Source of the DNA: Maridesulfovibrio ferrireducens
GTDB taxonomy: Bacteria > Desulfobacterota > Desulfovibrionia > Desulfovibrionales > Desulfovibrionaceae
Reading direction: 5' to 3'
Length of the DNA: 64,000 nucleotides
Assembly: GCF_016342405.1 (NCBI RefSeq)
Contig: NZ_JAEINN010000004.1
Span: forward strand, 1-64,000
Position 1 is the first letter of the stretch. The number at the start of each line of letters is the position of its first letter. Of this stretch, positions 1 to 64,000 are shown piece after piece. The translations under genes and the position numbers were made by a program. A model generated the notes under the pieces. That model saw only the letters and a list, made by a program, of their open reading frames with translations. It did not search any database and was not told the DNA's origin.

Positions 1-31
1 TATTCATCCTCCTTGAATGGGAGGAAGTATG

Positions 32-502
32 TCATATGAGAAAATTAATGGAAGATGCAGCCGTCTGGACGGTTACTTTTATTCTTTCAAGGTCAGGGGC
101 TGAAACGTTGGCAAAAGGGCATTCGCCTATGGCCGGTGAAATCCATATACGGTAGAGGCTTTCTTCTCTTTTCCATGATTTTGCAGATTTATTGGATTCT
201 GCTTGTGGTCGATAGAATTGTGTCCATATTTCATCAAAAGTAATGCCTTTATCTTTCTCTGCCTTTTCGCGGGTTTCTTTTTCCTTGAGGGCGGCGGTGG
301 CCATTTCTTTTTTCTGTTTCAGGGTCTGTGGAAATTTACCTTGGGCCTGACTGACTTTAAGCTCACTCAGAATATTAGCTGCATCCTGAGCTTTGAACCC
401 ATTGCTTGCCCAACCTATGGGCTCGGTTTTGGTCTTGCCATCCTTACCTCCATTTTCTGTACAACTCCTGTACAACTTTTTTAAGAGATGGATAATGATC
501 AC
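32..502 (-). pseudogene. Tyrosine integrase, N-terminal fragment
   Basis: The reading frame encodes the N-terminal arm-binding and SAM-like core-binding parts of a Desulfovibrio-type phage integrase (residues about 20-150). There is a lysine/glutamate-rich linker, then the typical ITFDEIW and APDLERIK stretches. It stops abruptly a few residues after the core-binding domain, and the catalytic domain with its R-H-R-Y residues is absent. Homology appears lost at about position 55, so the gene is broken there by deletion or rearrangement. The extreme N-terminus also looks shortened. A separate catalytic fragment of the same family lies at 4396-5017 on the same strand, but in the wrong order to be the simple continuation. 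Integrase identity is confident; a functional product is very unlikely. Confidence 0.75.
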
Positions 503-603
503 AAGTGATAATAAGTGAAACTTATCCAGTTAAAAAGTTAGTTAAAACAATGGTTAACTGAATTTTTGAGAAGATGTGTGATTTCTTCTGAAACCCAATA
601 AAA

Positions 604-662
604 CGGACTAAAAACCCGCCGGTAGTAATACCATGAGAGTTCAATTCTCTCTCCCGGTAACA
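604..662 (+). other. 3' remnant of a class II tRNA (Leu/Ser type), likely attachment-site core
   Basis: The sequence shows a perfect T-arm: stem GAGAG (635-639), loop TTCAATT (640-646), stem CTCTC (647-651). A short class II variable arm precedes it (GGTA 621-624, TACC 629-632). The 3' acceptor strand TCCCGGT (652-658), a discriminator A and a degenerate ACA end follow. The preceding bases resemble part of an anticodon arm, but no D-arm or 5' acceptor strand is present upstream. Integrative elements that use tRNA genes duplicate exactly this 3' part, and the integrase fragment lies about 100 bases away. The reading as an att remnant is an inference. The amino acid is uncertain; the acceptor strand fits Leu best. 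Confidence 0.55.
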
Positions 663-672
663 GATAAATCAA

Positions 673-707
673 GGGTTTACAGTTTAACGACTGTAAACCC
701 TTTTTTT
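673..707 (+). terminator. Intrinsic terminator after the tRNA remnant
   Basis: A perfect 10-bp inverted repeat GGGTTTACAG/CTGTAAACCC with an 8-base loop is followed by seven T residues. It is a textbook rho-independent terminator, probably the original terminator of the tRNA gene whose 3' end lies just upstream. Confidence 0.85.
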
Positions 708-761
708 GTGCGTGGTGTTCTGTAGGGTCTACACCAAACAAAGGGGCAGTTGCCTAGTTAG

Positions 762-995
762 TTATGTTGTATTTCATTTGCTGAAAGAGACCGAAAGCGA
801 ACTGAATACCATCACCAGCGATATGGGCAGCCATCTTTAGAAGCGCAGGAACAAAGATTGAAGCAGCAATATCAGAGAATCGCCGAACAAGGGCAAAGGA
901 TAGCCGAGTTGGAAAAGGAAGTGCAAGGTTGCCTAGACTTGCAGAGCGGATTGGATGGTGCGTTGAAGGAGTTGGGGCGGTTGTGCGGGCGGTGA
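762..995 (+). pseudogene. Truncated reading frame with a Gln/Glu-rich coiled-coil tail
   Basis: An open frame of about 77 codons without an ATG start ends with TGA at 993-995. Its predicted product is rich in Q, E, R and L in a heptad-like pattern (EAQEQRLKQQYQRIAEQGQR), as in the C-terminal tails of mobilisation or other plasmid/phage proteins. A second frame is also open over much of the stretch, so the coding call is weak. The family is not recognised; it is probably the 3' end of a gene lost during island decay. Confidence 0.3.
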
Positions 996-1191
996 GGAAG
1001 TCTGTTCGGAGAGGGATGGGGATGTAAGTTGCCGATGATACAGGGCTTCGAAGGTTTTCTATGATTTATCGGCGTTATCTTTAAAAGTTGAAAATAGTTT
1101 AATACGTGGACAGTAGAATGGGAGACAGAGTAAAGAATGGCATCATATGGATTTGATTTGAATTTTAAACACAATTTCGGAGATTCTGAGG

Positions 1192-1605
1192 ATGAAAATA
1201 TTTCTTGTTTCGTGTGTTAAGATAAAACAAAGTGTTCCCTGTGAAGCTGGAAAAATGTACACATCAGACTGGTTTAAGAAAGCCAAAGCGTATACAAAAA
1301 AACATTGTGATGAATGGTATATTTTGTCTGCAAAGTATGGCCTTTTGCGTCCTGATGAGATTGTAACGCCGTATGAAGAAACTCTATTAAAGAAAAGGAA
1401 AGTAGAACGCTTGAAGTGGGCTGATATGGTAATTACTGACCTTTATAAAATTATATCACCGCAGGATGAAGTAACAATTCTCGCTGGTCTTAACTATCGA
1501 GAATTTCTGACTCCATGGCTTGAAGAACGTGGAAACAAAGTTATTATTCCTTTAGAGGGTCTTGCCATTGGGAAACAAAAGAGGTGGTTTAATGAAAATA
1601 AATGA
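1192..1605 (+). CDS. DUF6884 domain protein
   Basis: This 137-residue protein starts with the MKIFLVSCVKIKQ strand and carries the conserved WYILSAKYGLL segment (about residues 42-52) and PYEETL, which together mark the DUF6884 family. The biochemical role of the family is not established as far as I know; its members are usually found in phage, plasmid and island DNA. It has no signal peptide or membrane segment, so it is cytosolic. A GGAG ribosome-binding site precedes the ATG. It overlaps the next gene by 14 bases, which implies translational coupling with the GIY-YIG-like partner. Confidence 0.75.
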   Translation: MKIFLVSCVKIKQSVPCEAGKMYTSDWFKKAKAYTKKHCDEWYILSAKYGLLRPDEIVTPYEETLLKKRKVERLKWADMVITDLYKIISPQDEVTILAGLNYREFLTPWLEERGNKVIIPLEGLAIGKQKRWFNENK

Positions 1606-2293
1606 TCGTGTGGAAGACATTTCAAGACTTTACGGAATTCTTGATGAGCTTGAGGGACGTCTCGGAGGAAAGCAAGAACTTTCAGTATGTAATGGGCGTA
1701 TGAAGTGGCCGAGACAAGGTGTTTATCTCTTCTTTGAAAAAGGAGAAGAAAGGACGGGCAGTGGGAGCGGGCTCCGGGTTGTTCGTGTAGGTACTCATGC
1801 TGTTTCTATCGGTTCAAAATCAAAACTCTGGAATCGTTTGAAACAGCATAAAGGCAATACTGGGAATGGTGGCGGTAATCACCGGGGTTCTATATTCAGA
1901 TTGAATATTGGAATGGCTCTTCAAAAAACTGGAAGAATAGCTTCTACCTGTTCATGGGGAAAAGGTTTATCTTGCAGCTCAGAAGTGAGGGGTGTTGAAC
2001 TTGGGGCAGAGAAGATTGTTTCTGAGTACATGGGAGAGATGCCATTTTTGTATGTCTGCGTCGAGGATGAACCCAGCAAAAACAGCGATCGAGCTATTCT
2101 TGAAAAGAATCTAATAGGTTTGCTCAGTAATTACGAACATTCGCCAATTGATCCACCAAACAAAACTTGGCTTGGCAGTAGCTGTCCCAAGCCTGAAATT
2201 CGTTTGTCTGGGCTTTGGAATTCTAATTATGTCGAATCGGATTACGATCCACTTTTTCTTGATTTGTTGGAGCGTTATGTTAAGGCGATGTAA
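1592..2293 (+). CDS. GIY-YIG-like nuclease-fold protein, partner of the DUF6884 gene
   Basis: I chose the ATG at 1592 because AAGAGGTGG lies just before it; a longer frame from 1562 has no comparable site. The product has 233 residues. Residues about 40-80 show a GIY-YIG-like order: GVYLFF, then VVRVGTHA, then a conserved-looking Arg in WNRLKQHKG, then NHRGSIFR. A later E in ILEKNLIGLLSN fits the metal-binding glutamate, and an Asn follows. This is a motif-level assignment only. The gene overlaps the DUF6884 gene and lies directly before a dead insertion sequence whose left end begins about 10 bases after the stop. A nuclease acting on foreign or modified DNA is a reasonable guess but unproven. 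Confidence 0.6.
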   Translation: MKINDRVEDISRLYGILDELEGRLGGKQELSVCNGRMKWPRQGVYLFFEKGEERTGSGSGLRVVRVGTHAVSIGSKSKLWNRLKQHKGNTGNGGGNHRGSIFRLNIGMALQKTGRIASTCSWGKGLSCSSEVRGVELGAEKIVSEYMGEMPFLYVCVEDEPSKNSDRAILEKNLIGLLSNYEHSPIDPPNKTWLGSSCPKPEIRLSGLWNSNYVESDYDPLFLDLLERYVKAM

Positions 2294-2303
2294 AACAAGT
2301 TTT

Positions 2304-2914
2304 AGGGGCTGTACCAGATAACTCCTCTAGGTTATCTTTATGGCAATGAGAAAAAGCCGGTGAAAGAAAGAAAAGCAGCTTCGTTTAATAGAGCATTTCG
2401 TTGCTGGAACTACAGATCGTTGTGCTGCTGATCTTGTCGGCGTGAACGTTAAAACTGCTGCTTACTATTTTCACATGCTCCGAGAAATCATCACCGAAGA
2501 GTCCAAGAATGAAGGATTACTTTCTGGTGAATTCGAGGTGGATGAAAGCTATTTTGGTGGTAGGCGAAAGGGCAAGAGAGGACGAGGCTCAGCAGGAAAA
2601 GTTCAGCCTGATAGCATCAGTTTACTCTGACTACTGGCGAGGATATAATGTTTTGGATGTTTCTGAGTTCAAGCACTTTAGAATCAACCACTCAAAACTG
2701 TTCGCTGACAGTCACAACCATATCAATGGAATTGAGAAATTTTGGAACCAGGCCAAGCGTCACATGAGAAAATTTAATGGTATCCCAGCCAAACATTTTC
2801 CTTTATTTTTAAAGGAATGTGAGTGGTGTTTTAACAACAGTAATTCGCTAAGTTCGTTTAACCAATTGAAACAGTGGCTTAAGATGTATATGGACTAGTT
2901 GTCTGGTACAGCCT
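2304..2914 (+). mobile_element. Defective IS1595-family insertion sequence with 8-bp target duplication
   Basis: The 611-bp element has imperfect terminal inverted repeats. The left end carries CTGTACCAGATAACT, and the right end read in reverse carries CTGTACCAGACAACT. It is flanked by the exact 8-bp direct repeat CAAGTTTT at 2296-2303 and 2915-2922, the target size expected for IS1595. Family members are usually about 1 kb, so this copy has lost internal sequence. The intact target duplication means it inserted here as one unit and decayed in place. Confidence 0.85.
2340..2898 (+). pseudogene. IS1595-family transposase, broken by stop, deletion and frameshift
   Basis: From the ATG at 2340 the frame reads MAMRKSR and then meets a TGA, before continuing as a typical ISXO2-type transposase N-terminus (LIEHFVAGTT...VNVKTAAYYFHMLREI). 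The catalytic motif EVDESYFGGRRKGKRGRG is present. Immediately after SAGKV about 35 residues are missing, and the frame shifts before the second catalytic Asp (YSDYWRGYN). The C-terminal HINGIEKFWNQAKRH segment follows in the new frame. Three independent lesions make it non-functional. Confidence 0.85.
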
Positions 2915-2941
2915 CAAGTTTTATTATGAGCGGACCTAATT

Positions 2942-2988
2942 AAAATGTTAAACAAAAAACGGATCGTTTGTTTTTCGTTTAACATTTT
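2942..2988. promoter_or_regulatory. 47-bp palindrome before the Fic gene
   Basis: Perfect 12-bp arms AAAATGTTAAAC (2942-2953) and GTTTAACATTTT (2977-2988) enclose a 23-base centre that is itself partly self-complementary (ACG-GATC-GTT). It ends 40 bases before the Fic start codon and shortly after the IS target duplication. It could be an operator for autoregulation or a cruciform. It lacks the T-run layout of a terminator, although the flanks are AT-rich. Confidence 0.6.
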
Positions 2989-3028
2989 AGCATTGTATAG
3001 TAATTAAGACTTAGCTAAAATAATAAAT

Positions 3029-4030
3029 ATGCCAACCTATCACCCACCCCACACAATAACCCCAACCATCGTAAATCTGATATCCCAGATAAGCGAGGTA
3101 GTAGGGCGTTTGACCGTCCTTACCGATAATTCAAAGGAATTGCGGCTAAGGCGCATCAATCGAGTGCGCACTATTCGCGGTTCTTTAGCTATTGAAGGGA
3201 ACAACCTAAGCGAAGAGCAGATTACTGCGATTCTGGACGGCAAAAGGGTAATAGCCCCGCCCCGTGAAATTCAGGAAGTTCGTAACGCCATTGCTGCTTA
3301 TGATCAGTTCGGTAGTTGGTCGGTGGAGCGGGAAGCTGACTTGCTTGAGGCACATAGCGTGCTTATGTCCGGACTGATAGATGAGGCTGGTGCTTATCGT
3401 CACTCCGGTGTCGGCGTGATTGCGGGTGAAAGGGTAATTCACATGGCCCCGCCTGCGAAGCGAGTTTCTATTTTAATGCAGGATCTTTTTGGATGGCTTG
3501 CCGCTACTGACGATCATCCGCTAATAGCAAGCTCAGTTTTTCATTACGAATTTGAATTCATACATCCTTTCGCAGACGGCAACGGTCGTATGGGCCGTTT
3601 GTGGCAGACACTTATTTTGAACCGCTGGAATCCTTTGTTTGCAGATATCCCGGTCGAAAGTCTGATCTATGAGCACCAAGAAGAATATTACGACGCTCTA
3701 CAACAGAGCACAGATAAAGCTGATTCAGCTCCATTCATCGAGTTCATGCTCAGGATGATTTTGGATGCTATTGCATCTGCGACCCCCCAAGTTGGCCCCC
3801 AAGTTACCCCCCAAGTTAAGGCGTTGGTAGAAGCCATTTCAGGCGAAATGAGCCGTGATGAGATTCAAGCTGTTTTGGGTCTGAAAGATCGTAAGTCATT
3901 TAGAGAGCTTTATCTCAAGCCAGCTCTAGAAGAAGGGCTTATTGAAATGACTATTCCTAGTAAGCCTAATAGTAAGTTGCAGAAGTACCGTTTGACTGAG
4001 AAGGGGCAGCGGGCATTTCGTGGTCTATAG
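3029..4030 (+). CDS. Fic family protein with N-terminal inhibitory helix
   Basis: This 333-residue Fic/DOC protein probably transfers AMP from ATP to a hydroxyl side chain of a target protein. The Fic core motif is complete: HPFADGNGRMGR at residues 179-190, with catalytic His179, anion-binding Asp183 and Arg190. The N-terminal helix carries SLAIEGN (52-58), matching the class II inhibitory motif [S/T]xxxE[G/N], so Glu56 should block ATP binding until relieved. A proline/glutamine spacer (PQVGPQVTPQVK, about 253-264) leads to a C-terminal winged-helix-like domain. The protein is cytosolic and carries its own inhibitor, so it needs no separate antitoxin. A large palindrome upstream suggests regulated expression. 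The target is unknown. Confidence 0.9.
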   Translation: MPTYHPPHTITPTIVNLISQISEVVGRLTVLTDNSKELRLRRINRVRTIRGSLAIEGNNLSEEQITAILDGKRVIAPPREIQEVRNAIAAYDQFGSWSVEREADLLEAHSVLMSGLIDEAGAYRHSGVGVIAGERVIHMAPPAKRVSILMQDLFGWLAATDDHPLIASSVFHYEFEFIHPFADGNGRMGRLWQTLILNRWNPLFADIPVESLIYEHQEEYYDALQQSTDKADSAPFIEFMLRMILDAIASATPQVGPQVTPQVKALVEAISGEMSRDEIQAVLGLKDRKSFRELYLKPALEEGLIEMTIPSKPNSKLQKYRLTEKGQRAFRGL

Positions 4031-4045
4031 TTGCCTCACCATGTG

Positions 4046-4363
4046 TTATGGCTTTTTCTTGACTTCAAAGTGCTTTCCTCCGAGGTAGATAATTTCATAT
4101 TTGTAAGTTTTATAGGGAGGCCAGTTTAATTGTCTTATCTGCTGAAAATATGCTTTTATATTATTCCCTCTAACTTCTGGGCATTTTCGCCAAAAAGATG
4201 GCGTAATATTGAAATTTGATTGTTCTTCTGTTTCATTGAAAATTAAGGTTATTTTTCCTGCATATTCCGGGTCTATATTCTCAGCTATACATTTGCGTAG
4301 TTCAGGAGAGCGAAAGCCATATGTAATGTCTTTTGCTGCTGTTTTCCATGAGGATGCGATCAT
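4046..4363 (-). CDS. Hypothetical protein, 105 residues
   Basis: I do not recognise this family. The product is basic, has no signal peptide or membrane segment, and contains aromatic-rich segments (WRKCPEVRG, NWPPYKTYKYEIIYLGG). GGAG lies about 7 bases before the ATG, which supports translation. It begins 33 bases after the catalytic integrase fragment on the same strand and converges with the Fic gene, so it is probably cargo of the old element. Confidence 0.55.
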   Translation of the reverse strand: MIASSWKTAAKDITYGFRSPELRKCIAENIDPEYAGKITLIFNETEEQSNFNITPSFWRKCPEVRGNNIKAYFQQIRQLNWPPYKTYKYEIIYLGGKHFEVKKKP

Positions 4364-4395
4364 TTTATTCTCCGTGTAGTGGTTTTCAGTGTTTC

Positions 4396-5017
4396 TTAGG
4401 TGCGAGAAGTTTTTTCTCGTAGAGAGTTTGTACCTTTAATTTGCATCTTTTGATACATATCCCCCACAACCTCACTTGCCTTCATCATGGCATCATCACG
4501 CAGGTGTGCATATCTTTGAACCATTGACGGTGTTTTATGGGTGAGCAGTTTTTGCAGAGTGTACATGTCTACTTGTCCCGAACTGGCGAGGGTAGAGGCA
4601 AAGAAGTGTCGCAGTCCGTGCATAGGACGAAAATCTTTGGCCAGTCCTGCATTGTCAGATATACGCCGAAAGGGAATACGCATTTCTTTTGTTGGGCCGT
4701 TATCTCTACCGGGGAAAATGTATTCGCTGATCAGTTCCATCTTTTGGGTCTTTGAGTGTGATGAAGCCACGATTAAAATCAATGTCATTCCATCTCAGCT
4801 TAAATATTTCGCCTTTTCTCATGCCTGTATAGAGGGCCATAAGCGTCATGTTCGCCGCAGGTTTATTCGATGAGGTTTCAATGGCTTCCATGAGTGATGA
4901 AAGCTGTCTGGGCGTGAGTTCTTCAGTTTTGATGTTCCGGGAACAGGCCGCGATCCTGTGCTTGCGGCTTTGTTTCCGTTTAAGATAATTAAATTTTATT
5001 ATGATTGTATTTAGCAC
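4396..5017 (-). pseudogene. Tyrosine integrase, catalytic-domain fragment with internal deletion and frameshift
   Basis: Two overlapping frames together encode most of a phage-integrase catalytic domain. The first (from about 5017) carries the first catalytic Arg in LYTGMRKGEIFKLRWNDID. The second (ending at 4396) carries HGLRH, LLTHK and the nucleophile Tyr in MVQRYAHL. Between the segments ending in KDG and beginning with SEYIFPGRDNG about 25 residues are missing, and the frame changes at about 4750. The N-terminal DNA-binding half is absent. The sequence style matches the fragment at 32-502, but that fragment lies downstream on this strand, so the pair reflects a rearrangement or two separate integrases. 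Confidence 0.8.
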
Positions 5018-5096
5018 TATACCTCTTTAATCTCTCCCATAATGCTTTTTTGTTTGAGAAAGGCTGAAATTAACTTTTATCATGGGGTCGTGAGCT

Positions 5097-6341
5097 ATGA
5101 AAAACAGTTTCCGTATACTTGCATCTGTCTTTTTATTTATGTTTTTACTTTCCATTTCAACCATATCTACTGCAACCGCCAAAATGTCCATTCCTGACGA
5201 TTGCCCATGCAAAGGGTCGATTACAAATCTTATTGATGCGTACAATAGTGATAAGGTCTTTAAGGTGCATATTGATGAAGCATTCAAAAATATGCAGCCC
5301 GTCCCGGAAGGATACAGGAAAGGTGGAAATCCTTGGATCGGAAAATCTTTTGCCGACCTGATTCCGTTTTTTGTGGAGTGGAGTTCATTTCTACCGGAAG
5401 CAAAAGGCAGTGAGGATAACGCACTTAAATATATCGAACAGATGGATCTGTTTGCGTATAAAAATCCATTTGGCAGAGTGGCTTTCCAGACTTCGCCGGG
5501 AGTTGAGATTTTTAACCGCTTTGCGAGTGAACGCGGTGATTTTTTATCCAGCAGTGCTTCTACAAAAAAAGTAGCTAAATGGCTTGCTGATCCCCGCATT
5601 GAAAGTGAAGAATACGTTTTGCCTGATCCCGCAGCCGCTGACGGCGGGTTTAAGTCTTATAATGAATTTTTTTCCCGCAAGTTTAAAGATATCAATAAGG
5701 TTCGTCCGCAGACTATGCCGGACCGGGATTATATCATTTCTTCACCGACCGATGCTACTGTGAATTCCATCCCTGTAAAAATTGTAGACGGAACCACTAA
5801 GCTTAGTACTAAAGGTACTCAGGAACTGAATATTAAGGAACTGCTGGACGGATCACGCTATTGGAAGAAGTTTGTAGGTGGCACGGCTCTGTCTTGTGTC
5901 CTGATGCCTAATACTTACCATTATTACCATGCTCCAGTCGGCGGTCAGGTTCTTGAAACCCGTCTTGTGGATGGAGCATTGGTGGGTATGGAAGAGTTTG
6001 TTAAATTCGCTCCGGCTCATGGTAATGTAGGGGCTCCCGGAGCAAGTTTCGGTGCGTTTGAAAGCTATGCGCGCGGTTATTTTATCATAGATACCGGAAA
6101 ATACGGTTTGGTAGGAGTTATTCCGGTAGGACTCAGCACTGTTGGATCAGTTGTGTTCGAAGATAAGTTCCTCAAAGCGGACGGTCCAGTCGCCATCAAC
6201 CGCGGTGATGAACTGGGACATTTTCTTTATGGTGGGTCTCTGGTCATTTTGGTTTTTGAACCCGGACAATATGGTTCCGATGCTATTAAGGTTCGTTTGG
6301 GAAATCAGATCGGTATTTTTGATACCAGCTCAAATAAATAG
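5097..6341 (+). CDS. Exported phosphatidylserine decarboxylase family protein
   Basis: This 414-residue protein has a clear Sec signal peptide (residues 1-29, with a long hydrophobic run ending STATA). An N-terminal region resembling the domain associated with type II decarboxylases follows (about 40-160, NPWIGKSFADLIPFF), then the decarboxylase fold (about 180-405) with YHYYHAPVGG and a C-terminal LGHFLYGGS motif. Self-cleavage at Gly-Ser, LGST in bacterial type I and GGST in type II enzymes, makes the pyruvoyl cofactor; here GGS keeps the needed Ser. The known reaction converts phosphatidylserine to phosphatidylethanolamine. Export to the periplasm is unusual for this enzyme and suggests another lipid or amino-acid substrate. 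It appears monocistronic and ends in a strong hairpin. Confidence 0.8.
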   Translation: MKNSFRILASVFLFMFLLSISTISTATAKMSIPDDCPCKGSITNLIDAYNSDKVFKVHIDEAFKNMQPVPEGYRKGGNPWIGKSFADLIPFFVEWSSFLPEAKGSEDNALKYIEQMDLFAYKNPFGRVAFQTSPGVEIFNRFASERGDFLSSSASTKKVAKWLADPRIESEEYVLPDPAAADGGFKSYNEFFSRKFKDINKVRPQTMPDRDYIISSPTDATVNSIPVKIVDGTTKLSTKGTQELNIKELLDGSRYWKKFVGGTALSCVLMPNTYHYYHAPVGGQVLETRLVDGALVGMEEFVKFAPAHGNVGAPGASFGAFESYARGYFIIDTGKYGLVGVIPVGLSTVGSVVFEDKFLKADGPVAINRGDELGHFLYGGSLVILVFEPGQYGSDAIKVRLGNQIGIFDTSSNK

Positions 6342-6376
6342 TGTTTGAGAAATCAAAAACCGAGTACAATAATAAA

Positions 6377-6407
6377 AAAGCCACTTTCCATACCGGAAAG
6401 TGGCTTT
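6377..6407. terminator. Bidirectional terminator between convergent genes
   Basis: A 13-bp perfect inverted repeat AAAGCCACTTTCC/GGAAAGTGGCTTT with a 5-base loop lies between the converging decarboxylase-family gene and the Met/His-rich gene. A-rich sequence on one side and the TTT within the arm on the other let it act in both directions. Confidence 0.8.
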
Positions 6408-6431
6408 AAATAAGAACTATACAGCTAAATA

Positions 6432-6899
6432 CTACATACCTGTCATCGCTTTTACTTCTTCAAGCGATTTTTCCATTTTCTGAAGACCGTCATTCATCAT
6501 CTGCATGCCGCCGGCAGTACCATTTTTCATCATGCCCATACCTTTCATCATTTCCATCATGCCTTTGTTGGCGTTACCCATGGAATTTTTTATCATGGAC
6601 TGGTGAGGGTCGCCTTCAGCTCCTGTTTCAATCATTTTCATACCGTTGTGCATCGGCATCATTTCTTTATTCATCATCCCCATACCTTCATTCATTGTGG
6701 CAGGATCGTTCATGAGTTTGGCTCCATGTTTCATATGAGCAATCCCTTTTTCCATCATGCCGATTCCGTCATGCATTGAACCTTTCATCTCTTTTTTTCC
6801 GTGGTTGGAATGGTCCATATTCATATCCATGGCAAAGGCTGCTGTGGACATCGCAATAATGAATGCTACCAATATGCTGATGTTTAAAATCTTTTTCAT
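6432..6899 (-). CDS. Met/His-rich exported protein, putative copper/silver binder
   Basis: This 155-residue protein has a signal peptide (MKKILNISILVAFIIAMSTAAFA). The mature part is mostly Met, His, Lys and Gly: MDMNMDHSNHGKKEM near the new N-terminus, then about eight repeats built around GMM, GMMNK or GMK. Met- and His-rich periplasmic segments bind Cu(I)/Ag(I) in proteins such as CusF and PcoE, so a metal-buffering role is inferred. The Cus-type efflux operon lies 2.6 kb away beyond a phosphatase gene, which supports this. It belongs to no family I can name with certainty. Confidence 0.7.
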   Translation of the reverse strand: MKKILNISILVAFIIAMSTAAFAMDMNMDHSNHGKKEMKGSMHDGIGMMEKGIAHMKHGAKLMNDPATMNEGMGMMNKEMMPMHNGMKMIETGAEGDPHQSMIKNSMGNANKGMMEMMKGMGMMKNGTAGGMQMMNDGLQKMEKSLEEVKAMTGM

Positions 6900-6926
6900 T
6901 GTTAACTCCCTTAGCGTGTTGAGTTG

Positions 6927-9041
6927 TTATTTGTTTATTTTTTTGACGACCACAACAGTGAGATCATCTTCTTGTTTGTCTCTTCCCGTAAACGTATGCA
7001 CAGCTTCGAAAATGCTATTCACAAGTACTTCTGCAGGTGAATTCTTTTCAGAATCAATTACTTCCAAAAGCCTCTGTTTTCCGAAAAAATCTCCCTTTTC
7101 ATTAGAAGCTTCCCAAATACCATCTGTTCCAAGAATGAGAATCTGTCCTTCCTTCAAATCGGCACAGTAATTCTCCATATAAGTAGCTTCTTCAACAGCT
7201 CCGAGGGCTATTCCCTGTCCCTCAAGCTTAATAAAATCATCTTTGCCGGGATCAAATATCAAAGCCGGTTCGTGCCCGGCCCGTACCCAGCGCAATTCGT
7301 TCTTGTCAGGGTCCAGTTCAACCATGATCATGGTCATGAATTGTCCCGTTTTATAAGTATCTTCCGCAACCAGCTTGTTAACATCGGTTAAAACTTCTCC
7401 AAGAGTTCCGCCGCTTAAAGTCCTTGCGCGCACATAGCCTCGTATGGAGCCCATAAGCATTGCCGCCGGAACACCGTGACCGCTGACATCACCCACGGCA
7501 AATCGAATACTCTCTCCAGCTGTGTGGGGCATGATGTAGTCGAAGTAATCACCACCGAGTTCATCACAATATCTGCTTTCACCGAAAATTTCATAAGTCG
7601 GGATATTCGGAGAGGTTTGCGGTAGCAAATTTGTTTGTACCTCCATCGCAACATCAAGAGCACTTTTAATTTCAATATGCTCCTGAAGTGCCGGAACCAT
7701 TTTATTAAAATCTTTTGCGAGTTCACCAACTTCATCTGAACTGGTAAGTTCAACATGGGCTGAAAAATCACCTGAGGCTATACGCTTAACCCCTTTGGCG
7801 AGAGTTAAAATGTTTTTCGTGAAACGGCGCGAGAACAGAAAAGCAAGGGCCGATACCAGCAACACAACAGCCACCAAGACATAAGTTGTATTTTTGTATT
7901 GTTCCCCGATTGTAAAATTCACAAACGATTTTGTCTTTTCCGCAGGTTCCACAACATCATCATGAGGTAGAATTAAGACTAAAGAAATCCCTCTTTTATC
8001 AGGCGCAGAAAAGGCCCATATACTATCGCGCCCCTTATAGGGCATGCTCATCACGCCGGACTTGCCATCTACCAGAAAATTTTTGAAGTTAGAGAACAAA
8101 ACGGTATCTGTGGATGAAAGCAAAGTCTGCTTTGTGGAAGGTTCCCACATATGCATCATGTGATTTTGTCCGGCAGAAGAAATCTGCTCTGCAATCACCT
8201 CAATCCCACTGCTTTCAGTGTTTCCCTCACGACGAACCAGCAAGGAATCTATATTATCTGAAAAAGCACCAAGATGATTATAACCATGTAAAATAGTATC
8301 CAGCGGAATATCTATGGACGCTGCCCCGACAGCTTTTCCCCGCACCATTATTCCCAAGGATGCAGTAAGAACGGTCTTTCCTGTTATTGGGTCTTTTTGC
8401 GGAAGCGACCAGATAGGGGACAAGTTTCCATTGATAACCGGTACAGTCTGATGCATTGCCATCTTTTTTGAACGGGCTGGATAAGCAAGAGATTCTCCGG
8501 AAATAAAAATAGCCTTAATCCATAATGTCAGGTCAGGATTTTTCTTTTCAATTGATTTGAAAAGAGGAGAAATAATATTCACGGACTCTTGAGGAAGGAG
8601 TCTGTCTGTTTTTCCCTGATACCCTGCGCTATAGCTTACAGAATTAAAATCGATACTGCCTTTGCCGTGCATACCTGAATTTTGCAGCTTATATTTCTGT
8701 TGAAGGCGCTTGCTATTATCTTCTCTCGTAAGTTCTTCGACTCCGATAAAAATCTCGGGCAGCAGAAACTGATCTCCTTCTTCAATCCATGTCGAAAGTT
8801 CAGCTGAAAGTTGTTGTAGATTGAGTTCTACAATTCTGCGCTGCTTGGAAAGAACTCTTGCGTGATCCTCCACCAACCTTTTTAATTCAACACTACTTTT
8901 ATTGACCAGCTCCTTGCGAACCTCTTCGCCGATTTCACCGGAGAGCGAACGCAATGATTCAAGTACCCCGGCCTGAACTATGACCAGTGGGATGATCGAA
9001 ACCGCCAACAGCAGCAAAAGTAATTTGAATCTTATTTTCAT
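6927..9041 (-). CDS. Membrane-bound PP2C (SpoIIE/RsbU-type) phosphatase with HAMP domain
   Basis: The predicted product has about 704 residues from the ATG at 9041, which has AGGATGG just upstream; a longer frame from 9077 is possible. A first transmembrane helix (LLLLLLAVSIIPLVIV) is followed by a large extracytoplasmic sensor of about 360 residues, a second helix (TTYVLVAVVLLVSALAFLF), a HAMP domain and a C-terminal SpoIIE phosphatase. Metal-binding motifs are intact: GGDYFDYI, GDVSGHG, GTDGIWEA and QEDDLTVVVV. Such proteins dephosphorylate anti-sigma-factor antagonists of the SpoIIAA/RsbV type in response to an external signal. No antagonist gene is adjacent. It is transcribed divergently from the metal-efflux operon. 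Confidence 0.85.
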   Translation of the reverse strand: MKIRFKLLLLLLAVSIIPLVIVQAGVLESLRSLSGEIGEEVRKELVNKSSVELKRLVEDHARVLSKQRRIVELNLQQLSAELSTWIEEGDQFLLPEIFIGVEELTREDNSKRLQQKYKLQNSGMHGKGSIDFNSVSYSAGYQGKTDRLLPQESVNIISPLFKSIEKKNPDLTLWIKAIFISGESLAYPARSKKMAMHQTVPVINGNLSPIWSLPQKDPITGKTVLTASLGIMVRGKAVGAASIDIPLDTILHGYNHLGAFSDNIDSLLVRREGNTESSGIEVIAEQISSAGQNHMMHMWEPSTKQTLLSSTDTVLFSNFKNFLVDGKSGVMSMPYKGRDSIWAFSAPDKRGISLVLILPHDDVVEPAEKTKSFVNFTIGEQYKNTTYVLVAVVLLVSALAFLFSRRFTKNILTLAKGVKRIASGDFSAHVELTSSDEVGELAKDFNKMVPALQEHIEIKSALDVAMEVQTNLLPQTSPNIPTYEIFGESRYCDELGGDYFDYIMPHTAGESIRFAVGDVSGHGVPAAMLMGSIRGYVRARTLSGGTLGEVLTDVNKLVAEDTYKTGQFMTMIMVELDPDKNELRWVRAGHEPALIFDPGKDDFIKLEGQGIALGAVEEATYMENYCADLKEGQILILGTDGIWEASNEKGDFFGKQRLLEVIDSEKNSPAEVLVNSIFEAVHTFTGRDKQEDDLTVVVVKKINK

Positions 9042-9512
9042 AACCATCCTGTTTTGACAAAACATACCCTTTTTCACCGTCTTCGCCCAACTATTTCATA
9101 GGAAGTGATTACATTTAACATTCCAAATGAATATTATACAAATATGTTAGTAGTTTAACAAGTAAACATACCTGCTCATCAGTCGAATTAACAATATATG
9201 TGTAAAAACCTGCACTTAGTTTCTATGTTCACTCTCGAACCAGCCAATCCATACCGTTTTAGTATGAATTAGCGGGCGCTTGCATTAAATTTTATTGTGC
9301 AAAAAGTGCAAAAGGTTGTTGTAAGTGTCTGAAATAATGATTTTGAACGCGACAAAAATTGCACAAATTATATTATTTAAGACTGGCAGTAGAGGGTAAT
9401 AATAGGATATGCTCAATTTTAACCGTCTTATCCGGCCCAATAAAGGGCATGGAATAGTAATTGCTCACAGCAAAGACAGCAGCTTTCAATATAAATATAT
9501 GCAGGAGAATCA
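9042..9512. other. Divergent intergenic region between phosphatase and efflux operon
   Basis: The region is AT-rich and holds no gene. It contains two GTGCAAAA direct repeats (9297-9304 and 9306-9313) and an inverted partner: TTGTGCAA at 9295-9302 versus TTGCACAA at 9359-9366. These could be regulator sites for the efflux operon. AGGAGA lies 5 bases before the start at 9513. I see no clear consensus promoter. Confidence 0.4.
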
Positions 9513-10856
9513 ATGTCTCGAAAATATACATACACATTACTTATGTTCATAGCTTCGTTATTCCTTTTTCCACTTCATGGAAAAGCACAAGAGGGGGGAA
9601 ATGAAACGATCGCTGAATACAAAACCAGACAAGGCGAAATAAAAGAACTGACTCAGTACCTTGTTGAGGCTGCGCGTAATAATGATGATCTGTATTCTGC
9701 ATTCTACGGCTGGAAAGCAGCTTTGCAGCGGGAGACAAGTGTTTCAAGCCTGCCTGACCCCAGATTTAGCTTTGCATGGTTTATTCAGCCGGTAGAAACA
9801 AGAACAGGACCGCAAGAATTTAAATACGGTCTGAGTCAAACTCTTCCATGGTTCGGTAAACTGGACCTTAAAGGCGAACAGGCTTTGCGTGATGCAGACA
9901 TTAAAAAAGCAAAATTCGATGCCTTGAAACTTAAAATATTTTATCAAGTTAAAAGAATATACTACGATTACGCATACCTTGCGCAAGCAATCCGCATTAC
10001 CCGTGAAAATATCGAGCTTATGAAGTATCTCGAAAACGTGGCCCGCTCCAGATATTCCACAGGGGCAGGTACATATGATGGAGTTATTAAAACTCAGGTA
10101 GAACTGGGCAAGCTAGAAGACAGACTTCGTTCGCTGGAGGAGCGCAAAAGACCCACCGTTGCCAAACTTCTTGCCGCTATAAACAGGCCGGACGGACAAA
10201 CTCTGCCTTTGCCTGCATCTATTCCGGTTATGAAAATAGAAGCTGATCCTCAGCAACTCAAAAAGGATTTTAAAGAAGCCAACCCCAATTTGCTGGCTTT
10301 GACCCATAAAATTGATAAAGAAAAACTTTCTGTGGAACTGGCTGAAAAAGATTATTTCCCCGATTTTTCTTTCGGCGTTGAGTACATCCAGACTGGAAAA
10401 TCCAGATCCCCCAATGTGACTAATCAAGACAGTGATCCTGTTGTTGCAGGTATGTCTATAAACCTGCCCATTTGGCTGGATAAACAGGAAGCCCAGCTCC
10501 TTGAGGCTCAGCATAAAGTTAAATCAGCCAGCCGTGAACGGGCAGGACTTGAACGTAACCTTTCTGCCGACCTTGAACTGGAAATCTACCGTTATGAAGA
10601 TGCCATCCGCAAAATCAGCTTATATCGCGATTCACTTACCCCCAAAGCCGAGCAGTCACTTAGTGTCTCTATCGAAGCTTTCCAAGCAGGCACCGCGTCA
10701 TCAAGCGATCTGATTGATGCGGAAAGAACTCTGATTGAATTTCAACTCGTTTATTATCAAGCTCTTGCAGAACAAGCCAAAAGGGTTGCCGCCATTGAAT
10801 ATCTGGTGGGCCGTGAAATACCTTGTACTGTTCACGGGTTGGTGGAGAAACCATAA
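9513..10856 (+). CDS. TolC/CusC-family outer membrane efflux protein
   Basis: The 447-residue precursor has a signal peptide (ends PLHGKAQ, residue about 26) and two OEP repeats of long alpha-helices. PDPRFSF and the helical SRYSTGAG and QAGTASSSDLIDAERTL segments are typical of TolC-like channels. It forms the outer-membrane exit duct of the tripartite pump encoded with the next two genes. Its stop overlaps the adaptor start (TAATG), so the operon is tightly coupled. A strong AGGAGA site supports the start. It lacks the lipobox Cys of E. coli CusC, so it is not a lipoprotein. Confidence 0.9.
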   Translation: MSRKYTYTLLMFIASLFLFPLHGKAQEGGNETIAEYKTRQGEIKELTQYLVEAARNNDDLYSAFYGWKAALQRETSVSSLPDPRFSFAWFIQPVETRTGPQEFKYGLSQTLPWFGKLDLKGEQALRDADIKKAKFDALKLKIFYQVKRIYYDYAYLAQAIRITRENIELMKYLENVARSRYSTGAGTYDGVIKTQVELGKLEDRLRSLEERKRPTVAKLLAAINRPDGQTLPLPASIPVMKIEADPQQLKKDFKEANPNLLALTHKIDKEKLSVELAEKDYFPDFSFGVEYIQTGKSRSPNVTNQDSDPVVAGMSINLPIWLDKQEAQLLEAQHKVKSASRERAGLERNLSADLELEIYRYEDAIRKISLYRDSLTPKAEQSLSVSIEAFQAGTASSSDLIDAERTLIEFQLVYYQALAEQAKRVAAIEYLVGREIPCTVHGLVEKP

Positions 10857-13027
10857 TGAATATATTTAAAAGTAAAAAATCAGCATTGACCTCGATCATT
10901 ATTGTGGCCCTTCTTGCTTTCGGAGCAGGTTACTGGTTTTCCGGTCCGGCTGACCACAGCGCGGGGAAAAACATAGTTGACGAGCATGCTGAACACGGAT
11001 TGGATGCTGACGTTACTGATGCCGGCGAAGTGGTCTGGACGTGCTCTATGCATCCGCAGATTCAGTTGCCTAAGCCGGGCAAATGTCCCTTGTGTTTCAT
11101 GGATCTGATCCCTCTTGAAAAAGGGGGGAAATCCGGTGATGAAGCTATAAGTCTCAGGCAGATAAGTTTGACCAGCCAGTCCCGCAAACTTGCCGGAATT
11201 GCCACCTCTATAGTTGAAAAACGAAATGTAAGCGTGGAAACCCGTATGGTGGGAAAGGTTGATTATGATGAAACCCGCATCGGTACGATCACCGCATGGA
11301 CCGGGGGGCGCATAGATAAACTTTACATCGACTACACCGGAAGCTCAGTACGCAAAGGACAGGCAATGGCTTCCATATACAGCCCCGAACTTCTTACTGC
11401 TCAGGCGGAACTGATTCAGGCGGTAAAAGCGAAAGAATCTCTGCGTGGAAGTTCCATGAAGGTTGTCAAAGATACTGCCATGCGCACAGAAAAAGCTTCG
11501 CGTGAAAAGCTCCGGTTGCTTGGTCTTTCAAAAACTCAGATCGCAAATATCATCAAAAAAGGTAAAGCAGCCCAGCACATGACTCTCTATTCCCCCATGA
11601 GCGGAATAGTTATAAAAAAAGATGTTGTTGAAGGGGTTTATGTAAAAACAGGAACTCCCATATACACTATTGCCGACCTTTCAAGAGTATGGGTTATTCT
11701 GGAAGCGTATGAATCTGATCTGCCATGGATCAAAATGGGAATGCTCGTAAATTTCACAACTGAAGCCTATCCCGGCAAATCATTTGAAGGGAAAGTTGTT
11801 TATATCGATCCGGTTGTTAATGAAAAAACCAGAACAATCAGAATCCGTCTTGAAGTCCCCAACAGGGGGCTTAAGCTCAAACCCGGCATGTTCGTGCGCG
11901 GAGTTAGTCAGGTTGATAAAAACGCTGAAAATCAATTGGTTATCCCTGCTTCCGCTCCGCTTATTACCGGTAAACGGGCCGTAGTTTATATTGCCGTGCC
12001 TGGAAAAGAAGGAGTCTATGAAGGACGTGAAATCGTTCTCGGACCCAAAGCCGGAGATTTCTACGTTGTTAAATACGGACTGAGCGCAGGTGAGCAGGTC
12101 GTTACCAAAGGTAATTTCAAAATAGACAGTGCACTTCAGATTATTGCCAAGCCAAGTATGATGAATCCGGAAAGCGGCGTAAAAACCGTTGTTAATGACC
12201 ATGGTGAAACTCCCGCCGCACATACGCTGCCCCCGATGTTTGTGTCCAAGCTGGTTTACCTGAAACAGGACTTCAACAAACTTATGGAAACGGCAGAATC
12301 CGGCAATGTTGAAGAATCCCGCACATTTTACTCTAAACTTTTTGAAAATATTAAAGAAATAAATAGTTCCGGACTCAAAGGAGATTCCTCACTGGTCTGG
12401 AAAGAATTGTCCATGCTCCTTGTTAACGATTCAGTGCTGGGTAGCGGAGTTCAGGATGGGCTCAGGTTAAAATCCATCACAGCTGAAACAGCGAAACATT
12501 TTATGCGTCTTGATATGGCATTTGATATTTCAGCTCTTGCCAAGCAGGCTGGAACCACTGTGGAAACACCTGATGTGTTCAAAACTCAATTGGGAAAAGT
12601 TTATTCCTCCTATTCAGCGTTTACCGAAGCCCTTGCAGCGGACAATTTGCAAGGAGCGCAAAAACAGGCCGCACTTATGGCGGAGGAACTTAAAAAAATT
12701 GATCACGCCTCGTTGAGTGGAGATGCCCATAAGGTTTGGATGAATGCCCTTAAAAATATCAATGACGGAATTGATGCCATACGCGGAGCAAAAGATATTG
12801 TCGGCGTTCGCGCGGGGCTTGAGCCGCTTTCGTACGGCATGACCGATGCTATTGAAAAACTGGGAATCAATTCAAAACAGCCTGTTTACGAAATATTCTG
12901 CCCCATGGCTTTTGACTTTAAGGGAGCCAAATGGCTGCAAAGTGACGAAAAAGTCCGCAACCCTTACTTCGGGGAAGCCATGCTCCAATGCGGCGAAGTG
13001 GAACGTCAGCTCAAAGGCAAGGAATAG
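10856..13027 (+). CDS. cusB: CusB-type periplasmic adaptor with heavy-metal-binding domain
   Basis: The predicted protein has 723 residues from the ATG at 10856, which overlaps the previous stop. An N-terminal membrane anchor (SALTSIIIVALLAFGAGYWF) is followed by a heavy-metal-binding domain with CSMHP and GKCPLCFMDLIPL, then the HlyD-type adaptor core (about 110-440) with hairpin, lipoyl and beta-barrel parts. The C-terminal 250 residues are an extra DUF3347-like region ending in CPMAF...WLQ...NPYFG...LQCG. The adaptor connects the RND pump to the outer-membrane duct and delivers periplasmic metal, most likely Cu(I)/Ag(I). It is much longer than E. coli CusB (about 400 residues) because of the two added domains. 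Confidence 0.88.
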   Translation: MNIFKSKKSALTSIIIVALLAFGAGYWFSGPADHSAGKNIVDEHAEHGLDADVTDAGEVVWTCSMHPQIQLPKPGKCPLCFMDLIPLEKGGKSGDEAISLRQISLTSQSRKLAGIATSIVEKRNVSVETRMVGKVDYDETRIGTITAWTGGRIDKLYIDYTGSSVRKGQAMASIYSPELLTAQAELIQAVKAKESLRGSSMKVVKDTAMRTEKASREKLRLLGLSKTQIANIIKKGKAAQHMTLYSPMSGIVIKKDVVEGVYVKTGTPIYTIADLSRVWVILEAYESDLPWIKMGMLVNFTTEAYPGKSFEGKVVYIDPVVNEKTRTIRIRLEVPNRGLKLKPGMFVRGVSQVDKNAENQLVIPASAPLITGKRAVVYIAVPGKEGVYEGREIVLGPKAGDFYVVKYGLSAGEQVVTKGNFKIDSALQIIAKPSMMNPESGVKTVVNDHGETPAAHTLPPMFVSKLVYLKQDFNKLMETAESGNVEESRTFYSKLFENIKEINSSGLKGDSSLVWKELSMLLVNDSVLGSGVQDGLRLKSITAETAKHFMRLDMAFDISALAKQAGTTVETPDVFKTQLGKVYSSYSAFTEALAADNLQGAQKQAALMAEELKKIDHASLSGDAHKVWMNALKNINDGIDAIRGAKDIVGVRAGLEPLSYGMTDAIEKLGINSKQPVYEIFCPMAFDFKGAKWLQSDEKVRNPYFGEAMLQCGEVERQLKGKE

Positions 13028-13039
13028 GGCGGGATAACC

Positions 13040-16000
13040 ATGAGCGATAACTCCACACCTGAAAAACAGCGTCCCATTCCTCGTACCCTTACGGAAAAGA
13101 CAATCCTGTTCTGCCTTGAGCAAAAATTGATTGTCGGTATTCTTCTGCTTCTGGTCATCTGCGGTGGTATATTTACCGCACCTTTTGACTGGAAAATTGA
13201 AGGTATCGACAGATCTCCTGTCCCTGTGGATGCAATCCCTGATATCGGTGAAAATCAGCAAATTATCTTCACCAAATGGATGGGCCGTTCACCGCAGGAT
13301 GTGGAGGATCAGATCAGTTATCCGCTGACTGTTGCCTTGCTGGGTGTTCCCGGAGTTAAAACAGTCCGTAGCTATTCCATGTTCGGTTTCTCAACTATTT
13401 ACGTTATTTTTAATGAAGATATCGATTTTTACTGGTCCCGTTCGCGGCTGCTTGAAAAGCTGAACAGTCTCCCGGCAGGAACTCTGCCTGAAGGGATAAA
13501 ACCGTCTCTTGGACCTGACGCAACCGCCCTCGGGCAGGTGTACTGGTACACCATTGAAGGACGAGATCCGCAAGGTAACCCCACCGGAGGATGGAACCTT
13601 GATGAAATTCGCTCGGTACAGGACTGGTACGTCCGCTATGCCCTGCTGGCTGCCGACGGAGTAAGTGAAGTCGCCTCAGTCGGCGGTTTTGTAAAAGAGT
13701 ATCAGATTGATGTTGATCCTGATGCCATGCGGGCTGCCAATGTCACACTAAGCGATGTTTACCGGGCTGTTAAAATGTCCAACCTCGATGTTGGTGCGCG
13801 GACCATTGAAATTAACAACGCGGAATATGTCATCAGGGGCATCGGTTTTATCAAAGAACTTTCTGACATTGAAAGCTCGGTTGTTAAAGTTGTTAATAAC
13901 ATCCCCATCCATGTCCGCGATGTTGCACGCGTATCAGAAGGTCCGGCCCTTAGACGCGGCGCATTGGATAAAGGCGGAGCAGAAGTCGTCGGCGGTGTGG
14001 CAGTCGTGCGTTACGGTGAGAATCCGTTGAAGGTAATTGAAAATATCAAGGATAAAATCAAAGATATTTCACCGGGTCTACCATCTAAAATTCTGCCCGA
14101 CGGCACCGAAAGCAAGCTTACTATTGTGCCGTTTTATGACCGCTCCGGCCTGATTCATGAAACCCTTGGCACGCTCAATACAGCTCTGACCGAAGAAATA
14201 TTGATCACCATCATTGTTGTACTTATTGCGGTCATTCATCTCAAAAGCTCACTGCTTATTTCGTCGCTGCTGCCTCTTGCCGTGCTAATGTGTTTCATCG
14301 GTATGAGAGTTTTCAAAGTTGATGCAAATATTGTCGCTCTTTCAGGGATAGCCATCGCCATCGGAACCATGGTCGACATGGGAATTATCATTTGCGAAAA
14401 TATCCTTAAAAAGCTTGAAAAAGCCAAGGAGGGCGTCAGCAGGCTTAAACTTATTTATGATGGAACAACCGAAGTCGGCAGCGCTGTAATGACAGCTGTA
14501 GCTACTACAATTGTAAGTTTTATGCCTGTTTTTGCTATGGACGGGGCTGAAGGGAAGCTCTTCAAACCGTTGGCGTATACCAAGTCTTTTGCATTGCTGG
14601 CTTCTATTATTGTAGCCCTGACTATTTTGCCGCCCATGGCCCATCTTTTGTTTACTGCACGCAAAAAGTTTCTCAAAAGCAAACAGACATATATCCGCGC
14701 AACTCTATATTTTATTTCAGGAATTGCTCTTTCTGTAATTGTAAAGTGGTGGGTAGGACTGTTCTTCATCTACCTTGGTATAAAGCATTTTGTATTGCCC
14801 TTTATTCCCGAAAAGGTGCACAAATTTATAGACTATGCGGAGACATGGACAATTGTTGCCATGGTCGCGTGGGTTCTCACTAGTTCATGGCTTCCGCTGG
14901 GACCGGAAAAAGGCATGAGCAACAACTATCTTTTTGTAGCTGTAGTCATCGGCGGATTGATGCTCTTCTTTGATATTTTCCGTCGCAATTATACCAGAAT
15001 GCTGGGCTGGTGTTTGAATCATAAAGTGCTGTTTTTGTCACTGCCTACTTTTATCATTATTTTGGGAATGTCCATCTGGCTGGGATTCGGCAATCTAACT
15101 TCATTTTTGCCTGAAACAATCAAAACTTCATCGCCCTATGTAAAATTGTCTCACGCTTTTCCCGGACTCGGTAAGGAATTTATGCCGGACCTTGATGAAG
15201 GTGCATTCCTGTTCATGCCGACCACAATGCCCCACGCATCCATCGGGGAAGCGCAGGATGTGCTTCGTAAGCAGGACATGATGATTCAAGCCATTCCCGA
15301 AGTTGACTCGGCAGTAGGCAAACTCGGGCGCGCAGAAACTCCTCTTGATCCCGCACCCATATCCATGATCGAGACGGTCATTAATTATAAACCTGAATAT
15401 GTGATCGATAAATCTGGTGAACGGTTACGCTTCAAATTTGACTCCGATCAAAAAGATTTTTTCCGCAATGTTAAAGGAGACCTCGTTCCGGCACAGGATG
15501 GATATCCGTATCTGGTGCAGGGCTATTACGAGCGGGATGAAAATGGAAAATTAATTTCTGATGAAGACGGGAAACCTTTCAGAATATGGCGTTCAGCGCT
15601 TAATCCCGGTCTGAATCCGGATCGTAAAAGCTGGAAAGGAATAACTTCTCCGGATGATATCTGGGATGAAATCATCAAAGCCGCAGCAATGCCCGGCGTC
15701 ACCTCCGCTCCTAAATTGCAACCCATAGCCGCCCGAATTGTCATGCTGCAATCCGGCATGCGTGCGCCTATGGGCATCAAGGTAAAAGGCCCGAACCTCG
15801 AAATATTGGAAAAGGTTGCTCTTGATCTTGAAAGATTGCTTAAACAAGTAGGTTCGGTGCAACCGGAAGCTGTCATCGCTGACCGCATTGTGGGTAAGCC
15901 TTACCTTGAAATCATTATTGACCGTGAAGCAATTGCAAGACATGGAATAATGCTTTCACAGGTGCAGGATGTCATTGAAGTTGCGGTGGGCGGAAAGGTT

Positions 16001-16945
16001 GTAACCACAAAAGTTGAAGGGCGTGAACGCTATCCCGTCCGTGTTCGTTATTTGCGGGAACTCAGAGATAATATAGACGACCTTGGCAATATCCTCGTCA
16101 GCGCCCCGGCAGGTGAACAGATCCCGCTCAGCCAGCTAACCGAGATAAAATACATTCGCGGACCGCAGGTCATTAAAAGTGAAGATACCTTTTTGGTGGG
16201 TTACGTACTTTTCGACAAGAAACCCGGCTTTGCCGAAGTGGATGTAGTTGAACAGGCGCAGGCTTTCTTGGATTCAAAAATAGAATCAGGGGAGCTGATT
16301 ATTCCTGCCGGAGTCTCGTACGAATTTGCCGGAAGTTATGAAAATCAAATCAGAGCACAAAAGAAACTTGCGGTAATTCTGCCGCTGGCCCTGCTGTTTA
16401 TCGTGCTCATTCTTTACATGCAGTTCAAATCAATGGCGACAACGCTGATGGTTTTTTCAGGTATTTTCGTTGCATGGTCCGGCGGTTTTCTCATGGTCTG
16501 GCTGTATGGTCAGCCGTGGTTTTTAGATTTCAGCATGTTCGGAACAGACATGCGAGAACTCTTTCAAGTTGCGCCTATCAACTTAAGTGTAGCCATCTGG
16601 GTAGGTTTCCTAGCCTTGTTCGGAATTGCCTCGGACGATGGTGTAATCATGGCAACATATCTGGATGAAAGTAAAAAAGACCGCAATATGCAAAGCATCC
16701 CTGAAATCAGACAGGCGATCATAACCGGGGCACAAAGAAGAATCCGTCCGGCACTGATGACCTCGGCAACAACCATTCTTGCCCTGTTGCCTATTTTAAC
16801 TTCTACAGGCAGAGGATCAGATATAATGGTCCCCATGGCCATCCCTTCATTCGGAGGAATGACTATCGCTATACTTACCGTGTTTGTGGTGCCGGTGCTT
16901 TATTGCGGGGTTGAGGAAATTAAATTTAAAAGCTCTCTGGGCTGA
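13040..16945 (+). CDS. cusA: CusA-type heavy-metal RND efflux pump
   Basis: The 1301-residue inner-membrane proton/metal antiporter belongs to the HME-RND class. Hallmarks are the VDAIPDIGENQQII start of the first periplasmic domain, the Asp and Glu in TM4 (TMVDMGIIICEN) needed for proton relay, and GKEFMPDLDEGAFLFMPTTMP in the second periplasmic domain. It is about 250 residues longer than E. coli CusA. Extra hydrophobic segments lie around residues 550-680, and a longer loop lies at about 810-880. Met-rich segments (KQDMMIQ, SGMRAPMG) agree with soft-metal transport. It follows the adaptor by 12 bases and is the last gene of the operon. Confidence 0.9.
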   Translation: MSDNSTPEKQRPIPRTLTEKTILFCLEQKLIVGILLLLVICGGIFTAPFDWKIEGIDRSPVPVDAIPDIGENQQIIFTKWMGRSPQDVEDQISYPLTVALLGVPGVKTVRSYSMFGFSTIYVIFNEDIDFYWSRSRLLEKLNSLPAGTLPEGIKPSLGPDATALGQVYWYTIEGRDPQGNPTGGWNLDEIRSVQDWYVRYALLAADGVSEVASVGGFVKEYQIDVDPDAMRAANVTLSDVYRAVKMSNLDVGARTIEINNAEYVIRGIGFIKELSDIESSVVKVVNNIPIHVRDVARVSEGPALRRGALDKGGAEVVGGVAVVRYGENPLKVIENIKDKIKDISPGLPSKILPDGTESKLTIVPFYDRSGLIHETLGTLNTALTEEILITIIVVLIAVIHLKSSLLISSLLPLAVLMCFIGMRVFKVDANIVALSGIAIAIGTMVDMGIIICENILKKLEKAKEGVSRLKLIYDGTTEVGSAVMTAVATTIVSFMPVFAMDGAEGKLFKPLAYTKSFALLASIIVALTILPPMAHLLFTARKKFLKSKQTYIRATLYFISGIALSVIVKWWVGLFFIYLGIKHFVLPFIPEKVHKFIDYAETWTIVAMVAWVLTSSWLPLGPEKGMSNNYLFVAVVIGGLMLFFDIFRRNYTRMLGWCLNHKVLFLSLPTFIIILGMSIWLGFGNLTSFLPETIKTSSPYVKLSHAFPGLGKEFMPDLDEGAFLFMPTTMPHASIGEAQDVLRKQDMMIQAIPEVDSAVGKLGRAETPLDPAPISMIETVINYKPEYVIDKSGERLRFKFDSDQKDFFRNVKGDLVPAQDGYPYLVQGYYERDENGKLISDEDGKPFRIWRSALNPGLNPDRKSWKGITSPDDIWDEIIKAAAMPGVTSAPKLQPIAARIVMLQSGMRAPMGIKVKGPNLEILEKVALDLERLLKQVGSVQPEAVIADRIVGKPYLEIIIDREAIARHGIMLSQVQDVIEVAVGGKVVTTKVEGRERYPVRVRYLRELRDNIDDLGNILVSAPAGEQIPLSQLTEIKYIRGPQVIKSEDTFLVGYVLFDKKPGFAEVDVVEQAQAFLDSKIESGELIIPAGVSYEFAGSYENQIRAQKKLAVILPLALLFIVLILYMQFKSMATTLMVFSGIFVAWSGGFLMVWLYGQPWFLDFSMFGTDMRELFQVAPINLSVAIWVGFLALFGIASDDGVIMATYLDESKKDRNMQSIPEIRQAIITGAQRRIRPALMTSATTILALLPILTSTGRGSDIMVPMAIPSFGGMTIAILTVFVVPVLYCGVEEIKFKSSLG

Positions 16946-16972
16946 CTGAACTAAGTTTTTTATTTTACCATA

Positions 16973-17033
16973 TTGACAATCTGTATTATTCCAACGATAA
17001 TATCGAAAACGTTTGCGGTTTCGTTTGCGAAAC
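16973..17033 (+). promoter_or_regulatory. Promoter and two LacI-type operators of the gal/sugar operon
   Basis: The -35 box TTGACA (16973-16978) and -10 box GATAAT (16996-17001) are 17 bases apart, which is near-consensus sigma-70. Around the predicted transcription start lie two palindromes: GAAAACGTTTGC (17005-17016), with the CG-centred AAACGTTT core typical of LacI-family sites, and GTTTCG-N4-CGAAAC (17018-17033). Binding by the regulator encoded at 19512 would block initiation. The operator assignment is inferred from symmetry and position. Confidence 0.75.
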
Positions 17034-17112
17034 TGTTCGTAAAGATAAATTCAGCATTATCTATGGATGTAATGTTCTGTAATTGAACACTAAAATAGTA
17101 AGATAGATAAAT

Positions 17113-18162
17113 ATGGTCAATAAACTTCAGGATCTCCCGCATAAGCGCTTTAATCCCCTTACCGGGGAGTGGATATTGGTGTCTCCGCACCGGACTAAAA
17201 GACCTTGGCAGGGACGGCAGGAAAGTACTCAAACGAACGTACTGCCCGGCTATGATCCAAAATGTTATTTGTGCCCGGGCAATGTCCGCAATCAGGGGGC
17301 GACCAATCCTGATTACAAAGACGTTTTTGTTTTCGACAACGATTTTCCTTCCCTACTTGAAGATTCCGTAAATGAGTTCTGTGATCAGGATGAACTTTTT
17401 CAGGTGGAACCCGAAAGCGGTATTTGTCGGGTTGTCTGTTTTTCCCCACGGCATGATCTGACTCTGTCGCGAATGAATCCTGGCGCAGTGCGCAAGGTTG
17501 TAGATATTTGGTGTGATCAGTTCACTGAACTTTCAGCCCGTAAAGACATCGGTTATGTCCAGATTTTCGAAAATAGGGGCGATATAATGGGTTGTTCTAA
17601 TCCTCATCCCCACTGCCAAGTTTGGGCTACCCGTTCCATACCCACTATTCCCGCTAACGAAGATATCCGCCAAGAAAAATATTTACGCGAGAAAGACCAA
17701 TGTCTGCTTTGTCGTTACGTTGAGCGTGAATTGCAATCCGGCGAACGGATTGTTTTCGAAAATGATTCTTTTGTAGCCCTTGTTCCGTTTTGGGCGGTCT
17801 GGCCCTTTGAAACGATGCTGTTACCCAAAGTTCACATGGGGGCAATAACCGATATGAATGACAGCCAGAAAAAAGATCTGGCTGAGGCTCTGGTTCGTAT
17901 GGGAATACGTTTTGATAATCTTTTTGAAACATCATTTCCTTATTCCATGGGAATCCATCAGCGTCCGGCCCGGGAAAATAGCGGAGATCATTGGCACTGG
18001 CACATTCATTACTATCCGCCACTTCTCCGTTCTGCCACAGTACGCAAATTTATGGTCGGTTTTGAAATGATGGGCATGCCGCAACGGGATATTACCGCTG
18101 AACAAAGTGCCAAACGATTGCGCGATCTGCCGGAAATACATTTTCAGGATTGGGATGTATAA
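17113..18162 (+). CDS. galT: Galactose-1-phosphate uridylyltransferase
   Basis: This 349-residue Leloir-pathway enzyme exchanges UMP between UDP-glucose and galactose-1-phosphate. The active-site motif NPHPHCQVW (about residues 158-166) contains the HPH nucleophilic His. Zn-ligand cysteines (CYLCPGN) and the C-terminal HWHWHIHYYP are present. It is the first gene of the operon, and galK starts 1 base after its stop. No galE was seen in the window, so the epimerase must be encoded elsewhere. Confidence 0.93.
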   Translation: MVNKLQDLPHKRFNPLTGEWILVSPHRTKRPWQGRQESTQTNVLPGYDPKCYLCPGNVRNQGATNPDYKDVFVFDNDFPSLLEDSVNEFCDQDELFQVEPESGICRVVCFSPRHDLTLSRMNPGAVRKVVDIWCDQFTELSARKDIGYVQIFENRGDIMGCSNPHPHCQVWATRSIPTIPANEDIRQEKYLREKDQCLLCRYVERELQSGERIVFENDSFVALVPFWAVWPFETMLLPKVHMGAITDMNDSQKKDLAEALVRMGIRFDNLFETSFPYSMGIHQRPARENSGDHWHWHIHYYPPLLRSATVRKFMVGFEMMGMPQRDITAEQSAKRLRDLPEIHFQDWDV

Positions 18163-18163
18163 A

Positions 18164-19510
18164 ATGTTTTCAATAGAGAATATTAGAAAGCATCTTGATA
18201 GAGGCGGCTTTGATCAGGATTTTTGCGCCATACATTCATATTCCAGACTTGATGAATCCCGCCTCCGTTTAACTAAACTTTTGGATTGGACAGAAGAATC
18301 CTTCAATTCAAAATTATCAGGAATTGCCAGCGCTCCAGGAAGAACCGAGATTGGCGGAAACCACACCGACCATAATAACGGAAGAGTCCTAGCGGCAGCG
18401 GTCAATCTGGATTGCCTGTCGATATTTTCTCCAACTTCTGGAGTAGATGAACAGGTCATCACTATTTTATCTGAAAATTTTGAAAAGCCTATTGTGGTTG
18501 ATCTGACCGACACCTCCCCGCGTTCAAAGGAAGAAGGAACCAGCGAAGCCCTTGTCCGTGGAGTCGCTGACGGTTTTCGCAAATCCGGATTAAAAGCTTC
18601 CGGGTTTAACGGTTGTGTTTTAAGCTCCATTCCCGCCGGGGCCGGTCTAAGTTCTTCAGCTGCTTTTGAAGTGCTGATAGGAAGAATTTTCAGCGCACTT
18701 TTCAACAATTCCACCGTTAGCCCCTTAGATCTCGCCCGTATAGCAAGACGGGCAGAAAATCTGTATTTTGGTAAGCCCTGCGGGTTTATGGATCAGATGG
18801 CCTCTTCTTTTGAAGGCATTCTGAGAATTGATTTTAAGGATTCTGACAATCCGGCAGTCGAACGAGTTTCTCCCGGATTTATTAATGCTGAAACTGGGCG
18901 TGAAGGGTTTTACGGAACCGGATATCGTCTCTGTGTAGTTAATACCGGAGGAAGCCACGCTGATTTGACTTCTGAATACGCGGCTATACGCGAAGAAATG
19001 CAGCTGGCATCACAGTTTTTCGGGCGTAACGAAGCTCGGGGAATAAGCATGTCCGGGGTGATCGAGAATATGGGGTTGCTTCGAGAAAAAGCAGGAGACA
19101 GAGCTGCGCTCAGACTTATGCACTTCATAGGAGAGGACGAGCGGGCAGTACTGCAAGGTAACGCTTTACACGCCGGAGACATAAGAGAGTTTCTCAAACT
19201 GGTTGCTGAATCCGGAAATTCCTCCTGCCGACTTTTACAAAACTGTTACAATACGCATTCACCTTCTGAGCAGCCCATTCCGTTAGCTTTGACTTTAACA
19301 AAACTTCTCCTCGGTTCAAAAGGAGTTGGCAGAGTTCACGGCGGCGGTTTTGCCGGAACTATTCAAGTTTACGTTCAAGACTCCAGCTTTGATGAATATA
19401 AAAAAGCTATGGAAAATGTTTTTGGGGCCGGTTCGGTCATTGAACTGGTCGTACGCCAGCCGGGACGGGAATTTCTGTCCATTTCTCAAACAGAGGCAGA
19501 AGGTAAATAA
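18164..19510 (+). CDS. galK: Galactokinase
   Basis: The predicted protein has 448 residues from the ATG at 18164, one base after the galT stop; an in-frame ATG at 18155 is an alternative. It phosphorylates galactose at C1 with ATP. The galactokinase signature GRTEIGGNHTDHNNG, the GHMP ATP loop IPAGAGLSSSAA and the C-terminal GVGRVHGGGFAGT are intact. It is somewhat longer than E. coli GalK (382 residues) because of an extra N-terminal segment of about 50 residues and internal loops. Confidence 0.93.
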   Translation: MFSIENIRKHLDRGGFDQDFCAIHSYSRLDESRLRLTKLLDWTEESFNSKLSGIASAPGRTEIGGNHTDHNNGRVLAAAVNLDCLSIFSPTSGVDEQVITILSENFEKPIVVDLTDTSPRSKEEGTSEALVRGVADGFRKSGLKASGFNGCVLSSIPAGAGLSSSAAFEVLIGRIFSALFNNSTVSPLDLARIARRAENLYFGKPCGFMDQMASSFEGILRIDFKDSDNPAVERVSPGFINAETGREGFYGTGYRLCVVNTGGSHADLTSEYAAIREEMQLASQFFGRNEARGISMSGVIENMGLLREKAGDRAALRLMHFIGEDERAVLQGNALHAGDIREFLKLVAESGNSSCRLLQNCYNTHSPSEQPIPLALTLTKLLLGSKGVGRVHGGGFAGTIQVYVQDSSFDEYKKAMENVFGAGSVIELVVRQPGREFLSISQTEAEGK

Positions 19511-19511
19511 T

Positions 19512-20540
19512 ATGGGTCAGATAACTCTTAAAGATCTCGCCCGTAAGCTGGGGATATCAGCATCCACTGTTTCCAGAGCTTTGCACAACCATCCGGACAT
19601 CAGCGACAAAACTAAACGGCTGGCACTGGAGGCGGCAGAAACATACGGCTATCAGCCGAATCCTATTGCGCAAAGTTTGAAGAAAAAGCGCAGCAATATA
19701 ATCGGGGTTATTGTCCCTGAAATTCGTCATAATTTTTTTGCCACGCTCATAAGCGGCATTGAGGAAGTTACCTACGATGCAGGCTATATCATCATGGTCT
19801 GCCAATCTAATGAAACTCTAAGTCGTGAAATAGCCAATACAAAAGCTCTGACAGCCAACCGTGTCGCTGGGTTGCTTATGGCTATATCCCTTGAGACAAC
19901 GACCTACGACCATATGAAAAATGTGATCAAGCATGGTATTCCATTGGTTCAATTTGACCGTGTAGTTGATGAACTAGTGACCGGAAAGGTGTGCATTGAT
20001 GATTTTCGTGCGGCGTACAAAGCCACTGGTCACCTGATTGATTGCGGCTACAAGCGCATCGGTTTTCTTGCCGGACGGGAAGGAATTTCTCTGAATAGCT
20101 TGCGTTTTAACGGGTACTTACAGGCACTCAAAAACTATGGCATACCGTATTACCCCGAATTGAACATTAATATCGGAGGCTGTCGCGGGACGAACGGACG
20201 GCAGGGAGCTGAGGAATACCTGAAAATGGACAATCCACCGGACGCAATTCTGGCTATTAATGATCCTGTTGCTGTGGGGGCCTTTTGTCGTTTTCGCGAG
20301 GCAGGATTGCGCATCCCGGACGATATCGCATTGGCAGGATTCTCCGGTTCACCGGAATCAGCTCTTATTGAACCGGCTTTGACAACTATTTCTCAGCCCG
20401 CATTTGAAATGGGCAGAACAGCCGCTTCTCTGCTGTTGAAAGAATTGGCCAGTGCAGAGGGGGAATATACTCCTGAAACCATTATTCTGGAAACGGAGTT
20501 GCTTGTACGGGGATCAAGTTGTGCGGGAGGAACTAAGTGA
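19512..20540 (+). CDS. LacI-family transcriptional regulator
   Basis: The 342-residue repressor starts at the ATG at 19512, one base after galK; an upstream open frame is only overlap with galK. The N-terminal helix-turn-helix and hinge are clear (TLKDLARKLGISASTVSRAL, then YQPNPIAQSLKKKRSNIIGV). A periplasmic-binding-protein-like effector domain follows (about 60-340). It lies inside the operon it probably controls through the two operators before galT. The effector is unknown; a galactoside, galactose or a sugar related to the transporter is likely. Confidence 0.9.
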   Translation: MGQITLKDLARKLGISASTVSRALHNHPDISDKTKRLALEAAETYGYQPNPIAQSLKKKRSNIIGVIVPEIRHNFFATLISGIEEVTYDAGYIIMVCQSNETLSREIANTKALTANRVAGLLMAISLETTTYDHMKNVIKHGIPLVQFDRVVDELVTGKVCIDDFRAAYKATGHLIDCGYKRIGFLAGREGISLNSLRFNGYLQALKNYGIPYYPELNINIGGCRGTNGRQGAEEYLKMDNPPDAILAINDPVAVGAFCRFREAGLRIPDDIALAGFSGSPESALIEPALTTISQPAFEMGRTAASLLLKELASAEGEYTPETIILETELLVRGSSCAGGTK

Positions 20541-21586
20541 GCATTGAACGCAGGTCATGGGGCAGAACTCCGTCAGGAGAAGAAGTCAGCTTGTACATCC
20601 TCAATAATAAAGAGGGTTATTCTGCTGGTATAGCTACTTATGGAGCCACCCTGACGAAGCTTGATGTACCTATTTCTAGGATGTCTATGTTGGACGTGGT
20701 TTTAGGTTTTGATGAACTTGATGGTTATCTGAAAGATGATAATTATTTCGGTGCCACCATAGGCAGGACCGCAGGCCGTATTTCTCAGGCTGAATTTGAG
20801 TTGGATGGTAAAAAAATTTTTTTAGACAAAAATGAAGGTGAAAACCAGCTGCATGGCGGGGCAAAAGGGTTTCATAATCGTGTTTGGACAGCTTCCCCAG
20901 AAGAAGACGCAGAAGGTCCATCTTTAAAGCTTTGTTATGACAGCCCGGACGGGGAATCCTGCTATCCCGGCAACCTGCGGGTATCCGTGATTTATACCTT
21001 GATTAAAAATGGACTGCGTATTGATTACAGGGGAGTAACCGACAGTCCCACACCTGTAAACATGACCGCACATCCATATTTTAATCTGAATATAAATGGC
21101 GAAGATATAGGCAGTCATGAATTAAAAATTTTCTCAAGCAAGACTCTGAACCTTGATGACAGCCTTATTCCAAACGGTGAAATTATTGATGTAGCAGGTA
21201 CTGAGGCTGATTTTACTGATTTCTCTTTAATTAAGGGAGCTACGGCCCGGACTTCTCCTTTGAAACATGACAGATTCTATGTCTTGAATTCTAAAAAAGG
21301 AGAAATGAACATCGCAGCCATAGTCAGAAGCCGTTCTTTCGATTTGGAACTTGAAGTCGCGACCACACAGTCTGGACTGCAATTTTATTCAGGTGATTCT
21401 CTTTCTGTAGGTTACGCTGGAAAATATGGATGTCAATATGGACCCCGCTCAGGTTTTTGCCTTGAGCCGCATGCACATCCTGACGCACCCAACCAACCCA
21501 AATTTCCCTCCGTGATATTACGTCCCGGAGAAATATACGAGCATTCAACCGAGTACAGGTTTCGCGAATTTAAAGCGCGAAGCTAA
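20537..21586 (+). CDS. galM: Aldose 1-epimerase (mutarotase)
   Basis: This 349-residue protein starts at GTG 20537 and overlaps the regulator stop by 4 bases (GTGA). It interconverts alpha and beta anomers of galactose or other aldoses for galactokinase. Motifs are present: [12 protein letters not shown], the catalytic His in [10 protein letters not shown] and the C-terminal Glu in [13 protein letters not shown]. No signal peptide is seen, so it acts in the cytosol. Confidence 0.92.
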
Positions 21587-21609
21587 AACCGAGCAAGGCG
21601 AGAATAAAG

Positions 21610-22707
21610 ATGGCAAACGTAGAGATTAAAGGCGTCGTCAAGCGTTATGGCTCAGTAGAGGTCATCCACGGGGTGGATCTTTCTGTAAAGGAAAATGAAT
21701 TTATTGTGCTTGTCGGACCCTCAGGGTGCGGAAAGTCCACTTTGTTACGCATGGTGGCAGGTCTGGAAGACTTAAGCGGAGGTGAGATCAGCATCGGCGG
21801 GCGAGTGGTCAACAATGTTTCTCCCAAGGATCGCAACGTTGCCATGGTTTTCCAGAACTATGCACTGTATCCGCATATGACGGTTCGTGAGAACATGGGT
21901 TTTTCGCTTAAGATGCGTAAAAAGAGCAAAGAAGAGCAGGACTCCAGAGTAATGGAAGCAGCTAGAATTCTGGAGCTTGAACCATATTTGGAACGTAAGC
22001 CTTCTGAACTTTCCGGTGGACAACGTCAGCGTGTAGCCATGGGAAGAGCCATGGTTCGCAAACCGGATGTTTTTCTTTTTGATGAACCCCTTTCAAATCT
22101 TGATGCACAGCTCAGAACGCAAATGCGGATGGAGCTGAGAAAGATGCAGCTGCGGTTGAAAACTACCACCATATACGTCACCCATGATCAAATTGAGGCC
22201 ATGACTCTTGCTGATCGGATTGTCATTCTCAAAGACGGACATATCCAGCAGGTAGGGACACCTATTGAAGTGTTCGAAAAGCCTAATAATGTTTTCGTTG
22301 CAAAATTTATAGGGAATCCGCCTATGAATATTCTGGAAGGCGTATGCAGTGTGGTTGACGGCAAACGTTATGCTGTCATTGGCAGCAGTATCTTTCCTCT
22401 TCAGGATGGTGTGGCTGAAGGAATTGTAAACGGTTCGCCGGTTCTGGTCGGAATCCGTCCTGACTCTATCAAAATGGGACAGAACATCGAGCGTCTTCCT
22501 AAAGAGTGGTGGTGTCAGGGTGAAGTTGTTGTCTCTGAAATTCTCGGTGCCCATTCTCTGCTGGAGATTATTATCGACGGCGAAAACGAACTTATAGCTG
22601 AAGTCGAAGGGCGTATTGTGGCTCACCCCGGAGAAACCGTTCCTATTGGTTTCGAGTTTGACCGCATGGTTCTCTTTGATCCGAAAACGAAAATGGCGCT
22701 TTATTAG
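21610..22707 (+). CDS. Sugar ABC transporter ATPase (MsmX/UgpC/MalK type)
   Basis: The 365-residue nucleotide-binding subunit has Walker [11 protein letters not shown]-loop [14 protein letters not shown], signature [14 protein letters not shown], Walker [15 protein letters not shown] and the H-loop His in YVTHDQ. The C-terminal 130 residues form the TOBE-type domain of carbohydrate importers, where regulators can bind. It energises the two permeases at 24129 and 25252 and is part of the same operon. Confidence 0.93.
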
Positions 22708-22780
22708 AGAATTCTTTAAAGCGACAAACTATATGCGACTTAAGTAAGAGGTTGATTATTTTAACTTTTTAGGAGGAAAC

Positions 22781-24043
22781 ATGAAAATGTCCTTGGCGAA
22801 GTTGTTTTTGGTGCTTGCCGTGGCTTTAATGCTAACAGTTCCGCAGGTCTCCATGGCCAAAGAGCTGAACGGTGACCTTGAAATTTTTTCCTGGTGGGCT
22901 GGAGATGAAGGTCCGGCTTTACAGGCTCTGATCAAGCAATACAAAGATCAGAATCCAAATGTTAATGTTATTGATGCCACGGTTACCGGTGGTTCAGGAG
23001 TTAATGCCAAAGCGGTATTAAAAACCCGTATGCTCGGCAATGAACCTCCTGATAGTTTTCAGGTTCATTCCGGTCAGGAACTTATCGGAACATGGGTAAA
23101 AGCAGACCGCATGGAAGACCTTACATTCCTGTTCAAAGAGCAGGGCTGGATGGATTCATTCCCAGCAGGTTTAATTAAACTCATCGGAACCGACAAAGGA
23201 ATCTGGTCCGTTCCTGTCACCATTCATCGCTCAAATGTGATGTGGTACATTCCTGCTAATCTGAAAAAATGGGGCGTAACCGCACCAAAAACTTGGGCTG
23301 ACTTTTTGAAAATTGCTCCTAAGCTGCAAAAAGAGGGTATTGTTCCTCTGGCTATGGCTGAAAACTGGACAGTCAATCATCTTTGGGAATCTGTTGCACT
23401 CGCATCTTTGGGCGCTGACAAATGGGATGCTCTTTGGGCCGGTAAGCTAAGATTCGACAGTCCTGAAGTTGTCAAAGCTTGGGAACTGTTCGGCAAGATC
23501 CTCAAATACACAAACAAAGACGCCTCCTCCCTTTCATGGCAGCAGGCGACTGATATGATGATTGATGGCAAAGCTGCTTTTAATATTATGGGTGACTGGG
23601 CAGCCGGTTACATGTCCACCACCAAAAAAATGGCTCCCGGTAAAGACTTCGGTTGGGCTACGTCTCCGGATACCGGTGGTGAATTCATGTTCCTTTCCGA
23701 TTCCTTCGGCCTGCCAAAAGGCGCACCTAACCGCGACAACGCCATTGCATGGCTTAAAGTCCTTGGATCAAAGAAAGGCAGTGACACATTCAATCCGCTT
23801 AAAGGTTCAATTTCCCCCCGCACCGACTCAGATTTAAGCAAGTACAATGCTTACCTGCAATCTGCATCAGCAGATTTCGGAAAAGACAGAGTAGTTGGTT
23901 CGTTGGCTCATGGTGTAGCTGCGAATGAAACCTTCATGGGTGGATTCTCACAGATCATGGAAATGTTCCTTAAGACCCATAATGCTAAAGCCGTTTCAAT
24001 GGCTTGCCAGCAGTTGGCTGACAAATCTAAAATCGGTAAATAG
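22781..24043 (+). CDS. Sugar ABC transporter substrate-binding protein
   Basis: The 420-residue precursor has a signal peptide ([22 protein letters not shown]) and the family 1 extracellular sugar-binding fold: [19 protein letters not shown] at the mature N-terminus, [13 protein letters not shown] in the middle. AGGAGG before the ATG gives strong translation. Such proteins bind glucose, mannose or oligosaccharides; the exact ligand cannot be read from sequence. A GC-rich hairpin follows the stop and may stabilise this part of the mRNA. Confidence 0.92.
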
Positions 24044-24079
24044 CAAATTGTTTGAAAAAGTTTAAAGCAAGTAAAAGGC

Positions 24080-24105
24080 GGCCGCGTCGGTTTTCCGGCG
24101 CGGCC
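24080..24105 (+). other. Intercistronic GC-rich stem-loop after the binding-protein gene
   Basis: GGCCGCG-T-CGG, loop TTTT, CCG-G-CGCGGCC form a strong hairpin with one mismatch. No T-run follows. It lies between the binding-protein and permease genes, the usual place for elements that raise the level of binding protein relative to the membrane subunits. Confidence 0.6.
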
Positions 24106-24128
24106 TCAATAAAGGTATAGGTACGGAT

Positions 24129-25247
24129 ATGAGGGAAGCTTCACGGGACAGACTAAAAGCGTTTTTGACGCTTCTGCCTTCCATCATTTTGATTGGGGTA
24201 TTTGTATATGGTTTTATCGGCAATACCATCTGGATCTCTATGACAGATTGGGGTGGCGACGGAGCTTTGGCTTTGGAGCCTGAGATGGAATTTGTCGGAC
24301 TGGCAAATTATAGTGATCTTTTTACCGGATTTTTATCCAGTGGCTTCAGGCAGGATCTGGTAAACGCGGTTTATTATTCTGTCATGCTTCTGGCTGGTGC
24401 CATAGGTCTTGGCATGTTTATCGCCATTTTGCTGGATCAGAAACCCAAGGGTGAAGATCTTCTACGGACCATTTTCCTCTATCCAATGTCCCTTTCCTTT
24501 ATTGTTTCCGGTACCATTTGGCGCTGGCTTTTAGCCCCACAGGGCGGAGTCAACGTTTTACCTACGTATGTAGGATTGCCACCTCTTACCTTTCAGTGGA
24601 CATCCAGCACTAAAGCTGTTTTGGAATTTAACTGGCAGAATCTGTTACAAATTTTTCTGTATATTGCTGCTTTTGCCCTGATTATCATCGGTTTATGGGT
24701 GCTTAAGACTCGCCCCCACCGTGCGGTTAAGCTTTGGCTCGGGCCGGGTGTTGTTATCGGTTTGTTTGCATGGCTGGGAGGCAGTTTATTGCCTCAAGCA
24801 CTTTTCATGGAAGAAACTCATGGCTTCAACCTAGCCACATTAGGGATCATCATGGCAACGGTCTGGCAATATGCCGGCTACACCATGGCCCTTTATCTCG
24901 CCGGATTTAACGGAATATCTCAGGACTTGCGTGATGCTGCAATGTTAGACGGAGCCAGCACTACGGCCTATTACCGTCATATCGCAATTCCAATGCTAAA
25001 GCCCATAACCATCAGCGCAGTGATTATTCTTTCTCATATCTCTCTAAAAATGTTTGATATTATTTTTGCAATGACCGGGCCGGATAATGCCCAGACAGGA
25101 CATCCTGCTCTATCCATGTATATGACAACCTTCCGGGCAAATGACTTTGCCAGAGGCGCGGCTATCGCGATTGTTCTATTCATGGTTGCGGCCATGTTTA
25201 TAGTTCCCTATGTAGTCAGCCAATATAGACAAAGGACCAGAGGATAA
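24129..25247 (+). CDS. Sugar ABC transporter permease, MalF type
   Basis: The 372-residue inner-membrane protein has about eight hydrophobic segments. The cytoplasmic EAA loop reads DLRDAAMLDGASTTAYYRHIAIP. It pairs with the following MalG-type permease. An extra pair of hydrophobic segments in the middle (about 180-225) makes it longer than the usual 290-residue members of the family. Confidence 0.92.
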   Translation: MREASRDRLKAFLTLLPSIILIGVFVYGFIGNTIWISMTDWGGDGALALEPEMEFVGLANYSDLFTGFLSSGFRQDLVNAVYYSVMLLAGAIGLGMFIAILLDQKPKGEDLLRTIFLYPMSLSFIVSGTIWRWLLAPQGGVNVLPTYVGLPPLTFQWTSSTKAVLEFNWQNLLQIFLYIAAFALIIIGLWVLKTRPHRAVKLWLGPGVVIGLFAWLGGSLLPQALFMEETHGFNLATLGIIMATVWQYAGYTMALYLAGFNGISQDLRDAAMLDGASTTAYYRHIAIPMLKPITISAVIILSHISLKMFDIIFAMTGPDNAQTGHPALSMYMTTFRANDFARGAAIAIVLFMVAAMFIVPYVVSQYRQRTRG

Positions 25248-25251
25248 ACAA

Positions 25252-26097
25252 ATGAGTAAACCTTCAACAGCTACCACCAGTAGATTTACAGTCGGTTCGT
25301 TTTTGCTTTACAGCTCACTTTTTTTGTTGGCACTTTTTTTTCTCATGCCCGCATACATGGCTGTGATTACAGCTTTAAAACCACCTGCTGAGATTAATTT
25401 ATCCACAGCATGGGAGCTTCCTTCCAAGTTGCATTGGTCTAGTTTTTCAGACGCTTTTTCGTTGTTGAAATCCAATGTTGTAAGCTCTGTAATCCTGACC
25501 GTTTGCGCCACGATTCTTTCAACGGTGCTTGGCTCATTAAATGGTTATGTTTTCTCAAAATGGAAATTCAAGGGTAGCGAATTTATTTTTACTCTTTTTC
25601 TGTTCGGTATGTTCATTCCATATCAGGTAATTCTAATTCCTCTTTTCCAGACACTTAGAGCAATGAATTTGTACGGGGGACTTCCCGGACTGATTCTGGC
25701 TCATGTTGTTTATGGATTGCCCATTACTTCACTTATTTTTAGAAATTTTTACTCGCAAATACCTACAGCTCTGGTTGAGTCAGCCAGACTGGACGGAGCA
25801 GGTTTCTTTTCCATTTATACCCGCATTGTGTTTCCTCTTTCTATTCCGGGTTTCGTTGTAACCAGTCTTTGGCAGGTTACTCAGATTTGGAATGAATTTC
25901 TTTGGGGTATCTGTCTTACCCGTCATGCGGACAATCCCATCACAGTGGGCCTTGCCCAGCTTGCCGGAGGGCAGGCTGTCAGCTGGAATCTGCCCATGGC
26001 GGGATCACTAATGGCTGCTGCTCCGGTTCTGGCAATATATATCTTCCTCGGCCGTTATTTCATCCGCGGATTACTGGCCGGATCGGTCAAAGAGTAG
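25252..26097 (+). CDS. Sugar ABC transporter permease, MalG type
   Basis: The 281-residue permease has six predicted transmembrane segments and the EAA motif ALVESARLDGAGFFSIYTRI. It starts 4 bases after the previous stop. With the MalF-type subunit it forms the translocation channel for the sugar bound by the protein at 22781. Confidence 0.92.
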   Translation: MSKPSTATTSRFTVGSFLLYSSLFLLALFFLMPAYMAVITALKPPAEINLSTAWELPSKLHWSSFSDAFSLLKSNVVSSVILTVCATILSTVLGSLNGYVFSKWKFKGSEFIFTLFLFGMFIPYQVILIPLFQTLRAMNLYGGLPGLILAHVVYGLPITSLIFRNFYSQIPTALVESARLDGAGFFSIYTRIVFPLSIPGFVVTSLWQVTQIWNEFLWGICLTRHADNPITVGLAQLAGGQAVSWNLPMAGSLMAAAPVLAIYIFLGRYFIRGLLAGSVKE

Positions 26098-26106
26098 GGG
26101 GAATAA

Positions 26107-26991
26107 ATGGCTGAATTTCTTATAGCCGGACTTGGTGAAATTCTTTGGGACGTACTTGCTGATTCCGAGGAAATAGGCGGTGCTCCTGTAAATTTTGCAT
26201 ATCATGCCGGAGTACTAGGCGCTGATTCAATTGCTGTTTCGACAATAGGCAACGATGAGCGCGGCAGACGGGCCATAAAAGAACTTACTAGGCGTGGACT
26301 AAATCTTGAGGCTGTCAGCATTGATCAGGAGCACGCGACCGGATTTGTTGAAGCAAGCGTGGATGCAGATGGCGTAGCCCACTACATTTTTCCAAACAAT
26401 ATAGCTTGGGATCATTTGACTCTTAATGCCAAAGCCTTAAGCCTTGCTCCGAAGGTTGATGCAGTCTGTTTTGGGACTCTTGCCCAGCGCAGTGAAACAG
26501 CACGTGCATCAATTCATGTCTTTTTAAACGAAGCACCGCAGGCCCTGAAAGTTTACGATATGAATCTTCGCCAGCACTTTTATAACGAAAAAATTATTCG
26601 ACTGTCCCTTGAAAAGGCTCATGTTCTTAAACTCAATGATGATGAGCTTAGAACTGTGGCCCCTATGTTTAATCTTTCCGGCAGTGAGCAAAAGATGCTC
26701 AGCGAACTGCATAATAAATTTGATCTCAAATATTCAGTACTCACCAGAGGCGGTAATGGTAGTTTATTGATGGGCGAGGGCAAAGTGGTGGAAAGTTGCG
26801 GCGTGGAAGTGCAGAATATGCAGGATACCATCGGTGCCGGGGATTCATTCACAGCTTCGGTGATCATCGGTTTGCTACAGGGCCACAGTCTGGAAGATAT
26901 CAGTGACCATGCAAATAGGCTGGCGGCTTATGTTTGCTCTTGCAAAGGGGCAATGCCTGCCATTCCGGATGAGTTCAAATTAATAAAATAA
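26107..26991 (+). CDS. PfkB-family carbohydrate kinase, probable fructokinase
   Basis: This 294-residue ribokinase-fold enzyme transfers phosphate from ATP to a sugar. The N-terminal GEILWDV and GGAPVNFAYHAGVLGA match fructokinase-type members. The C-terminal signature DTIGAGDSFTA contains the catalytic Asp and the anion hole. Together with the following isomerase it could take mannose to fructose to fructose-6-phosphate; this pathway is inferred from gene order. It follows the MalG-type gene by 9 bases. Confidence 0.85.
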   Translation: MAEFLIAGLGEILWDVLADSEEIGGAPVNFAYHAGVLGADSIAVSTIGNDERGRRAIKELTRRGLNLEAVSIDQEHATGFVEASVDADGVAHYIFPNNIAWDHLTLNAKALSLAPKVDAVCFGTLAQRSETARASIHVFLNEAPQALKVYDMNLRQHFYNEKIIRLSLEKAHVLKLNDDELRTVAPMFNLSGSEQKMLSELHNKFDLKYSVLTRGGNGSLLMGEGKVVESCGVEVQNMQDTIGAGDSFTASVIIGLLQGHSLEDISDHANRLAAYVCSCKGAMPAIPDEFKLIK

Positions 26992-27015
26992 ATTTCTTAG
27001 ATACGGAGAAACAGC

Positions 27016-27687
27016 ATGAAAAGAAGTGAAATTAACGGTCTTATCATTAAAGCAAAAGAATTTTACAGCAAGCACCATTTCAACCTTCCCAAGTGGGCTT
27101 TCTGGGGTCCTGAAGATTGGAAGGGAACAGGAGACAGTGAAGTTGTCCGTAACTTGCTCGGCTGGGATCTGACTGATTACGGCAAGGGTGATTTTGACAA
27201 ATTGGGACTGATTCTCTTCACCATCCGCAACGGCAATCTCAAGGCTGGCGATGCCAAGCCATATGCTGAAAAAATCATGATTCTGCGTGAAGGTCAGATT
27301 TGCCCCATGCACTTTCATTGGTCCAAACGCGAGGACATTATTAATCGCGCAGGTGGCAATTTGATTATCAAGCTTTACGGATCAGATGAAAACGAAGCTA
27401 TGTCCGACAAGCCTCTTGATGTAAGCGTGGACGGTTTTATCCGCTCCGTTGAACCGGGCGGGGAAATAGTGCTCGAACCGGGTGAAAGCATTTGTCTTGA
27501 ACCGGGCATGTACCATTCCTTCTACTGCGAAAAAGGAGCCGGAGACGTCATGGTTGGAGAAGTAAGCGCTGTTAACGACGACAACTCCGACAACCGTTTT
27601 TACGAACCATTGCCGCGTTTCCCCGAAGTGGAAGAAGACGAAGCTCCCATTCATTTGTTGGTTAATGATTACGCTAAATATCTTTAA
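27016..27687 (+). CDS. D-lyxose/D-mannose ketol-isomerase family protein (cupin)
   Basis: This 223-residue cupin enzyme matches D-lyxose ketol-isomerases in length and motifs: a metal-binding cluster in CPMHFHWSKREDIINR (two His and a Glu) and a later His in EPGMYHSFYCE. Known members interconvert D-lyxose with D-xylulose and D-mannose with D-fructose using Mn2+. GGAG precedes the start. As the last gene of the operon it probably supplies the ketose for the kinase encoded just upstream. Confidence 0.85.
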   Translation: MKRSEINGLIIKAKEFYSKHHFNLPKWAFWGPEDWKGTGDSEVVRNLLGWDLTDYGKGDFDKLGLILFTIRNGNLKAGDAKPYAEKIMILREGQICPMHFHWSKREDIINRAGGNLIIKLYGSDENEAMSDKPLDVSVDGFIRSVEPGGEIVLEPGESICLEPGMYHSFYCEKGAGDVMVGEVSAVNDDNSDNRFYEPLPRFPEVEEDEAPIHLLVNDYAKYL

Positions 27688-27757
27688 AAATTATAAGGTT
27701 GTGGTATTTTTCTGGGAGATGGAACATGGCGAATTTCAAGATAAGTGAGAATTTAAT

Positions 27758-28345
27758 ATGTCAGATTTAATTGTTCACGATAATGAGACTTATGAAAATG
27801 AAGTCTTTAAATCTTTGGATGTTAGTGATGAGTCGTTTAGGGATGTTTCTTTTTACAATTGTCGTTTTGTAGGATCGTCTTTTCAATTTGCCGACTTAAG
27901 GGGATGTGCTTTTGAAAAATGCACGTTTTCTAATTGCAATCTTGCCCTTGCTAAATTTAATAATACTAAATTTATCGGCGCAGTATTTAATGATTCTAAA
28001 TTATTGGGGATCAATTGGGGCAATACGGGAGTGGTTATTAGTGCTTCTTATGTAAATTGTTTGCTTGATAGTTCTGTTTTCAGCGATATGAATCTTGGTA
28101 AAGTTAAGTTTATTTCATGTTCAATGGTCGAAGCTTCTTTTATTAATACCAAGCTGGTTCGTGTTAAATTTGATGATTGTGATCTTAAGAGATGCCAATT
28201 TAGTCAAGCGGATTTGAGTTCTGCTGATTTCAGTACTTCAAGAAATTATTATATGAATGCGAGCTCTAATAAACTTCACAAAACTGTTTTTTCATTACCG
28301 GAAGCAGTATCGCTGCTTGCAAATCTTGATATTAAGTTAAAATAG
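27758..28345 (+). CDS. Pentapeptide-repeat protein
   Basis: This 195-residue protein consists almost entirely of pentapeptide-type repeats with a central F or L every fifth residue (for example SFQFADLRGCAFEKCTFSNC), predicted to form a right-handed quadrilateral beta-helix. It resembles the Qnr/McbG size class, but nothing here shows gyrase protection. The codon use is more AT-rich than in the upstream sugar operon. It is separated from that operon by 70 bases and ends one base before the convergent DUF3955 gene. Confidence 0.85.
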   Translation: MSDLIVHDNETYENEVFKSLDVSDESFRDVSFYNCRFVGSSFQFADLRGCAFEKCTFSNCNLALAKFNNTKFIGAVFNDSKLLGINWGNTGVVISASYVNCLLDSSVFSDMNLGKVKFISCSMVEASFINTKLVRVKFDDCDLKRCQFSQADLSSADFSTSRNYYMNASSNKLHKTVFSLPEAVSLLANLDIKLK

Positions 28346-28561
28346 TTACCGCTTGCTCCACAGCCACTGAACAACGCAAACAATACCGACAAGAATTCCC
28401 AGTAGAAAAAATAACCAGCCTATCGGGATCAAGGCGAAGGGTTCATGCAATATGCCTTCGCTGTCAATTGTTGAACCAATTGTATTGAATGCTATCGCGC
28501 AAGCAATGCTTACGCATATAAAAAACAGGCTTGTTTTGAATGAAATAAGGTGTTTGAACAT
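28346..28561 (-). CDS. DUF3955 small membrane protein
   Basis: This 71-residue protein has two hydrophobic helices (TSLFFICVSIACAIAFNTIG and IGWLFFLLGILVGIVCVVQW) joined by a conserved loop STIDSEGILHEPFALIPIGW, the signature of DUF3955. The function of the family is unknown. It lies 16 bases downstream of the broken EAL/HDOD gene on the same strand. Confidence 0.8.
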   Translation of the reverse strand: MFKHLISFKTSLFFICVSIACAIAFNTIGSTIDSEGILHEPFALIPIGWLFFLLGILVGIVCVVQWLWSKR

Positions 28562-28577
28562 TATATTTCTTGAAAAA

Positions 28578-29745
28578 TTACATGCAGGTCAGTACAGTAT
28601 TCGACCAGTCCAGCGCTTCTTTGTAACACTTCATTATGTCGGATGCTTCAAGATCCAGAGTTGCCGCCATTGCTCCTACTTTTTCCCAATCTGAGTCTTC
28701 CATCGCTTCTACTAAAACCAGCCACGGCCGGAAGTGGGTTTCGCTTCCATCAAGTGTTTGACGGATGTTGTCGTCCAATGCTGAGAGCAGTTGCACTACT
28801 CGGTGCATCGGCAGTTCGAGCATTGCGTCCAGTAGAGAAAACAGGCCTACCAGAAATAAGCGTTCATCACTTTCCTGCATGTCGGAATGTGAGCTGAGCA
28901 TTTCGATAACCTTGGCCCGCTGGAGACTCAGGCGGGTTAATTCCGCAGATTTTCCGGGCTGTTTCATGTCTGTAAGAAGAATTACACGAAGCCAGTGTCT
29001 GAGTTGATCTCCGCCTAGGTATACGACAGCTTGCTTGATGGACGAAATTTTAGCTGTGAGGCCGTAGGCCGGAGAATTCAACAGATTCAGAAGACGCGCG
29101 CTTAGTGACACATCTTTTTCAATTGTTCTGCTGAGTTCTCCTATGTCGAAATCTTCACTGTTGAGCATTTGCATTAGGTTAAAGCGGAGCATTTCGTTGG
29201 AAGAAATTTTACGGGCAACTTCGGTTTTCGGGCGCTTGAAAAAGTATCCTTGATAATAAGCAAATCCGAGTTCTTTCACATATTCGAACTGTTCTGCCGT
29301 TTCAACTTTTTTAGCCAGAAATGTCGACTAAGGCGTATAGTTCTTGGTTTTCATACCGTGCTGCATAGTCATCTAATGAAATGGTATAGCCACTGTCTTT
29401 GAGCTTATGCATTGTCTCTATTAATTCAGAGGAAACTTTTTCCGGGTCAGTGAATTGTACAATGGTGGATTTAGGATGCAGTGATAACGGGAGGTCTTCG
29501 AGAACAGCCTGTTCCGAAAAGTTAATAATGATTTTGGCTGCCTTAAATTTGTCATCAGGACTTAAGGCCAGATTGGACATTACTTCCATGGTAGCTTTGA
29601 ATTCATCAATATATGTTGCGGAATCAGCCTCTTCATTTTTACGATAAAAGAGCTCATAGCCCCATACTTTCATTTTATTGTTGAATATGGGCTGTCGTGC
29701 AAAGAATACGTTATGGTATGCCTTTTGTTGTTTATCTATGCTCAT
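28578..29745 (-). pseudogene. EAL-like/HDOD signalling protein, split by deletion and frameshift
   Basis: The 5' part (from 29745) encodes the first two thirds of a YuxH-type degenerate EAL domain (FFARQPIFNN, VWGYELFYR, SLDDYA) and stops at 29311 right after ALVDI. The 3' part, in another frame, resumes with FLAKKVETAEQF and LGFAYYQGYFFKRP, followed by a complete HDOD domain. Comparison with the family layout shows about 25-30 residues missing at the junction near 29322, including the IKVD strand. These proteins normally act as c-di-GMP-related adaptors rather than active phosphodiesterases. The shift inactivates the full protein; a free HDOD product from an internal start remains possible. 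Confidence 0.8.
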
Positions 29746-29766
29746 TTTATTCTCAAATTCTTTTTA

Positions 29767-31314
29767 TTAGATTTTGTTATTATAGAAACAGATTTTGTTT
29801 TTACCTTGTTGTTTGGCTGAATACATAGCCTTGTCTGCTGCTTTCACTAGGTCCCGTGAAGACTCTGCATCCTGAGGATATAGGGCTATGCCTATACTTG
29901 CACTCGTCCGGCAGGGATGGCTTTCGCAGGTGGCTGGTTCTGCTAAGCCTGTGCGTATCTTTTCGGCTACAATTATCACATCTGAAGGGTCATTGTACAT
30001 TTCAATCAGCACTGTAAATTCATCTCCGCCGATGCGGCAGGCTGTGTCGGATTCCCGAACAGCGGTTGAAAGGCGTTTTCCTATAGTCCTAAGCAGAGTG
30101 TCGCCTGCATCGTGTCCGAAATCGTCGTTGACAGATTTGAATCCGTCCAGATCAATGTATAGCAATGCCAGCGTGTACTTGTTGCGTTTTGCCATTGCAA
30201 TTGATTTTTTAAGCTGTGCATAGAACATATTACGGTTTGGAAGTCCGGTAACCTGATCATGCAGGGCCAGATGTTTAATTTTAGCCTCATAAATTTTGCG
30301 TTCAGTTATATCTATAAAAGCTCCGGCTATCCCGGCTATTTTTCCGGATGAGTCAATAAATGGGCTTTTTTTAACTTCAATTTCATGATGCAGTCCGTCC
30401 GAAAAAGGAAAGGCTGTTTCGTATTCTTGTTTTTGTCCTGTTTCCAGCATGGCAATATCATGGTTTTTAATGAGCTCAGCAATTTTCTTCGGGACAACTT
30501 CTGTTGTTGTTTTGCCTAGAATTTGATCTTTGGGGATGCCCATTATTTCGCTGAAAGCCTGATTGATGTTGCGGTAACGCAACTTTTTATCTTTATAGAA
30601 AACCGGTAATGGTATTGCGTCTAGAAACGCGTCCATGAAGTGATAGTTTTGTTCCAGTTTAGCCGTTTGGTTATCTTTTTCAATTTCAGCCCGCTCTACA
30701 CTGCCCCAGATAAAAGCGAAAGATGATGCTATTAATGCAAAAGAGTAGGTCAGCATATGAATCCAATACGTCAAGGTTGTTTGAAAGTCCTGATACTTCA
30801 TCATTGCGAAGATTTTAGCGGAAAGGGCGAGAACTAATAGCATACCTGCGAATACGAGCATGTACTGATAGTTTTTTAGTTTTTTGGTTTTACGCAAGGT
30901 TGCCCAGATGCAGAGAGCCAGTTGCAGGGAAATCAGTACGGAAAAGGATATTTCGAGAGCTAAAGTGTCTGGAGTTATGAACGTAAAAAAATAGGATGAA
31001 GCGAAGATTGCGCAAAGAAGCAGTAATGATAATTTAATTAGCTTATGCGGTATCTGCCGAAAGCGTTCAATGCCTATTTTCATCAATATCAGAGAAGCTA
31101 ACCCCAGTGTTTTTGATGCAATGATTGAATATTCAGGTAAAAAAGAACGGGAAGCGGACAGCAGGAATGAGATGCTTAAACATAAATATGCTAGACTGAT
31201 AAGGATGAATCCGCGATATCTTTTGTGGAAAAAAGAAAAGAGCAGCATGATGAATCCAAGCGCAAAAGAAATGAGGGAATTGTCGAAGAGAAGGGCTCTG
31301 ATTGTGATGTCCAT
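29767..31314 (-). CDS. Membrane PAS-GGDEF diguanylate cyclase
   Basis: The 515-residue protein has about seven N-terminal hydrophobic helices (residues 1-215), a PAS domain (about 225-345, FLDAIPLPVFYKDKK) and a GGDEF domain (about 350-510). The active-site motif is intact (IGGDEF), and a product-inhibition I-site RESD sits five residues before it. It should make c-di-GMP from two GTP in response to a ligand sensed by the membrane or PAS part. It lies 21 bases upstream of the broken EAL/HDOD gene, so the two may once have formed a c-di-GMP unit. Confidence 0.9.
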   Translation of the reverse strand: MDITIRALLFDNSLISFALGFIMLLFSFFHKRYRGFILISLAYLCLSISFLLSASRSFLPEYSIIASKTLGLASLILMKIGIERFRQIPHKLIKLSLLLLCAIFASSYFFTFITPDTLALEISFSVLISLQLALCIWATLRKTKKLKNYQYMLVFAGMLLVLALSAKIFAMMKYQDFQTTLTYWIHMLTYSFALIASSFAFIWGSVERAEIEKDNQTAKLEQNYHFMDAFLDAIPLPVFYKDKKLRYRNINQAFSEIMGIPKDQILGKTTTEVVPKKIAELIKNHDIAMLETGQKQEYETAFPFSDGLHHEIEVKKSPFIDSSGKIAGIAGAFIDITERKIYEAKIKHLALHDQVTGLPNRNMFYAQLKKSIAMAKRNKYTLALLYIDLDGFKSVNDDFGHDAGDTLLRTIGKRLSTAVRESDTACRIGGDEFTVLIEMYNDPSDVIIVAEKIRTGLAEPATCESHPCRTSASIGIALYPQDAESSRDLVKAADKAMYSAKQQGKNKICFYNNKI

Positions 31315-31474
31315 ATGTCGACTTCTCCAAGGAAAAGATATTTGTGCGTGAGCGTATACTCTTTATCTATCATACATAACACTGCGCTAATCGGTTGTCG
31401 ACGCACAGTATAGCATATAATTTATAATTAATAATATATGGAGGGGGCAGGCGAATTATTAATTCGCAAAATAA

Positions 31475-33067
31475 TTATATAGATAGCGGAAGTTTCATTG
31501 TGGCAGTTGTGCCCTTGGCTGGTATGGATGAAAATTCGAGTAAGCCATTATGTTCTTTCATAATGTTTGAGGATATGGATAGACCCAGCCCTGTTCCGCC
31601 TGTGGACCGTTTGGTGGTAAAGAAGGGATCTTCAATGTTTTTTAAATTTTTTTCAGAAATTCCGCAGCCGTTGTCTTGCACTGTGATGCAGGCGTAGTTC
31701 TTCTTCAGGTTTGTCTCGCCGCAAGTTTTGACTGTTACCGTGAGGTAGCCTTCATTTAAAGGTAGAGCGTCGCAGGCGTTTACAATAAGGTTGATAAGTA
31801 CCTGAATAAGCCGTTGCGGATTTGCTTCTACAACCGGACTTTTTTCCGGGAGGATCAGTTCAAAATTTCTGGTCGAGTTTTTTATTTTGTGACGGACAAA
31901 AGTCAGCGCCCCTTTGACCACATCGTTTAGTTCTACATATTCACGTCCGTCTTCGGGATTCTGTCGGGAATAGTCTTTCAATCGCGAGACAATGTCTTTA
32001 ATGCGTGAAGCCGCTTCCATCATTTCCTGAAGGAGGTAGGGCAGGTGATTGCGCAGTTCGGAATATTCCAGCCCGCCGAGAACAAAATCGCCGTTTTCTT
32101 CGCTGAAATCGTCAAGTATTGCCTGAGTATCATTCCAGATATCTTTCAGTAGCGGGAGATTCAGAGTCAGATAGCTGTTGGGGTTGTTTATTTCGTGTGC
32201 CACTCCGGCAACGAGAACACCGAGCGAGGCCATTTTTTCAGCCTGCATCATTTGTTGCCGCCGTTGCTCAACTTCTTTTCGGGCGGAGATGTCTGTAAGT
32301 TTTCCTTCCACGTAAAGAGTATGCCCGTCTTTGTTTTTTTCACAGCGGGCATTGAATTCAACCCATATGGGAGTTCCGTCTTTTCGGAACATGCGCGTTT
32401 CAAAATCTTTGACGACTTCTTCAGTGCGCAGACGGGAAAAAACGGTGTCCCTGTCAACAGGATCGCAGTATAATTGGGAACTTATGTCTGTAATGGAGGT
32501 AATCAGTTCGTCAGGAGAGCCATAGCCGAGTATCCGGGCCATTTCGCGGTTGGCTTCAATGAATCGGCCACGTATTGTGGAGCGGTAGATTCCTTCCAGA
32601 GCTTTATCGAAAATAGATCTGTATTTGCGGCCTTCTTCTTCTTTTTCGCTCCATTCTGTAATGTCATGTGCCGAGACTGTTCCTGCGACGATTGAGCCGT
32701 TTTCAATCACTGGAACATAGGTGTTCTCGTAATACTTGGTTTCGCCTTTGCGCCGTTTATATTTGCGCTTCAGGATATAGGATTCACCCTGTAGAACTCT
32801 GTCAAAGTGTTCTCTGGCGGATTGTACTTCTTTGCCTTCAGTAAAAATATCCAGCACGCTCATTCCGGCGCTGATTTCAACACCCCAATTGTGTTTTACG
32901 AATTCATAGTGAGCTTGATTGAAAGTTATATAACGATAGGCCGGATCAAAAGAAAATTGCATCACGTTGCGCGGGGCATCTATAAGGGCGCGAAGCTGTT
33001 TCAGTTCTTTTTGGAGCTGGGTGTTTTGCTTTTCCAAATTCTGGACGCGTTCTTGAGAGGATGCCAT
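31475..33067 (-). CDS. Cytosolic PAS sensor histidine kinase, partner of the sigma-54 activator
   Basis: The 530-residue kinase has a coiled-coil start (residues 1-30), two PAS domains (about 35-135 and 150-265), a HisKA domain with the phospho-acceptor in VAGVAHEINNPNSYL (about 285-310) and a HATPase domain with N, G1 and G2 boxes (NACDAL, DNGCGIS, GGTGLGLSI). It has no membrane segment, so it senses an internal signal. It starts 30 bases after the response-regulator gene and forms a two-component system with it. Confidence 0.9.
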   Translation of the reverse strand: MASSQERVQNLEKQNTQLQKELKQLRALIDAPRNVMQFSFDPAYRYITFNQAHYEFVKHNWGVEISAGMSVLDIFTEGKEVQSAREHFDRVLQGESYILKRKYKRRKGETKYYENTYVPVIENGSIVAGTVSAHDITEWSEKEEEGRKYRSIFDKALEGIYRSTIRGRFIEANREMARILGYGSPDELITSITDISSQLYCDPVDRDTVFSRLRTEEVVKDFETRMFRKDGTPIWVEFNARCEKNKDGHTLYVEGKLTDISARKEVEQRRQQMMQAEKMASLGVLVAGVAHEINNPNSYLTLNLPLLKDIWNDTQAILDDFSEENGDFVLGGLEYSELRNHLPYLLQEMMEAASRIKDIVSRLKDYSRQNPEDGREYVELNDVVKGALTFVRHKIKNSTRNFELILPEKSPVVEANPQRLIQVLINLIVNACDALPLNEGYLTVTVKTCGETNLKKNYACITVQDNGCGISEKNLKNIEDPFFTTKRSTGGTGLGLSISSNIMKEHNGLLEFSSIPAKGTTATMKLPLSI

Positions 33068-33097
33068 ATCAAATCCTATAGTCTGCCTGTTTTTTTG

Positions 33098-34516
33098 CTA
33101 TGATTGAGTCTGTTTCATTTTATTGAGACGTTTATTGAGGGCCTGTCTGGATACTCCGAGTATTGCCGCGGCTGTTGCCTGATTATTGTCAGTGCGTCTC
33201 ATGGTTTCTTCGACCAGTTCATCACAGACTTCTTTTAATGTGGGAAGGCTGGTTCCGAAGGCGACTTTGCCCTCAACTGTTTGTTTCTGAACCTGCTTAG
33301 TGATGGCTGGAGCATGGCTGATATGACGTTCCAGTCTTTCAATATTCAGCTTTAATCCATCGGTGCAGCTGAGGGCATCGAGAATAAGAAATTGCAGTTC
33401 TCGGATATTCCCGGGGAAATCGTAAGATGAGAGCAGAGCGACGAGGTTTGCAGGGATTTCCGGTTTTTTTTGTCCTTCTTCTTTACATGCTGCGCGCAGG
33501 AAATAATCCACAAGCATGGGTATATCTTCTTTGCGTTCCCGAAGAGGCGGAATGTGAACATGATGGGCTTTAAGTCTGTAATAGAGATCGCTGCGGAAAC
33601 CGGGACCATCATTTAATATATCTGGATCAATGTTGGTGGCGGCAATAATGCGCGCATCGGTTTTGCGGGTTAAATCCGACCCGATGGGCATGTATTCCCG
33701 TTCTTGCACAAGTCTTAGGAGTTTGAGCTGCGAAGCGTGGGCGAGGTCACCTATTTCATCCAGAAACAGAGTTCCGCCGGCTGCGTTGACTACAAGTCCT
33801 GAGCGGGCTTTGTCTGCTCCGGTGAACGCACCTTTTTTATGACCGAAGAGTGTGTCTGCAAAAATATTATCATCAAGCCCGGCAATATTCACGGGTACGA
33901 AATCGCCGCTTTTCCCGCTTACTTTATGAATCGCACTCGCAACGAGTTCTTTACCTACGCCGCTTTCTCCGGTGATCAGTACCGGTTTGGAGGAATCTGC
34001 AATCGCTTCAATATATTTGAAGATGGAACGCATAGTCATATTATCGGTGATGATATGATCGAAGGCTTCGGGATGTTCAAGTTTGTCATCCAGAAAGCGG
34101 GAGCGGAGACTGGTATTTTCTCTTTTCAGCTCGCGGATTTGAATGGCATGACGGATGCCGGAAACTAGACTGTTTTTATCGTAGGTTTTTACAAAGAAAT
34201 CGAAAGCGCCGAGTTTCAGACATTGCACGGCTGTTTCAAGCTGATTCATACCTGTAATCACAAGTATGGGAATATCCGGATGCTTGGCGGAAACCAGACG
34301 GATTAAGTCTTCTCCGCTGACATTGGGCATGGCGAGATCCGCGGCAATTACTTCTACTGCGGTAGTTTTCAATATAGATTCTACTTCGCGGCTGTCGTTA
34401 CAGCAAAGGATGTTATCAATGCCTGCTGACTTCAGAGCCAGCGAAAAAGACCGCAACCATGTTTCCTCGTCATCAACGAGAAGCACGGGGTTTTTAGGGA
34501 AAGTGCTCTTGTTCAT
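33098..34516 (-). CDS. NtrC-family sigma-54-dependent response regulator
   Basis: The 472-residue protein has a receiver domain (about 10-125, with phospho-acceptor Asp in IAADLAMP), an AAA+ domain (about 160-390) with Walker A GESGVGKE, the sigma-54 contact loop GAFTGA and DEIGDL, and a C-terminal Fis-type helix-turn-helix (NNQATAAAILGVSRQALNKRL). It activates sigma-54 promoters from upstream sites. A GCAAC-N4-GTTGC palindrome lies about 75 bases before its start, and similar sites lie upstream of a sigma-54-like promoter of the liv operon, so autoregulation and control of that operon are inferred. Confidence 0.93.
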   Translation of the reverse strand: MNKSTFPKNPVLLVDDEETWLRSFSLALKSAGIDNILCCNDSREVESILKTTAVEVIAADLAMPNVSGEDLIRLVSAKHPDIPILVITGMNQLETAVQCLKLGAFDFFVKTYDKNSLVSGIRHAIQIRELKRENTSLRSRFLDDKLEHPEAFDHIITDNMTMRSIFKYIEAIADSSKPVLITGESGVGKELVASAIHKVSGKSGDFVPVNIAGLDDNIFADTLFGHKKGAFTGADKARSGLVVNAAGGTLFLDEIGDLAHASQLKLLRLVQEREYMPIGSDLTRKTDARIIAATNIDPDILNDGPGFRSDLYYRLKAHHVHIPPLRERKEDIPMLVDYFLRAACKEEGQKKPEIPANLVALLSSYDFPGNIRELQFLILDALSCTDGLKLNIERLERHISHAPAITKQVQKQTVEGKVAFGTSLPTLKEVCDELVEETMRRTDNNQATAAAILGVSRQALNKRLNKMKQTQS

Positions 34517-34588
34517 CCTGTCCTTTTGAAATTATCAGTCTTGCATCACTTAAATATGAGTTGAATTTGTTAAAGATAATATATGCCA

Positions 34589-34602
34589 GCAACAAATGTT
34601 GC
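34589..34602. promoter_or_regulatory. Palindromic site before the sigma-54 activator gene
   Basis: The perfect inverted repeat GCAAC-AAAT-GTTGC lies 72 bases upstream of the activator start. It matches the four sites at 43511-43610 (consensus GCAAC-N4-RTTGC) and is a candidate binding site for the activator itself. Confidence 0.6.
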
Positions 34603-34619
34603 AACTGTGAAGTTGAAAT

Positions 34620-35876
34620 TTAATCATACGAACGTGTATCTATAAGCGGAGCAGCGCCGTCTTCGATAATTTCATTCTCATCAAGTATCAGCAGGGCAGG
34701 TCTGAGTTTAACTTTTTCCTGAAACGCGGGAATAAATTTGCTTTCATCAAGTGGTCCGTCGAGTTGAAGCTTAAGTGTCAGCAGGTCGCGTCCTTTGTCA
34801 TTGGTGATTATGATTTGATGCTTTTTTATTTGAGGGAAAACCTTTGTAACTTCTGCAACCTGCGCAGGATAAATAAATTGTCCTTTTACTTTGGCGGTGT
34901 CGTCTGCTCTGCCGAGTATTCCGGCAAGTTTGGGAGCTGTTCTTCCACATGCACAAGGCCTGTCGATCATGCGGGATAAGTCACCTGTTCCGAAACGGAT
35001 CAAAGGATATGAAAGAGTATAAGGGGTAACTACTACTTCGCCTACTTCGCCCATCGGCAGGGTATGCCCTGTCTGCGGATCACATATTTCAACATAGCAA
35101 CGGCTGGAAACGTGCATTCCGCCGAGGTCCAGACATTCGTAAGCAATACAGCCGACATCAGCCGTACCGTATCCCTGTCTCACTTTCATGCCGAAAGCTT
35201 CTTCGATTTCATTTCGCAGAGATTCCGGCAAACGTTCCGCCGCAACAAAAGCAACATCCAGTTTGAAATCTTTTTTAAGATCAAGTCCTGCCGCCTGTGC
35301 TTTTTCTGCAATAACTTTCAGAAAGCTGGTCATGCCCACAAATCCGGTTACAGGAAGCGTGGTCATCAATTGTGATTGAACAGCAGAATTGCCCGGTCCG
35401 GCAGGGATTACAGCGCACCCTATTTCTCGAAGAGGTTCTTCAAGCATCAGTCCTGCCGGGGTGAGGTGATAGCTGAATGTCATCTGGACAAGATCACCCG
35501 GGCGGAATCCTGCGGCGTAAAATCCTTCCGTCCAGCCCCAGTAATCTTTTTCCCGTCCTTCGGGATCAAAAAGAGGGCCGGGCGACTGGTAAATTCTGCT
35601 CAGCTCACCGGGAGTAGCGGTGAGCAGCCAATCCAGCCCTTTATCCTGTTGCAAATTGAGAAGTTCTTTTTTGCGAAGAACAGGGATTTTGGAAAAACTA
35701 TCAAGGTCATTTATGTCGTCAGCAGTCATTCCGGCAGAACCCATGCGAGTCTGAAATTCTTTGGATGAATCCATCGCTTTGGAGATAACTGTTTTTATTT
35801 TGTCCAGCTGTCTTGCCTTGCGGCTTTCGGGGGTATCATGCTCTATCGGGTCATAAATTTTATTTGATCTGTCCAT
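34620..35876 (-). CDS. PaaK-like adenylate-forming ligase with an atypical phosphate loop
   Basis: The 418-residue protein has the phenylacetate-CoA ligase fold: YGTADVGCIAYEC, CDPQTGHTLPMGEVGEVV and RFGTGDLSRM, plus the C-terminal domain. The ATP phosphate-binding loop that reads SSGTTGKP in this family is replaced by YQSPGPLFDPEGR, so normal ATP use is doubtful. Family members activate aromatic acids as CoA thioesters. It is the last gene of the liv-type operon, 61 bases after livF. The substrate may be linked to the acid imported by the transporter, but the role is uncertain. Confidence 0.8.
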   Translation of the reverse strand: MDRSNKIYDPIEHDTPESRKARQLDKIKTVISKAMDSSKEFQTRMGSAGMTADDINDLDSFSKIPVLRKKELLNLQQDKGLDWLLTATPGELSRIYQSPGPLFDPEGREKDYWGWTEGFYAAGFRPGDLVQMTFSYHLTPAGLMLEEPLREIGCAVIPAGPGNSAVQSQLMTTLPVTGFVGMTSFLKVIAEKAQAAGLDLKKDFKLDVAFVAAERLPESLRNEIEEAFGMKVRQGYGTADVGCIAYECLDLGGMHVSSRCYVEICDPQTGHTLPMGEVGEVVVTPYTLSYPLIRFGTGDLSRMIDRPCACGRTAPKLAGILGRADDTAKVKGQFIYPAQVAEVTKVFPQIKKHQIIITNDKGRDLLTLKLQLDGPLDESKFIPAFQEKVKLRPALLILDENEIIEDGAAPLIDTRSYD

Positions 35877-35937
35877 CGCTAAATCCTCGTCTTTTAGGTC
35901 TATTGGCTAGTTAAGAATAGGTAATTGGAAAACCTTG

Positions 35938-36735
35938 TTAACCTAGCCAGCGTTTACGGCGGCGATAGTGTTTTACATCGCGGTAGCTGCGTTTTTTCCC
36001 GCCATGGGAGAGGCCTAGATAGAATTCCTGAACATCCGGGTTATGTAAAAGCTCCGAACCTTTTCCGTCCATAACAATGCGGCCGTTTTCCATGATATAG
36101 CCGTAGTCAGCCAGTGAAAGGGCCATGCGGGCATTTTGTTCAACCAGAAGGACAGTAACTCCCTCTTCTTTGTTGATTTTTTTAACTATATCAAAAATTT
36201 CTTCGACTAACAGCGGAGCGAGTCCAAGTGACGGTTCATCGAGCAGCAGCAATTCAGGGGAGGCCATTACAGCCCGGCCGATGGCGAGCATCTGCTGTTC
36301 TCCGCCGGACATGTAGCCTGCAAGCTGGGCTTTGCGTTCCCGTAGTCTCGGGAAATATGTATATACTTTTTCAAGGTTGCCTGAAAAGTTTTTAGCAGGT
36401 TGAGTATAGGCTCCGCAACGCAGGTTTTCTTCGACAGTCAGATCTTCAAAAATACGGCGGCCTTCCATAACTTGAAAAATGCCTTGCCGGACTGTTTTTT
36501 CGGGACTTTTACTGCTCATCGGCTGTCCCTTGTAGAGAATTGTGCCCGATGTCGCCTTACCGTCTTCGCCTTCCAACAGCCCTGAAATGGCTTTCAAGGT
36601 AGTTGATTTACCTGCCCCGTTTGCACCCAGCAGAGTTGTGATACTGCCTTTGGCGACATTTAAAGAAAGACCTTTCAAAACCAGAACTACATCGTTGTAG
36701 ACGACTTCAAGATTTTGAACGTTTAGCAGACTCAT
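35938..36735 (-). CDS. livF: LivF-type ABC transporter ATPase
   Basis: The 265-residue ATPase of a branched-chain-amino-acid-type importer has Walker A LGANGAGKST, signature MSGGEQQMLAIGRA and Walker B LLLLDEPSLGLAP. A basic C-terminal tail (KKRSYRDVKHYRRRKRW) extends beyond E. coli LivF (237 residues). It pairs with LivG. It is separated from livK by a hairpin-bearing gap of 65 bases. Confidence 0.92.
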   Translation of the reverse strand: MSLLNVQNLEVVYNDVVLVLKGLSLNVAKGSITTLLGANGAGKSTTLKAISGLLEGEDGKATSGTILYKGQPMSSKSPEKTVRQGIFQVMEGRRIFEDLTVEENLRCGAYTQPAKNFSGNLEKVYTYFPRLRERKAQLAGYMSGGEQQMLAIGRAVMASPELLLLDEPSLGLAPLLVEEIFDIVKKINKEEGVTVLLVEQNARMALSLADYGYIMENGRIVMDGKGSELLHNPDVQEFYLGLSHGGKKRSYRDVKHYRRRKRWLG

Positions 36736-36755
36736 ATGTTTTCCTTGCCTTAGAT

Positions 36756-36784
36756 AATCAGGAGGGCATAAACCCCTCCTGATT
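36756..36784 (-). other. Intercistronic stem-loop between livK and livF
   Basis: An 11-bp perfect repeat AATCAGGAGGG/CCCTCCTGATT with a 7-base loop lies just after the livK stop in the direction of transcription. A T-run is lacking, so partial termination or 3' mRNA protection of livK is likelier than full termination. Confidence 0.6.
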
Positions 36785-36800
36785 GTTCAATAATTCAGGT

Positions 36801-37961
36801 TTATTTACCCAGCCACTTTGCATCGCGAGGCAGAGAAACTGTCTGCACGAATTCAAGTTTGCCGTTTTTAACAGTACAAACGTTAACAGCCATGCTGGGT
36901 CTGTGATCTTCGGGGTAGAAGCTGATTGCAGGGGCAAGTCCCATCGGGTCATAATCACGCATTGTTTCGAGTGCGTTCTTAATGTTTTCCCCTGTTATTT
37001 TGCCATTGGCAGCCGCTTTTTTCATTCCTTCAACCATCACCATAGTGGAGACGAATCCGCGCAGGTAATGGGTCATTTGAGGCTGACCTTTGGTTTCTGT
37101 TTCAATGATCTTCATGCCCGGAACATCCTGTCCGTAAACAGCCGCGGCCTGCATGCCGAGATTGCCTTCACAGGCTGGTCCGGCCATTTTTGCAAGGTTT
37201 TCGTCATTGCCCCAGATGTTTACGAGGAATTTGCCTTTAAATCCGAGCTTTTCAGCGTCTTTCATGAGTACAGCTGTGGAAGGAGTTGTCCCGCCTACCC
37301 ATACGAAGTCGGCTTTCTGCTTTTTCAGACCGAGGAGCTGAGGAGTTGCATCCATTGCTTTGAGGTCGAGGGTTTCGTCGCCTGTGACTTCAAAGCCGAG
37401 TTCTTTTGCGTATTCTTTCATGGCTGGAAGTGGAACGTGTCCGTAAGGCTTGTCCGGGTAGACAAAAGCAATGCGGGGAGCGCGTTTTTCTGTCCATGTG
37501 TCTTTGATATATTTTAGCCCTGCACGCCCCTGTGTGGAGTAGTCGGGTGCTATTGTGAAGTTGTATGGAGCTTTTGAAGGATCCATGAGGTGAGGCGAGT
37601 AGGACGCAGAAAATACGGGGATTTTATCGCGGGATACAAAACGGACGAGAGCTTCGGTGTCGCCTGTTCCCCATCCCTGCAAGGCAACGATGCCTTTAGA
37701 TTTAAATCGTTTATACGCAGAAAGTGCCTGCTGCACGTTGTAAGCATAATCAACCTGAATCAGTTCAATTTGTTCGCCGTTGATTCCGCCGTTGGCGTTT
37801 ACGTAAGCAGCGCAGTCTTTAATGCCCTGAGCGTAAGGGACTCCCACGCTGGAGGTGGGGCCTGTAAGGTCGGAAAGAAGTCCTACTTTTATTGTTGCAA
37901 AAGCTGCGGTTGCAAAGAGCATCACTGTCATGACTACCGATGAAATTATGATCTTTTTCAT
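36801..37961 (-). CDS. livK: LivK-type periplasmic substrate-binding protein
   Basis: The 386-residue precursor has a signal peptide (MKKIIISSVVMTVMLFATAAFA) and a type I periplasmic binding fold. The mature start KVGLLSDLTGPTSSVGVPYAQG is typical of the Leu/Ile/Val family. The ligand is not readable; the acyl-CoA ligases in the operon hint at an aromatic or short-chain acid rather than an amino acid. Confidence 0.9.
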   Translation of the reverse strand: MKKIIISSVVMTVMLFATAAFATIKVGLLSDLTGPTSSVGVPYAQGIKDCAAYVNANGGINGEQIELIQVDYAYNVQQALSAYKRFKSKGIVALQGWGTGDTEALVRFVSRDKIPVFSASYSPHLMDPSKAPYNFTIAPDYSTQGRAGLKYIKDTWTEKRAPRIAFVYPDKPYGHVPLPAMKEYAKELGFEVTGDETLDLKAMDATPQLLGLKKQKADFVWVGGTTPSTAVLMKDAEKLGFKGKFLVNIWGNDENLAKMAGPACEGNLGMQAAAVYGQDVPGMKIIETETKGQPQMTHYLRGFVSTMVMVEGMKKAAANGKITGENIKNALETMRDYDPMGLAPAISFYPEDHRPSMAVNVCTVKNGKLEFVQTVSLPRDAKWLGK

Positions 37962-38017
37962 AATCTGGTCTCCTGTAAAATTGTTGAATTATCGTTTATG
38001 TGTCTGCCGGCATTTTT

Positions 38018-39061
38018 TTAATAAGCGAATGGGTAAAGTTTCCAATATGCCTTGATGAGTTTCCATTTACGGACCAACCCTTCCGGTTCGAATATTAAGA
38101 AAAGCACGAGAGTCAGCCCGAATATCCCTTCTTTAAGCGGAGCCATTAAGGAGCTGATGTCAGGAGCAAATGAAGATAGCAGGGATGTGGTGGTGTTAAG
38201 AACTTCCGGTAGGAGAGTAATAAACACCGCGCCGAAGATTGCGCCTGTAACAGACCCCATTCCGCCGACAATGATCATGGCGAGATAGCTGATGGAAAGG
38301 GAGATAGAGAATTGTTCAGGGGTGATGTACATCGTGTAGTAAGCCCACAATCCGCCTGCAATCCCGGCAATGAAAGAGCTTGTTGCGAAAGCTTGCAGTT
38401 TAAATTGGAACAGATTCACCCCTACATTTTCGGCGGACTGGTAGAAGTCGCGGATGGCGATAAAAGCTCTTCCCGAACGTGAACGGATAATGTTGCTGAT
38501 TCCAAGCACACATAAAATGGTTACTCCGAAGATGAGGTAAAACATCTTTTCGTCTGAATCGAATGAAAATCCCATGATGGAAGGAGGATCGACAGGCATT
38601 CCGTTTGCCCCTCCCGTTAAGGCGGACCAGTGCAGGAATACATATTCAAGAATCATCTGAGCCGCCAAAGTGGAGATGGCAAGGTAGATGCCTTTAAGCC
38701 TCAGCGAGGGAATGCCAAAGAACATACCTGCGAGCGCGGCAAAAGCTCCGCCTCCGAGAAGGCATATAATAAAGGGTAAACCTTTGGAGGCCAGAATTGC
38801 ACACCCGTAAGCACCGACGCCGACAAATGCGCCGTGTCCCAGTGACATCTGTCCGCATACGCCTGTGAGCAGATTAAGGGAGACAGCCCCAATGGCTGCG
38901 ATCATGATCAGGTTCATTACTGAAATATAATAAAAGTCGAGGACCTGCGGCGCTATGAGCATTGCCCCAATGAACAGCCCCAGACATGTTTTCTGAAACA
39001 TGGAGGTAAAAAACTGGTCTTCTTTATTATATGATGTAAAAAAAAGTCCGCATTTAAGCAT
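38018..39061 (-). CDS. livM: LivM-type permease
   Basis: The 347-residue inner-membrane permease has about eight hydrophobic helices and the conserved segments LTGVCGQMSLGHGAFVGVGAY and GGMGSVTGAIFGA. It starts 1 base after livH. The N-terminal 20 residues before the first helix are poorly conserved, so the true start could be the internal Met at about residue 21. Confidence 0.9.
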   Translation of the reverse strand: MLKCGLFFTSYNKEDQFFTSMFQKTCLGLFIGAMLIAPQVLDFYYISVMNLIMIAAIGAVSLNLLTGVCGQMSLGHGAFVGVGAYGCAILASKGLPFIICLLGGGAFAALAGMFFGIPSLRLKGIYLAISTLAAQMILEYVFLHWSALTGGANGMPVDPPSIMGFSFDSDEKMFYLIFGVTILCVLGISNIIRSRSGRAFIAIRDFYQSAENVGVNLFQFKLQAFATSSFIAGIAGGLWAYYTMYITPEQFSISLSISYLAMIIVGGMGSVTGAIFGAVFITLLPEVLNTTTSLLSSFAPDISSLMAPLKEGIFGLTLVLFLIFEPEGLVRKWKLIKAYWKLYPFAY

Positions 39062-39062
39062 G

Positions 39063-39950
39063 TTAAACCCTCTCTATTTCCTTTGTTCCGAACAGGCCGT
39101 ATGGTTTGACCATGAGAATAATTACCAGCACGACAAAAGAAGCAACCTCTTTAAACCCGCCGAGATTCAGCAGTTCGCGAGCGACACCTTCGCAGACGTT
39201 TTCCAGCACACCGATAATCAGTCCGCCGAGGGCTGCGCCCAGAAGGCTGTCCAACCCTCCGAGAATTACAGCCGGGAAGACTTTAAGTCCGAGATGTCCG
39301 AGCTGAGAGTTTATGCCGTTGATGTTGCCGAGAATTATTCCGCCGATGGACGAAACTACCGCGGCTATACACCAAGAAAGGGCGAATATGTTTTTAATGC
39401 CGATACCCATAGACTGCGCGGCTTGTTGGTCAAATGCTGTTGCCCTCATGGCAATGCCGATGGATGAGTATTTGAAAAACAGAGAGAAGACGGCAAACAG
39501 CAGCAGGCAGAGAACAAAGGCGGCTACATATACCGGAGCAATAGGCAGTCCGATAAGTATAAAAGGTTCCTGCGGAAGAATGGGCGGAAAAACTCTGATC
39601 TGCGTGCCCCAGAAGACTTGAACCAGAGATTTCAGAATGGATGAAAGTCCGATTGTAACCATTACTACGGATATGATCGGTTCACCGATGAGGGGGCGAA
39701 GTATCATTCTTTCTATCACCAGCCCGAGGATTACGGAGAAAGCCAGCGTCATCAGAAAGGCCAGCGCGAAAGGAATCTGGTACTGAACCGTCAGCGCGAA
39801 GCAGATGTACGCACCGGCCATGACCATTTCGCCTTGTGCAAAGTTAACAACTTTTGTTGCCTTGTAGATGATAACAAAACCAAGGGCGACCAGACTGTAT
39901 ATGGAACCAACAACAAGGCCGTTGATTATAAGTTGGAAATAATATTCCAT
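39063..39950 (-). CDS. livH: LivH-type permease
   Basis: The 295-residue permease starts at the ATG at 39950, two bases after the stop of the acyl-CoA synthetase gene; a TTG at 39956 is the only longer option. It has about eight hydrophobic helices, the family motif KVVNFAQGEMVMAGAY and the C-terminal GLFGTKEIERV. It forms the channel with LivM. Confidence 0.92.
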   Translation of the reverse strand: MEYYFQLIINGLVVGSIYSLVALGFVIIYKATKVVNFAQGEMVMAGAYICFALTVQYQIPFALAFLMTLAFSVILGLVIERMILRPLIGEPIISVVMVTIGLSSILKSLVQVFWGTQIRVFPPILPQEPFILIGLPIAPVYVAAFVLCLLLFAVFSLFFKYSSIGIAMRATAFDQQAAQSMGIGIKNIFALSWCIAAVVSSIGGIILGNINGINSQLGHLGLKVFPAVILGGLDSLLGAALGGLIIGVLENVCEGVARELLNLGGFKEVASFVVLVIILMVKPYGLFGTKEIERV

Positions 39951-39952
39951 GA

Positions 39953-41860
39953 TCAAACCTTCCTTGCGGGGTTGTTTAGTTCGCGAATGGCTATGTCGCC
40001 CGACATGGTGCGTTCGGAGCCGTCCTGGTATCTGATGCGGGTGGTGAGATTCAGCATGGAATCCCCGTTATACAATGCGTTTATAAGATCTTCGTATCTC
40101 TGTTCGATAACTTTTCTACGAATTTTACGGGTACGGGTCAGCTCTCCGTCGTCTGCATCAAGTTCCTTGAACAGCAGGGCAAATCGTTTGATAGATGTGC
40201 CTTTCTGCAAGGTTTCATTGATGGAGGAAACTTCCTTTGCAATGAGGTCGTAAAGGCGTGGATTGGCGGCTAAATCCTGATATGTTGTGTAGGTGAGTTG
40301 TTCCTGTTCAGCCCAGCGTCCGGCAATGTCACTGTCGAGACAGATAATGGCGGTGATATAATCCCGCTCCCGTCCGATGACGACAGTTTCCTGCACGTAG
40401 GTGGAAAACTTAATTTTGTTTTCAATAAATTGAGGCGAGAAGCGGGTTCCGTCATTAAGTTCCATTACGTCGCTTAAACGGTCGATAATGATAAGTTGTC
40501 CGTTATCCTTAAAGTATCCTGCGTCACCGGATTTGAGCCATCCGTCTTCAAGTGTTTCCGCTGTTGCTTCTTTATTTTTAAGGTAGCCGAGGAAAACGGC
40601 CGGACTCTTGGAAAGAACTTCTCCTTCGTCAGATATTTTGATCTGTGTTTCTGAGATAGGTTCGCCGACTGTGTCGAAATTGATTTCGCCGTTTTTATGG
40701 ATGCAGGATATTCCGGCAATTTCGGTCTGTCCGTAAATCTGTTTTAAGTTGATACCGAGAGCGTGAAAGAATGTAAAAGTGTCCGGCCCGAGAGGAGCTC
40801 CACCCGTTGATGCAGACCGAATGCGCGAGAATCCGAGTCTGTCGCGCATGGCTCTGAATAATCCTATTTCTGCAAGTTTATAGCCGAGTTCCAATGCGTT
40901 GCTTGGTTTTTCGCCGTGAAGAATTTTTTCAGCGTACTTAATTCCGATAGGCATGAGTGTGTTGAAAATCCATCTTTTAAACGGCGTGGTTTCCATTATG
41001 CGAACGCGAACTTTTGCGGCCATGTTTTCCCAAACTCGGGGCGGTGAAAATATGAGATGCGGTCCGATTTCACGAATGTTTTCCTGTATGGTGTCCGGTT
41101 CTTCCGGGAAGTTGACGCAGAAGCCGAACAGTAAAGCTGAAGCTACCGCCATCATTTGTTCTCCCATCCATGCAAGGGGTAGAAAGGAAACAAATTCATC
41201 AGATTCGTTTTTCGGATCGGATATTCCGAGATTGTAAGCCATGGAGAGTAAATTAGTATGCGACATCATCGCCAGCTTGGGGCGGCCTGTTGAGCCTGAA
41301 GTTGTAGCAATGATTGCTATGTCGTCTGGTGCTGTCTCTTTGGACCACTTTTCAAAGTCGGATGCAGTGTCGCGGCCCATGTCGCAAATTTCATCAAAGG
41401 ACATGAGTCCTTCTTCTTTGTATCCGACTAGCCCTTTGGGATCGTGATAGATGATGTGTTTGAGCTGCGGCAGTTCATGGCGGATAGACATGATTTTATC
41501 AACCTGTTCCTGATCTTCCGCCACTACCAGTTTCGCTTCTGAAAGTGTGAACACGTAACCTATTTCGTCAGCCGGAGCGTCTTGATAAAGGCCGACGGAG
41601 TAACCGCCGATTCCTTGAACAGCCAATTGTGCCCAGAGCCATTCAGGTCTATTATCACCGATGATGATAATGGCATCGCCTTTTTCTATGCCCAGTTTTT
41701 TAAGTCCGCCTGCGAATTCGGAGGTGATGGTCAGATAATCTTTGTATGTAAAAGGCTGCCATATGCCGTGATGTTTTTCGCGCATGGCAGTTCGGTCCCC
41801 GCGTTCGCGGGCATTCTTGATCAGTAAGGCCGGAAGGGTTGTTTTGTAAATTTTTGTCAT
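39953..41860 (-). CDS. AMP-forming acyl-CoA synthetase (long-chain type)
   Basis: The 635-residue adenylate-forming enzyme activates a carboxylic acid with ATP and CoA. The phosphate loop TTSGSTGRPKLAMMSH, the adenine motif IYGQTEIAGIS and the hinge region DGWLKSGDAGYF are intact, so unlike the PaaK-like protein it should be active. It lies between livG and livH with gaps of one or two bases, so transport and activation of the acid are probably coupled. Family placement is with long-chain fatty-acid ligases; the true chain type is unknown. Confidence 0.9.
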   Translation of the reverse strand: MTKIYKTTLPALLIKNARERGDRTAMREKHHGIWQPFTYKDYLTITSEFAGGLKKLGIEKGDAIIIIGDNRPEWLWAQLAVQGIGGYSVGLYQDAPADEIGYVFTLSEAKLVVAEDQEQVDKIMSIRHELPQLKHIIYHDPKGLVGYKEEGLMSFDEICDMGRDTASDFEKWSKETAPDDIAIIATTSGSTGRPKLAMMSHTNLLSMAYNLGISDPKNESDEFVSFLPLAWMGEQMMAVASALLFGFCVNFPEEPDTIQENIREIGPHLIFSPPRVWENMAAKVRVRIMETTPFKRWIFNTLMPIGIKYAEKILHGEKPSNALELGYKLAEIGLFRAMRDRLGFSRIRSASTGGAPLGPDTFTFFHALGINLKQIYGQTEIAGISCIHKNGEINFDTVGEPISETQIKISDEGEVLSKSPAVFLGYLKNKEATAETLEDGWLKSGDAGYFKDNGQLIIIDRLSDVMELNDGTRFSPQFIENKIKFSTYVQETVVIGRERDYITAIICLDSDIAGRWAEQEQLTYTTYQDLAANPRLYDLIAKEVSSINETLQKGTSIKRFALLFKELDADDGELTRTRKIRRKVIEQRYEDLINALYNGDSMLNLTTRIRYQDGSERTMSGDIAIRELNNPARKV

Positions 41861-41861
41861 A

Positions 41862-42659
41862 TTAACGCCCTTGGTAAAGCCCGTCTTCGTCGCCGAGGTA
41901 GGCGCTGATGACTTTGGGATTGCTTTGAACTTCTTCCGGTGTTCCGCTGGCTAAAATTCTGCCGAAATCAAGAACTACGACGTGATCTGAAATGTCCATG
42001 ACAACACCCATATCGTGTTCAACTAAAAAGACGGAAATTCCCCATTCTTCGTTGATGTCGAGAATATATCTGGCCATATCTTCTGTTTCTTCGAGGTTCA
42101 TGCCTGCCATAGGCTCGTCTAAAAGCAGAAGTTCAGGCTCGGCGGCCAGAGCGCGGCCCAGTTCGACTTTCTTTTGTACTCCGTAAGGTAAATGTCCGGC
42201 AGCTTGATGGCGGTAGGGGGAGAGTCCCAGAAAATCGATAATTTCTTCAACGCGCGCACGGTGTATTGATTCTTCTTTGCGGGCTTTGCCGAAGTAGAAA
42301 AGAGATGCGAGTAATCCGTATTTTATGCGGGAGTGCCGTCCGACCATCAGGTTATCAAGTACAGATAATCCTTTGAACAGGGCTATATTCTGAAATGTGC
42401 GGGACATTCCGAAATCAGTGCGTTTGCATGCTTTGGTTTCGAGCAGTTCCTTTCCGCGCATGGTGATGGAACCTTTGTCCGGGGTATAGCGACCTGAAAT
42501 GCAATTGAGCATACTGGTTTTGCCCGCACCGTTTGGACCGATGAGAGACGTTATGCTCCCTTTGGGGACTTCGCAGGAAACACGGGAAAGAGCTGCAACA
42601 CCTTTAAAAGTAAGCGTAATATTGTTGACGCTCAGCAATGGTTCATTATTCCCATTCAT
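41862..42659 (-). CDS. livG: LivG-type ABC transporter ATPase
   Basis: The 265-residue ATPase has Walker A IGPNGAGKTSMLN, Walker B LLLLDEPMAGMN and H-loop VEHDMGVVMDISD. The signature region reads LPYGVQKKVELGRA, the usual variant of LivG proteins. Its start overlaps the 3' end of the CBS-ACT gene by 14 bases. Confidence 0.92.
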   Translation of the reverse strand: MNGNNEPLLSVNNITLTFKGVAALSRVSCEVPKGSITSLIGPNGAGKTSMLNCISGRYTPDKGSITMRGKELLETKACKRTDFGMSRTFQNIALFKGLSVLDNLMVGRHSRIKYGLLASLFYFGKARKEESIHRARVEEIIDFLGLSPYRHQAAGHLPYGVQKKVELGRALAAEPELLLLDEPMAGMNLEETEDMARYILDINEEWGISVFLVEHDMGVVMDISDHVVVLDFGRILASGTPEEVQSNPKVISAYLGDEDGLYQGR

Positions 42660-43299
42660 CCCTGAAATCCTCCGGCCCTACAACGTCGTAGCCGTTTTTC
42701 TGCAAAGCAGCGGCAACAGATGAAGGATTTTCAGCGTTGATTCGGATAACAACCATTCGGCAGTCATTATGTTTGAAGGTTCCGGTCGAGATAATTGAGT
42801 AACCGAGATCGTCAATCAGGCTTGCGACGTGTTTTAACACTCCGGGCCTGTCACTTACTTCAAAAACTATTCTGGAGCCGCCTTCCGCAAACCCCATTTC
42901 TTCCGCGAGCACATCAAGTATAACGTTTCGGTTTATATAACCGATAAGCTTAGCGTTGCCGTCCACTACGGCAAGTCCTGCGAGATTCTTTTCGCGCATT
43001 TTAGCTGCTGCGGCTTCAATTTCTGTTTCAGGGCTGATGGTGGTGATGTCTGTGCGCATTATTTTGCGTAAGGTCAGTTTGGATAGCAGATAGTTTATTT
43101 CATGCTTATCCAGTCCGGTCATCTTGGAAGGCATTGCCGCGCTTACATCTTCAGTGCGGACGTATCCGATGAGCTTATCGTTTTCTACAATCAGCAACAT
43201 CCACAGCATGTGTTTTTCCATAAGAGCAGCAGCATCTTCCGCAAGAGCATCCGGAGATTGCGGCATGAAATCTTTCAGCATTTTTAGCCCGACGTACAT
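42646..43299 (-). CDS. CBS-pair and ACT domain protein
   Basis: The 217-residue cytosolic protein has two CBS domains (about 1-60 and 75-130) and a C-terminal ACT domain (about 142-205, FEVSDRPGVLKHVASLIDDLGYSI). CBS pairs bind adenine nucleotides and ACT domains bind small ligands such as amino acids, so it may adjust transport or ligase activity to energy and substrate state. It is the first gene of the liv-type operon, behind a sigma-54-like promoter. GGAGG lies before its start. Confidence 0.88.
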   Translation of the reverse strand: MYVGLKMLKDFMPQSPDALAEDAAALMEKHMLWMLLIVENDKLIGYVRTEDVSAAMPSKMTGLDKHEINYLLSKLTLRKIMRTDITTISPETEIEAAAAKMREKNLAGLAVVDGNAKLIGYINRNVILDVLAEEMGFAEGGSRIVFEVSDRPGVLKHVASLIDDLGYSIISTGTFKHNDCRMVVIRINAENPSSVAAALQKNGYDVVGPEDFRDEWE

Positions 43300-43340
43300 C
43301 GTATAGGTTCCTCCTGAAACAAGTATTGTTCAGAACCTAT

Positions 43341-43357
43341 TGGAAAGATTGTGCCAA
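43341..43357 (-). promoter_or_regulatory. Sigma-54 (-24/-12) promoter of the liv-type operon
   Basis: On the minus strand the sequence is TTGGCAC-AATCT-TTCCA. The consensus is TGGCAC-N5-TTGCA, so the -24 element is perfect, the spacing is right, and one base of the -12 element differs (C for G). It lies 42 bases before the CBS-ACT start, with candidate activator sites 150-270 bases upstream, the classic sigma-54 layout. Confidence 0.6.
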
Positions 43358-43510
43358 GTTTTGTGGTGTTGCTTTTGGGGATTATAAAAAATCATTTTTC
43401 GGATATGTTTGGCAGTTAAAACAATCTCTTACGGTTTTTATGGAAGAGAAATATTTATTAATAATTTGTTTTTGTTCAACAAAGGCGGAGAATTTAACAG
43501 AAGGCACAGT

Positions 43511-43610
43511 GCAACTTTTGTTTACACGACGCACAGGTTTTACGAAGAATGCGCCTTTTGTTGCGCTGAGGCCGTTTTGCAATAAAAGTTGCACCTGCAA
43601 TAAAAGTTGT
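43511..43610. promoter_or_regulatory. Four-site activator array (GCAAC-N4-RTTGC)
   Basis: Four related palindromic 14-mers occur: GCAACTTTTGTTTA (43511-43524), GCGCCTTTTGTTGC (43551-43564), GCAATAAAAGTTGC (43579-43592) and GCAATAAAAGTTGT (43597-43610). The same palindrome occurs before the NtrC-type gene at 34589. Position, symmetry and the sigma-54 promoter nearby suggest upstream activating sites for that regulator. The array could also serve the divergent kinase gene. Confidence 0.6.
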
Positions 43611-43733
43611 ATTTTAACCAAAGAAATTAAATTTATCTGCTTGTTTTGAATAAATATTATCTGTTACATTTAGTCGGATATTTAAAGATAGAATTATGGT
43701 TAATGCAGATAGTGTGCTTGTAAGGGAGAAAAA

Positions 43734-46700
43734 TTGTTTTTTAATTCTTTAAGTAAAAGCCGCATTTTTAAAATGCTGAAACACGGGATGTATGTAGTTG
43801 TGCTCTCGATGTTTTTTTTGTCCGTTTCGGCAAAAAAATTATACTGTGCCCAAGTTCAAGATAATAAAAAATCTTATGCCGTTTTTAGCGGCGATAAAGT
43901 TCGGTATGCACAAAATCCACGTTCTGGAAATGTTCAGAAAACTTCTTCCGGGAATGAATCCTCTCAAAGTAAGTTTAGGAATAAGGCTGATCCGGCATTG
44001 GATTTCAGCGTTTTGGGTGAAGTTGTCATTCTTTTGCTGTTTGTCATTCTGTTAATATTTTTTTGGAATCGTAAGCTTTTTAAGTTGAATCAGATTTTAA
44101 ATGAAGAAGTTGCGCAGCGCAGAAGGATGGAGAGTGTTCAGAGTTCACTGTACCGTATAACTCTTGCTGTTACGGAAGTCTCGGGCATGGAAGAGTTTTA
44201 TTCTATAGTACAAAAACATATTAACGAGTTTATGTATGCTCGTAATTTTTATATTGCTTTTTATGACCAAGAAAAGGATGTGCTTAGCTTTCCTTATTTT
44301 ACTGAAGACGTGGAGCCTATTCCTCCTCCAAGGTCTCTCGCAAAGGGTTTTACAGATTATGTGATAAGAACAGGTACTCCTTTGCTGGCGGACAGACGTA
44401 AACAGGCTGAGCTTATCTCGCTCGGTGAGCTGGAGATAATTGGAGCTCCTTCGGTTGTATGGCTCGGAGTTCCTCTTATCCATGAGGGGCGCACTATAGG
44501 TGTTTTAGCTGTGCAAAGTTATGATGAGTCGGAAATTTTAGATGAAGGGGATTTAGATATTCTCTTGTTTCTTTCTCCTTATGTCGGAATTGCGTTTGAC
44601 CGGCTTCAATTGCATGAGCAGGCCCGTTTGAAAGCCTTGGCTTTACAAGAAAGTGAAGAGCGATTCAGGACTCTTTTTGAAGAATCATCTGATGCTGTAG
44701 TTTTAATAGATAATGAGCTTATCGTTCAGTGTAACCGGGCCGCCTATAAACTTCTGCACATGAATTCAAGTTCAGAGCTGATAGGCTTAAGCCCGAAAGA
44801 GGCGGGGCCTGAGTATCAGCCTGACGGAAGTTCTTCTTTGGAAAAGTTTCGCCGTATTGCAGGAGAGTGTTTGCTCAATGGGGCAGATCGTTTTGAGTGG
44901 ATTCTAAAAAAAGCTGACGGCGAGGTTTTTCCGGTTGAAGTTTTGCTCACCCCGATCATGTATAAAGGGAAAAATATACTCCACGTTGTCTGGCGTGATA
45001 TTACAGAAAGAAAAAAAGCAGAAGAAGCTTTAATTGAACGGGAAGTAAAATATAGAGCTCTTTTTGATTATGCGAATGATGCAATTGTTTTAATGGATTT
45101 AAACGGCAATTTCGTGAGTGCCAACCCGGAAGCTCTCTCCATGTTCCGTTGTCACTCGGAAGAGGAATTTAAATATCTTTCGCCGGCAAATCTTATGCCT
45201 AAAATGCAACCGGATGGGGTTTCTTCTGTTGTTTCTTTTGCAGCACATATTCAAACTGCACTTGAGTCAGGAAGTCTGGAGTATGAGGGAGTAGGTAAAC
45301 GTATAGATGGGGGAGAGTTCTACGTTAATGTTCGAATTCGCCCTCTCGTAGTTAATGGAAAAACTCTTTTGCTTGGGACACTCCGTGATATTACCGAAAA
45401 AAGAGCCAGTCGCGCGGAAATTGAACGCTCTGTTTCATTGCTTACCGCAACAATAGAATCCTCAGCTGATGGTATTTTGGCGGTTGACGGATACGGACTG
45501 GTTGTCGCGTGGAACAGTCGGTTTGCCAATATGTGGGATATTCCTGAGCAATTTTTAAATGATGGAATCGTAACCGATATTTTTGGGCTTATTCTTGATC
45601 TGGTGGAAGGTCCAAAGTCGGCAAGCGACAAAATATGGAACTTTCCATTTGAGTCTGAACCGAATCATGTCGATGAATTTATTCTGAAAGATGGAAGGAT
45701 TATTGAAAGATATTCAAATTCTCAGCGCATTGGTTCCGAAGTAGTAGGGAGGGTTTGGAACTTTAGAGATGTGACAGATAGGCGTAAAAGTGAAAAGGCT
45801 TTGGAAGAATCATATCGTCGCTTAAATGATATAATTGAATTTTTGCCTGACCCTACGATGGTTGTCGATGCCGAAGGAGTCCTTGTCGCATGGAATAAAG
45901 CCATGGAGGATGTTACGGGAGTGTCGAAGGAGAATATGGTAGGTAAAGGCAATTATGAATATGCGTTACCTTTTTATGGAGTTCGTAAACCTATTCTGCT
46001 CAACTGGGCCATTGATGCAGAAGAAGCTATCCCTTCGGATATGTACGAATATGTTCAGCGTAAGGGAAATGTGTTGTTTGGAGAGGTTTATGCGCCAAAA
46101 GTTTTTGGAGGAGAAGGTGCGTATTTTTGGGGCGTGGCTTGTCCACTCCGTGATGCTTCAGGGAAGATTTATGGCGGGATAGAATGTTTGCGTAATGTTA
46201 CTGATCGCCGCCGAGTTGCAAGAGAACTTAATCGGGCCAAGTTGGACGCAGAAGCTGCGACCCGTGCCAAATCTGAATTTTTGGCAAATATGAGCCATGA
46301 AATACGGACTCCGATGAACAGCATCATCGGACTTGGGCATCTGGTATTAAATTCTATTCTTGATACTACTCAGCGGGAGTGTCTGGAAAAAATGATGTCT
46401 TCAGCTGATTCTTTGCTTTCGATTATTGATGAGATTCTTGACTTTTCAAAAATTGAAGCAGGCAAACTTGTGCTGGAAAATACCGAGTTTGCGCTTGATA
46501 ATGTTCTTGATAAACTTTGCAATCTGGTTGCAATTAAGGCTGAACAGAAAGGTCTGGATTTTGTTTTATCAGTTGCTCCTGATGTTCCGCATCGCATAAT
46601 AGGTGATCCTCTTCGTTTGGGACAAATTCTTACAAATCTTACGAATAATGCAATAAAATTTACAAAGGAAGGAGAGGTTTCACTTCTTATTTCCTGTGTT

Positions 46701-48476
46701 GGTGAATGTCATAATCCGTCCGATATTTGTCTTAAATTTATTGTCCGGGATAGCGGGATAGGGCTAAGTAAAGAAGAAATAGAAGAATTATTTAAATCTT
46801 TTAGTCAGGCAGATGCTTCAACTACCCGCAAATTCGGAGGGACCGGATTAGGGCTTGCTATATCAAAAAGCCTCGTCAATTTGATGGGTGGGGCTATAAG
46901 CGTTGAAAGTCAGCCGGGTTTAGGAAGTTCTTTTGAGTTTGATATAAATTTTATAAATGCTGAAACTCAGCCCAGTCTGATTATGCCTTCCAGCACTCAC
47001 GGAATGAGAGTTCTCGTAATCGATGAGAACAGTACTTCGAGAGAGTTTCTCGGGGCATGGCTTAAGTATTTATCTTTTGATGTCGTTTTAGAATCTTCTA
47101 CTGATTCAGGTATTGATCAATTACAATCAGATTGGGCCGACGGCGCGAAAACAGATTTAATTATTATGGATTATAATCCTCTTCATACGGATGGTTTTGA
47201 AGAAGTTGCTTTGATCCGGTCTCTTCCTGATTTAATTGATATTCCAATTGTCATGATGATTCCTGTCGGGGTGGGAGAAGATGTTCGTAAACAAGCGTCG
47301 CTTAGCGGAGTAAATGGGTTTATTTCTAAACCTGTGACACGAGTTTCTTTGTATCAGTCTGTTAAAGCTGCATTCAAATTTGATACGGACCTAAAAAAAG
47401 ATTCATCTGTTTGGAATAATATGCAGAACATCTCCGGGGTTAAACGGCGTAAAATCAAGGCTCTTTTGGTTGAAGATAATAAACTTAACCAGTACGTGGC
47501 AACAAAGATGCTTGAAAGTTTTGGAATCGGCGTGACTGTTGCTGAAAATGGGCGCCAGGCTTTGGATGCTTTGTGGTCCGCTCCGTATGATATTGTATTA
47601 ATGGATATTCAGATGCCTGAGATGGATGGGCTTACCGCTACACGGATAATCCGTTCGGATGAGCACTATAAAGATCTGCCTATTTTAGCAATGACAGCTC
47701 ATGCCATGCCGGGTGATCTCGAAAAAAGTTTAGAAGCCGGTATGAATGAACACATAACTAAGCCTATATCTCCCGTAACTCTTTTAGATGTTTTGAAAAA
47801 GTATATTAAATCAACTGCTTTTAGTTATGTTCCCATCAGCGGCGGAGAAGAGCAGGATGGTATAGATATTCCTGAAGTTCCGGGAATTGATATTGTAAAA
47901 GGACTAAGTAATGTCGGGGGTAATAAAAAAGGGTATCTTCGAGTTTTGAAGGGATTCAGACATTATTACGGGAACTTTGCTGATGATTTAAAAATGTTGA
48001 TTGATAATTCTGAATTTGAAAAAGCCGCAATTAAAATTCATTCTCTTAAAGGGGTAAGTGGTAATGTCGGAGCACAGCATCTTTATGAATTATGTCGGAT
48101 TATCGAGGGTGAAATTCATGAATTTGATGAAGACAGAATGGCTTCTTCTTTAAAGCTATTTGCTTCAGAGCTGTTGAAAATCATTAAGGGATTAAGTGTG
48201 TTGCCTGGTGCTTATAAAAGTGAAAACAATGAATATATAAATGATAAAGATAAAAGTTTTGAGCTTATAAATGAATTATATAAACTTCTTAAAGAAGGAG
48301 ATGCCGATTCTTATGACGTGCTTGAAGAATTGGTAAGATTTCTTGATCCTGAACAGTTTGAGGGACAGCTTCAAAAGTTGACGCAGCATATTGATAACTT
48401 GGATTTTGATGAGTGCTGCTTGGTTTTGGAAAAAATTGCAGCAGAACTTGGTATCACTCTTAGAAAAAGGTCATGA
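43734..48476 (+). CDS. Multi-domain hybrid sensor kinase (GAF-4xPAS-HisKA-HATPase-2xREC-HPt)
   Basis: The 1580-residue membrane kinase starts at TTG 43734 with AGGGAG 5 bases upstream. Two hydrophobic segments (about 16-36 and 100-120) flank a short periplasmic loop. Then come a GAF domain (about 140-300), four PAS domains (about 310-815), HisKA with ANMSHEIRTPMN (about 850), HATPase (DSGIGLS, GGTGLGLAI), a first receiver (about 1095-1215, Asp in IIMDYNP), a second receiver (about 1240-1360, VLMDIQMPEMDG) and an HPt domain with HSLKGVSGNVGA (about 1450). This is a complete internal phosphorelay. Its natural output is the diguanylate cyclase encoded one base downstream. Confidence 0.92.
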   Translation: MFFNSLSKSRIFKMLKHGMYVVVLSMFFLSVSAKKLYCAQVQDNKKSYAVFSGDKVRYAQNPRSGNVQKTSSGNESSQSKFRNKADPALDFSVLGEVVILLLFVILLIFFWNRKLFKLNQILNEEVAQRRRMESVQSSLYRITLAVTEVSGMEEFYSIVQKHINEFMYARNFYIAFYDQEKDVLSFPYFTEDVEPIPPPRSLAKGFTDYVIRTGTPLLADRRKQAELISLGELEIIGAPSVVWLGVPLIHEGRTIGVLAVQSYDESEILDEGDLDILLFLSPYVGIAFDRLQLHEQARLKALALQESEERFRTLFEESSDAVVLIDNELIVQCNRAAYKLLHMNSSSELIGLSPKEAGPEYQPDGSSSLEKFRRIAGECLLNGADRFEWILKKADGEVFPVEVLLTPIMYKGKNILHVVWRDITERKKAEEALIEREVKYRALFDYANDAIVLMDLNGNFVSANPEALSMFRCHSEEEFKYLSPANLMPKMQPDGVSSVVSFAAHIQTALESGSLEYEGVGKRIDGGEFYVNVRIRPLVVNGKTLLLGTLRDITEKRASRAEIERSVSLLTATIESSADGILAVDGYGLVVAWNSRFANMWDIPEQFLNDGIVTDIFGLILDLVEGPKSASDKIWNFPFESEPNHVDEFILKDGRIIERYSNSQRIGSEVVGRVWNFRDVTDRRKSEKALEESYRRLNDIIEFLPDPTMVVDAEGVLVAWNKAMEDVTGVSKENMVGKGNYEYALPFYGVRKPILLNWAIDAEEAIPSDMYEYVQRKGNVLFGEVYAPKVFGGEGAYFWGVACPLRDASGKIYGGIECLRNVTDRRRVARELNRAKLDAEAATRAKSEFLANMSHEIRTPMNSIIGLGHLVLNSILDTTQRECLEKMMSSADSLLSIIDEILDFSKIEAGKLVLENTEFALDNVLDKLCNLVAIKAEQKGLDFVLSVAPDVPHRIIGDPLRLGQILTNLTNNAIKFTKEGEVSLLISCVGECHNPSDICLKFIVRDSGIGLSKEEIEELFKSFSQADASTTRKFGGTGLGLAISKSLVNLMGGAISVESQPGLGSSFEFDINFINAETQPSLIMPSSTHGMRVLVIDENSTSREFLGAWLKYLSFDVVLESSTDSGIDQLQSDWADGAKTDLIIMDYNPLHTDGFEEVALIRSLPDLIDIPIVMMIPVGVGEDVRKQASLSGVNGFISKPVTRVSLYQSVKAAFKFDTDLKKDSSVWNNMQNISGVKRRKIKALLVEDNKLNQYVATKMLESFGIGVTVAENGRQALDALWSAPYDIVLMDIQMPEMDGLTATRIIRSDEHYKDLPILAMTAHAMPGDLEKSLEAGMNEHITKPISPVTLLDVLKKYIKSTAFSYVPISGGEEQDGIDIPEVPGIDIVKGLSNVGGNKKGYLRVLKGFRHYYGNFADDLKMLIDNSEFEKAAIKIHSLKGVSGNVGAQHLYELCRIIEGEIHEFDEDRMASSLKLFASELLKIIKGLSVLPGAYKSENNEYINDKDKSFELINELYKLLKEGDADSYDVLEELVRFLDPEQFEGQLQKLTQHIDNLDFDECCLVLEKIAAELGITLRKRS

Positions 48477-48477
48477 A

Positions 48478-49389
48478 ATGGATGAAAAAGCAAAAATTTT
48501 AGTTGTGGATGATGAGCGCCTGAACCTCAATGTTCTTGCTGACTTATTACGGCAGGACTATAAAGTTATACTGGCAAAAAATGCTAATCAGGCTTTAGAT
48601 CGTATAAATGCGGAGTTTCCTCCCGACCTTATTTTGCTTGATGTGGTTATGCCGGAAATGGACGGCTATGCTTTGCTGCATAAGATTAAAGAGCAGGAAT
48701 TATCTAAAAATATTCCGGTTATTTTCATAACAGCTCTTGATTCAAAGCAGGACGAAGCTCGCGGGCTGGAAATGGGCGCTGTTGATTACATTCATAAGCC
48801 TTTTCATCCGTCCATTGTAAAAGCCAGAATTAAGAATCACCTCATAATTTCCAGACAGCGAAAACTCCTTGAAGGATTAGCAAATCTTGACGGACTGACG
48901 GAGATGCCTAATCGTCGGAGTTTTGAAATTGCGGTGGAAAAAGAATGGCGTAGATGTCTGCGGTCAGGAGATGTAATCTCTCTTGCTATGCTGGATGTGG
49001 ATTGTTTTAAGCAGTACAACGATAACTATGGGCATGCTGCAGGTGATGAAGCTCTGAGAAACGTCGCCAATGTTCTTACTCGTGAGATAAAGCGTCCGGC
49101 TGATCTTGCAGCTCGTTTCGGAGGAGAGGAGTTTGTTATTCTGTTGCCGGAGACTGATGCTGAAGGAGCTAAATTTAAAGCAGAAAAGGTGCGCGCGGCG
49201 GTTGAGGCTTTACAAGTTGTTCATGGATTTTCTTCTGCGGGGCAATTCCTGACAGTCAGCATTGGCGGGGTAACGGTATCTCCTTCAATGTCGTCAAAGC
49301 CGCTGGATATGACTGTGGGGGCAGATTCTATGTTGTATGAAGCTAAACGCCGCGGTAGAAATATGGTTTTATGGACTGATCTGAGCTGA
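48478..49389 (+). CDS. Response regulator diguanylate cyclase (REC-GGDEF)
   Basis: The 303-residue protein starts at the ATG at 48478, one base after the kinase stop; a longer frame from 48391 is overlap. The receiver (about 5-120) has LLDVVMPEMDG with the phospho-acceptor Asp. The GGDEF domain (about 135-300) has the active motif FGGEEF and an I-site RPAD five residues before it, so c-di-GMP made here should feed back. Phosphotransfer from the HPt domain of the upstream kinase probably triggers dimerisation and activity. Confidence 0.93.
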   Translation: MDEKAKILVVDDERLNLNVLADLLRQDYKVILAKNANQALDRINAEFPPDLILLDVVMPEMDGYALLHKIKEQELSKNIPVIFITALDSKQDEARGLEMGAVDYIHKPFHPSIVKARIKNHLIISRQRKLLEGLANLDGLTEMPNRRSFEIAVEKEWRRCLRSGDVISLAMLDVDCFKQYNDNYGHAAGDEALRNVANVLTREIKRPADLAARFGGEEFVILLPETDAEGAKFKAEKVRAAVEALQVVHGFSSAGQFLTVSIGGVTVSPSMSSKPLDMTVGADSMLYEAKRRGRNMVLWTDLS

Positions 49390-49414
49390 TTGGTTTTGTT
49401 ACATTGCTTGTAGA

Positions 49415-52129
49415 TTAAAGATATTGTTCTTCAGGTTCCTGCGAACTGTCCGTAGGGAACCAGATGTTGAAGGATGTTCCTTCTCCTAAAGTACTTTCGC
49501 ACTCGATCCTTCCTTTTAGAGCTCTGGTCACAAGGTTGTATACTAGATGCATCCCCAGTCCCGTGCTGCCGGAGCTTCGCTTTGTAGTGTAAAAGGGATC
49601 ATATATTTTGAGTAGTTGTTCATTATCCATGCCTATCCCGTCATCTGAATATTTGAAAAGAATTCCATTACCGCTCTTTTTTGCTTCAATTGTTATTAAT
49701 CCTTGTTTGTTGTTCGGAAAAGCATGAGTCAGAGAGTTGGTTATAAGGTTCGAAATTACCAGCATGAGAGAGCCGGGAGAAATTGTGATATCGATGTCCT
49801 CAGGGCATTTTACTTCCAACGTGTGATTATGACCTTTAAGTTTGGGTTTCAGGGATATAAGTATTCCTTGGATATAATCCAGAAGATTAATATTTCGCAG
49901 GTCTTCTGATGACTGGTCTACAGCTAACTGTTTGAAGTCACTTATTAATTTTGCGGATCTGTCAAGGTTTTTCACAATGTTTATAAGCGCAACGGAACTC
50001 GTAGCGATATATTTTTCAAGGTCTGACTTTTTCAAGGAATTATCTGAAAATTGTGTTTGCAGATTGTCGGTTATTTCTTTCAAGTAGGAAGTTCCAGTTA
50101 CACCGATACCCAGTGGGGTATTTACTTCGTGCGCTATGCCTGCGACCAGTTCTCCCAGTGAGGCCATTTTTTCTGTTTCAACAAGTTTATTTTGGGTCTG
50201 GCGTAATTCATCCATTGATTTTACCAGAGCTGTGTTTGCATTCTCAAGTTCAATTGTCCGCATGGAAACTCTTTCCACCAGCTCCTTATTCATATGCTGG
50301 AGTGTGCTTTCTGCTTCTTTTATGCGGGTTATATCCATGGATATAGTAAGAATAGCCGGTGTATTAGTTGCTGTTGATGTATAGGGTACTTTTGTTGTTT
50401 CAAGCCAGTGTATATTTCTGTCCTTGTCCAGATAGCTTTCTTCGATTGAAAGCTTTTCATTTCGCTCTACAACTCTTTCGTTATCACCTAATATTCGTGT
50501 GACATCATCATGGTTATCTATGACTTCGGTTAAGTTTTTCCCGGTAATATTATCGGTGGATTTCTGCAGTCTTTCAGCTTTGTTTTCATTTACCAGAAGG
50601 AATTTGCCATGGATGTCATTTGCAAATATTTCTTGAGGAAGAAGATCAATAATTTGTCTAAGTCTAGCTTCGCTTTCAAGAGCTTTTTTTACCGCATTTT
50701 TGTTTTCAGTAATGTCCTGTCCCTGCAGCAATATGAAATTAGCTCTTCCATTCGGGTCCATTTTTACAGGTGAGAAAGTCCACGCAAAAAAAGGTTTCTC
50801 TCCTGATTTTGTCAGTATAGGTATTTCAACGATTGGTGGATTTTGTCCCGATGCGGCTCGCGCCAAGTATTGCTCCACATCTTGTGAATACTCGGGAGGG
50901 AAGAACTCTATCAGAGCATTTCCATGAAAATTTTTATGTGAAAATTTAGCCAGTTTTTCAGCGGCAGGATTCATATCCATAATTTTACCGTGAAGATCAC
51001 AGTTGATTATTGGAGCTTTGGCAGATGAAAAAAGTTTGGATATATATGTGCTTTTTTCATGTAGATTTTCAACCATTGTTTCAAGGGTTTCCCCTAGCTG
51101 GTTGAATTCCTTTACTTGTCCTTTTATAAAAGAAGCATCGCTGGTTCCTTTTACAACCGAATCAGCGTAATCAGTCAGTTTCTTTAGTGCTGTGAGAATT
51201 CGTTTTTGCATTATCCATGCAGTACTGAAAGAGAGTAGTATCGCAAGCGAGAGCATCATCCCCAAGCTTTTCATAAAACCCAGTTTAAGAGATTGAAATG
51301 AGGGGTTGATTCGTGAAAAACTGAAAAGCAAAGGGCTTTCAGCCTGATTCGAAAGTAGTTGTATTGTAGAAAATATGAGATTTTCTTTAACTACAAAATT
51401 TCCTGGCAAAGCATTATGGGCCCAGCTGATGAGCTCACTGATGGTTTCGCCGGAAGGATTGCTGGTGCTGATCAGTACTCTTTTTTTGCTTATCAGTACC
51501 GCGTCAATGGCGGAGGATGTTTTTTTTAAATTGTCTAAAAAAGAAACATTAGAATTTAAGTCGATCCCTCCATAAAGTATTCCAACAACTTCTCCGGTTT
51601 GATCATTGGTGACAGGTACAGCACAAACCAGAATTGTTTTAATATTGTCTCGTGTTCTGAATGATAAATGAGTCCACGTGGGTAATGTTGTAAGAGCATT
51701 TTTATGTTTTGTTTTGAGCTGAATGACAGGTATTTCAACAATTCCGGCATTAACCCAGCGCTCTCCCCCCTTGAATACGTCAAGAATATCCAAAAGATAT
51801 CCTTGTTTAGAACTTAGAAAGTTATATAATTGTTGTTCAATAAAATCTGAATCTCCTGTGACAAGCGCTCCCTTGAAGTCTGGAGATATTGATAATTCAA
51901 TTAAATCATCTTTTATATCCCCAAGAGTGTTATCCAGAGAAAGTCCTATAATACTTTCGGTTTTTTCAATATCAAGAGCCAGCTCATTTTCAAGGGTTGA
52001 TTTAGAGAGGTAAAAGGACCATGAAAAAATAAAAATTACCATAATAAGAAGCAGTCCAAGCATAGGAATGATTATTTGGGATGTAAGCCTGAGCGGGCCT
52101 TTCTTGAGAAGTTTGTTCAAGTTAATCAT
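49415..52129 (-). CDS. LuxQ-like membrane sensor histidine kinase
   Basis: The 904-residue kinase has a first transmembrane helix (about 20-42), a periplasmic domain of about 245 residues with PVTNDQTGEVVGILYGGIDL (a LuxQ-like stretch) and a second helix (about 288-310). HAMP, at least two PAS domains (about 365-610), a coiled coil, HisKA (GIAHEVNTPLGIGVTG) and HATPase (SDDGIGMD, GSTGLGMHL) follow. Unlike Vibrio LuxQ it has no receiver domain. It begins 3 bases after a gene for a LuxP-like binding protein, so its periplasmic domain probably docks to that protein and senses autoinducer-2 or a related sugar. Confidence 0.85.
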   Translation of the reverse strand: MINLNKLLKKGPLRLTSQIIIPMLGLLLIMVIFIFSWSFYLSKSTLENELALDIEKTESIIGLSLDNTLGDIKDDLIELSISPDFKGALVTGDSDFIEQQLYNFLSSKQGYLLDILDVFKGGERWVNAGIVEIPVIQLKTKHKNALTTLPTWTHLSFRTRDNIKTILVCAVPVTNDQTGEVVGILYGGIDLNSNVSFLDNLKKTSSAIDAVLISKKRVLISTSNPSGETISELISWAHNALPGNFVVKENLIFSTIQLLSNQAESPLLFSFSRINPSFQSLKLGFMKSLGMMLSLAILLSFSTAWIMQKRILTALKKLTDYADSVVKGTSDASFIKGQVKEFNQLGETLETMVENLHEKSTYISKLFSSAKAPIINCDLHGKIMDMNPAAEKLAKFSHKNFHGNALIEFFPPEYSQDVEQYLARAASGQNPPIVEIPILTKSGEKPFFAWTFSPVKMDPNGRANFILLQGQDITENKNAVKKALESEARLRQIIDLLPQEIFANDIHGKFLLVNENKAERLQKSTDNITGKNLTEVIDNHDDVTRILGDNERVVERNEKLSIEESYLDKDRNIHWLETTKVPYTSTATNTPAILTISMDITRIKEAESTLQHMNKELVERVSMRTIELENANTALVKSMDELRQTQNKLVETEKMASLGELVAGIAHEVNTPLGIGVTGTSYLKEITDNLQTQFSDNSLKKSDLEKYIATSSVALINIVKNLDRSAKLISDFKQLAVDQSSEDLRNINLLDYIQGILISLKPKLKGHNHTLEVKCPEDIDITISPGSLMLVISNLITNSLTHAFPNNKQGLITIEAKKSGNGILFKYSDDGIGMDNEQLLKIYDPFYTTKRSSGSTGLGMHLVYNLVTRALKGRIECESTLGEGTSFNIWFPTDSSQEPEEQYL

Positions 52130-52132
52130 AAA

Positions 52133-53257
52133 TTAATCCTCAGCACGTCCTGAGTAACGGAAACTTTTATTTTTTAGGAGGTCCAATTTTTGAGGATTGA
52201 TTCCTTTTTCTATAAGCTCAAGTCTACCTGAAAAAATAAGAGGTAATTTTTTAGATTCTCCTAACATATCAAGAATGACAGCGTCCGCCATTGCAACTCC
52301 ATTGTCATCGTTTATTCGCATTACAGTTACATCCATTTCTCCTTTCTGGATAGCCTTGAGTTCAGAAGATCCTCCCCCCCATCCGTTAACCATAATTTTC
52401 CCGATCATATTTTTTTTGCGGAGGGCCTCTATAGCTCCTAAGGCTATATCTGTAGAACAAGCGTAAATAAATTTTATGTCAGGATTTTTTTCAATGATAG
52501 CTAGAGTGGCAAGCCTTGCCTTTTCTTTATTTATTCCAGTTTGATAGACCGAAACAAGCTCAAGATTTGTATTGTTATCCATGTAAGAAACAAAAGTTTT
52601 CCCTCTTACTTCGCTGAGATATCCCGGGTCGGGAAGAAGTATTGCATAACGCCCGTTTCCATATGTTTTTTCAGCAAAATATTCAGCAAGCATTTGGGAG
52701 CCGGTTACATGGTCAAATCCAATATACATCATGGGTTGTTTGTCGGTCCATGCTTTAAGAGGTGTTGTTATGTTCTGGAGTATTATTTTAGGTTTGTTCT
52801 TAATTAAAAGAGGTTCAATCATTCTTTGATGTCTGAGGGTATCAATCGTGAAAATAAGATAATTCGGATCAGTTGCTAATGCTTCTTTGAAGACGGTATT
52901 CTGCTCGCGGAATGTTGCTGTGGGTTTTAAGAAAAAAGAGTGTATTTGAGGTGTGATGCCATGTTGCTTCAGACGTAAGAGAAAAGATTTACTGCTTCTG
53001 TTCCAGTAATCAGAAATCTGTTTGCCTGGATATACCATTGCGATCGAGACGGTTAAGTTTTTATTTAAGGGAGGAGGAGAGTCTTTTTTAATCAATTCAT
53101 TAAAATCAGTTGTTTTAGAAATTTCGTCTGAATTTAATTTATAAAAATCTTCAAGAAGATAGTAGTCTGCGGCCTTTGCTGTGGGAAGGTGTATAGCGCT
53201 AACCAGTAAGAATACTGTCAGTATTATGAAATAATAGTTTTTATATGATGAGCTCAT
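52133..53257 (-). CDS. luxP: LuxP-like periplasmic autoinducer-2 binding protein
   Basis: The 374-residue precursor has a signal peptide (ends AIHLPTAKA). Many stretches match Vibrio LuxP as I recall it: SIAMVYPGKQISDYWNRS, YLIFTIDTLRHQRMIEPLL, IILQNITTP, IYACSTDIALGAIEAL, NGWGGGSSELKAIQKGEMDV and a C-terminal FRYS. LuxP binds the furanosyl borate form of AI-2 and controls the kinase LuxQ. The adjacent kinase with a periplasmic domain completes the pair. Whether it binds AI-2 or another furanose cannot be told from sequence. No luxS was seen in the window. Confidence 0.85.
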   Translation of the reverse strand: MSSSYKNYYFIILTVFLLVSAIHLPTAKAADYYLLEDFYKLNSDEISKTTDFNELIKKDSPPPLNKNLTVSIAMVYPGKQISDYWNRSSKSFLLRLKQHGITPQIHSFFLKPTATFREQNTVFKEALATDPNYLIFTIDTLRHQRMIEPLLIKNKPKIILQNITTPLKAWTDKQPMMYIGFDHVTGSQMLAEYFAEKTYGNGRYAILLPDPGYLSEVRGKTFVSYMDNNTNLELVSVYQTGINKEKARLATLAIIEKNPDIKFIYACSTDIALGAIEALRKKNMIGKIMVNGWGGGSSELKAIQKGEMDVTVMRINDDNGVAMADAVILDMLGESKKLPLIFSGRLELIEKGINPQKLDLLKNKSFRYSGRAED

Positions 53258-53352
53258 TGTATTCCCTTTGGGGTTTTAAAGAACGAGCTTATCATATCAG
53301 GTTTGCAGTTAAAAGTAATTGTAAGAAGAAAGATGTGTCAAAGATATAAAGA

Positions 53353-53381
53353 CTGCGGACATCCCTTGAGAATGCCCGCAG
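53353..53381 (-). terminator. Terminator-like hairpin after the queuosine transporter gene
   Basis: CTGCGGACAT (53353-53362) and ATGCCCGCAG (53372-53381) pair over 10 positions with one wobble or mismatch around a 9-base loop. On the minus strand a TCTTTATATCTTT tract follows. It should end the transporter transcript before luxP. Confidence 0.65.
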
Positions 53382-53403
53382 ATATTAAAAGAACCCGTAA
53401 TTA

Positions 53404-54042
53404 TTATGAAGCGGTGCAGAGCCTGTTCTGCCGCTTAAGAACTGAAACGCCTAAGTAGACTAAGGGGGTGTCTAAAAGAGCTATGGCTGTTTTGGCCATC
53501 CATTGTCCCAGAATAATCTCCGTAACCGGTAAAATCCCGTAAAAAGCAATTGTCACGAAAATGGTAGAGTCTATCAACTGAGATGTGACCGTTGACAGGT
53601 TGTTTCTCAGCCATAAATGTTTTCCGTCCATTTTTTTACGAAGCAGGTGGAACAGCCAGACATCGTGAGTTTGGCTTACCGAGTATGCTATGAGAGATGC
53701 CAGCACAATTCTTGGAGTGTTTGCCAGCACACTGGCAAAGCCGTCCTGACCGTTCCAGAAAGGGGCCGGAGTCCAGTGAAGTGCCGCCCATGACAGGAAG
53801 ATGGCAGCTAAAAGTGCGATAAAGCCGCAGTGGATGACCTCATTTGCTCTTTCTTTTCCCCATATTTCGCTTATGATGTCAGAAGCGATGAAAGTTAGAG
53901 AATAGGCGAGGACTCCAGCTGGAGCGTAAAATCCGAAGATGCTGATTATCTTGGTAGATACTACAGCGGCTATGACAAGTGAGCTGATAAAAAGGCACGT
54001 AAGAAGAGTGAACGCTTTGCGTTCAAAGGTTGAGGAGAGCAT
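53404..54042 (-). CDS. yhhQ: Queuosine precursor transporter (YhhQ/VUT family)
   Basis: The 212-residue membrane protein has about six helices and the family segments VVSTKIISIFGF, YSLTFIASDIISEIWGKE and QTHDVWLFHLLR. Family members take up preQ0/preQ1 for queuosine in tRNA. It is divergent from queF, which acts on preQ0, giving strong pathway context. Its 5' leader contains a 63-base nested stem structure (54074-54136). Confidence 0.9.
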   Translation of the reverse strand: MLSSTFERKAFTLLTCLFISSLVIAAVVSTKIISIFGFYAPAGVLAYSLTFIASDIISEIWGKERANEVIHCGFIALLAAIFLSWAALHWTPAPFWNGQDGFASVLANTPRIVLASLIAYSVSQTHDVWLFHLLRKKMDGKHLWLRNNLSTVTSQLIDSTIFVTIAFYGILPVTEIILGQWMAKTAIALLDTPLVYLGVSVLKRQNRLCTAS

Positions 54043-54343
54043 TATATTCCCTTGTGTTGATGGTTCTTGTCATGAAGCAGAGTCTGCCCGATACGAGCAA
54101 AAGGGAGAAAGTCCCGCATCTCGACAGTTCTGCTTCGGGGCCTGAAATTCTTTTCGGAGAGAAGGGTTGCCAGCATTGCAACAAAAAGTCAAAATAGAAA
54201 AACAGTCTTGTTTCGTTTCTTTTCGGTGGTTATACGGAGTTTTCTTTTAAGTCATAAGCTGTTATCTGCTCACGGCTTTCAACATTAAAAATAAATAAAA
54301 ATCAGCTTTGCGCTGAATGAGTATAAAATTACGGGGATTTGTT
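54043..54343. other. Divergent region between yhhQ and queF
   Basis: There is no gene in these 301 bases. Besides the structured yhhQ leader there is a small hairpin TCAGC-TTTGC-GCTGA near 54301-54315 before queF. I could not fit either to the known preQ1 riboswitch consensus patterns. Confidence 0.45.
54074..54136 (-). ncRNA. Structured 5' leader of the queuosine transporter gene, candidate regulatory RNA
   Basis: GAAGCAGA (54074-54081) and TCTGCTTC (54129-54136) form a perfect 8-bp closing stem. Nested inside are CGAG/CTCG and GGG/CCC helices. The element ends 31 bases before the yhhQ start, within the expected 5' untranslated region. It does not match preQ1 class I, whose pseudoknot needs a short A-rich tail. 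Function is inferred only from position and structure. Confidence 0.4.
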
Positions 54344-54847
54344 ATGAAAACGACTAAAAGCCAAGACAAGACTGATGCATTGAAAACTCTCGGAAAGGGA
54401 GGCGCCACCAATTATAACTATGATTCTCCCAGTCCTGAAATTCTTGAGATCTTTCCGAATAATTTCCCGGGCAGGCCCTATATCATAAGCATAGAATTTC
54501 CTGAGTACACTTCGCCTTGTCCTGTAACCGGACAGCCTGACTTTGCGAATATCATCGTGGAATATATTCCTGACGAAGTGTGCGTTGAATCCAAAAGTTT
54601 TAAGCTTTACATGGGGGCATACCGCAATCATCAGTCTTTTATGGAAACAATTACCAATAATATTCTGGATGATTTTGTCAGCCGTCTTTCTCCACTGTGG
54701 ATGAGAGTTAAAGGTATTTTTTCTCCGCGCGGCGGTACGTGTCTTCACGTTTTTGCAGAGCATTACAACGAAGACAGCACACAGTTTGTAAAGGTCTGTG
54801 ATATTGTCCACGAGTGGAAAATCGAGTCTGGAAGACACCGTTCATAA
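54344..54847 (+). CDS. queF: NADPH-dependent 7-cyano-7-deazaguanine reductase
   Basis: The protein has 167 residues from the ATG at 54344, preceded by GGGG; the longer frame from 54317 has no good ribosome site. It reduces preQ0 to preQ1 in queuosine synthesis. The substrate-binding motif EFPEYTSPCPVTGQPDFA contains the catalytic Cys, and the QueF signature ESKSFKLYMGAYRNH is intact. Its length matches the single-domain (YkvM) type. A 9-bp inverted repeat ACCGTTCAT/ATGAACGGT (54837-54864) overlaps the stop and may end the transcript. Confidence 0.95.
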   Translation: MKTTKSQDKTDALKTLGKGGATNYNYDSPSPEILEIFPNNFPGRPYIISIEFPEYTSPCPVTGQPDFANIIVEYIPDEVCVESKSFKLYMGAYRNHQSFMETITNNILDDFVSRLSPLWMRVKGIFSPRGGTCLHVFAEHYNEDSTQFVKVCDIVHEWKIESGRHRS

Positions 54848-54887
54848 TTATTATAATGAACGGTCATAACTTTTACGGTTAAATCAG

Positions 54888-54928
54888 TTGACAACTTTGG
54901 GGTTATTTCTTATTTTGCCAAATACGAA
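54888..54928 (+). promoter_or_regulatory. arsR promoter with overlapping operator
   Basis: The -35 box TTGACA (54888-54893) and -10 box TATTTT (54911-54916) are 17 bases apart. The 19-mer TTATTTTGCCAAATACGAA (54910-54928) covers the -10 box. Its exact reverse complement occurs at 55329-55347 before the permease gene. This marks it as the likely site of the ArsR-type regulator. Confidence 0.75.
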
Positions 54929-54946
54929 AGTCAAGGAGGTTCAAGC

Positions 54947-55276
54947 GTGAATGAATATATTGAAGCTAAGGCGAAAGTGTTTAAAGCGTTGGGCCATCCT
55001 AGCAGGCTTGTGATTGTAGAAGCGCTTTGTTCCGGAGAGCTTTGCGTTTGTGACATCGTTCCGCTTGTGGGTCGCGATATTTCTACTGTCTCTAAGCACC
55101 TGTCCTTATTGAAAGAGGCGGGAATTCTTAAAGACAGTAAACGCGGGACGAATGTGTATTATAGTCTTTTGATGGATTGTGTTCCCGGGTTTTTGAATTG
55201 TCTGAGTGAGTTTCTCGGCAAGAGGCTTGAAAAGCAGGTTAAAGATTACGCTTCAAACTCGATTAAGAAGTTATAA
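54947..55276 (+). CDS. ArsR-family metal(loid)-responsive repressor
   Basis: This 109-residue winged-helix protein starts at GTG with AAGGAGGT 6 bases upstream. The ELCVCD motif supplies the CxC thiolate pair that binds As(III), Sb(III) or soft metals in ArsR proteins, next to the recognition helix DISTVSKHLSLLKEAGIL. It would repress itself and the permease gene via the two identical operators and release them on metal binding. The inducer is uncertain. Confidence 0.88.
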   Translation: MNEYIEAKAKVFKALGHPSRLVIVEALCSGELCVCDIVPLVGRDISTVSKHLSLLKEAGILKDSKRGTNVYYSLLMDCVPGFLNCLSEFLGKRLEKQVKDYASNSIKKL

Positions 55277-55328
55277 GGACTGCATTCATTTTTACGATGG
55301 ATCTGTTCTGTTTTTTTGGAGTAATGTT

Positions 55329-55347
55329 TTCGTATTTGGCAAAATAA
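55329..55347. promoter_or_regulatory. Second ArsR-type operator, before the permease gene
   Basis: TTCGTATTTGGCAAAATAA is the exact reverse complement of the 19-mer at 54910-54928. Both sites end 18 bases before the start codon of the gene they precede. The core TATTT-N4-AAATA is palindromic. Confidence 0.75.
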
Positions 55348-55365
55348 ACAATGTAGGAGTTTGGC

Positions 55366-56481
55366 ATGGAAGAGTTAAATATTAAGCCTTGTGCATGTTC
55401 ATCCGGTAATAAACTGGAAGAAATAGGAAGTGTTGGAAAAGTTGAAAAAAAAGAGCCTGGATTTTTTTCGGGGAAAACTCTTTGGGCTGCGTTGTTGGTG
55501 ACTGTTGTTATCTGGTTCGCGTTGTATTCACAGTTGCTGTCTTTTTCTAAATATTTTTCGTTTGAACTTTTAGGGCTTATTCCGGGAAGCAGAATAGGGG
55601 AAACCGTACAATTTTTTGTTTATGATACACCCAAGGTTTTGATGCTGCTCGGGCTGGTAATATTCGGTATTGGAATTATTCGTTCTTATGTCACGGTAGA
55701 GTGGACGCGGAAGATGCTTGCCGGACGCAGGGAGTCTGTCGGTAATGTTATGGCGGCTCTTCTTGGGGTTGTTACTCCTTTCTGTTCCTGCTCGGCTGTT
55801 CCTTTGTTTATCGGATTTGTTGCCGGAGGCGTTCCTTTAGGAGTTACTTTTTCATTCCTTATTTCCGCGCCTATGGTTAACGAGGTCGCTCTGGTTCTTC
55901 TTTACGGGATGATGGGATGGAAGATTGCGACTTTGTATTTTGTAACCGGAATTACCATTGCTATTGTAGCTGGATGGATAATCGGTAGACTGGGCATGGA
56001 GAAACACGTTGAAGGCTGGGTTAAACTGGCAACTGCAAATCCTAGCGGTTCATTGGGAGCGATGTCGTTTGAAGAACGCGTCGGCTTCGGCCTGGAATCG
56101 GTTAAAGATATTGTGGGTAAAGTCTGGTTGTATATGGTGATTGGGATTGCAGCCGGAGCGGCTATTCACGGTTATGTTCCAGAGGGAATGATGGCCTCGA
56201 TCATGGGCAAGGGCGCATGGTGGGCAGTTCCTGTTTCCGTATTGATGGGGATTCCCATGTACACAAATGCCGCCGGAGTTATTCCAATTGTGGATGCTCT
56301 TCTTGGTAAGGGAGCGGCTCTCGGAACTGTGCTTGCCTTCATGATGAGTGTCATTGCGCTTTCATTCCCTGAAATGGTGATTTTGAGGAAGGTGTTAAAG
56401 CCCAAGCTGATTGCTGTTTTTGTAGGAGTGGTTGCCGGAGGAATTTTGATTGTCGGATATATCTTTAATATGATTATTTAA
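55366..56481 (+). CDS. ArsP_1/DUF318-family permease
   Basis: The 371-residue membrane protein has about eight to nine helices and the family motif FCSCSAVPLFIGFVAGGVPLG, followed by SAPMVNEVAL. An N-terminal CACSSG motif could bind a thiophilic metal. Related permeases export organo-arsenicals (ArsP) or act in Cu/Zn tolerance. Control by an ArsR-type regulator through a matching operator supports a metal(loid)-efflux role. TAGGAG precedes the start. Confidence 0.88.
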   Translation: MEELNIKPCACSSGNKLEEIGSVGKVEKKEPGFFSGKTLWAALLVTVVIWFALYSQLLSFSKYFSFELLGLIPGSRIGETVQFFVYDTPKVLMLLGLVIFGIGIIRSYVTVEWTRKMLAGRRESVGNVMAALLGVVTPFCSCSAVPLFIGFVAGGVPLGVTFSFLISAPMVNEVALVLLYGMMGWKIATLYFVTGITIAIVAGWIIGRLGMEKHVEGWVKLATANPSGSLGAMSFEERVGFGLESVKDIVGKVWLYMVIGIAAGAAIHGYVPEGMMASIMGKGAWWAVPVSVLMGIPMYTNAAGVIPIVDALLGKGAALGTVLAFMMSVIALSFPEMVILRKVLKPKLIAVFVGVVAGGILIVGYIFNMII

Positions 56482-56503
56482 TTTTTTTTTATAAATGAAA
56501 GGT

Positions 56504-56545
56504 AAAGCCTGCATCAATTGTATAGCAATTGTTGCAGGCTTTTTT
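56504..56545 (+). terminator. Intrinsic terminator after the permease gene
   Basis: AAAGCCTGCATCAATTG pairs with CAATTGTTGCAGGCTTT (one mismatch in 17 bp) around a 4-base loop, followed by TTTTTG. It is a strong rho-independent terminator. Confidence 0.88.
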
Positions 56546-56616
56546 GTTTTTAAGTTTTTTTTGACCAGGTCTTATGGTAAAAGAAGTATCGTATATTTAT
56601 TGTAGGAGGTTTCTTT

Positions 56617-57033
56617 ATGCTGGAAAAATATGAAACTGGATTTTTTGTTGTAGCATGCTCTGGAGCCTCAAAGGCCGGACAGGCCGCGAACAGTATTGCT
56701 GTAAAACTGGATGAAAGCGGTTTTTCAAAAATGATATGCCTTGCCGCAATCGGCGCAGGCGTTGATAACTGTATTACTATGGCTTCTAACGTTCAAGATC
56801 TCATAATTATAGATGGTTGTGAAAGGAAGTGTGCTTGTAAAATGATTGAGAAGGCAGGGCTGCATCCCGTCCATGAATTTTGTTTGACTGAACTTGGATT
56901 TATAGAATCAGATGACTTTGACGATCCAGAGCTTATTGATGAACTCAGGAAAAAGATTAAGCTTTTGTTCGGGCAACGTCGCGCCGACAGCAAGTATTCA
57001 GTTTGCGGTTGCGAAACTTGTCCTAGAAAATGA
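56617..57033 (+). CDS. DGC-domain putative zinc-binding protein
   Basis: The 138-residue cytosolic protein has the conserved VACSGAS motif near the N-terminus, the IIDGCERKCACK segment that names the DGC family, and a C-terminal CGCETCPRK. About ten Cys residues suggest metal or metalloid binding. DGC proteins are often found beside ArsR and DUF318 permease genes, as here. AGGAGG precedes the start. The exact role is not known. Confidence 0.82.
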   Translation: MLEKYETGFFVVACSGASKAGQAANSIAVKLDESGFSKMICLAAIGAGVDNCITMASNVQDLIIIDGCERKCACKMIEKAGLHPVHEFCLTELGFIESDDFDDPELIDELRKKIKLLFGQRRADSKYSVCGCETCPRK

Positions 57034-57104
57034 TTATAATTCCCTTTGCTTACTGACCGAGTTAATTTAAAAAAGTGTGTACTCGCTAGAAGGTGATTGT
57101 TTTT

Positions 57105-57144
57105 AAAGAAAGAGAGGACCTTGAAGGTCAAAGCCCTCTTCTTT
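57105..57144. terminator. Possible bidirectional terminator between DGC and hsp20 genes
   Basis: AAAGAAAGAG pairs with CTCTTCTTT (one bulge), enclosing a second perfect repeat GACCT/AGGTC. It lies between two convergent genes. T-tracts are weak, so the call is tentative. Confidence 0.4.
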
Positions 57145-57202
57145 AAGATTATAAATAAGCCGTCCGATGCAACACCTCTTTTATATTTCATGTTTGCAGT
57201 AA

Positions 57203-57661
57203 TTATGATTCAATTTTGACCTTGGTAGACTCACTGGTTTCATTTTTAGGTATAACCAGATTTAGAATTCCATTTTTGAATTTGGCGTTAATTTGGGTTG
57301 TTTCAACATTGGAAGGTAAGGACACAGATCTTTGAAAACTGCCGTAGCTTCGTTCGATGCGGTGGTAGTTATCTCTTTTTTCCTCATCTTCAAATTTTTT
57401 TTCACCTTTAATAGTTAAGCGACCTTGATTAATCGTTACGTCAATGTCCTCCGGTTTTAATCCCGGAAGTTCCGCTTTAATTGTTATTTCTTTTTCGTCT
57501 TCGCAAATGTCTAACGGTGGAAAATCTTCGGCTTCAAACGGGAAGCGATCAAACGCACTTAATGGCCATTTTCCAAGATCTTCCATTAAGTCCAGTAAGT
57601 TTGTTGGCCTTTCTCTTAGTCTTGATCTGCGTCTAATTTGTGGCAACAAATCTTTTAACAT
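57203..57661 (-). CDS. Hsp20-family small heat-shock protein
   Basis: The predicted protein has 152 residues from the ATG at 57661, preceded by GGAG; the longer frame from 57727 lacks a ribosome site. It has an N-terminal variable arm (about 1-45), an alpha-crystallin domain (about 48-140, DEKEITIKAELPGLKPEDIDV) and the C-terminal hydrophobic motif region NLVIPK. It holds unfolded proteins as an ATP-independent chaperone. CTTGAA and TTGACA boxes about 80 bases upstream could belong to a heat-shock or housekeeping promoter. Confidence 0.92.
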   Translation of the reverse strand: MLKDLLPQIRRRSRLRERPTNLLDLMEDLGKWPLSAFDRFPFEAEDFPPLDICEDEKEITIKAELPGLKPEDIDVTINQGRLTIKGEKKFEDEEKRDNYHRIERSYGSFQRSVSLPSNVETTQINAKFKNGILNLVIPKNETSESTKVKIES

Positions 57662-57907
57662 TTTAATCTCCTTGTTTTTAGTTTTACAAACGAGCGGCAC
57701 CACTTTGAGGTTATTACAATAATACACTCAAAAGAGGTTCAAGTGTCAATGTCAAAAGTTAATAATTATTTAGTTGGTGAAGGCTGTGTATAATCAAGCT
57801 GTTTTTAAAGTTATTGTTATGCGGTGAAAACATTCGTAAGATCTTATTTATTTCCATGTTTTTAAAGTAGTTGTATGACTTAGTCTTTTCATTCGGGAGC
57901 ATAAGCT

Positions 57908-59149
57908 GTGGAAAAAGTTTTAATAGTCGATGCCAGCAAGGTTACAGCTCTTTTTATAAAAAGGACTTTGGAACATGCCAGTTTTGAATGTGATACTGCA
58001 CATAGCTTAGAACAGGCCGCTGAGTTGATCTCACAAAACGAATATTTTGTAGGGCTCAGCAGTTTGATTTATGAAGGGCATGAAGCTGGTGACGGGATTG
58101 ATTTATTAACTGCAAATGGAATTCCTGCCATTGTGGTAACCGCCTCTCTTGATGATAATCAGCTCAAAGATATTCTAAAAAAGAATATAGTTGATTATGT
58201 CCTTAAAAGGCCTGAGCATTCGGAATATATAGTCCGTATAGTTAAGCGTGTTTTCAATAATAGAAAAACCAAGGTCATGGTGGTGGAGGATTCCATTACT
58301 GTGCGTCATTGGATTTCAGCTGTTTTAATACGGCAGGGTCTTACCGTGCTTGAAGCGGCAAATGGTGAGGAAGCGTGTAAAATTTTTGCCGATAATCCCG
58401 ATATAAAGCTGGTCTTGACAGATTATACCATGCCGGGGATGGATGGTCGGGAGTTGACTGCAAAATTGAGACTTCGTCGTCATATGGATGAACTCAGTAT
58501 TATTGTTCTTTCCTCTGATGAAAATTCCCGAACAGCACCGCTTTTTTTGAAAACCGGAGCAAATGACTTTATCCATAAGAGTGCAAGTGTCGAAGAGATT
58601 CTGTGCAGGGTTAATTCGAACTTGGAAATGCTGGAATTGCTCGAAGAATCACGTGACAGAGCAAATAAAGATTTTCTTACCGGGATGTGGAATAGGCGTT
58701 ATTTCTTCGAGCATGCAGAGCCTCTGTTTGTTGAAGCTGAAGATAATGACAAGTTGTTGAGTATTGTTATGCTTGATATTGATCATTTTAAAAACGTAAA
58801 TGATACTTACGGTCATGATGTCGGTGATTTAGTTCTAAAAGAATTTTCATCTAAGATTGTTGAATATTTCGGGTCCAGAGGGCTTGCCTCCCGATTCGGT
58901 GGCGAAGAGTTTGCGGTTCTTCTTGAGGGTGTAGATTCAGCCGCGCTTGAAAGTTATGTGGATGGTTTCAGGGAAATGATAGAAGCTTTTTCCATGTACT
59001 GTAGGCATGAAAAACTTAAATTTACCGTTTCCATCGGAGTTACTTCAAATGTAAAACTCGGTCTGGACGGAATGATTAACAGGGCTGACATTCTTTTATA
59101 TGAAGCTAAAACTTCCGGAAGAAATAAGGTCGTTTGCGATCCACTATAG
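57908..59149 (+). CDS. Two-receiver diguanylate cyclase (pseudo-REC, REC, GGDEF)
   Basis: The 413-residue protein starts at GTG 57908. The first receiver-like domain (about 3-118) lacks the phospho-acceptor Asp: the strand reads FVGLSSLIYEG, so it is a pseudo-receiver. The second (about 120-240) is complete, with VLTDYTMPGMDG. The GGDEF domain (about 255-410) has an intact FGGEEF motif but no RxxD I-site at the usual place, so product inhibition is not expected. It resembles PleD in layout. Its partner kinase is not adjacent. A ComFB gene follows after 112 bases. Confidence 0.92.
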   Translation: MEKVLIVDASKVTALFIKRTLEHASFECDTAHSLEQAAELISQNEYFVGLSSLIYEGHEAGDGIDLLTANGIPAIVVTASLDDNQLKDILKKNIVDYVLKRPEHSEYIVRIVKRVFNNRKTKVMVVEDSITVRHWISAVLIRQGLTVLEAANGEEACKIFADNPDIKLVLTDYTMPGMDGRELTAKLRLRRHMDELSIIVLSSDENSRTAPLFLKTGANDFIHKSASVEEILCRVNSNLEMLELLEESRDRANKDFLTGMWNRRYFFEHAEPLFVEAEDNDKLLSIVMLDIDHFKNVNDTYGHDVGDLVLKEFSSKIVEYFGSRGLASRFGGEEFAVLLEGVDSAALESYVDGFREMIEAFSMYCRHEKLKFTVSIGVTSNVKLGLDGMINRADILLYEAKTSGRNKVVCDPL

Positions 59150-59261
59150 CTGCATGAAGAGAGAAAGGGTAAATTTACTTTGAATCAAATGCTTAATGTT
59201 ATACAATATACCTTGGAGTAACTACGGTTCATAAGCAGAATTAATGATTTAGGGGGATACC

Positions 59262-59564
59262 ATGTTGACATTTAATGAGTTTTTTAAATCAGGCGATATT
59301 GTAAATTTAAGCGAACAAGCTGTTTATGATGAGATCAAAGCTTTCATTGATCTGCAAGAAGTTGAATTCTGCCAGTGTGATAAATGTCTCTTTGATATTG
59401 CCTGTGTCGTTTTGAATGCTATTCCGAGTCTTTATTCATCAAGTGTTGTTGATAGAAATTATCCAAGTGCAGATTTTTCTGTGGAGTATGAACACTTGCG
59501 TAAGCTGGCAAAAGAAGAAATTCCCGGAGCTATTGCGCGGGTAAAAACCAGACTGCATCATTAG
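59262..59564 (+). CDS. ComFB-family protein
   Basis: The 100-residue protein has the ComFB pattern: an N-terminal helix, then a Cys cluster FCQCDKCLFDIACVVLN and an aromatic Y in PSLYSSSVVD. ComFB is a late-competence protein in Bacillus; cyanobacterial relatives have been reported as cyclic dinucleotide receptors. The diguanylate cyclase just upstream makes c-di-GMP binding attractive, but this is inference. GGGGGA precedes the ATG. Confidence 0.75.
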   Translation: MLTFNEFFKSGDIVNLSEQAVYDEIKAFIDLQEVEFCQCDKCLFDIACVVLNAIPSLYSSSVVDRNYPSADFSVEYEHLRKLAKEEIPGAIARVKTRLHH

Positions 59565-59740
59565 TATTGAATGAATACAGATATGAATGAGGAGTAGTGC
59601 TTTTAACTCAGTTATAAATTCCTTTTATTTACATAGCTAATTAGTTAGTGTCTCTTTTATCGTACAGGGTGGCGGAGTCATTTGTTTTTTAGTTATATTA
59701 AACCAATCTATTTTTTTTATATATTGTATTAGGGGGATTC

Positions 59741-60922
59741 GTGAATTTTAAATTTCGCAAGACTGTAGAAGTAAAAAAAATACCCTGCAGACGGTTTGTT
59801 TTGTTTTTTATGTTTGTTTCACTCGTTTTTGTTGCCGGATGCTTTGGTGATGAAGATGAGAAAGCCGCTGAGCAACAGGCTGTTCCGGTAAAAGTTTATA
59901 AAGTAACCGAACAGAGTTTTCCTGTTAAAGGTGAATACGTAGCTCAGATTGAAGCTAAAAAGACCGTCGAAATTCGTTCACGGGTTGAAGGGTATCTTAA
60001 AGAGCGTCACTTTGATGAAGGCCAGATTGTTACTAAGGGACAACTCCTTTTCGTTATTGATCCTAGACCTTACGAAGAAACTTTGAAGCAGGCAGAAGCT
60101 GAATTGGCTCGTAGTGTGGCGACCCTCAATAAGGCTAATACTGATTACAAAAGATTTAAAACTTTGTTTGATCAGGGAGCGGTCAGTCGTGATGAATTCG
60201 ACACCCGGGTAACCGATAAGCAGGTTCTTGAAGCTCAGCTCAATAATGCCAAGTCTTCCGTTAAGCAGGCAAGTCTGAATGTTGATTTTACAAGTATTTA
60301 TGCACCGATGGAAGGTATTATCGGGAAAACTCAGGTCAACCTTGGGGCACTGGTTGCGAAAGAATCTTCATTGCTTGCTACAGTTTCTGCCGTAGACCCT
60401 GTATATGTAAACTTCAGTATTCCCGAAAAAGAATATCTTTTTGCAATTAAAGAGATTGAAGAAAAAAGAAAACAGAATTTGCCGGAGCGCAGTCAGACTC
60501 TTCGAATCATTCTCGCTGACGGTAAGTTTTATGATCATAACGGAACATTCAGCATGGCAGATAGAGCTGTGGACCCTTCAACCGGAACACTCAGTTTGCG
60601 TGCCGTTTTTCCGAACCCCGAGAAAATGCTGAGAGACGGGCAGTATGCAAAGATTGTTGCTCTTCTTAAAGAATATCAAAATGCGTTAGTTGTTCCTGCA
60701 AGAGCCATTTTAGATGTTCAGGGTCGTAAATCGATTTTGACTGTATCTTCCAATGGAACTGTTGTTGAAAATGCGGTAACGATTGATTATTCAAATGATC
60801 AAAGTGCTGTTATTGGGAAGGGGCTTAAAGACGGAGATCTGATTATTGCTGACGGTGTTAACAAAATCAGGCCGGGAACATTGATTGCTCCGGAGATTGT
60901 AACTCCTGATAAGACTAAATAA
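59741..60922 (+). CDS. RND efflux adaptor lipoprotein (AcrA/MexA type)
   Basis: The 393-residue precursor starts at GTG 59741 with AGGGGGA upstream. The lipobox FVAGC (Cys at about residue 34) anchors it to the inner membrane. The membrane-fusion fold follows: lipoyl part IRSRVEGYLKERHFDEGQIVTKGQLLFVID, coiled-coil hairpin (about 105-165), beta-barrel VDPVYVNFSIPEKEY and the C-terminal KDGDLIIADGVNKIRPG. It links the pump encoded next to an outer-membrane channel that is not encoded between them. Confidence 0.93.
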   Translation: MNFKFRKTVEVKKIPCRRFVLFFMFVSLVFVAGCFGDEDEKAAEQQAVPVKVYKVTEQSFPVKGEYVAQIEAKKTVEIRSRVEGYLKERHFDEGQIVTKGQLLFVIDPRPYEETLKQAEAELARSVATLNKANTDYKRFKTLFDQGAVSRDEFDTRVTDKQVLEAQLNNAKSSVKQASLNVDFTSIYAPMEGIIGKTQVNLGALVAKESSLLATVSAVDPVYVNFSIPEKEYLFAIKEIEEKRKQNLPERSQTLRIILADGKFYDHNGTFSMADRAVDPSTGTLSLRAVFPNPEKMLRDGQYAKIVALLKEYQNALVVPARAILDVQGRKSILTVSSNGTVVENAVTIDYSNDQSAVIGKGLKDGDLIIADGVNKIRPGTLIAPEIVTPDKTK

Positions 60923-60985
60923 GCAGCGTGAGTGTAGATATTTTCCGGGCATCTTTAAACGGTTTACATAAATTATTTTGTGAGC

Positions 60986-61021
60986 AAGCTTCCTCCCTTA
61001 TTCTGCGGGGGGAAGCTTTTT
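60986..61021 (+). terminator. Terminator-like hairpin inside the RND operon
   Basis: AAGCTTCCTCCC and GGGGGGAAGCTT pair over 12 positions (11 Watson-Crick, one wobble G-T) with a 9-base loop, followed by TTTT. It sits between the adaptor and pump genes, so it may reduce pump expression relative to the adaptor (attenuation) rather than stop transcription completely. Confidence 0.6.
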
Positions 61022-61044
61022 AAGCTCATATACAGGGAAGGGGA

Positions 61045-64000
61045 ATGGTTAATTTTTTCATCGATAGACCGATTTTTTCATCGGTAATATCCATAGTCAT
61101 TACACTTGTAGGTTTGCTGAGTATTTTTTCTTTACCTATCGCTCAGTATCCTGAAATTGCTCCTCCCAGCGTGCAGATTTCTACCGTATACAACGGGGCC
61201 AGCGCCGATGTCGTTGAGCAGACTGTAGCCGCTCCTATTGAAGAGCAGGTTAACGGTGCTCAGGATATGCTATACATGAACTCCATCAGTTCCAATGATG
61301 GAAGGCTTGTTCTTAATGTTACTTTTGACCTTGGCCGTGACCTTGAACTGGCTACTGTCGATGTGCAGAACCGTGTAAACCTTGCTACTCCTCAGCTTCC
61401 TGCTGAAGTTACAAAGTCCGGTGTCAGTGTAAAGAAACAGTCCTCCAGCATGCTTTGTGTTGTCAGTTTGCTTTCTCCGGACGGTACATATGATTCTCTT
61501 TTCCTTAATAACTACGCAAAAATTAATCTTTATGACGCGATTGCCAGAATTCCCGGAGTCGGTAATATCAGTCTTTTCGGTGATCAGGATTACGGAATGC
61601 GTCTTTGGCTTAATCCTGACAAAATGGCCCGCCTTGCAATTACCTCCGGTGATATTGTTACCGCTGTGCAGGCTCAAAATCTGCAAGCTCCCGCAGGACA
61701 GGTCGGACAGCCTCCTGCCGCTATGAATCAGCAGTTTCAGATGACCGTCCGGGTTAAAGGTAGACTTAGCGAACCTGAAGAGTTCGGAAATATAATCATT
61801 AAGGCTAATCCTGACGGCAGCACTGTAAAAGTCAGAGATGTTGCGCGAGTGGAGATGGGGTCTAAATCTTACACTGCTTTCGGAAGGCAGGGGGCCGCTT
61901 CCAATGCAATGCTTCTTGTTTATCAGCTTCCCGGGGCGAATGCGCTCGATGTTGTTCAGAAAATTCGCAGTACAATGAAAGAACTGGCTCCATCTTTCCC
62001 GAAAGATGTTGTTTATGACATCCCTTACGATACTACTCTTTTTGTTACAGCCTCCATTGATGAAGTTTTGAGCACTCTTTATGAAGCAATGTTTCTTGTT
62101 TTCATAGTTGTCTTTATCTTTTTGCAAAATCTCAGGGCAACAATCGTTCCTATGCTTGCAGTGCCTGTTTCACTTGTGGGAACTTTTGCATTTTTCCAAG
62201 TACTCGGATTCTCCATCAATACGCTGACCCTTTTCGGAATGGTTCTAGCCATCGGGATTGTTGTTGATGATGCCATTGTTGTCGTGGAAGCTGTTCAAAA
62301 GAAAATTGACGAAGAAGGAATGGACTCAAGAACAGCAACAAAAGCGGCAATGAAAGAAGTTTCAGGTCCTATTGTTGCGACTACAATTGTTCTTATTGCT
62401 GTATTTATTCCGGTTGCGTTCATGGGAGGTATAACCGGTCAGCTTTATAAACAGTTTGCGCTGACCCTTGCCGTTTCGGTCGCAATTTCGTCAGTAAATG
62501 CATTGACTTTTTCTCCTGCCATGTGTGCTCTTCTGCTTCGTCCGCAAACGGAAGCCCGTGGTCCTCTGGGATGGTTTTTCAGAGTTTTTAATAAGTATTT
62601 CAGTAAGGTTACGGCAGGTTACACCTTTGGTGTACGGCTTATGATCAGAAAAGCTTTTGTGTCCCTTACTTTTTTTGTCATTATTCTGGGTGGTGCATGG
62701 GTCCTCTTCGGTTCAGTTCCGACCGGTTTTGTTCCTGACGAAGATCAGGGATACTTTATGGTTAATGTCCAGTTGCCGGAAGGAGCTTCTCTCCAGCGTT
62801 CGGATGAAGCTGTAAAAGAAATTGAAAAAATCCTGAAAAATGAACCGGGAGTTAAAGATTTCTTTGCTCTTGGCGGTTTTAACCTGATAACATCTGCATA
62901 TTCATCATATACTTCGACTGTTTTTGCCATATTGGAGCCTTGGGATGATCGTAAAGATCCATCTCTGAGTGTCGGGGCTATTATGCAGAAAACCCAGAAG
63001 AAATTTATGGGTATTCAGGATGCAAGAGTTTACAACTTCAATCCGCCTCCAATTAATGGAATCGGTTCAACCGGTGGTTTGCAGTTTGAATTGCAGGATA
63101 GATCAGGTGGGACAGTTGAAGAGTTGGCTCAGGCTGCGCGGGACTTTATGGCTAAAGCTTCACAGCGTCCTGAGATACAGAGTCAGTTTTCTTCTTTCAG
63201 TGCGAATGTGCCGCAGCTTTTTGTAAATGTTGACCGGGATAAAGTCAGCAAGCTTGGAATTCCTCTTAATGAAGTTTTCAGCGCTTTGCAGACATTTCTT
63301 GGCGGATATTATATTAATGATTTTAATAAATATGGTAGAACATACCGCGTAATGGCGCAGGCCGATTCGCAGTTCAGAACCAGTCCCGAGGATGTTTCCA
63401 AATTCTATGTGCGCGGGGACACGGGGCTGATGATTCCTCTTTCTACCTTGATAACAAAAGAGACAATACAGGGGCCGGAATATATCCGTCGTTACAATCT
63501 GTTCAGAGCTGTTGAAATAACAGCGGCAACCGCTCCCGGTTACAGTACCGGACAGGGAATTGCTGCTATGGAAGAGGTTGCCCATGAGGTTCTTCCTAGA
63601 GGATATGGTTTTGACTGGACGAATATAGCTTATCAGGAAAAGAAATCCGGCGGCGAAATTGTGGTTATTTTTGCTCTTGCGGTGCTTATGGTTTTTCTTG
63701 TTCTGGCAGCGCAGTATGAAAGCTGGATTATTCCTCTCGCCATTGTTTTTTCTGTGCCGCTCGGAGTTTTCGGGGCGATTGCCGGGCAATGGATGCGTGG
63801 TCTTGATAATAACGTTTACGCTCAAATCGGTTTAATTATGCTGATCGGTCTGGCGGCGAAGAATGCTATTTTGATAGTTGAGTTTGCTAAGCATAAGTAT
63901 GAAAGTGGTTTATCTGTGGTTGATGCGGCGGTTGAAGCTGCTCATTTGCGATTCCGCCCGATTTTGATGACTTCATTCGCGTTTATTCTCGGAGTTATTC
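61045..64000 (+). CDS. RND efflux pump, AcrB/HAE1 type (partial, runs off the right edge)
   Basis: The 985 codons in the window start at ATG 61045, preceded by AAGGGGA. The N-terminus MVNFFIDRPIFSSVISIVITL and APPSVQISTVYNGASADVVEQTV match hydrophobe/amphiphile exporters. TM4 contains the paired Asp residues in GIVVDDAIVVVEAV needed for proton relay. The FVPDEDQGYFMVNVQLPEGAS segment and the later LIGLAAKNAILIVEFAKH are present. The final part of the C-terminal helical domain lies beyond position 64000. Substrates are probably drugs, solvents or bile-salt-like compounds. Confidence 0.95.
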   Translation, partial: MVNFFIDRPIFSSVISIVITLVGLLSIFSLPIAQYPEIAPPSVQISTVYNGASADVVEQTVAAPIEEQVNGAQDMLYMNSISSNDGRLVLNVTFDLGRDLELATVDVQNRVNLATPQLPAEVTKSGVSVKKQSSSMLCVVSLLSPDGTYDSLFLNNYAKINLYDAIARIPGVGNISLFGDQDYGMRLWLNPDKMARLAITSGDIVTAVQAQNLQAPAGQVGQPPAAMNQQFQMTVRVKGRLSEPEEFGNIIIKANPDGSTVKVRDVARVEMGSKSYTAFGRQGAASNAMLLVYQLPGANALDVVQKIRSTMKELAPSFPKDVVYDIPYDTTLFVTASIDEVLSTLYEAMFLVFIVVFIFLQNLRATIVPMLAVPVSLVGTFAFFQVLGFSINTLTLFGMVLAIGIVVDDAIVVVEAVQKKIDEEGMDSRTATKAAMKEVSGPIVATTIVLIAVFIPVAFMGGITGQLYKQFALTLAVSVAISSVNALTFSPAMCALLLRPQTEARGPLGWFFRVFNKYFSKVTAGYTFGVRLMIRKAFVSLTFFVIILGGAWVLFGSVPTGFVPDEDQGYFMVNVQLPEGASLQRSDEAVKEIEKILKNEPGVKDFFALGGFNLITSAYSSYTSTVFAILEPWDDRKDPSLSVGAIMQKTQKKFMGIQDARVYNFNPPPINGIGSTGGLQFELQDRSGGTVEELAQAARDFMAKASQRPEIQSQFSSFSANVPQLFVNVDRDKVSKLGIPLNEVFSALQTFLGGYYINDFNKYGRTYRVMAQADSQFRTSPEDVSKFYVRGDTGLMIPLSTLITKETIQGPEYIRRYNLFRAVEITAATAPGYSTGQGIAAMEEVAHEVLPRGYGFDWTNIAYQEKKSGGEIVVIFALAVLMVFLVLAAQYESWIIPLAIVFSVPLGVFGAIAGQWMRGLDNNVYAQIGLIMLIGLAAKNAILIVEFAKHKYESGLSVVDAAVEAAHLRFRPILMTSFAFILGVI

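Follow-up and report, generated by a model that had tools for sequence, protein, structure and literature searches.

Whether AI-2 is a signal or a mere metabolic by-product is a long-running question. The closest described systems to the gene pair treated here are LuxP (1JX6, 2HJ9) and LuxQ (2HJE, 3C38; NF041947) of Vibrio. In Vibrio harveyi LuxP, residues Q77, S79, W82, N159, R215, T266 and R310 are hydrogen-bonded to AI-2 (PMC9687752; this and the other papers are cited from the accessible part of their text). Outside Vibrio, AI-2 binding is reported for three sensory domains from Proteobacteria and Deferribacterota, which had been chosen randomly among 267 LuxP proteins (PMC12268683). LuxP homologues are known from Desulfovibrio, Desulfuromonas and Oceanospirillales (PMC2561040, 2008; PMC5187520, 2016), LuxP in Desulfovibrio having been published already in 2008. 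The earlier paper describes deltaproteobacterial LuxP without luxS and a Desulfuromonas LuxP beside a PAS-domain gene, and it found no luxQ beside Dde_3311. The later one tabulates LuxP, LuxQ and LuxS hits, the LuxQ hits covering 31 % of the query, and infers a V. harveyi-like system for D. hydrothermalis. A luxS-less clade, a luxP remnant and the diversity of LuxQ outputs are not described in the accessible parts of the two; what the present work seems to add is the listen-only clade, the orphaned LuxQ and the variety of outputs.

The window, i.e. the whole 64,000-nucleotide stretch of Maridesulfovibrio ferrireducens DNA that was analysed, encodes a gene pair which probably serves as a listen-only AI-2 receptor of the LuxPQ type.

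The luxP- and luxQ-type genes

52133..53257, minus strand: luxP-type gene, 374-aa periplasmic binding protein, Peripla_BP_4 at residues 72-326
49415..52129, minus strand: luxQ-type membrane histidine kinase gene, no receiver, 904 aa
51428..52006, minus strand: LuxQ-periplasm domain PF09308 of the kinase (residues 42-234; 57.6 bits, cut-off 25.7)
50699..51031, minus strand: better of the two stretches of the kinase matched by PAS_4 (residues 367-477)
49451..49771, minus strand: HATPase_c domain of the kinase (residues 787-893; Pfam)

A sequence-only reading of this DNA had described a LuxP/LuxQ-like pair, and as a whole this observation was confirmed, both genes lying on the minus strand; a chance or mis-called gene pair was rejected. 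As that reading had stated, three bases separate the luxP stop from the kinase ATG, and the LuxP-diagnostic stretches VYPGKQISDYWNR, LQNITTP and NGWGGGSSELKAIQKGEMDV were all found in the translation. A Vut_1 transporter gene adjoins luxP.

The luxP-type protein begins with a signal-like segment (judged by eye) and shares 44 % of 323 aligned residues with V. harveyi LuxP. LuxP chains of the PDB matched residues 44-370 with 302 bits (E 3e-89), the next-best family being a sugar-binding protein with E 3e-13, and all eight best PDB matches of the predicted structure (pLDDT 91) were LuxP chains. On these alignments the similarity to LuxP is far beyond chance, and both the sequence and the predicted fold place the protein, over most of its length, with LuxP rather than with sugar-binding proteins. 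As in V. harveyi, the gene lies directly upstream of the luxQ-type gene. The ligand of XylFII-LytSN is xylose. This complex (5XSJ, PDB title) likewise joins a sugar-type binding protein to a sensor-kinase domain, but with 17 % identity to the window LuxP it is a far weaker match than LuxP. A role as binding protein in sugar transport was judged unlikely because of the sequence and fold similarity to LuxP, the pocket described below and a Pfam scan of window neighbours in which no ABC-transporter gene appeared.

The kinase resembles Vibrio LuxQ as a membrane kinase encoded after luxP. Its periplasmic domain, noted earlier from the sequence as LuxQ-sized, was shown to be of LuxQ type by the PF09308 match and the predicted fold: the domain model (pLDDT 92) had LuxQ periplasmic chains as its six best PDB matches, and phmmer with the periplasmic region alone found only LuxQ chains at E < 0.001. 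It differs from Vibrio LuxQ in that it has no receiver, as was also proposed earlier; the Pfam scan gave no Response_reg match across the 904 aa, C-terminus included. With NCBIfam LuxQ_Vibrio NF041947 it scored 207.8, far under the curated cut-off of 1200 bits. The HisKA match was under the cut-off (22.1 vs 26.9), and the kinase contains an H-box GIAHEVNTPL at residue 664, an N-box-like NLITNSLTHA at 794 and DDGIGM at 829.

Output of the kinase

In the mechanism proposed here, periplasmic LuxP would bind borated AI-2 (S-THMF-borate) from other bacteria and dock on the periplasmic domain of the LuxQ-type kinase of the same putative operon; binding would alter the activity of the kinase. Lacking a receiver, the kinase would target a separate response regulator directly and not via the LuxQ-receiver/LuxU/LuxO relay. 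The earlier claim that the downstream relay differs from the LuxU/LuxO path thus follows from the absence of the receiver, and such a kinase should need no LuxU. The genes, domains, pocket residues, predicted folds and absence of luxS form the direct basis of the listen-only reading; AI-2 as the ligand, LuxP-LuxQ docking, co-transcription and the direction of the kinase switch are the parts that we infer.

Two genes lie beyond the 3' end of the kinase gene:

43734..48476, plus strand: hybrid kinase with GAF, PAS repeats, HisKA-HATPase, two REC and Hpt
48478..49389, plus strand: REC-GGDEF response regulator gene in convergent orientation, 303 aa when counted from an internal start; its ORF may start at 48391

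The hybrid-kinase gene and the REC-GGDEF ORF overlap at the 3' end of the former, and the two genes probably form an operon separate from luxPQ. The sequence-only reading had suggested that they could provide the output, and this part of its interpretation was not supported; the receptor pair, the pocket, the LuxQ fold and the lack of a receiver were. In a test of 11 genomes at E 1e-60, G172 and G179 had LuxPQ but no REC-GGDEF ortholog, and G105 had the ortholog and neither LuxP nor LuxQ. By ortholog occurrence, the REC-GGDEF protein is not an obligate partner of LuxPQ, and the two neighbours are weakened as the obvious output.

It seems rather unlikely that the REC-GGDEF protein is the target of LuxQ, with AI-2 setting c-di-GMP and the hybrid kinase feeding the same output, given this mismatch and the overlap with the hybrid-kinase gene. 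The gene does lie next to luxQ in 12 of the 15 genus loci with luxQ, but this adjacency is weak evidence, because the unrelated Vut_1 gene occurs in all 15. Similar wiring occurs elsewhere: GGDEF is fused to the LuxQ periplasmic domain in 12 of 91 loci, and in the Motiliproteus locus L056 LuxP, the LuxQ kinase, REC and REC-GGDEF are consecutive on one strand. A precedent is also provided by AsrK-AsrR of Vibrio furnissii, an AI-2-sensing two-component system acting on c-di-GMP, which differs in that unborated AI-2 is bound by the kinase's own dCache domain, with no LuxP (PMC11796354).

A LuxQ-periplasm gene directly followed luxP in 85 of the 91 loci in which the next gene was at least partly visible. 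The partners of this domain were kinases, hybrid kinases, GGDEF proteins and a SpoIIE phosphatase, as labelled with home-made profiles seeded from the window proteins; a Pfam check on 10 neighbour proteins found PF09308 in 7, and the LuxQ genes of L069, L089 and L099 were recovered by six-frame search. If the outputs are exchangeable, LuxP beside a LuxQ periplasmic domain would mark candidate AI-2 sensing well beyond Vibrio, sulfate reducers included.

luxS, the pocket and the ligand

The earlier label of sulfate reducer is supported for the host by dsrA (603 bits) on the same contig. The search for luxS which the sequence-only reading had suggested gave no PF02664 match in the host genome, rated 100 % complete; as a control, the search found luxS in 5 of 14 genomes. 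SahH is present in the host. All nine luxS-positive relatives have an additional pfs-like copy next to luxS; judged by copy number, the host has none. In its lack of luxS the host differs from V. harveyi, whose LuxP shares the (predicted) fold and the AI-2 residues with the window protein. As luxS is absent, the system would be listen-only, probably hearing others and making no AI-2.

In the genus sample of 16 genomes, LuxP was found in 12 and luxS in 9. Eight relatives have LuxP, LuxQ and a pfs-luxS pair besides SahH, which points to a common AI-2 ancestry. Five gene combinations occur (luxS with LuxPQ, LuxPQ alone, luxS with LuxQ, LuxQ alone, and none), making the genus a ready natural experiment on the role of AI-2. 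The system is sporadic, since LuxP was found in just 2 of the 395 genomes of the phylum sample, one being the host's own.

Aligned to V. harveyi LuxP, Q80, S82, W85, N162, R218, T269 and R314 of the window protein correspond in that order to the seven residues named above, so that all seven S-THMF-borate-binding residues are identical. The earlier reading had named their absence as evidence against its claim; their presence favours an AI-2 receptor. Among 94 LuxP loci (the 80 best-scoring out of 266, the window itself and 13 from its family), W82, N159, R215, T266, W289 and R310 were invariant and Q77 and S79 were kept in 92 and 93, compared with a mean commonest-residue frequency of 0.62. This count has some circularity, since Q77, S79 and W82, or N159, were part of the scan patterns; only R215, T266, W289 and R310 are pattern-free. 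Two nearby residues outside the seven vary, D136 being kept in 85/94 and S265 in 76/94. The sugar-binding protein 2ioy has D, F and Q at the positions of T266, W289 and R310 (alignment read by eye). In the same 94 loci, best 80 of 266 included, the seven residues were changed only in L022, L039 and L048, all from luxS-positive hosts; judged from these sequences, luxS-less hosts show no relaxation of the pocket.

The pocket is no proof of AI-2 as the natural ligand, because LuxP also takes other sugar-borate esters. Crystal structures of V. harveyi LuxP exist with 1-deoxy-L-xylulofuranose-borate and with a formose-derived analogue (PDB titles 4yr7, 4yp9), and the protein responds to L-xylosone and L-xylulose (PMC12921845). 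Like the host, 30 of a further 50 genomes with LuxP gave no luxS when searched. The pair could then be real and its natural ligand another borate-stabilised pentulose-like compound of the habitat, not LuxS-made AI-2, but we consider this unlikely in view of the eight relatives with LuxP, LuxQ and pfs-luxS and of the confinement of pocket changes to luxS-positive hosts. Candidates for such a ligand include a formose-type sugar, xylulose and an MHF-like furanone.

Constraint on luxP and the orphan kinases

The window's six-species clade is without luxS; SahH sequences, including those of G117 and G193, were used in the tree. LuxPQ is kept in four of the six species, with luxP and luxQ open and full-length. 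In the other two luxP is lost and luxQ kept, and a luxP remnant was matched in the intergenic region, in G093 with E 6e-4 but in G157 only weakly (E 0.088). These losses would fit a pair in decay, left over from an AI-2 circuit that had lost its luxS. Such decay is highly improbable against the full-length genes of the other four species, the retained H-box, N-box-like and DDGIGM motifs of the window kinase, and the low dN/dS between the luxS-less G007 and G074 (luxP ~0.09, with dN 0.067 and dS 0.71; LuxQ periplasmic domain ~0.10). For luxP of G000 and G165, dN was 0.012 and dS 0.07. From these substitution rates, luxP looks to be under constraint in luxS-less species, and a species keeping an apparently constrained receptor after loss of the synthase would use AI-2 as a cue from others.

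It may well be that LuxP and the LuxQ periplasmic domain are an exchangeable AI-2 front end wired to varied outputs and that, at the same time, one genus of sulfate reducers displays the course from talk-and-listen through listen-only to a deaf kinase. The stages would be pfs-luxS with LuxPQ, LuxPQ, and LuxQ with luxP deleted and the kinase domain conserved.

With G007 as outgroup, periplasmic changes unique to the orphan LuxQ outnumbered those unique to the partnered G000 by 50 to 11 for G157 (p 5e-7) and 37 to 10 for G093 (p 1e-4), whereas the kinase domain was even (10 vs 11 and 9 vs 12, respectively). A similar pattern of orphan-specific change was obtained with G165 and outgroup G074. The faster change is not confined to the periplasm, since the cytoplasmic PAS region was also faster in the orphans (29 vs 10 and 24 vs 7, both p 0.003), and with outgroup G172 the contrast between periplasm and kinase was gone (Fisher p 0.59 and 1.0). 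Periplasm/kinase ratios were 5.06 and 5.64 in the orphan tips and 2.71 in the orphan stem and G048, but they were high in partnered branches too (G179 3.15, G165 3.01, G000 2.54), and one short internal branch had 8.67. Faster evolution of the orphan periplasmic domain is thus suggestive only. With strict text patterns, the later kinase boxes went unmatched in many sequences, also in partnered ones, and the DDG box in both G093 and G157; the case for orphan kinase function therefore rests on overall conservation, with 83 % identity to G000.

The LuxP/LuxQ-type pair

The sequence-only reading had proposed an AI-2 receptor pair, and the gene positions and the minus strand it gave were confirmed, with a gap of 3 bases between luxP and the kinase gene:

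52133-53257, minus strand: luxP-type binding protein, 374 aa
49415-52129, minus strand: luxQ-type membrane kinase, 904 aa

The receptor claim was likewise upheld by the sequence matches and by both models, and the pair is a LuxP/LuxQ-type receptor. The binding protein matched LuxP structures with an E value of 3e-89, compared to 3e-13 for the next family, sugar-binding proteins, and shares 44 % identity with V. harveyi LuxP across 323 aligned positions. The top eight PDB matches of its AlphaFold model (44-sequence alignment, mean pLDDT 91.2) were all LuxP chains (E 6e-39 to 2e-35; next 1e-18). The kinase contains Pfam LuxQ-periplasm (57.6 bits, cut-off 25.7), PAS domains and HATPase_c. HisKA scored 22.1 bits, under the cut-off of 26.9, and no receiver domain was found in the 904 residues by the Pfam scan. 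When the periplasmic region was compared by itself with the PDB, LuxQ chains only were matched below E 0.001 (best 7.5e-5), and the top six structural matches of its model (47-sequence alignment, pLDDT 92.2) were six LuxQ periplasmic chains.

Seven LuxP residues, Q77, S79, W82, N159, R215, T266 and R310, are listed as hydrogen-bonded to AI-2 in 1JX6 (PMC9687752). The pocket, which the sequence-only reading had singled out for examination, retains all seven in the window LuxP (7/7 identical in the alignment to V. harveyi LuxP), and W289 is identical too. Conservation was counted in 94 LuxP loci, i.e. the best 80 of 266 LuxP relatives in the genome collection, plus the window's locus and 13 more from its family. 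W82, N159, R215, T266, W289 and R310 were invariant, Q77 was retained in 92 and S79 in 93, and the commonest-residue frequency averaged 0.62 over the domain; D136 (85/94) and S265 (76/94) were more variable. The count is partly circular, since part of this conservation arises because the loci were chosen with patterns that included Q77, S79 and W82, or N159; R215, T266, W289 and R310 were not in the patterns and are free of this selection effect. A sugar-binding protein aligned to the window LuxP, read by eye, has D, F and Q at T266, W289 and R310. AI-2 is the likely ligand, and only likely because LuxP also accepts other borated sugars, according to PMC12921845 and PDB entry titles. Three LuxP proteins (loci L022, L039 and L048), all from luxS-positive hosts, differ among the seven residues; in L022 and L048 the AI-2-contact residue Q77 is replaced by E and the other six are intact.

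Receptor and luxS in the genus

The window's contig carries dsrA (603 bits). The search for luxS suggested by the sequence-only reading gave no match in the window's genome (profile search; genome rated 100 % complete). SahH, the alternative route for S-adenosylhomocysteine, is present there, as in all 20 genomes examined, so luxS is dispensable for recycling. The putative receptor probably senses AI-2 produced by other bacteria.

The family sample comprised 199 genomes, 16 of them in the window's genus, in which LuxP was found in 12, the LuxQ periplasmic domain in 15 and luxS in nine. Eight genus genomes have all three, and four are listen-only, with LuxPQ and without luxS (G000, the window's own, G165, G007 and G074). 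G048 has luxS and LuxQ without LuxP, G093 and G157 have LuxQ alone and G105 has none of the three; a repeat search for LuxP in these four at E 0.001 gave no match. Beyond the genus, four sampled family genomes have LuxP, two with LuxQ (G045, G002) and two without (G128, G116), and 0/4 have luxS. In the sample of the window's phylum, LuxP was found in 2/395 genomes, the window's own counted.

The listen-only genomes, G093 and G157 form one clade (ultrafast bootstrap 100 in the SahH tree and in the SahH and Vut_1 tree), the sister of which, G172, is luxS-positive. A pfs-like PF01048 nucleosidase gene lies directly upstream of luxS in 9/9 luxS-positive genomes, and by counts, without a tree, the PF01048 matches number four in every one of the seven genus members without luxS and five in each luxS-positive one. 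The simplest reading is that pfs-luxS was lost once at the base of the six-member clade and again in G105, although gene gains in another pattern may instead account for the distribution. SahH occurs alongside the pfs-luxS pairs in nine genus members (L141-L149), and with this redundancy AI-2 production may be kept for its own sake. Between listen-only G007 and G074, luxP has a dN of 0.067 and a dS of 0.71, and thus seems constrained in listen-only species.

In 2008, PMC2561040 noted LuxP homologs in members of Desulfovibrio, Desulfuromonas and Oceanospirillales that have no luxS; some adjoin PAS-domain regulators, and signal recognition by some bacteria without luxS was termed conceivable. 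A table of LuxP, LuxQ and LuxS hits across Desulfovibrio species is given in PMC5187520, where D. hydrothermalis was inferred to have a system resembling that of V. harveyi. Of the 267 LuxP proteins predicted in PMC12268683, three chosen randomly, from Proteobacteria and Deferribacterota, are reported to bind AI-2; LuxP is said to be exclusive to Vibrio in PMC12503165. In the portions of the open-access literature searched, no description was found of varied outputs on LuxQ periplasmic domains, of a listen-only clade or of orphaned LuxQ.

Kinases without luxP

In G093 and G157, luxP is missing between the same neighbours and luxQ is full length. A leader about 75 % identical to the window's remains (102 and 74 bases, respectively), as does a remnant of the luxP start (E 6e-4 and 0.088). 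In G048 luxP is gone, and leader or remnant traces of this kind were not found. The dN/dS of the orphan pair was 0.29 for the periplasmic and 0.057 for the kinase domain, compared to 0.10 and 0.071 for G007/G074 and 0.17 and 0.14 for G000/G165; two luxS-positive pairs gave 0.03-0.04 and 0.05. Relative to the partnered sisters, the orphan periplasmic domain seems to change at a higher rate, and the kinase domain does not. The pattern fits a periplasmic domain that formerly served to hold LuxP. This reading is not airtight, because the cytoplasmic PAS region of the orphans is likewise faster, the contrast vanishes with one outgroup choice and some partnered LuxQ branches are fast as well.

Outputs of LuxQ-type kinases

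Having no receiver, the window kinase would be expected to signal directly to a response regulator. Besides the REC-GGDEF and hybrid kinase genes, the ORFs of which overlap, its neighbourhood includes:

53404-54042, minus strand: Vut_1 transporter, beside luxP
54317-54847, plus strand: QueF-like gene, beside luxP
57908-59149, plus strand: second response regulator, two receivers and GGDEF (PleD/CbrR-like)

The REC-GGDEF gene adjoins luxQ in 12/15 genus luxQ loci. The suggestion that the hybrid kinase and this diguanylate cyclase could provide the output was not borne out: among 11 genomes searched, the REC-GGDEF ortholog was absent at E 1e-60 from LuxPQ-positive G172 and G179, and present in G105, without LuxP or LuxQ. 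Vut_1, an unrelated gene, was present in 15/15 of these luxQ loci, luxP-lost ones included, so conserved gene order says little about partnership. The two-receiver regulator is also near luxQ in three LuxP-less relatives examined.

Three of the 94 loci stop short of the next gene, and in 85 of the 91 scorable ones a LuxQ-periplasm gene lies directly downstream of luxP (none in 6). As assigned with home-made profiles, 10 neighbours being verified by Pfam, these 85 comprise 31 plain kinases, 36 hybrid kinases with a receiver and 2 split over two frames, 12 proteins with GGDEF, 1 with SpoIIE phosphatase, 1 periplasmic part alone and 2 interrupted by a contig end. EAL was also present in both GGDEF cases run through Pfam (L053, L062). 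At L033:11224-13461, LuxP is followed by the LuxQ-periplasm/PAS/SpoIIE phosphatase protein. Two Motilimonas genomes have two LuxP genes each on one contig (L072, L092, L090, L110), none adjoined by a LuxQ-periplasm gene. luxS was found in 20/50 LuxP host genomes searched, including 5/5 Vibrio/Thaumasiovibrio and 5/5 Arcobacter-like genomes tested, the absences being soft for the several hosts that are metagenome bins. In Motiliproteus (L056:8536 onwards), LuxP, LuxQ kinase, REC and REC-GGDEF are encoded consecutively on the same strand and may form an operon linking AI-2 to c-di-GMP.
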